DNA of 33,809 bases, taken from NCBI GenBank assembly GCA_024277445.1, contig JAJRVE010000199.1, positions 1 to 33,809 on the forward strand. The letters run 5' to 3'. Shown in pieces: positions 1-33,809 of this stretch. The notes under the pieces were generated by a model that worked only from the letters and a program-made list of their open reading frames with translations, was not told where the DNA came from and searched no databases. The DNA is from Campylobacterales bacterium. GTDB taxonomy: Bacteria; Campylobacterota; Campylobacteria; Campylobacterales; Sulfurimonadaceae. Made by a program: the position numbers and the translations under genes. How positions within the stretch are numbered: the stretch's first letter is position 1; each line of letters begins with the position of its first letter.

Positions 1-990
1 AAGCGTGAAACCAACAGCAAGTAGTGTCGCCACTTTTGCAATAGGGTAACCGGTAGCCTTAGACGCAAGTGCAGATGAACGAGAAACACGCGGGTTCATC
101 TCGATAACAATCATACGACCTGTCTTAGGATCTACAGAGAATTGCACGTTTGATCCACCGGTATCAACACCGATCTCACGAAGAATGTCGAAAGAGGCGT
201 CACGCATACGCTGATATTCTTTGTCAGTTAGTGTTAGTGCTGGCGCAACGGTGATAGAGTCACCCGTGTGAACACCCATAGGATCAAAGTTCTCAATCGC
301 ACAGATGATGATACAGTTGTCCGCAGAGTCACGGATAACTTCCATCTCATACTCTTTCCAACCAAGAAGAGACTCTTCTACAAGGATCTCACTAACCGGA
401 CTCTCATCAAGACCACGTTGTGCAAGATGCTTATACTCATCGATGTTATACGCAACACCAGAACCACCACCTGCAAGGGTAAACGAAGCACGGATGATGA
501 TCGGAAAACCGATCTCTTCTGCTGCTTCTAGTGCTTCGTCCATGTTATGTGCGTAACGTGAGTGTGGAAGGTCCATACCAAGGCGTTGCATCGCTTCTTT
601 AAAAAGTAGACGATCCTCACCCATAGAGATAGCCTCAGGTTTAGCACCCAAGAACTCTACACCTTCTAGCATGCCTTGTTCGTGCATCGTCATCGCTGCG
701 TTCAATGCAGTCTGTCCACCCATGGTTGGCAAGATGGCATCAACATTCTCTTTTTTGATGATCTCGGCAATGATCTCTGGTTTAATAGGCTCGATGTAAG
801 TACGATCAGCAAACTCAGGGTCAGTCATGATGGTCGCCGGATTAGAGTTGATAAGTACGACTCTGTAGCCTAACTCTTTAAGCGTTTTAACGGCTTGTGT
901 GCCTGAGTAGTCAAATTCACAGGCTTGGCCGATGATGATCGGACCAGAACCGATAAGTAAGATTGTCTTTATGTCTTCGCGTCTAGGCAT
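1..990 (-). CDS. carB: Carbamoyl-phosphate synthase large subunit, N-terminal part (cut by window edge)
   Basis: This is the large, ammonia- and ATP-using subunit of carbamoyl-phosphate synthase, a cytoplasmic enzyme supplying carbamoyl phosphate for pyrimidine and arginine synthesis. I translated the first 330 residues, which run off the left edge; the whole family protein is about 1,080 residues. Visible landmarks are [20 protein letters not shown] at the N-terminus, the [12 protein letters not shown] stretch (about residues 21-32), [15 protein letters not shown] around 50-64, and [20 protein letters not shown] near the edge, which belongs to the first ATP-grasp domain. The ATG at 990 is preceded by AAGGG at a good distance and a TATAAT-like box about 33 bp upstream, so it probably has its own promoter rather than being read from the mreC side. 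Identification is firm; only the missing C-terminus limits it. Confidence 0.97.
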
Positions 991-1022
991 TGTGACCCTT
1001 TTAAATATGTAAAAATTTGCTT

Positions 1023-1028
1023 ATTATA
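1023..1028 (-). promoter_or_regulatory. Candidate -10 box for carB
   Basis: TATAAT on the minus strand, 32 bp upstream of the carB ATG, implying a leader of roughly 25 nt. There is no matching -35 hexamer at 17 bp, which is common for the main sigma factor of this group, where the -35 region is poorly conserved. The call rests on sequence only. Confidence 0.45.
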
Positions 1029-1178
1029 GGGAAAATGTGCTTAAAAAATGGTGAAAATATGCGGAGATATTTTCTTATTTTTTAGAGTGTGCTTTGATGT
1101 AATCTTTTTATCAGTTTTTGAAGGGTATTCCTATTAAAAGTAAGATGAATAGTGGGTTTTAAACTATACCGACTGCCC

Positions 1179-1208
1179 TTTCTCTTTTTTTCTCGGAAAA
1201 AAGAGAAA
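1179..1208. repeat. Perfect inverted repeat, 12-bp stem
   Basis: TTTCTCTTTTTT (1179-1190), loop TCTCGG, AAAAAAGAGAAA (1197-1208). It stands just before the first 46-bp repeat, and the second copy also has a CTCTCT-type hairpin (1754-1773) just before it. It may therefore be part of a composite repeat unit. With U-rich arms it could also act in transcription termination in either direction. Confidence 0.7.
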
Positions 1209-1216
1209 CACACAGT

Positions 1217-1262
1217 GCTAAAGCGCCGTACAGGACGAAACTAAATTTCGTATCGTAGAAAA
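1217..1262. repeat. 46-bp dispersed repeat, copy 1
   Basis: Begins GCTAAAGCGC and aligns without gaps to 1781-1826, with about nine differences in 46 positions. It contains the hairpin ACGAAA-CTAAA-TTTCGT at 1235-1251. The same hairpin in copy 2 has different stem bases that still pair, so the structure looks maintained. Function unknown. Confidence 0.75.
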
Positions 1263-1283
1263 ACCGCTCGCAACGGCTTTAAG

Positions 1284-1299
1284 CTCGATAGCTATCGAG
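1284..1299. repeat. 16-bp perfect palindrome
   Basis: CTCGATAGCTATCGAG is its own reverse complement. It lies 21 bp after repeat copy 1 and has no gene immediately downstream, so I assign no operator role. Confidence 0.7.
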
Positions 1300-1316
1300 T
1301 ACCTTCCTTTCAGTCG

Positions 1317-1550
1317 TTACATTTCTAAAAACTGAAAACTCGCTATTCGCTTAAACAGTTCAGTTTTCTTAACGTAACTCCACTCCTTGCAGTCAGCTTT
1401 GCAGGTGTTGCGAATGAAGAGCAAGTGGTGACGCATCTTATTAAAGTGAAAGCTATTCGCTTTCATCCCTGTTTGGACTGTTCGGCATTTTTTCTTTTTT
1501 GAGTCGTAGCAGTTTGGAAGTGTAAATTTGTTTGCACTAGCCATAAACAA
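1317..1550 (-). CDS. Doubtful 77-residue open frame in the repeat region
   Basis: An open frame beginning MFMASANKFTLPNCYDSKKK, rich in Lys, Cys and Phe, with no domain I recognise. Its DNA is packed with stem-loops (for example TGAAAGC-TATTC-GCTTTCA at 1447-1465 and an 8-bp stem pairing 1328-1335 with 1360-1367), which is more typical of a structured repeat than of a coding sequence. It may be a fragment carried within a dispersed element. I would not annotate it as a protein without homologues showing protein-level conservation. Confidence 0.15.
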   Translation of the reverse strand: MFMASANKFTLPNCYDSKKKKCRTVQTGMKANSFHFNKMRHHLLFIRNTCKADCKEWSYVKKTELFKRIASFQFLEM

Positions 1551-1753
1551 GTTTACGGTTCCGAATTGCTAGTAAGCATATAGTGTCAGAATCATAAGAT
1601 AATACATACGTCCATAAAACTAAAGACTCGATTTCGCTTCCGCTACGTCTTGGTACAGTTGCAACTTTAATTGGCTTTCCTGCCACAGAGTATAGGATAC
1701 ATCCAGTTGTTATTGTGACCGCGTTCGCACTCTCTCTTTTTCCTCAAGGTTTG

Positions 1754-1773
1754 CTCTCTGTGCGAGCAGAGAG
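1754..1773. repeat. Hairpin, 7-bp stem
   Basis: CTCTCTG-TGCGAG-CAGAGAG. It lies 7 bp before repeat copy 2, in the position occupied by the 12-bp-stem hairpin before copy 1. It is downstream of mreC and has no U-run on the mreC-sense strand, so it is a weak terminator candidate. Confidence 0.6.
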
Positions 1774-1780
1774 ATAAAGA

Positions 1781-1826
1781 GCTAAAGCGCAATGCAGGGC
1801 GGAACTAAATTCCGCATCGTAAAAAG
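1781..1826. repeat. 46-bp dispersed repeat, copy 2
   Basis: Second copy of the repeat at 1217-1262. Its central hairpin is GCGGAA-CTAAA-TTCCGC (1799-1815). Compared with copy 1, two stem pairs have changed from A-T to G-C on both sides while the loop CTAAA is identical. It lies 67 bp beyond the mreC stop codon. Confidence 0.75.
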
Positions 1827-1892
1827 TTGAATACTATTGCTATGAAGTAATCAGATATGCGGTGAAGTCTAAAGAAGAGAGAAAAACAGACC

Positions 1893-2654
1893 TTATCGAA
1901 TACTCTTAATAAGATGGAAATAATCAGGATTACTAGCTTTGTAATAGGGTTCAATGATAGCATTTTGATATCCCTGTGACAACTCAACAGAAACAATCCT
2001 ACCCACTTTAAGCCCTGGAAAAAAGAGATTATCCAACCCCGAAGTTGTCACTTCATCACCTTCTTTGATCTTGATCCACGTAGGGATAAACTCAACCATT
2101 AAGGTATCGCTGTTGAGGCCATGCACGATACCTGGAGCTCTGTTTGGACCAACATAGACAGCGTATGAACTTTTAAGTGCACCATTAAGGAGGGCTAATG
2201 CTCGTCCCTCTTTCATGATGACGATTCCGGCTACATTCTCTTTATGAACAAGACCATATACTTTAGACGTATCAAAGGGCGGTGTGTCGATCCAGACACG
2301 GTTTATGTCGCCAAATTTAGCGTAAGAGATAGTACGAACCAAGGCTACGTTTGGATTGACTTTAAAACTAGAGTTATTTTCAACAAAGAGAGCGTTGAGT
2401 TCGGTCGCTACCTGATGTAAAAGCAGATGACTCTCTTCATACAGAGCTAGCTTTTTACGTAGCTCAATGATGTTGTCTTGTTGGTTAAAGTGTTCATCAT
2501 AACTTTGGCCAATACTGCTTGCAGTGTTATGATAGGAGGTCTTTATAGTGTTTGTTAGTGAGAGAATAGGGCGTTGTAGCCCTGTAGAGAAGAGAAGTAC
2601 TGCGCCAAAGAGGGCGACAAAGAGTAAAAAGATACCAAGGACTTCTCTGTTCAT
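1893..2654 (-). CDS. mreC: Rod shape-determining protein MreC
   Basis: MreC is a bitopic inner-membrane protein of the elongasome that links MreB filaments to periplasmic peptidoglycan synthases. The 253-residue product shows the family layout: a short cytoplasmic start, one hydrophobic membrane helix (about 7-24), a helical, probably coiled-coil stretch (about 50-90, including IIELRKKLALYEE), then the periplasmic beta-rich region with conserved-looking segments such as GIVHGLNSDTLMVEF and GDEVTTSGLDNLFFPGLKVG. It follows mreB by 12 bp on the same strand and is the last gene of the fabZ-lpxA-clpX-mreB-mreC cluster. Family length (250-300 residues) and neighbours make the call secure. Confidence 0.95.
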   Translation of the reverse strand: MNREVLGIFLLFVALFGAVLLFSTGLQRPILSLTNTIKTSYHNTASSIGQSYDEHFNQQDNIIELRKKLALYEESHLLLHQVATELNALFVENNSSFKVNPNVALVRTISYAKFGDINRVWIDTPPFDTSKVYGLVHKENVAGIVIMKEGRALALLNGALKSSYAVYVGPNRAPGIVHGLNSDTLMVEFIPTWIKIKEGDEVTTSGLDNLFFPGLKVGRIVSVELSQGYQNAIIEPYYKASNPDYFHLIKSIR

Positions 2655-2666
2655 GTCACTTAAGTC

Positions 2667-3701
2667 TTATTCGTCGAAAAGTTCTTGAAGTAGGTCGATC
2701 TCGTCAAGTGCTTTACCGGTTCCTTTTGCAACGGCCAAAAGAGGCTCATCCGCAACATAAACAGGGATACGAATGATGTCTGAGAGGTATTTGTCAAGTT
2801 GACGGATAAGTGCGCCACCACCTGTAAGAACAACACCATGGTTGACAATGTCACCTGCAAGGTCTGGTGGCATCTGCTCTAGGACATCACGAAGTGCTTC
2901 TGCGATCTCTTTGAGTGGTTCTTCCATCGCTTCTCTGGCATCCTCACTTGTCAGAGTGATAGAACTTAAAAGTCCCTCAACTTGATCACGACCTGTGATG
3001 TTGTAGCTTAATGTCTCATCTAGTTCGACGGCTGTACCAACAGAGATTTTGATCTCTTCAGCAACACGCTCGCCAATGAGAAGATTGTACTTACGACGGA
3101 TATAGTTGATGATAGAAAGGTCGATCTTGTCGCCCGCAACACGGATAGACTTAGAAAGTACCAGTCCACCAAGTGAAACAACACCAATCTCTGTTGTACC
3201 ACCACCAATGTCAACGACAAGGTGGCCTTGTGGTTCACGAATATCAATACCCGCACCAATAGCGGCAGCCATAGGCTCTTCGATGAGGAAAACTTCGCGC
3301 GCGCCGGCAGAGAGAGCAGACTCACGAACGGCTTTACGCTCGACTTGTGTCAGACCATAAGGCACACAGATGATAATACGTGGGCTGATAAGTGCTTTAC
3401 GACCATGTGCTTTTTCGATGAACTTACGGATCATCTTCTCAGTCATGTCGAAGTCAGCGATGACACCATCACGCATAGGACGGATAGCACGGATGTTACC
3501 TGGTGTTTTACCGACCATATCTTTTGCTTCTTGACCTACGGCTAGAACTTGTGACTGTCCATACTTGCCATTTTTAACGGCAACAACAGAAGGTTCGTTG
3601 ATGATGATACCGTGGCCTTTAGCGATAACAAGGGTGTTGGCTGTTCCAAGGTCGATCGCGAGATCACTAGAGAAGAGACCGATGAGTTTGTTAAATATCA
3701 T
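2667..3701 (-). CDS. mreB: Rod shape-determining actin homologue MreB
   Basis: MreB is a bacterial actin that binds ATP, polymerises on the inner membrane and directs lateral wall growth. All actin-fold nucleotide motifs are present in the 344-residue product: phosphate-1 DLGTANT (17-23), the catalytic-Glu segment IEEPMAAAIGAG (about 140-151), phosphate-2 DIGGGTTE (164-171) and the adenosine motif TGGGA (293-297). The N-terminus (MIFNKLIGLFSSD) could give a short amphipathic membrane anchor. It is 12 bp upstream of mreC and 11 bp downstream of clpX on the same strand, consistent with one transcript. Length is normal for the family. Confidence 0.98.
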   Translation of the reverse strand: MIFNKLIGLFSSDLAIDLGTANTLVIAKGHGIIINEPSVVAVKNGKYGQSQVLAVGQEAKDMVGKTPGNIRAIRPMRDGVIADFDMTEKMIRKFIEKAHGRKALISPRIIICVPYGLTQVERKAVRESALSAGAREVFLIEEPMAAAIGAGIDIREPQGHLVVDIGGGTTEIGVVSLGGLVLSKSIRVAGDKIDLSIINYIRRKYNLLIGERVAEEIKISVGTAVELDETLSYNITGRDQVEGLLSSITLTSEDAREAMEEPLKEIAEALRDVLEQMPPDLAGDIVNHGVVLTGGGALIRQLDKYLSDIIRIPVYVADEPLLAVAKGTGKALDEIDLLQELFDE

Positions 3702-3712
3702 TTAAATTATTC

Positions 3713-4960
3713 CTATGCGCTTTTTTGATTGCTTTTTTTGATGTAAAGAGGCTCTTCACCGTTGGCAATAACCTCTTTGGTAATGATGACTTCGTATCCT
3801 GCATACTCAGGAAGGGTGTACATAATGTCGATCATGCTCTCTTCCATAATAGCGCGAATACCACGTGCCCCTGTCTTACGTTCGATCGCTTTAGCGGCAA
3901 CGGCTAAGAGTGCATCTTCTTCAAAACTAAGTTCAACATCATCAATAGCAAAGAGTTTAGTGTACTGCTTGACAAGCGAGTTCTTAGGCTCTGTTAAGAT
4001 GCGAACCATATCCTCTTCACTGATCTCGTTGAGTGAAGCGATGATAGGCAGACGACCAATAAGCTCTGGGATCAGACCATAATGTACTAAGTCATCAGGT
4101 TCAACCATGTCGAGTGTTGGTTTCTGCTCATCTTTAGACTTTTTGTCTTGACCAAATCCTAAGATGTTCTCACCTTGTTTACGTTTCAAGATATCTTGCA
4201 TACCATCAAACGCACCACCACAGATAAACAAGATACCCGAGGTATCGATCTGAACAAACTCTTGGTTAGGATGTTTACGACCACCTTTAGGCGGTAGGTT
4301 GACCTGAGCACCTTCAACGATCTTGAGTAGGGCTTGTTGTACACCTTCACCTGAAACATCACGAGTTATCGAGCGGTTTTCACTCATACGTGCGATCTTG
4401 TCCACTTCATCGATGAAAACGATACCCTGCTGGGCACGTTCTACATCGCCATCAGCAGCTTGTAGGAGTTTGGTCAAGATGTTCTCAACATCTTCACCCA
4501 CGTAACCAGCTTCTGTCAGTGAAGTCGCATCGGCTATCGCGATCGGTACGTTTAAAACACGCGCTATCGTCTGAGCCATCAGTGTCTTACCCGAACCAGT
4601 TGGTCCGATAAGTAAGATGTTAGACTTAGCGATTTCAGTGTCATCATCTGTAACGAGTGATGTCTTAAAAATACGCTTGTAGTGGTTATATACAGCAACC
4701 GAGAGCAGTTTTCGTGCGTTCTCTTGACCGATGATGTACTCACCTAAAAAGGCATTAAGCTCTTTTGGGATCATAAGTTTAGTCGTCGCATCGACAAGTT
4801 CTTGGTCCTTCTCGCTTACTTCACCTTGGTTGTCACCAAACATGATCTTGTGTGCCGAATAGACACAGTTCTTACAGATGTAGACACTGTTTCCAGCGAT
4901 CAGCGGGTTCTCTTCGCTTTCGACAGCATTACAAAAACTACAATTACGGTGTTGACTCAT
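3713..4960 (-). CDS. clpX: ATP-dependent Clp protease ATP-binding subunit ClpX
   Basis: ClpX is the hexameric AAA+ unfoldase that feeds tagged proteins to ClpP in the cytoplasm. The 415-residue protein has an N-terminal zinc-binding domain with Cys7, Cys10, Cys29 and Cys32, Walker A GPTGSGKT (119-126), pore loop GYVG (152-155), Walker B VFIDEVDK (181-188), the GGRKHPN loop and a C-terminal GARGIRAI sensor-2 segment. The LGFG stretch corresponds to the ClpP-binding loop. The start codon overlaps the lpxA stop by one base (TAATG), which supports translational coupling. No clpP is in the window. Confidence 0.98.
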
Positions 4961-5742
4961 TAATTTTTCCTCTCAAACGGTATACCCCGTTTGGTGTTAG
5001 TAATAAAGGTACAGAGGTTTTTGACATAGTCATTTTCTGTAGTTTCAAGAAGTGACGATGCAACGTCTTGAAGGGGCTTACCCATCTCAAATAGCTCTTT
5101 ATAAGCGGACTTTAGAGCGTTGATGTCTTCACGTTCACTGTGGCGACGAAGACCGGTCAGGTTAAGACCTCTTAATGTTGCGCGGTTACCTTCTGCCATA
5201 CAGTAAGGAGGTACATCTTGCGAAAGTGCAGAGGCTCCACCGACCATGGCAAAGTCACCGATCTTAACAAACTGGTGAATAGGGGTCATCCCACCAATAA
5301 CAGCGTTGTTCCCCATCTCAACATGACCCGCAAGGGTTGCACAGTTCGCCAAGATACAGTTGTCACCGATGATAACATCATGACCGAGGTGTACGTAACC
5401 CATAAAGAGGTTGTTGTCACCGACTTTAGTGATGCTTCCGCCACCTTCAGTACCGGGGTTAAAAAGCGTGAACTCACGAATGGTGTTGTTGTCACCAATG
5501 ATGAGTTCAACATCTTCGCCATTAAACTTTAGGTCTTGAGGAATCGAACCTAACACAGCATGCGAAAAGATGCGGTTGTTCTTACCGATGGTTGTTTTAC
5601 CATAGATGCAAGTTCCATGCGCGATGGTGGTGCCTTCACCAATGGTCGTCTGTGCAGAGATAAAACAGTGCGCAGCGATCTCAACATTGTCTGCGATCAC
5701 AGCACCATCTTCAATAATAGCTAAAGGAGAAATCATATTCAT
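4960..5742 (-). CDS. lpxA: UDP-N-acetylglucosamine acyltransferase LpxA
   Basis: LpxA performs the first step of lipid A synthesis, transferring a 3-hydroxyacyl chain from acyl-ACP to UDP-GlcNAc. The 260-residue product is a left-handed beta-helix built from hexapeptide repeats, with the active-site segment MGYVHLGHD (His118 and His121, matching the catalytic His pair of the family) and the conserved block [20 protein letters not shown]. The C-terminal helical part begins near [11 protein letters not shown]. It sits between fabZ (8 bp upstream) and clpX (one-base overlap). Pairing fabZ, which shares the hydroxyacyl-ACP pool, with lpxA is a common arrangement. The start could be Met1 or Met3. 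Confidence 0.97.
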
Positions 5743-5750
5743 TTCAGAGG

Positions 5751-6197
5751 CTACTTGTCGACTACCATAGCTTTGAGTTCTGCTTGAGAAACTAATTGGT
5801 CATCAACATAGGCTTTTCCATCAAGCATCCAGATGTCACCCTTACGTTTGATAACGCTTACACGGTACTCCAAACGATCACCAGGACGAACAGGCTTACG
5901 AAACTTAGCCTTATCGATGCTCATAAAGTAAACAACTTTTTGAGCTGCCTCTTCTTTAGTCAGTTCCATACTTTGAAATGCCAAAAGACCACCCGCTTGC
6001 GCAAGACCTTCTAAGATCATAACACCAGGATAGATCGGGTGACCTGGAAAGTGTCCTTGAAAAACTGGCTCGCTAATACTGACGTTTTTAAACGCAACAA
6101 TATCTTCGCCTTTGGCCAAAGAGTTGACTCTGTCTACGAGTAGGAAAGGGTAGCGGTGTGGTAAGATCTCTTGAATTTCAACAACGTCCATAAGCAT
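5751..6197 (-). CDS. fabZ: 3-hydroxyacyl-[acyl-carrier-protein] dehydratase FabZ
   Basis: FabZ dehydrates 3-hydroxyacyl-ACP in fatty-acid elongation and so competes with LpxA for the same substrate. The 148-residue hot-dog protein shows [13 protein letters not shown] near the N-terminus and the catalytic block [20 protein letters not shown], with His49 and Glu63 at the expected spacing of 14 residues. The ATG at 6197 follows AAGG by 8 nt, so I prefer it to the internal Met3. It is the first gene of the minus-strand cluster; the 136-bp gap upstream should hold the operon promoter, but I see no clear consensus there. Confidence 0.97.
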
Positions 6198-6333
6198 GTA
6201 AAACCTTTTGTATCGGTCAAGAGTAATAACTCTCAGCCTGTAAAATTAATGGCTTATTTTATCTAAAAGTCTGTTAAGCGATGATTATGCCCTAAAATAG
6301 GTCTCTGTCGGGATTGAAAACAGTTGGGGTAGT

Positions 6334-7416
6334 TTAGATTTTGACTAAGAACTCTTTGGTGTCATCATAGGTCTTAGCATCCAGGCTAATTGTCAGCTTA
6401 CCTTCTATGATATTTTCCACCACTATAATAGGAGAGAGACTGTAAGCAACAGATAAAAGTTGATGACGTAAGGCTATTTCAGTCTCTATCGGAGGTGTAT
6501 GGAAAATCAGCTCATTGAGTGTTTGGAAATGAGTTTTAGCAAGCTTGTTGTAGTGCTGAAGTGTGATAAAACAGACCTCTTCACGATTCATATAGTAGAC
6601 ATCATTTATGCTGTATTCAACTTTTCCTTGAGCACGTTTACGTGGGAGGTATGAGTAGGCTAGTGCATGTGCAGGGATGACCTGTCTCTTTCCTTTTAGT
6701 AATTTAAAAGAGAATTGACGGTAGTTGAGAAACTTTTGACGAATGATTTTGTAATCAAGACCTTTGTCCTCGAGTACCATACGCTCTTTATACATAGCTA
6801 GACGTTCTTCGATGGAAGCTGGAAGCACTTGGTTAGATATAGGCGAAAACATCTCATCCATAAGTTTATCTTGCTGGTCACGCTGCATCGTCAGTCCGAA
6901 GATACAGCCACAATAGTCTTGACGGTAGAGTTGTTCCTCTTTAGTGACACGACTCTGATCTTGGGTACCGCCATCAGCGCGGTAGTCCACCGCAATAAAC
7001 TCTACACCATTTTTTTCATAAAAGGCATCGCCAACACGTTTGAGCTGTTCTTGTGACTTAAGCGGGGAAACAAGGAGGGTTGTAGTGATCTTTTTTTCGC
7101 CGAGTTCGAGTGCTTTTTCAGCACTGACAGAGAAACGCTTGTCAAAACAGACCTCACAACGTGCCCCTTTTTCAGGCTCTTTTTCTAGTCCACGAACGGC
7201 TTTCATCCAGTTCTCAAAGTCATATTCGCCTTCGAGTAGGTCGATACCCAGTTTTTTACAGCTTCTTTGAACATCCAAATATCGGAGTTGGTACTCAGAG
7301 TAGGGGTGTATGTTTGGATCGTAAAAAAAGCCGGTTAGTTTTTCTTCGGGATAGTCAGCTTGCAGTTTTTCTAAAAAGAAGTGGGAGTCAACAGAACAGC
7401 AGATGTGCACTAACAA
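6334..7416 (-). CDS. queH: Epoxyqueuosine reductase QueH (long form, TTG start)
   Basis: QueH (formerly DUF208) carries out the last step of queuosine synthesis, reducing epoxyqueuosine in tRNA; it is the non-cobalamin alternative to QueG and uses an iron-sulfur cluster. Motifs seen are HICCSVD with Cys6-Cys7, FYDPNIHPYSEY (31-42), CEVC with Cys87 and Cys90, and YCGC with Cys169 and Cys171. The product is 360 residues; roughly residues 180-360 form an extension beyond the core needed for these motifs. The start is TTG at 7416. An in-frame stop lies five codons upstream, so only this TTG or a GTG two codons on can serve, and AAGG stands 7 nt before the TTG. That initiation site lies inside a perfect hairpin (separate entry). 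Confidence 0.93.
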   Translation of the reverse strand: MLVHICCSVDSHFFLEKLQADYPEEKLTGFFYDPNIHPYSEYQLRYLDVQRSCKKLGIDLLEGEYDFENWMKAVRGLEKEPEKGARCEVCFDKRFSVSAEKALELGEKKITTTLLVSPLKSQEQLKRVGDAFYEKNGVEFIAVDYRADGGTQDQSRVTKEEQLYRQDYCGCIFGLTMQRDQQDKLMDEMFSPISNQVLPASIEERLAMYKERMVLEDKGLDYKIIRQKFLNYRQFSFKLLKGKRQVIPAHALAYSYLPRKRAQGKVEYSINDVYYMNREEVCFITLQHYNKLAKTHFQTLNELIFHTPPIETEIALRHQLLSVAYSLSPIIVVENIIEGKLTISLDAKTYDDTKEFLVKI

Positions 7417-7433
7417 GGGAGAGCCTTGTTAGT
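7409..7433 (-). promoter_or_regulatory. Hairpin masking the queH ribosome site and start codon
   Basis: On the mRNA strand ACTAACAAGG, loop CTCTC, CCTTGTTAGT: a perfect 10-bp stem with a 5-nt loop. The 5' arm contains the AAGG ribosome-binding sequence and the 3' arm contains the TTG start codon of queH, so both would be paired. This could reduce or condition translation, for example by temperature, a protein, or coupling to the upstream cyclophilin message. It lacks a U-run, so it is a poor intrinsic terminator. Confidence 0.6.
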
Positions 7434-7439
7434 AATGTT

Positions 7440-7523
7440 GAATTTTAAATGATGAATGATGAATGAAGGTAGGCACGCTTGGCGTGCTGTAATTAATAAT
7501 TTAAAATTCATAATTTAAAATTC
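7440..7523. repeat. AT-rich inverted-repeat element (MITE/REP-like)
   Basis: Ends are GAATTTTAAATGATGAAT (7440-7457) and its inverted partner at 7506-7523, 17 of 18 positions matching, with the outer 11 perfect. The centre holds a GC-rich hairpin GCACGC-TTG-GCGTGC (7473-7487). It fills the gap between queH and the cyclophilin gene. No open frame is present. A related AT-rich sequence is found inside the tviC-like gene at 19333-19364. Confidence 0.6.
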
Positions 7524-7532
7524 GCGAAGCGA

Positions 7533-8024
7533 CTAGCGTGCAGCGAGAATTTCAACTTTCTCAATAACATCTTGACCTGCAAGAGAGTCAAGTACTGCCA
7601 TAGAGTCAGCGTCGTCTTGCTCGATTCCGCCAAATACTGTGTGTACGCCATCTAAGTGAGGACATGGTACGAAACAGATAAAGAACTGTGATCCACCTGT
7701 GTTTGGTCCAGCGTGAGCCATAGAAAGAGTTCCTTTTACGTGACGGCTTGTGTTCTTGTCTGTCTCACAAGCGATCGAGTAACCTGGTCCACCCGTGCCC
7801 GTACCTGTTGGACAACCACCCTGAGCCATAAAACCTGGGATAACACGGTGGAAGCTAAGTCCGTCATAGTAACCATCGTTTACAAGTGAAGCAAAGTTTG
7901 CTACCGTGTTAGGTGTCTCTTCGTTGTAAAGTTTGATCCACATTACACCCTTGTTCGTTGTCATTTTAGCCCATTGAAATGAAGCCATCTCGTCTGCAGA
8001 AAAATCGTATGTCTTAAGTGCCAT
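7533..8024 (-). CDS. Cyclophilin-type peptidyl-prolyl cis-trans isomerase
   Basis: A 163-residue single-domain cyclophilin, which catalyses cis-trans isomerisation of Xaa-Pro bonds. The family core is clear: FHRVIPGFMAQGG (58-70, with Arg60, Phe65 and Gln68 of the active site), GSQFFI (111-116) and HLDGVHTVFG (123-132). The residue equivalent to the cyclosporin-contacting Trp of human CypA is replaced, as is usual in bacterial members. No signal peptide or membrane segment is visible, so it is probably cytoplasmic (PpiB-like rather than PpiA-like). An AAGGA ribosome site precedes the ATG. It is upstream of queH on the same strand, separated by the inverted-repeat element. Confidence 0.95.
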   Translation of the reverse strand: MALKTYDFSADEMASFQWAKMTTNKGVMWIKLYNEETPNTVANFASLVNDGYYDGLSFHRVIPGFMAQGGCPTGTGTGGPGYSIACETDKNTSRHVKGTLSMAHAGPNTGGSQFFICFVPCPHLDGVHTVFGGIEQDDADSMAVLDSLAGQDVIEKVEILAAR

Positions 8025-8167
8025 AGTAAGGTCCTTGAATTAAATTGACCGAATTATAGTGGAGAATTCTTAATCAATTTACAATATGAAAAACTGGATG
8101 ATGCTCTTAAAGCTATCTCTATTATAGTTAGCTCAAAATTTAGAGAGATCTATATATTGGAGTGATG

Positions 8168-8488
8168 ATGTATTCAAAAATATATGAGAAAATTGATGCT
8201 GATCCTGTTTTTCATGAACTGGTTAAAAAGCGTCGTGCCTTTGGTTTAAAACTTTCAGCCGTAATGCTCCTGCTTTACTTTGCCTTTATCTTGACACTTG
8301 CTTATGCGCCACAACTTTTTGCGAGGGCTTTGTATGAAGGAAGTACCATGACGATTGGTATTCCGATAGCGGTGTTTATTATTATTGTAGCTTTTGTTTT
8401 GACAGGCATCTATGTGCGCCGTGCAAACAGTGAGTTTGATAGCATTTTAAACAAGCTTAAAGATGATGTAGGAGTCTCTCATGATTAG
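8168..8488 (+). CDS. yjcH: DUF485 inner-membrane protein (YjcH type)
   Basis: A small membrane protein of the DUF485 family, about 106 residues, with two hydrophobic helices (roughly 27-50 and 61-83) and charged ends. Members are nearly always encoded just before a sodium:solute symporter of the ActP type, as here, where the gene overlaps actP by 8 bp; the biochemical role is not established. Three start codons are stacked (GTG-ATG-ATG at 8162, 8165, 8168). GGAG at 8159-8162 is correctly spaced only for the last, so I choose 8168. Expression is presumably coupled to actP. Confidence 0.88.
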
Positions 8489-10124
8489 GTTTGTACTCTT
8501 ATTACTAGTGACATCATTACTCTCAGCAAGTGAAGCCTTAAGTGGTGAAGTGGAAAAACAACCCTTAAACATTGCCGCAATTGTGATGTTCGTGATTTTT
8601 GTTGGAGCAACATTAGGTATTACCTACTGGGCGGCAAAACGCACTAAAAGCACAAAAGACTTTTACACGGCAGGTGGTGGTATTACAGGTTTTCAAAATG
8701 GCTTAGCCATCGCAGGTGACTACATGTCGGCAGCCTCTTTTTTAGGTATTTCGGGGCTTGTTTACCTTAGTGGTTATGATGGTCTCATCTACTCCATTGG
8801 CTTTTTAGTAGGGTGGCCAATCATTCTTTTCTTGGTAGCCGAAAAACTACGTAATCTTGGCAAGTTTACCTTTGCTGATGTTGCTTCGTATCGACTGAAG
8901 CAAAAACCAATTCGTCTTTTAGCCGCCTTTGGGTCTATCGCTACCGTGACGCTTTATTTAATCGCCCAGATGGTGGGTTCGGGTAAGCTAATCCAACTGC
9001 TGTTTGGACTAAACTATGAAATTGCTGTTTTCTTAGTTGGCGTGTTAATGATCCTATATGTTACCTTCGGTGGTATGCTCGCGACAACATGGGTTCAAAT
9101 TACAAAAGCCGTTTTACTACTTTCAGGAGCCACCTTTATGGCAGTTATGGTCTTGATGAAGATGGGCTTTTCTCCTGAGAAACTGTTTGAGACAGCGGTA
9201 AGTATTCATCCTAAGGGTGAGGCTATTATGGCACCTGGTGGCCTGATTAGTGATCCTGTCTCTGCTATCTCATTGGCGATAGCACTGATGTTAGGAACAG
9301 CTGGTCTTCCCCATGTACTGATGCGATTTTTTACTGTCAGCAATGCAAAAGAGGCACGCAAGTCGGTCTTTTATGCTACCGGTTTTATAGGCTATTTCTA
9401 TCTCTTAACTTTTATCATCGGTTTTGGTGCTATCGTTCTTGTTTCTACCAATCCAGAATATTTGGCCTTAGGTAAACTCATCGGTGGTAACAACATGGCT
9501 GCGATTCATTTGTCACATGCGGTTGGTGGAGACCTCTTTTTGGGGTTTATCTCAGCAGTAGCTTTTGCAACGATCCTTGCAGTTGTCTCAGGTCTAACAC
9601 TGGCCGGTGCTTCAGCTATCTCACATGATCTATATGCAAATGTTTTTGCAGGTGATAGCCATTGTGAAAAGAGAGAGATGCAAATCTCTAAGATCGCTAC
9701 GGTAGTTTTAGGCATTGTTGCTATTGGTCTTGGTATTGCCTTTGAGGAGCAGAACATTGCTTTCATGGTGGGACTTGCCTTTGCCATAGCTGCGAGTGCT
9801 AACTTTCCACTACTTTTTTTGTCAATTTATTGGAAAAACTTGACAACACGTGGGGCGTTTATAGGTGGATCACTAGGCCTAGCAACAGCTGTCTTACTTG
9901 TGATCTTAGGACCGATAGTTTGGGTTGATGTACTAGGTAATGCGGAAGCTATCTTCCCCTACAAGTACCCAGCACTTTTTTCAGTGAGCGTTGCTTTTGT
10001 GGGGATCTGGTTCTTCTCGATTACGGACAAGTCGGAAGCTGCGAGCAGTGAACGAGTGGCGTTTAATGAGCAGTTTATTCGTTCAGAGACAGGTATCGGT
10101 GCTGAAGGTGCTTCCGATCATTAA
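8481..10124 (+). CDS. actP: Cation/acetate symporter ActP (sodium:solute symporter family)
   Basis: ActP imports acetate and related small carboxylates with a cation across the inner membrane. The 547-residue product begins with a cleavable-looking hydrophobic signal (about 1-18) and then shows roughly 13 hydrophobic segments. The SSS-family hallmark near the start of the transporter domain is present: [19 protein letters not shown], then [29 protein letters not shown] in the middle is also typical of ActP. It overlaps the DUF485 gene and is followed 139 bp later by acs, so the module takes up acetate and activates it to acetyl-CoA. ActP is more likely than proline or pantothenate transport because of these neighbours. 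Confidence 0.93.
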
Positions 10125-10189
10125 AGGTGTAAGATTACTGAACCTGAAAGTTTTCTAAAGCCATTTCTCATTTCTATCGATTAATGGTA

Positions 10190-10216
10190 TATACTTTTTG
10201 CTTCGTTATCATAACG
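10190..10216 (+). promoter_or_regulatory. Candidate acs promoter with overlapping palindrome
   Basis: TATACT (10190-10195) would place the transcription start near 10202, and the perfect 13-bp inverted repeat CGTTAT-C-ATAACG lies at 10204-10216. A palindrome over the start site is a reasonable repressor-binding position. No regulator is encoded next to it, so the identity of any binding protein is unknown. Confidence 0.4.
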
Positions 10217-10263
10217 CCAATAAATTACATGTGCCATTACGTTGCACACATAAAAGGTTAATC

Positions 10264-12219
10264 ATGTCAGAAACTAAAACAATTTTCCAACCCAACCCTG
10301 AGTTTGCTAAAAATGCCAACATCGGTAGTATGGATGAGTACCATGCACTAATGAACAAAGCCAAAGAGAACTATGAAGGTTTCTGGGGCGATTATGCTAA
10401 AGAGAAGATCGACTGGATCGAGCCGTTTACTAATGTTCTTGATGAGTCAAACGCACCTTTTGTTAAGTGGTTTGATGGCGGTAAGCTAAATGTTGCAGCG
10501 CAGTGTATAGACCGTCACTTGGATACCCGTAAAAACAAAGCGGCAATTATCTTTGAAGGCGACCGTGGTGATGTTCAGACCATTACTTACCTTGACCTCT
10601 ACAAAAACGTTAACCGTTTTGCCAACCTTCTTAAAGAGGATTTCGGTGTTCAAAAAGGTGACCGTGTTGTTATCTATATGCCTATGATCCCTGAAGCGGC
10701 TTACGCAATGCTGGCTTGTGCACGTATTGGTGCTATTCACTCTATCGTATTTGGTGGTTTCTCTTCTGAAGCGTTGAAAGATCGCATCGAAGATGCAGAG
10801 GCTAAAGTTGTTATTACTGCAGATGGTGCTTACCGTAAGACAAAACCTTACATGCTAAAACCAGTGGTTGACGCGGCATTAGAAGGCGACACACCAGTTA
10901 AAAAAGTTCTTGTTGTTGAGCGTAACAACGAAGATGTAACGTGGGTAGCCGGTCGTGACTACTCATACAGCGAACTGATCAAAGACAAGTCAAGTAAATG
11001 TGAAGCAGAACCGATGGATTCTGAAGATCCTCTTTTCTTACTTTACACATCAGGTTCAACTGGTAAACCAAAAGGTGTTCAGCATAACTCTGCAGGTTAC
11101 ATCCTTTGGGCGCAGATGACGATGGAATGGGTATTTGACGTTAAAGAGAACGACACTTACTGGTGTACAGCCGATGTTGGTTGGATTACAGGTCATACTT
11201 ACATCGTTTATGGTCCACTTGCTATGGGTGCGACAACGGTAATGTTTGAAGGTGTTATTACACACCCAGATGCAGGTCGTCCTTGGGCAATGGTAGAAAA
11301 CCACCGCATTAACCAGTTCTACACAGCGCCAACAGCGATTCGTGTACTTCACAAAATGGGTGAGAATGAACCGGCGAAGTATGATCTTTCTAGTCTAAAA
11401 GTACTTGGAACGGTTGGTGAGCCTATTGATCCACCAGCATGGAAATGGTATTACGAAGAGGTTGGTAGCTCTAAGTGTGCGATTGTTGATACTTACTGGC
11501 AAACTGAGACAGGTGGTCACATCGTCTCTCCACTACCAGGTGCAACACCGATCAAGCCAGCTTGTGCAACACTACCACTACCAGGTATTATGGCAGAGAT
11601 CTTAGACCCTGCTACGGGCGAAATAGCTGAAGTAGGTGAGACAGGTTACATGTGTATCACAAAACCTTGGCCAGCGCAGATCCGTGGAGTTTGGGGTGAC
11701 GAAGAGCGTTATAAGAAGTCATACTTCGGTGATGTTCAAAAAGATGGAAAAGCTGTCTACTTTACAGGTGACGGCGCACGTTACGATGAAGATGGTTACA
11801 TTACGATCACAGGTCGTACTGATGATGTTATCAACGTTTCTGGTCACCGCATGGGAACAGCAGAAGTTGAAGCAGCGATCAAGAAGCACAACAATGTTGC
11901 TGAAGTTGCCGTTGTTGGTAAGCCACACGAACTAAAAGGTGAGGGCATCTTCGCCTACATCGTACTTAAGTCAGACGAGGGTGTAGCTGATGAGGTTGAA
12001 GAGGTCAAAGCGATTAACAGCATCATCAAAAAAGAGATTGGTAACATCGCGATCTGTGATGACATGGTCTTTGCACCAGGTCTTCCAAAGACACGTTCTG
12101 GAAAGATTATGCGTCGTATTTTACGTACTATTGCTAAGGGTGAAGAGGTAACACAAGACATCTCAACACTTGAAGATCCAAGTATTGTAGAAAAATTATC
12201 AAAGATGGTTCAGGGTTAA
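10264..12219 (+). CDS. acs: Acetyl-coenzyme A synthetase
   Basis: Acs activates acetate with ATP and CoA to acetyl-CoA through an acetyl-adenylate. I choose the ATG at 10264 ([11 protein letters not shown]), giving 651 residues, the family's normal length; an upstream in-frame TTG at 10198 would add 22 unconserved-looking residues, and an AGG precedes the ATG. Motifs are [11 protein letters not shown] (from Tyr261), [31 protein letters not shown] and [11 protein letters not shown] with Lys614, the lysine acetylated in regulated Acs enzymes. It lies downstream of actP, with a possible promoter of its own in the gap. Confidence 0.98.
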
Positions 12220-12224
12220 TCAAC

Positions 12225-12249
12225 CCGTCATTCCGGACGTGATCCGGAA
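12225..12249. repeat. REP-like hairpin after acs
   Basis: CCGTCATTCC followed by a perfect hairpin TTCCGGA-CGTGA-TCCGGAA (12231-12249). The same 10-mer CCGTCATTCC recurs at 12975-12984, also leading into a hairpin, which suggests a dispersed repeat family. It starts 6 bp after the acs stop; no U-run follows, so termination is uncertain. Confidence 0.55.
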
Positions 12250-12309
12250 CCTGCAATGTTACAATTGTTTAGTATTTTAAGATTTTTCAAAGATGACCTG
12301 TGTCATCTT

Positions 12310-12382
12310 ATTCAACATTCAACATTCAACATTCAACATTCAACATTCAACATTCAACATTCAACATTCAACATTCAACATT
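12310..12382. repeat. Heptanucleotide tandem repeat (ATTCAAC)10
   Basis: Ten uninterrupted perfect copies of the 7-mer ATTCAAC (12310-12379) plus a partial ATT. It lies between the converging acs and ankyrin genes, 6 bp from the ankyrin stop codon and outside any credible reading frame. A run this perfect is expected to vary in copy number by slippage. Confidence 0.95.
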
Positions 12383-12385
12383 TAG

Positions 12386-12835
12386 TTATAGCATTCCCAT
12401 CATGCTCTGACGTCCAAACTTCTGTACCAACATCCCGGCAGTAGCACCTCTTGCATTGGCAATGCTTTTATCTGCACCTGCCTCTAGTAGGACTTTACAA
12501 AGCTCAGGCATGTCATCCATGACACACTCCATGAGTGGTGTCCAGCCTGGTGCGTCTGGACGGTTGATGTCAGCACCACTCTCTATCAGTTTTTGAACCA
12601 TCTCACGGCGGTCACGACGTATGCTGATGTGAAGTAGTGTCTCACCATATTTGTTTTGCATGTTAACGTCTGCACCCGCATCAACAAGTGCTTTAAACGC
12701 TTCATTGTCATCTTTATAGACAACATCGGCAAATACTCCGAAGATATCATCACTCTCTGGATGCGTGTCATAACCTTTAATACGCTCTGCGATTGCTGGG
12801 TCGATTTTTCCAAGTAGTTCTGTTTTAGTTGCCAT
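12386..12835 (-). CDS. Small ankyrin-repeat protein
   Basis: A 149-residue protein made mostly of ankyrin repeats, helix-turn-helix units that mediate protein-protein contacts. Repeats are visible from about residue 37: DVVYKDDNEAFKALVDAGADVN, GETLLHISIRRDRREMVQKL and GWTPLMECVMDDMPELCKVL, each ending in a GADxN/GADKS-type turn. I place the start at the ATG at 12835 (MATKTELLGKID) because AAGGA precedes it by 7 nt; a longer frame opens upstream to 12910 but has no such signal. There is no signal peptide, so it is probably cytoplasmic. The partner is unknown. It stands alone on the minus strand between acs and pyrF. Confidence 0.85.
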   Translation of the reverse strand: MATKTELLGKIDPAIAERIKGYDTHPESDDIFGVFADVVYKDDNEAFKALVDAGADVNMQNKYGETLLHISIRRDRREMVQKLIESGADINRPDAPGWTPLMECVMDDMPELCKVLLEAGADKSIANARGATAGMLVQKFGRQSMMGML

Positions 12836-12974
12836 CTGTCTATCCTTAATAGTGAAATATTTTGAAGAATTATAATACTTCTTGAGTAAATAGTTAGCGA
12901 CATACGTCAAGAAAATTGTAAGCTCATTTCATCACGGTTATAGAAACTATGGTCTATAATCACATTTATGATTT

Positions 12975-13015
12975 CCGTCATTCCTGTGTAGACAGGGACC
13001 AAAGGGAATACCCTT
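12975..13015. repeat. REP-like double hairpin before pyrF
   Basis: CCGTCATTCC (12975-12984, shared with the element after acs) runs into hairpin CCTGT-GTAG-ACAGG (12983-12996), followed by AAGGG-AATA-CCCTT (13002-13015). The second stem can extend outward with one mismatch. It occupies the 5' flank of pyrF, and nothing else is evident in this 250-bp gap. Confidence 0.5.
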
Positions 13016-13086
13016 GGGTAAATCCACTAGTTACTGCATTCGATTGTGTTTTAGCAAGGAAGAAATATCTATAACAAAGGCATATC

Positions 13087-13770
13087 ATGGAATTATGTGT
13101 AGCACTTGACCTTCCCACGATGGAAGAGAACCTAGCACTAGTAGAGAAGATCAAAAACTATCCTGTTTGGTTAAAAGTAGGGCTTCGTGCGTACATACGC
13201 GATGGTGAGCCTTTTCTCAAAGCACTTAAGGCGATTAACCATGAGTGTAAAATCTTTTTGGACCTAAAGCTTTATGACATCCCTAACACCATGGCAGATG
13301 CAGCAGAGTCCATCATGGGGCTTGGTGTAGATATGTTTAACATCCATGCCTCAGCAGGTAAACGCGCGATGAAGACAGTTATGGCACGTTTAGAGAAGTA
13401 TGAACAACGTCCATTGGTCTTAGCTGTTACTGCCTTGACATCATTTAATGAAGATGAGTTCAGTGCTGTTTATGGTGAGAAGATCGCGGCTAAGGCGGAC
13501 CAGTTTGCTAAAGACACTTACGAAGCAGGACTAGATGGAGTGGTCTGTTCTGCTTTTGAAAGCGCGTCTATAAAGTCAGTTACTTCTGAAAAATTTTTGA
13601 CACTTACACCAGGTATCCGTCCCTTTGGTGAAGATGCAGGTGATCAACAACGTGTGGCAACGGTGGAAGCAGCACATGAAGAGAAAGTAGACTTCATTGT
13701 AGTTGGTCGTCCTATCTATCAAGCAGAAGATCCTGCTGCTGTTGTAGCTAAAATTATAGAAAAACTTTAA
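13087..13770 (+). CDS. pyrF: Orotidine 5'-phosphate decarboxylase
   Basis: PyrF decarboxylates OMP to UMP, the last step of de novo UMP synthesis. The 227-residue TIM-barrel protein has Lys30 in VWLKVGL and the catalytic array [10 protein letters not shown] with Asp59, Lys61 and Asp64, and the phosphate-binding C-terminal segments [16 protein letters not shown] and [17 protein letters not shown] stands 7 nt before the ATG. It stands alone between the REP-like element and two tRNA genes; carB at the other end of the window feeds the same pathway but is not linked in an operon. Confidence 0.97.
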
Positions 13771-13785
13771 TTTACTGATTATTTA

Positions 13786-13815
13786 AGGTTCGTATTAGAA
13801 CCTCCTCTGTATAAT
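13786..13815 (+). promoter_or_regulatory. Hairpin and candidate -10 box ahead of the tRNA genes
   Basis: AGGTTC-GTATTA-GAACCT (13786-13803) is a 6-bp inverted repeat just after pyrF, and TATAAT at 13810-13815 is a good -10 box, 24 bp before the mature tRNA-Ser end. The hairpin has no U-run, so I do not call it a terminator. The -10 box probably drives both tRNAs. Confidence 0.5.
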
Positions 13816-13838
13816 CACGTTCTCTTTTCAAGCGCTAT

Positions 13839-13928
13839 GGACAGCTGGGTGAGTGGCTGAAACCACATCCCTGCTAAGGATGCGAAGGGGTAACCCTTCC
13901 GAGAGTTCGAATCTCTCGCTGTCCACCA
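13839..13928 (+). tRNA. tRNA-Ser (anticodon GCT)
   Basis: A complete class II tRNA: acceptor GGACAGC/GCTGTCC, anticodon stem CATCC/GGATG around loop CTGCTAA (anticodon GCT, reading AGC/AGU), a long variable arm AAGGGGTAACCCTT, T arm GAGAG-TTCGAAT-CTCTC and an encoded CCA end. The base before CCA is A, whereas E. coli tRNA-Ser has G. The gene is flanked by an 11-bp inverted repeat, TCTCTTTTCAA at 13821-13831 and its complement at 13931-13941, which could pair in the precursor. Confidence 0.97.
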
Positions 13929-13954
13929 CTTTGAAAAGAGACTTCTTTTAATAT

Positions 13955-14029
<75 letters not shown>

Positions 14030-14347
14030 CTTTCAATGACTCTTTTTCCTTTACTCGGCGTTATCAACTAACTCACATACATAAGTATGCTTCGTCAGTC
14101 TCTGCCTTGATTAAAGAAAAAATAGCCCTTGAAAGCTAGTTTTCAGGATATCTCTTATCTTATCGTTTGTACATAAGTATGCTTCCTCTCTATGCGCCGC
14201 GATAAAATCAAAATTGATGTGAAAAGTAAGCTTTTCTTTCGCCAATTCTAATTCGTTAATCTGTGGACAGATACGCTTGATGTAATCAGCTTGTAATACA
14301 ATTAGTGATAAAATATTTTTCTAAAATATAGCTAAAGAACTTTTCAT
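14030..14347. other. Intergenic region with a repeated hairpin motif
   Basis: About 320 bp between tRNA-Asn and the WecA-type gene without a credible frame. The 16-mer TACATAAGTATGCTTC occurs twice (14078-14093 and 14170-14185); in the first copy it forms the tip of a hairpin CATAC-ATAA-GTATG (14077-14090). Other stems are at 14129-14147 and GAAAAG-TAAG-CTTTTC (14221-14236). The promoter for the downstream gene probably lies in the AT-rich end near 14310-14335, but I cannot place it exactly. Confidence 0.55.
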
Positions 14348-15352
14348 ATGATTTTCGAATTTATCCTTATCTTTATTGTTGCCCTTGTTCTCATTAAGTT
14401 GATTATTAAAAATGCACTTAAGCTTGGTCTGGTGGATGTGCCTAATGAGCGTAGTATGCACACACGTCATCATCCTCGTGGAGCGGGGATAGGGATCTTT
14501 CTTGCTATTGCAATAGTGGAGCCATTTTTTGACTTTAGTCTATTGGCAGATCATTACTTAGTCTGTTTAGCGACGCTTTTTGTTTTCATTGTGGGTGTCT
14601 TGGATGATCATCAAGATACTTCACCAAACACTAAGTTTATTGTGTTGGCATTTGCTGCTTTGATGGTCTATTTTGATGGTATCGCTGTGACGACGTTAGG
14701 TACGCTGTTTGGTTTAGAGATCACCTTAGGGTGGTTGGCGTTACCCTTTACCGTGTTCGCTATTGTCGGTTTTACAAATGCACTTAACCTCGTGGATGGT
14801 CTTGATGGTTTGGCAGGTTCTCTGAGCATCGTCATCTTAATCGCACTGTTCAGCATAGGCTATAACAGTGGGGATTACTTTATGATGTTGCTCGCAGGTT
14901 CTTTTGTGGCTAGCCTTTTGGCGTTTATGGTTTACAACTGGAACCCAGCAAGTATCTTTATGGGGGACAGCGGTTCTCTGGTTCTCGGCTTTATTATTGG
15001 TCTCTTAGTCATCAGAGCAGCTGTTCACGTGCACCCAGTCACGGTCTTGTTTCTTATCGCCGTTCCACTTATGGACACCATTATAGTAATGGTTCGTAGA
15101 AAACGCCAAGGTAAGTCCATGTTTGAAGCAGACAAAACGCACCTACACCACGTTCTCTTCAACTTCTTTAACCAAGATGTTAAAAGAACAGTGGTCTTTT
15201 TAGCGATCTTACAAATTATGTACTCCATAACGGGTCTGCTAATCGTAGACAGCGGTAATCAGTCATTAAGCTTGGTTCTTTTTGGATTAAACACGATTGT
15301 CTTGTACTTTGTTTTTACGGAAATGTTACGACGACAAGTAATCGATAAATAG
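14348..15352 (+). CDS. wecA: WecA/MraY-family undecaprenyl-phosphate sugar-1-phosphate transferase
   Basis: A polyprenyl-phosphate N-acetylhexosamine-1-phosphate transferase, which starts polysaccharide repeat-unit synthesis by loading the first sugar on undecaprenyl phosphate in the inner membrane. The 334-residue polytopic protein shows the family motifs: DD at 86-87 in VGVLDDHQD, NALNLVDGLDG (144-154), FMGDSGS (204-210) and HLHH (265-268), the variant of the HIHH motif seen in the WecA branch rather than MraY. About ten hydrophobic segments are visible. The sugar specificity is inferred only. It heads the polysaccharide locus and its stop codon is 2 bp from the converging MazF-like gene. 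Confidence 0.87.
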   Translation: MIFEFILIFIVALVLIKLIIKNALKLGLVDVPNERSMHTRHHPRGAGIGIFLAIAIVEPFFDFSLLADHYLVCLATLFVFIVGVLDDHQDTSPNTKFIVLAFAALMVYFDGIAVTTLGTLFGLEITLGWLALPFTVFAIVGFTNALNLVDGLDGLAGSLSIVILIALFSIGYNSGDYFMMLLAGSFVASLLAFMVYNWNPASIFMGDSGSLVLGFIIGLLVIRAAVHVHPVTVLFLIAVPLMDTIIVMVRRKRQGKSMFEADKTHLHHVLFNFFNQDVKRTVVFLAILQIMYSITGLLIVDSGNQSLSLVLFGLNTIVLYFVFTEMLRRQVIDK

Positions 15353-15354
15353 GC

Positions 15355-15699
15355 TTAATTAAAATCCAAAATAGCTTGTACCTGTTGTTCAACAGCAATG
15401 AGTTCTTTAGTACTCAAAGAAGCAATTTTAGTGGGAAGTAGTCGTTTGACATCGATTGCACGTATTTGGTCACATAAAAGTTCTGATGTCTCTTGCAAGG
15501 CTTCTCTCCGTGTTACACGTAGCCGTAGTGGATAAGCATCATCAATGAGTTGTGTTGTCAGTGGGACGATAATTACCGTCGTATGGTCTATGTGATTTAA
15601 CATGTCGGTCTGTAGGATGAGAACAGGTCTTGTCTTACCGGGTTCATGACCTTTACTTGGGTAGAGTTTTGCTAGATGTATGTCCCCTCTGCTAAACAT
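15355..15699 (-). CDS. MazF/PemK-family endoribonuclease toxin
   Basis: A 114-residue protein of the MazF/PemK family, toxins that cleave mRNA at short sequences. RGDIHLAKLYPSKGHEPGKTRP at the N-terminus (shown here by its family pattern RGD...GHE..KTRP) carries the catalytic-type Arg24, and IIVPLTTQ carries Thr48/Thr49. Its start overlaps the stop region of the upstream RHH antitoxin by 8 bp, the classic antitoxin-toxin order. The C-terminus runs toward the WecA gene with only 2 bp between stop codons, so the two transcripts converge. The RNA target is unknown. Confidence 0.88.
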   Translation of the reverse strand: MFSRGDIHLAKLYPSKGHEPGKTRPVLILQTDMLNHIDHTTVIIVPLTTQLIDDAYPLRLRVTRREALQETSELLCDQIRAIDVKRLLPTKIASLSTKELIAVEQQVQAILDFN

Positions 15700-15934
15700 T
15701 TGTTAAGCCATCATCTAGAGTACTATCAAATTCTTGAATGGTTTTAATACCTTCTTCTCTAACCAACATGGATGCTTTTTTCATCTGCTCTTTCATCTTC
15801 TTCTTTTGCACGACAAGTTCATACTCACTAATAGAACGACGAATAAGTTCGCTTTTACTGAGATGTAACTGTTTTGCCAGTGCTGTGACTTTGTCAAAAA
15901 AACTGTCATCAGTTTTTAGTGTTATTGTTTTCAT
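15692..15934 (-). CDS. Ribbon-helix-helix antitoxin of the MazF-like toxin
   Basis: An 80-residue protein with an N-terminal MetJ/CopG-type ribbon-helix-helix: a beta strand KTITLKTDDSFFDKV followed by helices AKQLHLSKSELIRRSI. This fold dimerises on palindromic operators; the acidic C-terminal half should wrap the MazF-like toxin. GAGGAAA precedes the ATG by 6 nt. The next gene on the strand overlaps it by 8 bp. A strong promoter and an inverted repeat lie directly upstream, consistent with autorepression, although that is inference. Confidence 0.85.
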   Translation of the reverse strand: MKTITLKTDDSFFDKVTALAKQLHLSKSELIRRSISEYELVVQKKKMKEQMKKASMLVREEGIKTIQEFDSTLDDGLTNV

Positions 15935-15947
15935 ATCTATTTCCTCG

Positions 15948-15999
15948 TAAGTAGTAACTTTAGTATTACTATTTTACTTACTTTTGTGGATTTTGTCAA
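15948..15999 (-). promoter_or_regulatory. Sigma-70-type promoter and candidate operator of the RHH/MazF module
   Basis: On the minus strand TTGACA (15999-15994), a 17-bp spacer, then TAAAAT (15976-15971): a near-consensus promoter. An imperfect inverted repeat (15974-15983 against 15948-15957, 8 of 10 positions) covers the -10 box and the start site, and an inner AGTAA/TTACT pair lies within it. This placement suits an autoregulatory RHH protein. Confidence 0.65.
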
Positions 16000-16134
16000 T
16001 CAAGCACTTGTAAATTATAATATATTTATAAATGTTAGAATAAATTAATATAGATTTAATATTACTTTTTGTAATCTGTTCTTAGTTGAATTTGAAAGTC
16101 TCTTTTCAAGTTTAATAATAAAAAGGAGTCTAAA

Positions 16135-16371
16135 ATGAAATTTTTAGCATTTGTATCAGCATTAATGTTGAGTGTATCACTGTGGGCGGTCAATATAAAC
16201 ACTGCCTCTATCGAAGAGTTGTCAACTTTGCCAGGTATTGGTCAAGGTACTGCAGAGAAGATCGTGAAGTATCGTAAAGCACATAAGTTTAAGACTAAGG
16301 CTGATCTTATGGAGGTCAAGGGCATCGGAACTAAAAAGTTTGAAAAGATCAAATCAAAACTAAGTGTCTAA
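16135..16371 (+). CDS. Secreted helix-hairpin-helix protein (ComEA-like DNA-binding domain)
   Basis: A 78-residue protein with a short signal peptide (about 1-18, MKFLAFVSALMLSVSLWA) and a single ComEA-type domain, VNINTASIEELSTLPGIG then a second hairpin VKGIGTKKFEKI. The two GIG-centred hairpins contact DNA backbone. Such small periplasmic proteins bind incoming DNA during natural transformation in related bacteria, so a role in DNA uptake is plausible but not shown here. AAGGAG precedes the ATG. It stands alone between the TA module and tviB. Confidence 0.9.
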   Translation: MKFLAFVSALMLSVSLWAVNINTASIEELSTLPGIGQGTAEKIVKYRKAHKFKTKADLMEVKGIGTKKFEKIKSKLSV

Positions 16372-16445
16372 GTAGACACTCAAAAGTATAAACCACACAT
16401 CACAATAGCGAAGCCTGCATTTTCTGCAGGTGGGTAAGCTTTTTT
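16363..16445 (+). terminator. Possible terminator region after the ComEA-like gene
   Basis: Two stems: AGTGTCT-AAGT-AGACACT (16363-16380), which overlaps the stop codon, and CCTGCA-TTTTC-TGCAGG (16414-16430), followed nine bases later by six T residues (16440-16445). Neither has the ideal stem directly before a T-run, so intrinsic termination is only possible. Confidence 0.35.
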
Positions 16446-16509
16446 CCTCTATAAAACAACTTTTTTCTCTTTATTTCCTTCATTGAATAACTTTTTGATA
16501 TTAGCAATG

Positions 16510-16515
16510 TATAAT
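16510..16515 (+). promoter_or_regulatory. Candidate -10 box for tviB
   Basis: TATAAT, 31 bp before the chosen ATG at 16547. No clear -35 is seen. It lies just inside a longer possible open frame (from 16514), which supports using the downstream ATG. Confidence 0.45.
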
Positions 16516-16546
16516 GTGTTACAAATATAATTTTGGATTATTATTG

Positions 16547-17815
16547 ATGCAACATAAAATAGCAATTATAGGTCTTGGTTACGTGGGACTTCCTCTAGCA
16601 GTAGAGTTCGCAAAGCAGTATGAGACCATTGGTTTTGACATCGCACAGTGGCGGATCGATGAGTTAAACAGTGGGTATGATAGAACATTAGAGGTCGAAC
16701 AAGCGGTGCTTAGTGAGGTTGTTCAAAATGCGCAACTCTCGTTTACGAAGACTTTGAGAGACATTGCCGAGTGTAATATCTTTATCGTTACCGTTCCTAC
16801 CCCTGTGGATGAGCATAAGCGACCAGACCTAACACCTCTCATCAAAGCGACAGAATCAGTGGCGAAAGTACTTAAAAAAGGTGACATCGTCATTTATGAG
16901 TCTACGGTTTACCCTGGAGCGACGGAAGAAGAGTGTGTGCCTCTGCTTGAAAAGATCAGTGGACTCTCTTTTAACGATGACTTCTTCTGCGGTTATTCTC
17001 CTGAGCGCATCAACCCAGGTGACAAAAAACATACGGTTACTAAGATCTTAAAGGTCACTTCGGGTTCTACCCCTGAAAGTGCGCAGATCATTGATGTACT
17101 TTACAAAAGCATCATCACAGCGGGTACGCACCTCGCACCAAGCATTAAAGTCGCAGAGGCGGCCAAAGTTATCGAAAACTCCCAACGTGACATCAACATC
17201 GCCTTTGTCAATGAACTCGCCATGATCTTTAACAAACTGGACATCGATACAGACGCGGTCTTGGAAGCAGCCGGTACGAAGTGGAACTTTCTTCCTTTTA
17301 AACCGGGTCTAGTAGGGGGACACTGTATTGGTGTTGATCCGTATTATCTGACCTACAAGGCACAACAGGTCGGTTATAACCCTGAGATCATTTTAGCAGG
17401 GCGTCGTCTTAATGACAACATGGGTACTTATGTAGCAAGTCAAGTCATAAAACTCATGTTGAAAAAAGGAAAACAGATCGAAGGTGACCGTGTCTTAGTC
17501 CTTGGTATGACCTTTAAAGAGAACTGTCCGGACATTCGTAACACAAGGGTGATTGACTTGATAGCGGAGCTTCAAGAGTTTGGGACAAAGGTCGATGGGT
17601 ATGACCCTTGGGCAGATCCAAAAGAGGTCGAACGAGAATACAAGATCACGTTAACGCCTAAGAAAAGTTTAGACATACAAAACTACGATGCCGTTATCTT
17701 AGCAGTAGCCCATGATCTGTTTATACAAGAAGAACTGTGTTTAGGCATTGATCGTTCGAAGTGTGTTCTTTATGATATAAAGTCGGTGTTAGAAAATAGT
17801 GACGGGAAGTTGTGA
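16547..17815 (+). CDS. tviB: UDP-N-acetylhexosamine 6-dehydrogenase (TviB/WbpO type)
   Basis: An NAD-dependent UDP-sugar 6-dehydrogenase, oxidising UDP-GlcNAc or UDP-GalNAc to the uronic acid for capsule or O-antigen. With the ATG at 16547 (GGA about 9 nt upstream) it has 422 residues, matching TviB/WbpO. The Rossmann motif [12 protein letters not shown] opens the protein, VTVPTPVDE and YESTVYPG follow, and [12 protein letters not shown] carries the catalytic Cys260. The C-terminal UDP-binding domain has [17 protein letters not shown] TviC/WbpP-type epimerase lies 650 bp downstream; the two enzymes normally act in sequence to give UDP-GalNAcA. A toxin-antitoxin pair separates them. Start at 16514 is less likely. 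Confidence 0.93.
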
Positions 17816-17829
17816 TAAAATAGTCACAA
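17810..17829 (+). promoter_or_regulatory. Palindromic operator/promoter of the MNT-HEPN module
   Basis: TTGTGA-TAAAATAG-TCACAA: a perfect 6-bp inverted repeat with an 8-bp spacer that contains TAAAAT, a good -10 box. It overlaps the tviB stop codon. With a start near 17828 the leader to the ATG at 17850 is about 22 nt, with GAGG at 17839-17842. A dimeric repressor bound here would block the -10 directly. Confidence 0.5.
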
Positions 17830-17849
17830 TGTAAATATGAGGTAATAAT

Positions 17850-18140
17850 ATGCAAAGAGATGAAATATTGCATTTTTTAAAAACACACAAACAAGAGATT
17901 CATAGGTTGTTTGGTGTAAAAAAAATGGGACTTTTTGGAAGTTATGCGAGAGAAGAAGCTACACCAGATAGTGATATTGATATTGCTGTTGAAATAGAAA
18001 GCAGTAATAAGTTTCGTAGTTTTTTTACACTCTTACACTATTTAGAAGATAGACTACATAAGAAAGTGGATCTTGGGATTGAGAGTGCGTTAAAGCCAGC
18101 CGCTAAAAAGCAGATATTAAAAGACATTATCTATGTCTGA
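17850..18140 (+). CDS. mntA: Minimal nucleotidyltransferase, MntA-type antitoxin
   Basis: A 96-residue minimal nucleotidyltransferase with the pol-beta signature GSYAR (30-34) and SDID (41-44), whose Asp42 and Asp44 should hold the metal. In studied MntA-HepT pairs this protein AMP-modifies the HEPN toxin and neutralises it. The following HEPN gene overlaps it by 8 bp, the standard order for one common class of this system. It starts 34 bp after tviB with a candidate promoter of its own. Function here is inferred from the motif and pairing. Confidence 0.9.
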   Translation: MQRDEILHFLKTHKQEIHRLFGVKKMGLFGSYAREEATPDSDIDIAVEIESSNKFRSFFTLLHYLEDRLHKKVDLGIESALKPAAKKQILKDIIYV

Positions 18141-18480
18141 ACGTAGTAATAAACTCTATATAGATGATGCATTAGAATCTATAGTTGCGATCAAAGAGTT
18201 TACCCACGGGATTGATTATGAAGAGTTTTATCAAAATCGTATGATCTATTCTGCTACCATCAGAGAATTCATTGTGATTGGTGAAGCTATTTCTAAAGTG
18301 ATTGATAGCTTGAGTGAGGTTCGTCCTGATTATCCTTGGCGAGCTATTAAGGATTTTCGTAACTTTATTGTTCATGAATACTTTGGTGTTGATCCACAGA
18401 TTGTTTGGGATGCGGCTTCTCAAGAATTAGATGAACTTCAAGAAATTATAGAAAAATTTAAAGAAAAAAATGAAAAATAA
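18133..18480 (+). CDS. hepT: HEPN-domain ribonuclease toxin, HepT type
   Basis: A 115-residue all-helical HEPN protein. The RX4HXY active-site motif is present as Arg76-NFIV-His81-E-Tyr83. In related toxins Arg and His are required for RNA cleavage and the Tyr is the residue modified by the MNT partner. It overlaps mntA by 8 bp and the following tviC-like gene by 11 bp, so three unrelated functions appear translationally linked. It is a bona fide full-length member by size, with the motif intact, so there is no sign of decay. Confidence 0.9.
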
Positions 18481-19519
18481 TTCAATATTAGAGGAGATCA
18501 GTTATGCTCTCAATAACACTCCTAAAACGTGGCTAGTCACAGGATGTGCTGGTTTTATAGGTTCTAACCTTATAGAGTTTTTACTCAAGAACAACCAAAA
18601 AGTAGTCGGTCTTGACAACTTTTCTACGGGTTATCAAAAGAACATAGATGAGGCATTAGTCTCTCTCAGTAAAGCACAAAGAGCGAACCTCACCTTTATA
18701 GAGGGAGACATTGCTGACCTTGCTAGCTGTCAAAAAGCGTGTCAAGGAGTTGACATCGTCTTACATCAGGCGGCACTTGGTTCTGTTCCTCGTTCTATCG
18801 CTGACCCCATCACTTCGAACAACTCTAATATTACCGGTTTTCTTAACATGTTGACAGCGGCTAAAGATGCGGGGATAAAACGTTTTGTCTATGCTTCGTC
18901 GAGTTCTGTTTATGGTGATTTGCAAGAGCTTCCAAAGGTAGAAGAGAGAACAGGAAAACTACTGTCGCCTTACGCGGTTATGAAGATGAGTAACGAACTT
19001 TACGCAGGTGTCTTTACTAAGACCTATGGTACTGAGACTATCGGTCTTCGCTACTTTAACGTTTTTGGTAAACGACAAGATCCTGATGGAGCCTACGCAG
19101 CGGTTATCCCTAAGTGGGTAAGCTCACTCATCAAAGGCGAAGCAGTCTACATCAACGGTGATGGGGAGACAAGTCGAGACTTTACCTACATCGCTAATGT
19201 CATCCAGATGAACGTTTTAGCTGGTCTGACAACAAATGAGAACGCTTTTGGCGAAGCCTTTAATGTAGCTGTAGGTGGACGTAACACGCTTAATGAACTC
19301 TACAAGCTTATATCGAGCAGTCTTACAGAGCAATTCAAAATTAAAAATTCATCATTCAAAATTCCTAAAGATCCTGTTTACAGAGACTTTAGGTCTGGCG
19401 ACATCCGCCACTCCAACGCTGACATCACCAAGGCTAGGACACTTGTTGGTTATGTACCGACGCACGATATCTATCAAGGTATGGAAGAGGCGATAGAGTG
19501 GTATGTGGAGCATGTGTAG
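18470..19519 (+). CDS. tviC: UDP-N-acetylglucosamine 4-epimerase (TviC/WbpP type) with repeat-derived insert
   Basis: An extended SDR that interconverts UDP-GlcNAc and UDP-GalNAc, or the uronic acids, supplying the polysaccharide locus with TviB. The 349-residue protein has GCAGFIG (25-31) for NAD, the serine-rich ASSSSVYGD segment, and the catalytic pair Tyr168/Lys172 in [33 protein letters not shown] near the C-terminus (301 on) is typical of the WbpP branch. Just before it, residues 288-299 ([12 protein letters not shown]) are encoded by an AT-rich repeat at 19333-19364; relatives as I remember them have a shorter linker there, so this looks like an in-frame insertion at a surface loop. 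The start overlaps hepT by 11 bp. Confidence 0.92.
19333..19364 (+). repeat. AT-rich repeat unit inside the tviC-like gene
   Basis: Composed of two ATTCAAAATT-type copies around AAAAATTCATC. It is related in motif to the inverted-repeat element at 7440-7523 (its reverse complement begins GAATTTTGAATGATGAAT, 17 of 18 positions the same as the 7440 end). It stays in frame and adds no stop codon. Confidence 0.65.
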
Positions 19520-19570
19520 AAAGCACTTTTGACACTAAACCACACAAATTAGAAGAGCTAGCAAAAAATA

Positions 19571-19579
19571 TGTTAAAAT
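19571..19579 (+). promoter_or_regulatory. Extended -10 promoter of the RelE-like module
   Basis: TGTTAAAAT, an extended -10 (TGn plus TAAAAT), 26 bp before the antitoxin ATG. It sits in a small inverted repeat GTTA-AAATA-TAAC, and a TTGACA occurs at 19529-19534, too far upstream for a normal spacer. Confidence 0.45.
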
Positions 19580-19605
19580 ATAACGATTAAGGATGAGGTG
19601 AGGTT

Positions 19606-19827
19606 ATGATAATTCAGATAGAGACAAAAGCTGGTATGAGTGAAAAGGTCTTAGATGTTTTGAATGGTTTAAAAGATGTGATTATTGATAAAGTAGAAAT
19701 CAAAGATCAAGCTTTTATAGAAAAACAAAATGAGCTTTTCTCTATTCATGAAAAAGTTGTTACGTCACCAGCTACGCTTAAAAGTCATCAACAGGTTTGG
19801 GATGAGATAGAAAGTCGTACGCGTTGA
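19606..19827 (+). CDS. Putative antitoxin of a RelE-like pair
   Basis: A 73-residue acidic protein with no domain I can name: a predicted strand-helix start (MIIQIETKAGMSEKVLDVL), a second strand (DKVEIKD) and a helical, charged C-terminus. The antitoxin call rests on its position: its stop codon overlaps the TTG start of a RelE/ParE-like gene, and it has a separate candidate promoter. It follows the tviC-like gene by 86 bp. Confidence 0.65.
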   Translation: MIIQIETKAGMSEKVLDVLNGLKDVIIDKVEIKDQAFIEKQNELFSIHEKVVTSPATLKSHQQVWDEIESRTR

Positions 19828-20093
19828 TTATAGAGTATGATGATGAGTTTTCTACAAAGTTTATAAGCATATGGAATTATATTACGCAAGATAGTAAAAC
19901 AAGAGCCAATAGCTTTAAAAAAGATCTAAAAAAAGAGATAGAAAACCTGCCACCATTGCCATACAAGTTCCGAAAATCACGCTGGTTTGACAATGTAGAG
20001 ATTAGAGACCTAATCTTTAAAGGCTACACCATTCCTTATTTGGTGCAAGAAAATAAGATCGTTATCTTAGATATATTTAAATGGACTAAATAA
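19824..20093 (+). CDS. RelE/ParE-superfamily toxin
   Basis: An 89-residue protein with the RelE/ParE layout: strand MIIEYDDEF, two helices (FISIWNYITQDSKTRANSFKKDL), then strands including VEIRDLIFKGYTIPYLVQENKIVILDIF. RelE-type toxins cut ribosome-bound mRNA; ParE-type act on gyrase. The sequence does not decide which. The start is TTG within a TTGA overlap with the antitoxin stop, so translation is probably coupled. No key residue can be checked confidently by eye. Confidence 0.72.
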   Translation: MIIEYDDEFSTKFISIWNYITQDSKTRANSFKKDLKKEIENLPPLPYKFRKSRWFDNVEIRDLIFKGYTIPYLVQENKIVILDIFKWTK

Positions 20094-20180
20094 CTCTCTA
20101 GTACCCCTCTCCTGACCATATGACAACTGAGTAAGGTAAGAAACGGTATACTTGTCTATTAAAATTATGTGGAGTAGTGC

Positions 20181-20861
20181 GTGAAATATTTTTTTATTGT
20201 TTTGACACTTTTTTATGCATCACTGTCAGCAGCAACAGAACCTGAGATAATGGCAGATGCTAAGCCTGAGAGGGTACTGACGTTAGCAGACTTACAAGAG
20301 GTAAATGCGACCACTAAAGCACATGCACCACTTTTTTACAAAGATTATGACTGGGATGTTGGATTGATAGGTGGGGCGACTTTTGATGGTACGCAGACAG
20401 AAGCAAGACGAACAACCGTAGGTGTTGGAGTGTATTTGGGTTACCATTTTAATGAGGCTGTCACCTTTCATGGAGAGTACATAGAACTCTTTAAAACGTT
20501 CACCGGCGATGAAGCAACGAAAGATGCTACAAACAGGATCATGGCAGCAAGTGTTGCCTTTGACTTTTCAGCAGAGAGAACCTATAGCCTTTATGCCAAA
20601 GGTGGACTAGGGTATGAGATGCAAAGTAAGTACAACAAAGAAGTGAACAGCCCTATTTCTCTTTTAGGTTTTGGTTTTCGTTACATGTTCACAGACCAGA
20701 TTAGTGGTTATGTAGAGGGTCGTTGGAAGTTTGTACTAGTCAACACTGCTTACCCTGACAACTCTTTAGTTGGAACAGTTGGACTTGACTATCACTTTGG
20801 CCTTTCGGATGAGAAGTCGGCGTTAGTAGATGCGGTTGAGAAGCACAATGCTCCGTTATAG
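20181..20861 (+). CDS. Outer-membrane beta-barrel protein (OmpA/OmpW-like)
   Basis: A 226-residue exported protein with a signal peptide (about 1-18, ending SLSAA). From about residue 56 alternating hydrophobic-polar strands of an 8-stranded barrel are visible, such as WDVGLIGGATFDG, TVGVGVYLGYHF, VTFHGEYIELF, YSLYAKGGLGYEM, LLGFGFRYMF, ISGYVEGRWKF and TVGLDYHFGL. The start is GTG, preceded by GGAG six bases upstream. No peptidoglycan-binding domain is present. Its place between a TA pair and the flippase operon may be incidental. A porin-like or adhesin role is inferred from fold only. Confidence 0.82.
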   Translation: MKYFFIVLTLFYASLSAATEPEIMADAKPERVLTLADLQEVNATTKAHAPLFYKDYDWDVGLIGGATFDGTQTEARRTTVGVGVYLGYHFNEAVTFHGEYIELFKTFTGDEATKDATNRIMAASVAFDFSAERTYSLYAKGGLGYEMQSKYNKEVNSPISLLGFGFRYMFTDQISGYVEGRWKFVLVNTAYPDNSLVGTVGLDYHFGLSDEKSALVDAVEKHNAPL

Positions 20862-20992
20862 ATAGTGTTGAATGAAATATAAGATAAATAGAAAGTTTAG
20901 GTGAAACAAGTTCGATTATAATCAGATCTTTCAACCTTTAATCATACAATTAGTATTGACTTTAGGTAAGATGTATTTAGCTTTTGTGTAAA

Positions 20993-20998
20993 TATAAT
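20993..20998 (+). promoter_or_regulatory. Candidate -10 box of the flippase/glycosyltransferase operon
   Basis: TATAAT, 29 bp before the TTG start at 21027; another TATAAT stands at 20917-20922. The genes from 21027 to 32958 are tightly packed or overlapping, so this is the likely promoter of a long transcript. Confidence 0.45.
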
Positions 20999-21026
20999 TT
21001 CAATTAGAAATAAAGTAGGTGATTAG

Positions 21027-22568
21027 TTGAATAATGTAAAGGTGGAAGCGAGTAGACAGTTTCATAAACAAGTTCCTAAAAATTTGGTTGTAAATGTTTT
21101 GTCTTTTCTCTCTACTATTATTATTGGACTTTGGTTAACGCCTTATTTATTAAAACATTTAGGCCTTGTTGCTTATGGTCTGATACCACTGGCAATGTTT
21201 TTTTCTCAATACGTTAGTGTAATAATTAATGCTATTAACATGTCAATTAATAGGTTTTTACTTATAGCTTTACAGAAACATCAAGACAGAGATGCCAATG
21301 AAATTTTCAACACATCAATTGGTGTTATTTTTACTTTTATCATCTTTCAAGTTGTCATCATGGGCGCTGTATTAAGCGATATTACGTACTTCTTTAGTAT
21401 ACCAAAAGAACTTGTGAATGATGCAACATGGCTTTTCGGATTGACCTTTTTAGGTTTTTCTATTTCTCTTTTTAGATCTGTTTTTGCAACGTCGATGTTC
21501 GCTTATAACCGTTTAGATATTTTACGGATGATTGATATTATTCAAAATTTAGTTCGTGTTGTCATTATTGTGTTCTTTTTTGCTTATGATGAACCATCTT
21601 TAAAATATATAGGTATAGCAAATCTACTGGCAGCGGTGAGCGCTGTATTACCAACTTTATATTTTTTTAGAGAGTATACGCCGCAATTAAAAGTTAAAAT
21701 ATCATCTTTTTCTCGCCATCGAGTTGCAGAATTAGCTCAAATGTCTACATGGGTACTTATAAATCAAGTTGGTGTTTTACTTCTTGGTAATATAGATTTA
21801 TATCTTATCAATAAATGGTTGGGCTTAAAAGCTACAGGTGAGTACGCAATAATATTACAGTTTACAAGTATATTTCGAACTTTTTTTACACTTGTAGCCA
21901 GTATATTGACTCCTGTAATTATGATCTACTTCGCAAATGATGAATTTGAAAAGCTAAAACAGTTCACTTTGCTTTCTTCTAAAGTAATGATTTTAGTCTT
22001 TGTTCTCCCTTTAGCAATGGTTATAGGTCTGTCAGAAAACATCATACACTTTTGGTTAGGAAAACAGTATAGTTATTTACATGACATGGTCTCTTTCTCT
22101 ATGTTGTTCTTCATCATTGCAATCCCAATGAGCACTCTTTTTACTATTACGCTATCATACAACAAGGTAAAACTACCAGCGATCATTTCTCTTATTTTAG
22201 GGGGTGTCAGTATTGTTAGTCTTTATATGCTCATGACAGAGGCTGGATTGGGACTATGGAGTGTACTGCTAGTCAAATTAATCATTGAAATAGTATTTGC
22301 ACTGTTTTTGGTCATATACGTTGCTAGAATTTTAAACATGAATAGATGGAAGTTTTTAAAGATACTCGGTATGTCTGTAGGCTATTTTATGTTTATCATG
22401 GCTATCATATATTCTTTTAAAAGATACCTTATTATGGATGATTGGTTTAATTTAGGTGTGTTTTGTATAGGGATTAGTCTACTTGTATATTCAAGTGCTT
22501 CATTTATACTGCTTTCGAAAGAAGAAAGAAGTTTGATATATAAAAAAATTATTTTGAAAAGAAAATAA
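21027..22568 (+). CDS. Polysaccharide flippase (Wzx/MOP family)
   Basis: A 513-residue polytopic membrane protein with about 14 hydrophobic helices, typical of the MOP/PST family. Wzx proteins flip undecaprenyl-pyrophosphate-linked repeat units across the inner membrane. The N-terminus shows the usual amphipathic start, then NVLSFLSTIIIGLWLTPYLL and GLVAYGLIPLAMFFSQYVSV, resembling the first helices of the family. It starts at TTG with AGG about 8 nt upstream. It opens the tightly packed polysaccharide gene run. The base composition is visibly more AT-rich than in the housekeeping part. The exact substrate is unknown. Confidence 0.85.
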   Translation: MNNVKVEASRQFHKQVPKNLVVNVLSFLSTIIIGLWLTPYLLKHLGLVAYGLIPLAMFFSQYVSVIINAINMSINRFLLIALQKHQDRDANEIFNTSIGVIFTFIIFQVVIMGAVLSDITYFFSIPKELVNDATWLFGLTFLGFSISLFRSVFATSMFAYNRLDILRMIDIIQNLVRVVIIVFFFAYDEPSLKYIGIANLLAAVSAVLPTLYFFREYTPQLKVKISSFSRHRVAELAQMSTWVLINQVGVLLLGNIDLYLINKWLGLKATGEYAIILQFTSIFRTFFTLVASILTPVIMIYFANDEFEKLKQFTLLSSKVMILVFVLPLAMVIGLSENIIHFWLGKQYSYLHDMVSFSMLFFIIAIPMSTLFTITLSYNKVKLPAIISLILGGVSIVSLYMLMTEAGLGLWSVLLVKLIIEIVFALFLVIYVARILNMNRWKFLKILGMSVGYFMFIMAIIYSFKRYLIMDDWFNLGVFCIGISLLVYSSASFILLSKEERSLIYKKIILKRK

Positions 22569-22569
22569 G

Positions 22570-23508
22570 ATGCATAAGTTAGAAAGAATTATAAATAAAA
22601 TAAAATTGAGATATTATAACCCGAATAGTTGGAACCATGCTTTGACAGTTTTGAAGCTAGACTATCCAGAAGAATTTTCAGAAAATTTAGAGTTTGTAGC
22701 ATTAAAACAGTTAGATTTAACCCTTGAACATAACCTATTCAGGTTTTTACTGCAAGGTTATGAAAATGCACTTGTTTTAAAGCAATTACGAGGTGCAGAG
22801 TTTAATATAGAAAATCATAAATTATTTATAACATTAGATACATTAACGTTTGAAGTACAGACAGCTGAAGAGTTGTTTATATTAAAAGAAATATTTGTGG
22901 AAGGAGTATATAATTTCAACCTACAACATGACATGGAAGACTATCTGCTTATAGATATAGGTATGAATGTATCTTATGCCTCATGTTATTTTGCAAAAGT
23001 TAAGCAAATACCACAAATAATCTATTTTGAACCTTTTACACCCACATACAATCAAGGCAAAGTAAATATTGCATTAAATGATCTTGATGGTAAAATTGAC
23101 GCACGTAATTATGGTTTAGGAGGATGTAATGAAGTCCTTTCTGTTCCGTATGCACCTGAGTTTAGAGGACAGGTTGGGATACAAGGAACAGATTATATTC
23201 GTTCAAATATTACAGAAAGTGCTATTGAAAAAATCTATATAAAAAATGCTTTTGAACCTCTATTAGCTATCGTGAATGATTTTTCTTCTAAAAGGTTTAT
23301 AATGAAGATAGATTGTGAAGGCGCAGAATATAATCTTATTGAAAGAATCCCTCTAAAGATGTTAGAACGTTGTGACCTAATTATGATGGAATGGCATGAA
23401 AAAGGTCCAAAGCCAATTGAACAATGGTTACAAGAAAATGGATTTACTAATATGTCTTTTTATCCATATTCTAAGCGTGCTGGAATGATTTATGCTATCA
23501 AAAGTTGA
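22570..23508 (+). CDS. FkbM-family methyltransferase
   Basis: A 312-residue S-adenosylmethionine-dependent methyltransferase of the FkbM family, probably O-methylating a sugar in the polymer. SAM motif I is IDIGMNVSYASCYFAK (from Ile128, Asp129-Ile-Gly131), followed by the YFEP turn (152-155) and MKIDCEGAE with WH in MMEWHEKG near the C-terminus, all standard for the family. The N-terminal ~110 residues are helical and not assigned. It lies one base after the flippase stop and overlaps the next gene by 17 bp. The substrate is inferred only from context. Confidence 0.88.
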   Translation: MHKLERIINKIKLRYYNPNSWNHALTVLKLDYPEEFSENLEFVALKQLDLTLEHNLFRFLLQGYENALVLKQLRGAEFNIENHKLFITLDTLTFEVQTAEELFILKEIFVEGVYNFNLQHDMEDYLLIDIGMNVSYASCYFAKVKQIPQIIYFEPFTPTYNQGKVNIALNDLDGKIDARNYGLGGCNEVLSVPYAPEFRGQVGIQGTDYIRSNITESAIEKIYIKNAFEPLLAIVNDFSSKRFIMKIDCEGAEYNLIERIPLKMLERCDLIMMEWHEKGPKPIEQWLQENGFTNMSFYPYSKRAGMIYAIKS

Positions 23509-24454
23509 TTCTAATCCTATCTTATCAGTTATATTACCAGCATATAATGTGGAACTATACATTAGGGAATGTATTGATAGTATATTGAATCAAACCTTTG
23601 TCGACTTTGAGCTAATTATTGCAGACGATGGATCAACAGATAATACTCAACGAATTATTGATAGTTATAAGGATAAACGAATAGTAATTTCCCACAATAC
23701 TGAAAACAGTGGGAAAACAAAAACTGTAAACAGACTCTTTCTCCTAACGAAAGGAAAGTATATCACTGTCCATGATGCTGATGATTGGTCAAATGAATCT
23801 AGATTTGAAAAACAGTTGGCTTGGTTAGAAAATAGTTCAAAGCGTATTATGTGTGGAACAGGTTACTTGTCGTTTGACACAGATAGAGAAGTAATTGAAA
23901 ACTTTATTCCTTTTACAAATTATGATGAATTAAAAGAGTCTATTAAGGTTAATGGGCAGTTCCATGGACCAACAATGATTTTCAGGAAAAGTTCATTAGA
24001 CAGTAACTGTATATATAGAGAATATTTTAATGATAATTATGAAGATACAGATTTAGCATATAGATTATTTCAAAAAGGTATATGTACTAATATTGATGAA
24101 CCTCTATATAATTATAGAATTTTAGAAACGTCTTTATGTAGAAAAGAATTTACAATAAGAAATAAGAATTTGTACCATGTAGTTGTATATTTAGCAAAAC
24201 AACGAGAATTAACTGGTATAGATGATTTAATGTGTAACCAAAATGAACTCGTAGATGCTTATTTTGATGAAATAACGGTAGAATACAAAACAGATAAAGG
24301 GCTTGTTTTTAGAGAAGGTGCTGCGTATTATATGTATTGGAACTACTATAGCAAGGCAATAAAATACTCTATAAAAGCAATTAAACATGATCCGTTGAAG
24401 TTAATAAATTGGCGAACGTTTTTATATTGTGTACGAAAGGGTATCTATTTATGA
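23492..24454 (+). CDS. Family 2 glycosyltransferase
   Basis: A 320-residue inverting glycosyltransferase of the GT-A fold. LSVILPAYNVELYIRECIDS opens the protein, LIIADDGSTDNT (41-52) binds the nucleotide sugar, and HDADDW with Asp95-Ala-Asp97 is the metal-binding DXD. GPTMIFRKSSL and YEDTDLAYRLFQKG are typical of the acceptor region (ED motif). It overlaps the FkbM gene by 17 bp and the following acyltransferase by 4 bp. It is soluble or peripheral. Donor and acceptor are not known. Confidence 0.93.
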   Translation: MLSKVDSNPILSVILPAYNVELYIRECIDSILNQTFVDFELIIADDGSTDNTQRIIDSYKDKRIVISHNTENSGKTKTVNRLFLLTKGKYITVHDADDWSNESRFEKQLAWLENSSKRIMCGTGYLSFDTDREVIENFIPFTNYDELKESIKVNGQFHGPTMIFRKSSLDSNCIYREYFNDNYEDTDLAYRLFQKGICTNIDEPLYNYRILETSLCRKEFTIRNKNLYHVVVYLAKQRELTGIDDLMCNQNELVDAYFDEITVEYKTDKGLVFREGAAYYMYWNYYSKAIKYSIKAIKHDPLKLINWRTFLYCVRKGIYL

Positions 24455-24960
24455 TAAAGCGATGGATATACGAACTCTTTTTAAAATTATTAGCGCAGGC
24501 AAATGAATATAAAGACCAACTCAATCGGAAAAAATATGACTTTGATAAAACGGTAATTATATCTGATACTAATTTGATAGGTAACGTTATGATCGGTAGT
24601 GGTACCTATACGAATAACGGATGTACCTTTTCCAGTGGAGATACCAGTAAAGTTGTTATAGGTAAGTATTGTGCAATTGGGAGGTATGTATCAATTACAT
24701 CAAAAGGTCACTCTCTGAGTTTACCAACAGCTGATGAATATCATGTGACACATAATCATATAGAAGCTGACACAATAATTGGTGACTATGTTTGGATTGG
24801 AGATCATGTGTTTATTAAACATGGTATTACTGTTGGTAATTATGCGATTATTGGGGCGAATGCTGTGGTAACTAAAGATGTAAGACCTTTTGAGATAGTT
24901 GGTGGTGTCCCTGCTAAACATATAAGGTTTAATACTGAACACTATAGATACACCAAGTAA
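24451..24960 (+). CDS. Hexapeptide-repeat sugar O-acyltransferase
   Basis: A 169-residue left-handed beta-helix acyltransferase (CatB/LacA-like), likely to acetylate the polysaccharide. Repeats such as GNVMIGSG, VVIGKYCAIG, TIIGDYVWIGDHVFIKHGI and YAIIGANAVVTKDV are visible, with HNHIEAD and GGVPAKHIRF at the usual C-terminal place. The start is the ATG at 24451 in an ATGA overlap with the GT2 stop; a longer frame from TTG at 24409 lies within the GT2 gene and is not needed. The catalytic His is expected in the SKGHSLS region. Confidence 0.9.
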   Translation: MIKRWIYELFLKLLAQANEYKDQLNRKKYDFDKTVIISDTNLIGNVMIGSGTYTNNGCTFSSGDTSKVVIGKYCAIGRYVSITSKGHSLSLPTADEYHVTHNHIEADTIIGDYVWIGDHVFIKHGITVGNYAIIGANAVVTKDVRPFEIVGGVPAKHIRFNTEHYRYTK

Positions 24961-24967
24961 AGCTGGT

Positions 24968-26101
24968 ATGAAAAAAGTTCTCCACATCACAAGCTGGTAT
25001 CCAAACAAATGGGATGACCTAGAAGGCATCTTTGTTAAAGAGCAGTTTGATGTTTTCTCTGAGGTGACTGAAAGTCATTTACTCAACGTCCAAGTGCGAA
25101 GTGGAAAAAAGTTGTTTGAATACCGGCATCTAACTTATTCAGACAATGAAGAAGGGTACTACCTCTTAACAAGTCTTAAGTCTACAAAAGTTATTGAAGT
25201 CTTGACTACATTGTTACTTCTTTGGGCTCTGTTTAAAACGCCTTATAAGAAGTATGATCTTCTACATTTTCATATTGCTTATCCGCTTTTGACCTATTAT
25301 AGTTGGTGGAAGAAAATCGTTAGAACTCCAGTGCTTATTTCTGAGCATTGGTCTGCGTATCATTTTAATTTTTATATGCCTCTGTCCACAAAAAAACTCA
25401 ATAGAATGAAATACATATTTAGACAAGGCCTCCCAGTTATTACAGTTTCTAAAGCACTATTCACAGACCTTCAAAAGTTTGCCGGATCTGTAAACTTTCC
25501 TTCTGCCGTAATACCCAATGTCATAGATCAAAAGTGTTTTTTTTATGAAGAACAACATAACAAAAACACAACACCTGTTTTCTTTGTGGTAAACAACTGG
25601 AGAAAGATCAAAAATCCTTTCCCCATGTTGGAAGGGTTCGCAAATCTTGCAGCAGCTAAGGTGTCTTTTCACTTAAACATAGGTGGTTATGGAGAACTTC
25701 TCGAAGAGATGAAGGCATATACTCAAGAAAATAACTTTGAAAACAATGTTTCTTTTTTAGGGAAAATGAACAAAAAAGAGATAGCAAAAGCGTTAGCAAC
25801 AAGTGACGCTTATCTGTTTTCTTCGGAATACGAAACATTTTCAGTGGTATGTGCTCAGGCCTTGTGTTGTGGTGTGCCTTTGATCGGTCCTAAGATACCT
25901 GCTATTTTAGAATATGCAGATGAAGCGTCTTTTTTAACATTAGGTGAGAACAGTGCTGATGAGTGGTATGTAAAATTAACTGAACTTGCATCTAACCTAG
26001 CGTATTATGATAGAAAAGCTATTGCATTAAAGGCAGATGCCTACCTATCTAACGACAGTATAAAAAAACAATATAAGGTGCTGATAAATGCATGGTTCTA
26101 A
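24968..26101 (+). CDS. Family 4-like glycosyltransferase
   Basis: A 377-residue GT-B enzyme. MKKVLHITSWYPNKWDDLEG at the start, SEHWSAYHF and ITVSKALFTDLQKF in the N-terminal half, and NNWRKIKNPFPMLEGFA and FSSEYETFSVVCAQALCCG in the C-terminal half are typical of retaining GT4 enzymes. In the E-x7-E motif the second Glu appears as Gln (Glu289 ... Gln297). That is unusual and could affect donor binding, though I have only read it by eye. It overlaps the next gene by 14 bp. Confidence 0.9.
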   Translation: MKKVLHITSWYPNKWDDLEGIFVKEQFDVFSEVTESHLLNVQVRSGKKLFEYRHLTYSDNEEGYYLLTSLKSTKVIEVLTTLLLLWALFKTPYKKYDLLHFHIAYPLLTYYSWWKKIVRTPVLISEHWSAYHFNFYMPLSTKKLNRMKYIFRQGLPVITVSKALFTDLQKFAGSVNFPSAVIPNVIDQKCFFYEEQHNKNTTPVFFVVNNWRKIKNPFPMLEGFANLAAAKVSFHLNIGGYGELLEEMKAYTQENNFENNVSFLGKMNKKEIAKALATSDAYLFSSEYETFSVVCAQALCCGVPLIGPKIPAILEYADEASFLTLGENSADEWYVKLTELASNLAYYDRKAIALKADAYLSNDSIKKQYKVLINAWF

Positions 26102-27203
26102 AGAAGAGAACAGATCTCAAATCTTGATTATCTCTCCTGAACCATGGAATGGACATTTTGTCAGTAAGCATCATTATGCAGAAACTTTAGCCATGCGTGG
26201 ACAGAGGGTATACTTTTTAAATCCTCCTGACAATACGTTAGGACAAATAGAAGTCAATGAGACTAAACAGCAAAACCTATGGGAAGTGTCAGCTCCTCAA
26301 GTGGCTAAAGGATTACGCTTTTACCCTCAGAAACTCCGTAACCTTCTTGAGAGAAGGTGGCTTGAAAAACTAGAAGCTATCATTGGTCAAAAGTTTACAA
26401 CGGTGTGGTTGTTTGAGAACTCAAGGTTCTATGACATGGGTTTTGCTGGTAGTCGCACAAAGATCTATCATCAAGTAGATCTTAATCAAAATTTTCATGT
26501 TAAAGAAGCTGCTTCCTCGGCGAATATATGTTTTTGTACTACGGATATTATTAAGAAAAAATTGTATTTCAGTAAGGTAAGAGTATATAAGATTCATCAT
26601 GCAGTTGCAGAATACTCAAATACTAAAATGTTATTGAGTATAGAAAATATAAAAAAATTACAAGAACATAAGATTAATGTGATGTATGTAGGCAACCTAA
26701 ATATGGCTTATTTAGATGTAAAGTTGTTGTCTAATACAATTGAAAAATTTCCGTACGTAATATTTCATTTTATTGGCGCTTGCAAAAGAAATGAACCGTT
26801 GTATGAGAGTTGTAAAGGGTACAAAAATATTAATTGGTGGGGGAGAGTTGATAGTCAGATGATTTTAAATATCCTTTCTAAGAGTGATGTCTTATTGTTG
26901 GCATATAAGATGGAATTTCATCGGGATCAGGCAAGTCCGCACAAGGTTATGGAGTACCTAGGCAGTGGAAAAGTAACGGTAGCTACCTATACTGATGAAT
27001 ACAAAGATAAACGGCATCTACTTGAGATGGTAGATGACTCAAAAGATTATTTAGAAACTTTTGAAAGGGTTATTTCTGACTTATCTTTCTATAATAGTGC
27101 TGAAAAACAAAAAGAGAGAGTCACTTTTGCTGAGAATAATACCTATTCTAAGCAGTTAGATACTATTATTTCGTACTTAGATCAACACAACTTACATCTT
27201 TGA
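26088..27203 (+). CDS. Glycosyltransferase, GT-B fold (TuaH-like)
   Basis: A 371-residue protein with an N-terminal segment ILIISPEPWNGHFVSKHHYA and a C-terminal KVMEYLGSGKVTVAT, a common nucleotide-sugar-binding segment of GT-B enzymes. The middle shows NVMYVGNLNMAYLDVKLL and FIGACKRNEPLY, the start of the second Rossmann domain. It overlaps the upstream gene by 14 bp and ends just inside the next. The subgroup resembles TuaH-like glycosyltransferases, but I am less certain of this than of the fold. Confidence 0.8.
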   Translation: MHGSKEENRSQILIISPEPWNGHFVSKHHYAETLAMRGQRVYFLNPPDNTLGQIEVNETKQQNLWEVSAPQVAKGLRFYPQKLRNLLERRWLEKLEAIIGQKFTTVWLFENSRFYDMGFAGSRTKIYHQVDLNQNFHVKEAASSANICFCTTDIIKKKLYFSKVRVYKIHHAVAEYSNTKMLLSIENIKKLQEHKINVMYVGNLNMAYLDVKLLSNTIEKFPYVIFHFIGACKRNEPLYESCKGYKNINWWGRVDSQMILNILSKSDVLLLAYKMEFHRDQASPHKVMEYLGSGKVTVATYTDEYKDKRHLLEMVDDSKDYLETFERVISDLSFYNSAEKQKERVTFAENNTYSKQLDTIISYLDQHNLHL

Positions 27204-27217
27204 AGGAACTCACTTTT

Positions 27218-28453
27218 ATGCATGAAAAACCAAAAATAGTTATTTTTTTGTATAACAGGTTGTTTGACCCATTGATCCAGTCAAATTTTTGGCTTTATAT
27301 TAATGATTTTTTAAAAGATGCAAATAACCCTTATGCCTTTCATTTGATAACTTATGAAAATACTGAGTTCCCTTTAACCTCTGAGCAAGAAGAACTGGTA
27401 GCGTTATGGAGAGCACAAGGACTAAAATGGACACCATTATTGTGGCACCAAGGTTCCGGGCTTAAACAAAAATTCATAGACTTGTTTAATGGTTTCAAGG
27501 CAGTAAGTAAGTTACGCTTAAAGGGCTATAATCACATAGTTACACTTGGGTCTGTTGCAGGAACATATGCCTATACCTATGCTTTACCTTTACGTATGAG
27601 GCTTTTTTTGTATCAGTTTGAGCCTCACAGCGAGTATGCCATAGACAACGGGATGTGGAGTGAAGATAGTAAGCAGTATAAAATCTCTCATTACTTAGAA
27701 AGAAAAGCAGCACTTTTTGCAACGACCATTGCTTCGGGTACAGTATTTATGCAAGAGAGAGTAAAAGAAGTATGGTGTTCAAAGGCAGACTTCATACGCA
27801 TACCTACAGTAGCCAATGACAAAAAGTTCATTTTTAACCAAGCAAAAAGAGAGGAAACAAGAAAATCATTAGGTATAGCAGATGATGCGTGGGTACTCTA
27901 TTACCCTGGAAAGTTTGGTGATCTCTACTACAAAGAGGAGTTCGCATGGATGTATAAGTGGCTTAAAGAAGAAGAGCCCCGTTTACACTTACTTATAGTC
28001 ACTCCACATACAGATGAAGAAGTCAAAGTATTATTTGATAGTGCAGAAGTTGATGTTTCAGACTATACTGTAGTTCACACTACTTATGATGAGATACACA
28101 AGTATCATTTTGCCTCAGACTTTGCCATTATTTCTGTCCCTCCCGGACCTTCCAAGAAGTTCATCTCAAACATAAAAGTAGGCGAATACCTTTGTTCGGG
28201 TCTTCCGTTTCTTATAACTAGAGGGGTGTCAGAGGATTATATCTATGCTGAAGAGAAAGATGTGGGTGTAGTGGTTGATAACTTTGTAAAAGAAGATGTC
28301 AAGAAGGCATGGCCTGAGATCAAAGAGTATTTGTTAAGAGACCAAGACAAACTACGACAACATTGTCGAGAAGTAGGTCTGGAATATAGAGGTTTTGAAG
28401 TGTTAAACAAGAAGTTTAAGTCTGCTTTGGTATCGTTAACAAAACATAAGTAA
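27218..28453 (+). CDS. Putative glycosyltransferase (GT-B fold)
   Basis: A 411-residue protein with weaker resemblance to glycosyltransferase group 1. MHEKPKIVIFLYNRLFDPL opens it; the C-terminal half has VLYYPGKFGDLYYKEEFAWM and ISNIKVGEYLCSGLPFLITRGV, the latter in the donor-binding position. I choose the ATG at 27218, with AAGGA 10 nt upstream, over an in-frame TTG at 27200 that overlaps the previous stop. It is one of several glycosyltransferases in this packed run. Function is inferred from fold and context. Confidence 0.75.
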   Translation: MHEKPKIVIFLYNRLFDPLIQSNFWLYINDFLKDANNPYAFHLITYENTEFPLTSEQEELVALWRAQGLKWTPLLWHQGSGLKQKFIDLFNGFKAVSKLRLKGYNHIVTLGSVAGTYAYTYALPLRMRLFLYQFEPHSEYAIDNGMWSEDSKQYKISHYLERKAALFATTIASGTVFMQERVKEVWCSKADFIRIPTVANDKKFIFNQAKREETRKSLGIADDAWVLYYPGKFGDLYYKEEFAWMYKWLKEEEPRLHLLIVTPHTDEEVKVLFDSAEVDVSDYTVVHTTYDEIHKYHFASDFAIISVPPGPSKKFISNIKVGEYLCSGLPFLITRGVSEDYIYAEEKDVGVVVDNFVKEDVKKAWPEIKEYLLRDQDKLRQHCREVGLEYRGFEVLNKKFKSALVSLTKHK

Positions 28454-28464
28454 AAAGAGAAAGT

Positions 28465-29460
28465 ATGTTAAACAATAAAAGTATTTTAATTACAGGTGGA
28501 ACAGGCTCTTTTGGAAAAGCTTTTGTTCGTTTTATCTTTGAAAAGTTTCCCAAGATCAAAAGAGTGGTGATCTTTTCACGAGATGAACAGAAGCAGTTTG
28601 AGATGACAGCAGAGTTTCCTTCTAAAAAGTACCCTATAAAGTATATGTTAGGGGATGTGCGTGACCTTGAGAGATTAATGAAAGTCTCACAAAACATTGA
28701 TATCTTGATCCACTCTGCAGCGATGAAACATGTCCCTGCAGCAGAACAGAACCCTATGGAGTGTGTTAAGACAAATATTTTGGGTTCTCAAAATGTCATA
28801 GACGCTGCTTTAGCTAATGGTGTGAAACAGGTCGTGGCACTTTCTACCGATAAGTCTGCCAATCCTATCAATGTCTATGGTGCTTCAAAATTGCTTTTAG
28901 AAAGGCTTTTTGTTTTTGCCAATGCTGAAAAGATTGAGCAGAACATACGGTTTTCTGTGGTGCGGTATGGCAATATCTTCGGTAGTAAAGGTTCTGTTGT
29001 TCCCTTTTTTCAAAAGAAAAAAGAGGAGGGCGTATTACCGATTACTGACCTGAAAATGACACGTTTTAGTATTACTGTACAAGAGAGTATAGACCTAGTG
29101 ATGTATGCTTTAGAAAAAGGGTGGGGTGGAGAGATCATCATCCCAGTAGCACCTTCGTATCGTATTGTTGATGTAGCAAAAGCAGTGGCACCTGAGTGTA
29201 AACATGAAGTTGTAGGTGTCCGAAAAGGTGAAAAGATCAATGAACTGTTGTTCTCAAGTTTTGAGTCGTTCAGCACTGCCAAAAGAGATGGCTACTTCAT
29301 TATCTGTCCTACAGAAGGAGACTGGAATAGAGATAAGTATTGTGAGAAAATGGATGCTATCGCTGTAGAAAATGGTTTTGAGTATAATTCTGGAACCAAT
29401 GATAGTTGGTTGTCAGTTGAGCAGATACAAGAGCTTATGATAAGCGAGTATATTGATTAG
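28465..29460 (+). CDS. pseB: UDP-N-acetylglucosamine 4,6-dehydratase (PseB/CapE type)
   Basis: An inverting UDP-GlcNAc 4,6-dehydratase of the SDR family. The 331-residue product has the NAD motif GGTGSFG (11-17), STDKSANPINVYGASK with Asp130, Lys131, Tyr139 and Lys143 (the inverting-type active site), and RYGNIFGSKGSVVPFF. PseB starts pseudaminic acid synthesis in Campylobacterota; CapE starts UDP-L-FucNAc synthesis. The C-terminal YNSGTNDSWLS resembles the PseB branch, but no pseC, pseF or pseI follows, and a WecB-type 2-epimerase lies one gene later. The end product is therefore open. Dedicated partners may be outside the window. Confidence 0.85.
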   Translation: MLNNKSILITGGTGSFGKAFVRFIFEKFPKIKRVVIFSRDEQKQFEMTAEFPSKKYPIKYMLGDVRDLERLMKVSQNIDILIHSAAMKHVPAAEQNPMECVKTNILGSQNVIDAALANGVKQVVALSTDKSANPINVYGASKLLLERLFVFANAEKIEQNIRFSVVRYGNIFGSKGSVVPFFQKKKEEGVLPITDLKMTRFSITVQESIDLVMYALEKGWGGEIIIPVAPSYRIVDVAKAVAPECKHEVVGVRKGEKINELLFSSFESFSTAKRDGYFIICPTEGDWNRDKYCEKMDAIAVENGFEYNSGTNDSWLSVEQIQELMISEYID

Positions 29461-29463
29461 TTT

Positions 29464-30717
29464 ATGCATAATAGTATTAATAATAAAAAGCCAATAAATA
29501 TACTATTTGTTAGTATTGCCTTTCCTCCTAAAAGTGATTCGGAAGGTTTGCAAGTAGCCAAGTATTTTAAATATTTAGTAAAAGATAAAAATTTTATTTT
29601 TGATATTGTGACATCTGATGATAAAACTTTATTTATGACAATAGATGAAACCTTGCGACAATATATAAAAGGTTGTCGACAAATTATTAAGGTGCCTTTT
29701 TTTGAAAATAGATATATTAACTTTTTAATACGAAAATTTAATTCTTCAGGGTTAAATTATCCTGATTCTAAGTATCGTTTTTTTAAAAAATCCAACTATG
29801 TACTTACTAAGCTAGCCAACAAACCAGATCTTATTTATTCTAGGTCTTTTCCACTTTCATCGACTATTATGGCTTATAAACTTCAAAGAGAATTAAAAGT
29901 TCCGTGGGTGATGCATTTAAGTGACCCATGGACATTAAGTCCTATCCATAAATTAGGTTCTGCCCAAGAATGGAATGAGACGATGGAAAGAGAATGCATG
30001 AAAGATGCTGCCATTGTCTCTTTAACTTCACTAGAAACTCTTGAACTATATAGAAACAAATATCCTGAATACAGATCAAAAATGATGTTTTTTCCTAATG
30101 TCTTTGATCTTGAAGATAAAAAAAGTAGAGAATATACGTTTAATAATAAAATCAAGGTAGTCTATACTGGGGGATTGGTTGAGAACCGTAGTCCTAAGCA
30201 TTTTTTTAAAGCAATAGTGCAATTACATAAAAAACATCCTGAGATTATTGATGATTTTGAATTTATCTTCGCAGGTGCACTAGATAGAAAGAATAGATCT
30301 TTTTTTCAAAAAAACATTCCTTCAGTAAAACATATAGGTCTTTTACCTTTTCATGATGCTATTGTTTTACAAGAAACAGCAGATGTTCTACTTGTGATTG
30401 ATACTCCATTTGAAAATACATCTGACGCAGTGTTCTTTCCATCGAAATTATTAGATTATATGCTTATACAGAGACGAATTATTGCCCTGACTGATAAAAA
30501 TAGTGTGACTTGGAAAGTTGTGGACAAAAAGTTAGGAGACTGCTTTCTACATGATGATGTAAATAAGATAATACACTTTTTTATCAAGACATGGCATGCT
30601 TGGAAAGAAGAAGATAAAGATTATTTTAGAAACAAAGCAATTGATATGAACTATTCAGCTGAAACTAATGCTGAAAGGCTAAATACCGTGTTTAGAAAGG
30701 TTGTGAATGAAACATAA
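29464..30717 (+). CDS. Glycosyltransferase, GT4-like
   Basis: A 417-residue GT-B-type protein. The N-terminal half has NILFVSIAFPPKSDSEG and WVMHLSDPWTLSP, the second half KVVYTGGLVENRSPKHFF, HIGLLPFHDA and FFPSKLLDYM, where Lys and the following Leu-Leu-Asp occupy the usual donor-site position. It starts 3 bp after the dehydratase and overlaps wecB by 11 bp. It should add one sugar to the repeat unit. I cannot say which. Confidence 0.85.
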   Translation: MHNSINNKKPINILFVSIAFPPKSDSEGLQVAKYFKYLVKDKNFIFDIVTSDDKTLFMTIDETLRQYIKGCRQIIKVPFFENRYINFLIRKFNSSGLNYPDSKYRFFKKSNYVLTKLANKPDLIYSRSFPLSSTIMAYKLQRELKVPWVMHLSDPWTLSPIHKLGSAQEWNETMERECMKDAAIVSLTSLETLELYRNKYPEYRSKMMFFPNVFDLEDKKSREYTFNNKIKVVYTGGLVENRSPKHFFKAIVQLHKKHPEIIDDFEFIFAGALDRKNRSFFQKNIPSVKHIGLLPFHDAIVLQETADVLLVIDTPFENTSDAVFFPSKLLDYMLIQRRIIALTDKNSVTWKVVDKKLGDCFLHDDVNKIIHFFIKTWHAWKEEDKDYFRNKAIDMNYSAETNAERLNTVFRKVVNET

Positions 30718-31840
30718 AGTTGCAATTGTACTAGGTACAAGACCTGAAGCTATAAAGTTGATCCCTGTCTATTTGGAGTTGCATAAGAGTGATGATTTTG
30801 AACCTATACTTATCTCGACAGGACAGCATGAATCTATGTTAAAACAAATTTTTGAGTTTTTTGAGGTTAAACCAGACATTGAACTAAAAGTTATGCAGCC
30901 TAATCAAACACTCTCTTCTTTAACTTCTGTATTATTTGAAAAGATAGAAATAATTTTTCAAAAAAATACTTTTAAATATGTCATGGTCCAAGGTGATACG
31001 ACTACAGCATTTGTTGCTGCACTTTCATCACATTATTATCAATACAAGTTAATACATGTGGAAGCTGGATTGCGAACACACGATAAATGGGCTCCTTTTC
31101 CAGAAGAGGCCAATAGAAAGATGATAGGAAGTATTGCAGATATACATTTTGCTGCTACTGAAATGGCTGTACGTAACCTTAAAAAAGAAAACATAATTGA
31201 TAATGTGTTTTTAGTGGGTAACAGTGTTATAGATAGTTTGTTGTTGACAATGGAAAGAATCGTATGTAATGAAAAAATGTATCAGAAAAAGTTTTCAAAC
31301 ATTATTGATTCCAACAAGAAAGTTATTTTAGTCACTGGACATAGAAGAGAAAGCTTTGGCCAAGGTTTTGAGCAAATCTGTTTTGCTTTAACTAAAATTG
31401 CAGAGCAAAATGAAGAGATACAAATTATATATCCAGTACATTTAAATCCTAAAATACAAGAAGTTATATTCAGCTCATTAGATAAACATGAAAATATCAT
31501 ATTGTTAGATCCCTTGCCATATGATGAATTAATTTACATTATGAGTAAGTCGTGGTTGATTATGACTGACTCTGGTGGTATTCAAGAAGAAGCCCCTACA
31601 TTAAACGTTCCACTTATCGTAATGAGAGACAAAACAGAGCGTGAAGAAGGATTGCAAAGTGGTTGTAGTGTTCTTGGTGGGACAGATACACAGATTATTT
31701 TGAAAGAGTTTACCAAGATTTTAGATTCGGAAGTATTGTATCAAAAAATGGCAGATGCCAATAACCCATATGGAAACGGAACTACTTCAAAGAAGATAGT
31801 TGAATATCTAAAGTTTGATATTTTGAAAGATTACGAGTGA
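30707..31840 (+). CDS. wecB: UDP-N-acetylglucosamine 2-epimerase (non-hydrolysing)
   Basis: WecB converts UDP-GlcNAc to UDP-ManNAc in the cytoplasm, a precursor for many polysaccharides. The 377-residue protein shows GTRPEAIK (10-17), QGDTTTAF (95-102, Asp97), HVEAGLRT (117-124), PEEANRK (132-138), TGHRRESFG (210-218) and TDSGGIQEEAPTLNVPLIV. The usual TERPE motif reads TEREE. CapG-like epimerases acting on UDP-PneNAc belong to the same family, so pairing with the upstream dehydratase for UDP-L-FucNAc is an alternative. The stop overlaps the next start by four bases. Confidence 0.92.
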   Translation: MKHKVAIVLGTRPEAIKLIPVYLELHKSDDFEPILISTGQHESMLKQIFEFFEVKPDIELKVMQPNQTLSSLTSVLFEKIEIIFQKNTFKYVMVQGDTTTAFVAALSSHYYQYKLIHVEAGLRTHDKWAPFPEEANRKMIGSIADIHFAATEMAVRNLKKENIIDNVFLVGNSVIDSLLLTMERIVCNEKMYQKKFSNIIDSNKKVILVTGHRRESFGQGFEQICFALTKIAEQNEEIQIIYPVHLNPKIQEVIFSSLDKHENIILLDPLPYDELIYIMSKSWLIMTDSGGIQEEAPTLNVPLIVMRDKTEREEGLQSGCSVLGGTDTQIILKEFTKILDSEVLYQKMADANNPYGNGTTSKKIVEYLKFDILKDYE

Positions 31841-32958
31841 AGCTTCTTTCCTTTACAAAATACTCTTATGAAGGTCCAAGCAGCCGTTATCGTTTTTATA
31901 ACTATGTCAACTGCTTTGCAAAAGAAAATATCTCACTACACATTGAGCCTTTTTTTTCTTCAGCCTATTTGAAAAAAAACAATATAGGTAAAAAAACGTT
32001 TTATGTTTTAACAGCTTATCTACAACGTATGTTCAAACTCATAATACTTCTTTCTATGCCTAAACAGTATGACCTAGTTCTTATAGAGTATGAACTGTTT
32101 CCTTACTTTCCTGCAGTGTTTGAAAAACTTCTTCATTTGAGAGGTATACGATATATCGTTGATTATGATGATGCCATTTTTCACAAGTACGACCAACATG
32201 AAAATGTAGTAGTACGATGGTTTTTGAAAGAGAAGATAGGGCAGATAATGCATGATGCTGAAGCAGTGGTTGTTTGTAACCCTTACTTGGAGATGTATGC
32301 GAAACAGTACAACAATGATACCTTTAGACTTCCAACCGTAGTTCTTCTTGATAAGTATAAAACAATCATGGATAAGTATAAAAGAGATGATGCACAAGTT
32401 TTTACAATAGGATGGATCGGTTCAAAAAGTACGAGTGCCTATGTAGTTGAGATATTGCCTGCTATGGAAAAGTTTGCTTCTAAGCATGAAGTACAATTTA
32501 ACTTGGTGGGTTTTGATGATAGTCTTGTGAATGATGAAATGAGAAAGCGTTGTCATATCAATATGGTTCCCTGGTCAGAAGAGAGTGAGGTAGAAGGGAT
32601 CCTTACGTTTGATGTTGGGATCATGCCCTTGAAAGACGATGCCTGGGCTCGGGGAAAATGTGGCTTTAAACTGGTGCAGTATATGTCGTGTAAAAAACCT
32701 GTCATAGCATCACCCGTTGGCATGAACAGTAGTTTGGTCATAGATGGTAAGAACGGTTTTTTAGCTGAAACGGTAGATGAATGGGTTAGTGCTTTTGAAA
32801 GAGTGTACTTAGATGAACAGTTACGTGTTAAAATGGGAGATACTAATTTTCAGAAAGTTGAGAGAGAATTTAATCATCAGATCAATTGTAAGAAGTATGT
32901 TGGGTTAATTCGTGAGACTGTCAAAAAGAGCAAATCGTCAACAGATTACGCGGATTAA
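31837..32958 (+). CDS. Glycosyltransferase, GT-B fold
   Basis: A 373-residue protein with GPSSRYRFYNYVNCF near the start, VDYDDAIFHKYD in the first half and TIGWIGSKSTSAYV and KCGFKLVQYMSCKKPVIASPVG in the second, a standard arrangement for GT group 1. The GTG start lies in a GTGA overlap with the wecB stop. Its C-terminal tail, SSTDYAD, is encoded by a repeat-like segment (32941-32966), so the last residues may be recently acquired. Donor unknown. Confidence 0.87.
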   Translation: MKLLSFTKYSYEGPSSRYRFYNYVNCFAKENISLHIEPFFSSAYLKKNNIGKKTFYVLTAYLQRMFKLIILLSMPKQYDLVLIEYELFPYFPAVFEKLLHLRGIRYIVDYDDAIFHKYDQHENVVVRWFLKEKIGQIMHDAEAVVVCNPYLEMYAKQYNNDTFRLPTVVLLDKYKTIMDKYKRDDAQVFTIGWIGSKSTSAYVVEILPAMEKFASKHEVQFNLVGFDDSLVNDEMRKRCHINMVPWSEESEVEGILTFDVGIMPLKDDAWARGKCGFKLVQYMSCKKPVIASPVGMNSSLVIDGKNGFLAETVDEWVSAFERVYLDEQLRVKMGDTNFQKVEREFNHQINCKKYVGLIRETVKKSKSSTDYAD

Positions 32959-32966
32959 ACAGATTA
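32941..32966. repeat. Short direct repeat overlapping the glycosyltransferase stop
   Basis: ACAGATTA at 32941-32948 and again at 32959-32966, with CGCGGATTAA between. This resembles a widely dispersed simple repeat of the form ACGCGGATTAAACAGATT. It encodes the last residues of the glycosyltransferase and runs past its stop. Confidence 0.55.
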
Positions 32967-32989
32967 GGGGGCGAAGCCGTTTGTATATT

Positions 32990-32998
32990 TGCTATAAT
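32990..32998 (+). promoter_or_regulatory. Extended -10 promoter of the ParE-like module
   Basis: TGCTATAAT, a perfect extended -10 with no recognisable -35, 25 bp before the antitoxin ATG. It allows the pair to be transcribed independently of the polysaccharide operon. Confidence 0.55.
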
Positions 32999-33023
32999 TA
33001 AAGATATTTATTGAGGTTGGACT

Positions 33024-33203
33024 ATGACTGCACCAAAAGTTAGCGCTAAAAAAGTAATTGATTCACTTCCTGATGACAGCTCATACGAAGAGATATTGAA
33101 AGAACTTGCTTTTAATAGAATGATAGAACGTGGTTTAGAAGACTCTAAAAATGGTAAAACAATAACCAATGATGAGATGAAGCATAGAATCAAACAATGG
33201 TAG
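33024..33203 (+). CDS. Small putative antitoxin of the ParE-like module
   Basis: A 59-residue protein I translated directly from the DNA: it begins MTAPKVSAKKVIDSLPDDSS and ends DEMKHRIKQW. The pattern of a short helical N-terminal part (SYEEILKELAFNRMIERGLED) and a charged tail resembles the small antitoxins encoded before ParE/RelE toxins in many bacteria. GAGG precedes the ATG by 7 nt, and the last codons overlap the toxin start (ATGGTAG). No DNA-binding fold is obvious. Confidence 0.8.
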   Translation: MTAPKVSAKKVIDSLPDDSSYEEILKELAFNRMIERGLEDSKNGKTITNDEMKHRIKQW

Positions 33204-33490
33204 CCATACATTGGACCAATGAAGCAGAGCTATGGCTTAGAGATATTCACAGTTATATCGCTAAAGATAGTAAAAGAACTGCTTCAAAAGTTGTTTCAGA
33301 TATCTACAATAAAGTACAGATCTTAAAAAACTTTCCAACGATTGGATATGCCTATGACAAAAGTGAGAAAGACTCCATACGGATATTACTATATGGACAT
33401 TATCGTATAGCATATGTGCTAAAAGAAGGTAACGTGATTGATATTTTAGGTGTATTCCATGGCTCTTTAGATATAGAAAGATATCTATAA
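33197..33490 (+). CDS. ParE/RelE-family toxin
   Basis: A 97-residue plasmid-stabilisation-type toxin: VAIHWTNEAELWLRDIHSYI, then helical KTASKVVSDIYNKVQ-like segment and the C-terminal strands IRILLYGHYRIAYVLKEG and VIDILGVFHGSLD, where RIAY and VFHG are typical of the ParE/RelE superfamily. The start overlaps the antitoxin stop by 7 bp. Whether it targets gyrase or mRNA cannot be told from reading. Confidence 0.87.
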   Translation: MVAIHWTNEAELWLRDIHSYIAKDSKRTASKVVSDIYNKVQILKNFPTIGYAYDKSEKDSIRILLYGHYRIAYVLKEGNVIDILGVFHGSLDIERYL

Positions 33491-33536
33491 ATTGGTAGTA
33501 TACGTTGTATCTATTATGGATGAAAGAAGCTAAAGC

Positions 33537-33809
33537 ATGTGTGGTTTTGTAGGGTTTGTTGATCATTGTCACACTTCGACGTCTGAGCAACTTAAGGCGA
33601 TGACGGCTACGCTACAGCATCGTGGTCCTGACAGTGTAGGCACTCACTTTGATGAGACTTTGGAGTGTCAGATAGGCTTGGGACACCAACGTCTTTCCAT
33701 TCTTGACCTTTCAGAACTTGGGCAACAGCCTATGACTTATGAATACTTACACATTGTACACAATGGAGAAGTCTATAACTTTGCTGAGATTAAAGAAGAG
33801 CTTCTTGTG
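33537..33809 (+). CDS. asnB: Asparagine synthase-type glutamine amidotransferase, N-terminal part (cut by window edge)
   Basis: The first 91 residues of a class II glutamine amidotransferase. After Met removal Cys2 (MCGFVGFVD) is the nucleophile; LQHRGPDSVG, GLGHQRLSILDLSELGQQPM and HNGEVYNFAEIKEEL are the standard AsnB N-terminal blocks. The full protein would be about 600 residues and would couple glutamine hydrolysis to amidation. In polysaccharide loci, AsnB-like enzymes often amidate uronic acid sugars, which would fit the 6-dehydrogenase at 16547. Ordinary asparagine synthesis is the alternative. The window ends before the synthetase domain. Confidence 0.93.
   Translation, partial: MCGFVGFVDHCHTSTSEQLKAMTATLQHRGPDSVGTHFDETLECQIGLGHQRLSILDLSELGQQPMTYEYLHIVHNGEVYNFAEIKEELLV

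Follow-up and report, generated by a model that had tools for sequence, protein, structure and literature searches.

A hairpin over the queH start site and a short overlapping reading frame through which queH may be coupled to upstream translation

How can a gene be translated when both its ribosome-binding sequence and its start codon are folded into one perfect hairpin? The question is raised by queH in the window, by which we mean the whole stretch of 33,809 nucleotides analysed here, taken from a fragmented assembly of 2.02 Mb in 232 contigs. The gene (positions 6334 to 7416, minus strand, TTG start at 7416-7414) encodes an epoxyqueuosine reductase of 360 amino acids, QueH, as judged from its matches to Pfam PF02677 (201 bits, E 1.5e-59) and to PDB 7lc5 (E 7e-29). 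Orthologues of queH are present in 211 of 228 genomes of the family, here termed Sulfurimonadaceae-like, which allowed the start site to be compared across many close relatives.

The start site of queH and its leader

On the minus strand, positions 7433 to 7409 form a stem of 10 bp with no mismatch, ACTAACAAGG/CCTTGTTAGT, closed by a CTCTC loop (MFE -11.6 kcal/mol, z-score -6.95 against shuffled sequences). The AAGG core of a Shine-Dalgarno (SD) sequence lies in the 5' arm (7424-7427, minus strand), 7 nt upstream of the TTG, which itself lies in the opposite arm. The first-pass annotation had described this arrangement, and the sequence agrees with it. It also agrees on the surroundings of the start: the HICC motif follows directly, the in-frame stop upstream is a TAA within the 5' arm of the hairpin, and the next in-frame alternative is a GTG at 7410-7408. 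The 3' arm belongs to the coding sequence of queH, in which it specifies Met-Leu-Val. Stems of such length are not rare in the window, where two perfect stems of at least 10 bp with loops of 3-8 nt were observed against 0-3 in eight shuffles; what exceeds chance is the position over the start codon, together with the recurrence in relatives.

The gene upstream and co-directional with queH is ppi (7533-8024, minus strand), encoding a cyclophilin-type peptidyl-prolyl isomerase (Pfam PF00160), and the gap between the two genes is 116 nt. Besides the start-site hairpin, the leader is predicted to form a long imperfect stem (7440-7523, minus strand; arms 7499-7523 and 7440-7464), whose 3' arm consists of degenerate CATTCAT heptads, and an inner small hairpin, GCACGC-CAA-GCGTGC (7473-7487, minus strand). 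Over its 144 nt the leader as a whole has a fold z-score of -5.5. A sigma-70 consensus scan of the minus strand of the gap, which is weak evidence, found no promoter-like site for queH. The hairpin was also considered as an intrinsic terminator and rejected, as no U tract follows it and the sole terminator-like site lies inside ppi.

The region between ppi and queH takes other forms elsewhere. In L085 and L088 it carries a terminator-like stem (GAGGCTTCGGCCTC, then T-rich sequence), queH starts with GTG and the leader with hairpin and upstream frame is absent. In several Sulfurimonas genomes (loci L129, L211 and L151) it contains a short conserved peptide-like stretch, approximately LSPxGVALVRGxIK. 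As a separate observation, the window holds toxin-antitoxin-type genes around a polysaccharide cluster, at 15355-15934, 17850-18480, 19824-20093 and 33197-33490; the set comprises a PemK/MazF-like gene with a ribbon-helix-helix partner, a nucleotidyltransferase with a HepT-like gene, and two ParE-like genes.

Recurrence of the hairpin and an overlapping reading frame

We folded the region from -25 to +12 of 158 distinct queH loci, with dinucleotide shuffles as the reference. Ranked by z-score, the seven strongest folds belong to L032, L005, L145 (the locus of the window), L183, L031, L185 and L205, with L066 in tenth place. These eight loci are spread over genera g1, g7, g8 and g10, and in each of them ppi lies 97-129 nt upstream. 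Similarly, among 319 gene starts in stretches of related genomes, queH accounts for six of the seven lowest fold z-scores. These comparisons indicate that the position of the hairpin at the start site is not due to chance, and the recurrence of such folds across genera supports the earlier suggestion that an occluded ribosome site and start make the translation of queH conditional.

The leader structure is two-part in all 11 species that have such a leader, and the pairing at the start site is strong in eight of them. L051 and L014 show weak pairing. L003, whose QueH hardly differs from that of L031 on the tree, has a different leader with a small stem that covers only the SD. The first-pass annotation had held that an ATG start or missing pairing in relatives would speak against it, and this was partly found: L005, L185 and L205 start with ATG, but inside a hairpin, while the stem is lost in the close relative L003. 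It had also proposed a search for covarying pairs. Column by column the outcome was weak: 77% of cells are paired against 72% in shuffles (a level reached in none of 500) and no more than 50% when the structure is slid, and double changes show no excess over chance (180 of 500 shuffles). Part of the reason is the coding role of the 3' arm, which specifies Met-Leu-Val. In addition, column counts miss L005 and L185, where the ATG lies within a perfect hairpin of other sequence (CATCGGGA/TCCCGATG) that pairs in another register. The support comes instead from replacement of the hairpin as a whole.

The first-pass annotation had missed an open reading frame (hereafter uORF) of 33 codons, MNFKLLITARQACLPSFIIHHLKFNITNKALPC, that runs from an ATG at 7511 to a UAG at 7412-7410 (7410-7511, minus strand). 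Lying in frame +1 relative to queH, it shares 7 nt with the gene and ends 4 nt into it, and the 5' arm and loop of the hairpin form its final codons. A uORF of 24-38 codons with its ATG 68-110 nt upstream of queH and its UAG at +4 is found in frame +1 in all 11 leaders; frame 0 has no such uORF, and frame +2 has one in a single leader. Shuffling each leader gave P values of 0.004-0.13, with a product of about 1e-15.8 that is overstated since the species are related; moreover, open frames arise more easily in these pyrimidine-rich, stop-poor leaders. We consider a comparison of gene pairs to be the stronger support for the uORF. It covered co-directional pairs with a gap of 60-200 nt in stretches from leader-bearing genomes, counting uORFs of at least 60 nt, and among the 53 comparable pairs a frame +1 uORF occurs in nine of nine queH pairs and in none of the 44 others.

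By our own reading of the leaders, an SD-like sequence precedes the uORF ATG in eight of the 11 species; no clear ribosome site was found before it in the window, L032 or L003. The AUG of the window uORF lies in the 5' arm of the long upstream stem and is predicted to be paired there (unpaired probability 0.02). A conserved leader peptide can be rejected: between the window and L032 the uORF differs 5, 7 and 5 times at codon positions 1, 2 and 3, an equal divergence, and 13 of its codon differences are non-synonymous against one synonymous. As the frame nevertheless stays open, the feature that has been kept is an open frame ending at the queH start. A leader peptide that senses queuosine was rejected as well, because His, Asn, Asp and Tyr codons are not enriched in the window uORF (5 of 33, against 16% in queH).

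Translational coupling as a probable explanation, and alternative readings

The hairpin, the uORF, the geometry of their overlap and its recurrence can all be read directly from the sequences. We consider translation of queH by coupling to the short overlapping uORF to be the best explanation of these features and, on balance, a probable one. On a transcript presumably shared by ppi and queH, the stable hairpin would hold the ribosome site and the TTG of queH. A ribosome translating the uORF would unwind the hairpin and terminate at the UAG 4 nt inside queH, whereupon the same or a new ribosome may initiate at the TTG. It would be the act of translation that matters rather than the peptide, and queH translation would be kept low and dependent on translation upstream. 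The leaders have two features expected of such an arrangement, namely an upstream frame that ends at or near the downstream start (UAG at +4, in 11 of 11 species) and a downstream ribosome site and start enclosed in structure (strongly so in eight of 11). Coupling through the unfolding of RNA has been established in other systems (PMC12548453).

The alternative that survives best is a plain down-tuning, in which hairpin and TTG hold queH translation constantly low and the frame of the uORF is incidental. It is compatible with a uORF that lacks an SD in the window and encodes no conserved peptide, and with the fact that most of the family has a weak queH start by other means. We nevertheless regard it as rather unlikely, given that the uORF is in frame +1 in every leader, in frame 0 in none, and absent from the 44 comparable gene pairs. 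A stem of -11.6 kcal/mol with no device to open it would, moreover, nearly silence queH, as the work of de Smit and van Duin is said to indicate.

It is improbable that the pattern is a by-product of repeats, that is, that dispersed heptad or inverted repeats built the leader and that hairpin and frame arose by chance. In its favour, degenerate CATTCAC heptads make up the long stem of several leaders, arrays of heptads are scattered through the genus, and intergenic regions elsewhere contain stretches with weak similarity to the leader. However, the 3' arm of the hairpin belongs to the coding sequence of queH, so that a 5' arm matching it was required; the pattern is also seen in L051, L066, L183 and L014, whose leaders, like those of g8 and g7, do not resemble heptad arrays; and in each genome tested (G002, G014 and G031) the whole leader is present in a single copy. 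With respect to the repeats themselves, (CCATTCA)n arrays were observed in G002 and G000, with more than 160 pattern matches in G002. A related AT-rich repeat is located in the window at 19331-19366, seemingly in frame inside an epimerase gene (18470-19519).

The first-pass annotation had suggested an RNA switch or a thermosensor, and neither suggestion fared well. An RNA switch would imply that a metabolite, a small RNA or a protein opens the hairpin. Riboswitches are known elsewhere from queuosine synthesis, the pathway in which QueH acts, and the two-part structured leader of all 11 species would suit such a device. An Rfam search of the window, however, returned only two tRNAs above thresholds and no known riboswitch (preQ1 or other), and close relatives share almost none of the leader sequence, which has no conserved core resembling an aptamer, so that we give this reading slightly less credence than the origin from repeats. 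A thermosensor, for which the enclosure of ribosome site and start in one hairpin might speak, is most improbable and was rejected, since in four of the five species examined the stem is predicted to remain paired up to about 75 °C, outside the physiological temperature range, and that of the window has no mismatch near the ribosome site.

Start codons of queH in the family and comparison with known systems

Coupling to the uORF would concern the species with such a leader, and the start of queH is unusual far beyond them. Across 138 distinct loci in the family, the position homologous to the window TTG is occupied by ATG (70), ATT (29), ATC (22), TTG (12), GTG (3) or ATA (2), all of them recognised bacterial start codons. 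Thus, queH appears to start with AUU, AUC or AUA at 53 of the 138 loci (for example L011, L126, L127, L132, L157, L164, L191, L193 and L204), and at 44 of these 53 there is no in-frame ATG, GTG or TTG upstream before a stop. Of the 53 AUU/AUC/AUA starts, 51 are preceded at 5-8 nt by an AGG-type SD core, compared with 16 of the 70 AUG starts (Fisher P 1e-17), and phylogenetically independent pairs give the same picture (a mean of 6.3 agree and 0.0 disagree; median P 0.03). In a scan that left out overlapping ORFs, the conserved N-terminus began at least 15 codons ahead of the first ATG/GTG/TTG in 34 of 78 queH genes, where this codon can lie more than 180 codons in, and in one of 491 neighbouring genes from 17 families. 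Control genes (clpX, mreB, ppi, fabZ) nearly always have ATG with an SD, lpxA being less clear. On a tree made by a fast method, the start of queH toggles between AUG and AUU/AUC 19 times, at least 12 of these changes being forced by supported branches. Close coupling to ppi was rejected as the cause of AUU rather than AUG, because independent pairs show no consistent association. Apart from queH, infC, which encodes IF3, has an apparent TTG start adjoining the stop of the upstream gene in all 10 genomes examined (L276-L285).

Because of the trade-off between SD and start codon, it is tempting to suggest, with somewhat less than even confidence, that selection holds the initiation of queH at a low set point throughout the family and that a strengthened component is offset by a weaker one. 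Three interchangeable devices may serve this end, and we put them forward equally tentatively: AUU, AUC or AUA preceded by a good SD; an AUG that lacks an SD and often adjoins the stop codon of ppi; and SD and start within a hairpin opened by an overlapping uORF. Alternatively, a neutral history of mutually permissive weak sites is possible. We regard the hairpin of the window as one of several means by which the family may hold the initiation of queH at a weak level, in this case with probable coupling to a uORF. If this is correct, dozens of closely related species would supply a natural range of weak starts in a single tRNA-modification gene, on which the trade-off between start codon, Shine-Dalgarno sequence and RNA structure could be tested directly. 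Gene finders limited to ATG, GTG and TTG would also misplace the queH start in many Sulfurimonas genomes, in some by more than 100 codons downstream, with loss of the essential HICC motif; current gene finders probably do place starts of the AUU/AUC/AUA type far downstream.

Conserved AUU/AUA starts with a strong SD have been described for infC and pcnB of E. coli (as cited in PMC1780047) and for infC, cvfC1 and ccpN of S. aureus (PMC13009471); our searches of open-licence papers turned up no description of queH with a non-AUG start. The queH genes of many relatives likewise appear to combine AUU, AUC or AUA with a well-placed SD. In contrast to starts of the infC/pcnB type, queH of the window uses UUG and the start in the family toggles between AUG and AUU/AUC. 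The hairpin and uORF are reminiscent of coupled gene pairs in which structure occludes the ribosome site, such as VII-IX of phage f1, coat-lysis of MS2 and rpmI-rplT of E. coli (PMC12548453): there, too, a structured downstream start can be opened by upstream translation, with stop and start overlapping or close. In the case of queH, however, the upstream frame is a uORF of 24-38 codons whose peptide is not conserved, and the coupling is predicted. Regulatory uORFs of the attenuation type, such as that of E. coli topAI-yjhQ, similarly consist of a short frame beside an inhibitory RNA structure (PMC12121999). In contrast to these, the uORF of queH has neither a conserved peptide nor stall codons, and it extends across the hairpin and into the start codon of the gene that it may control.
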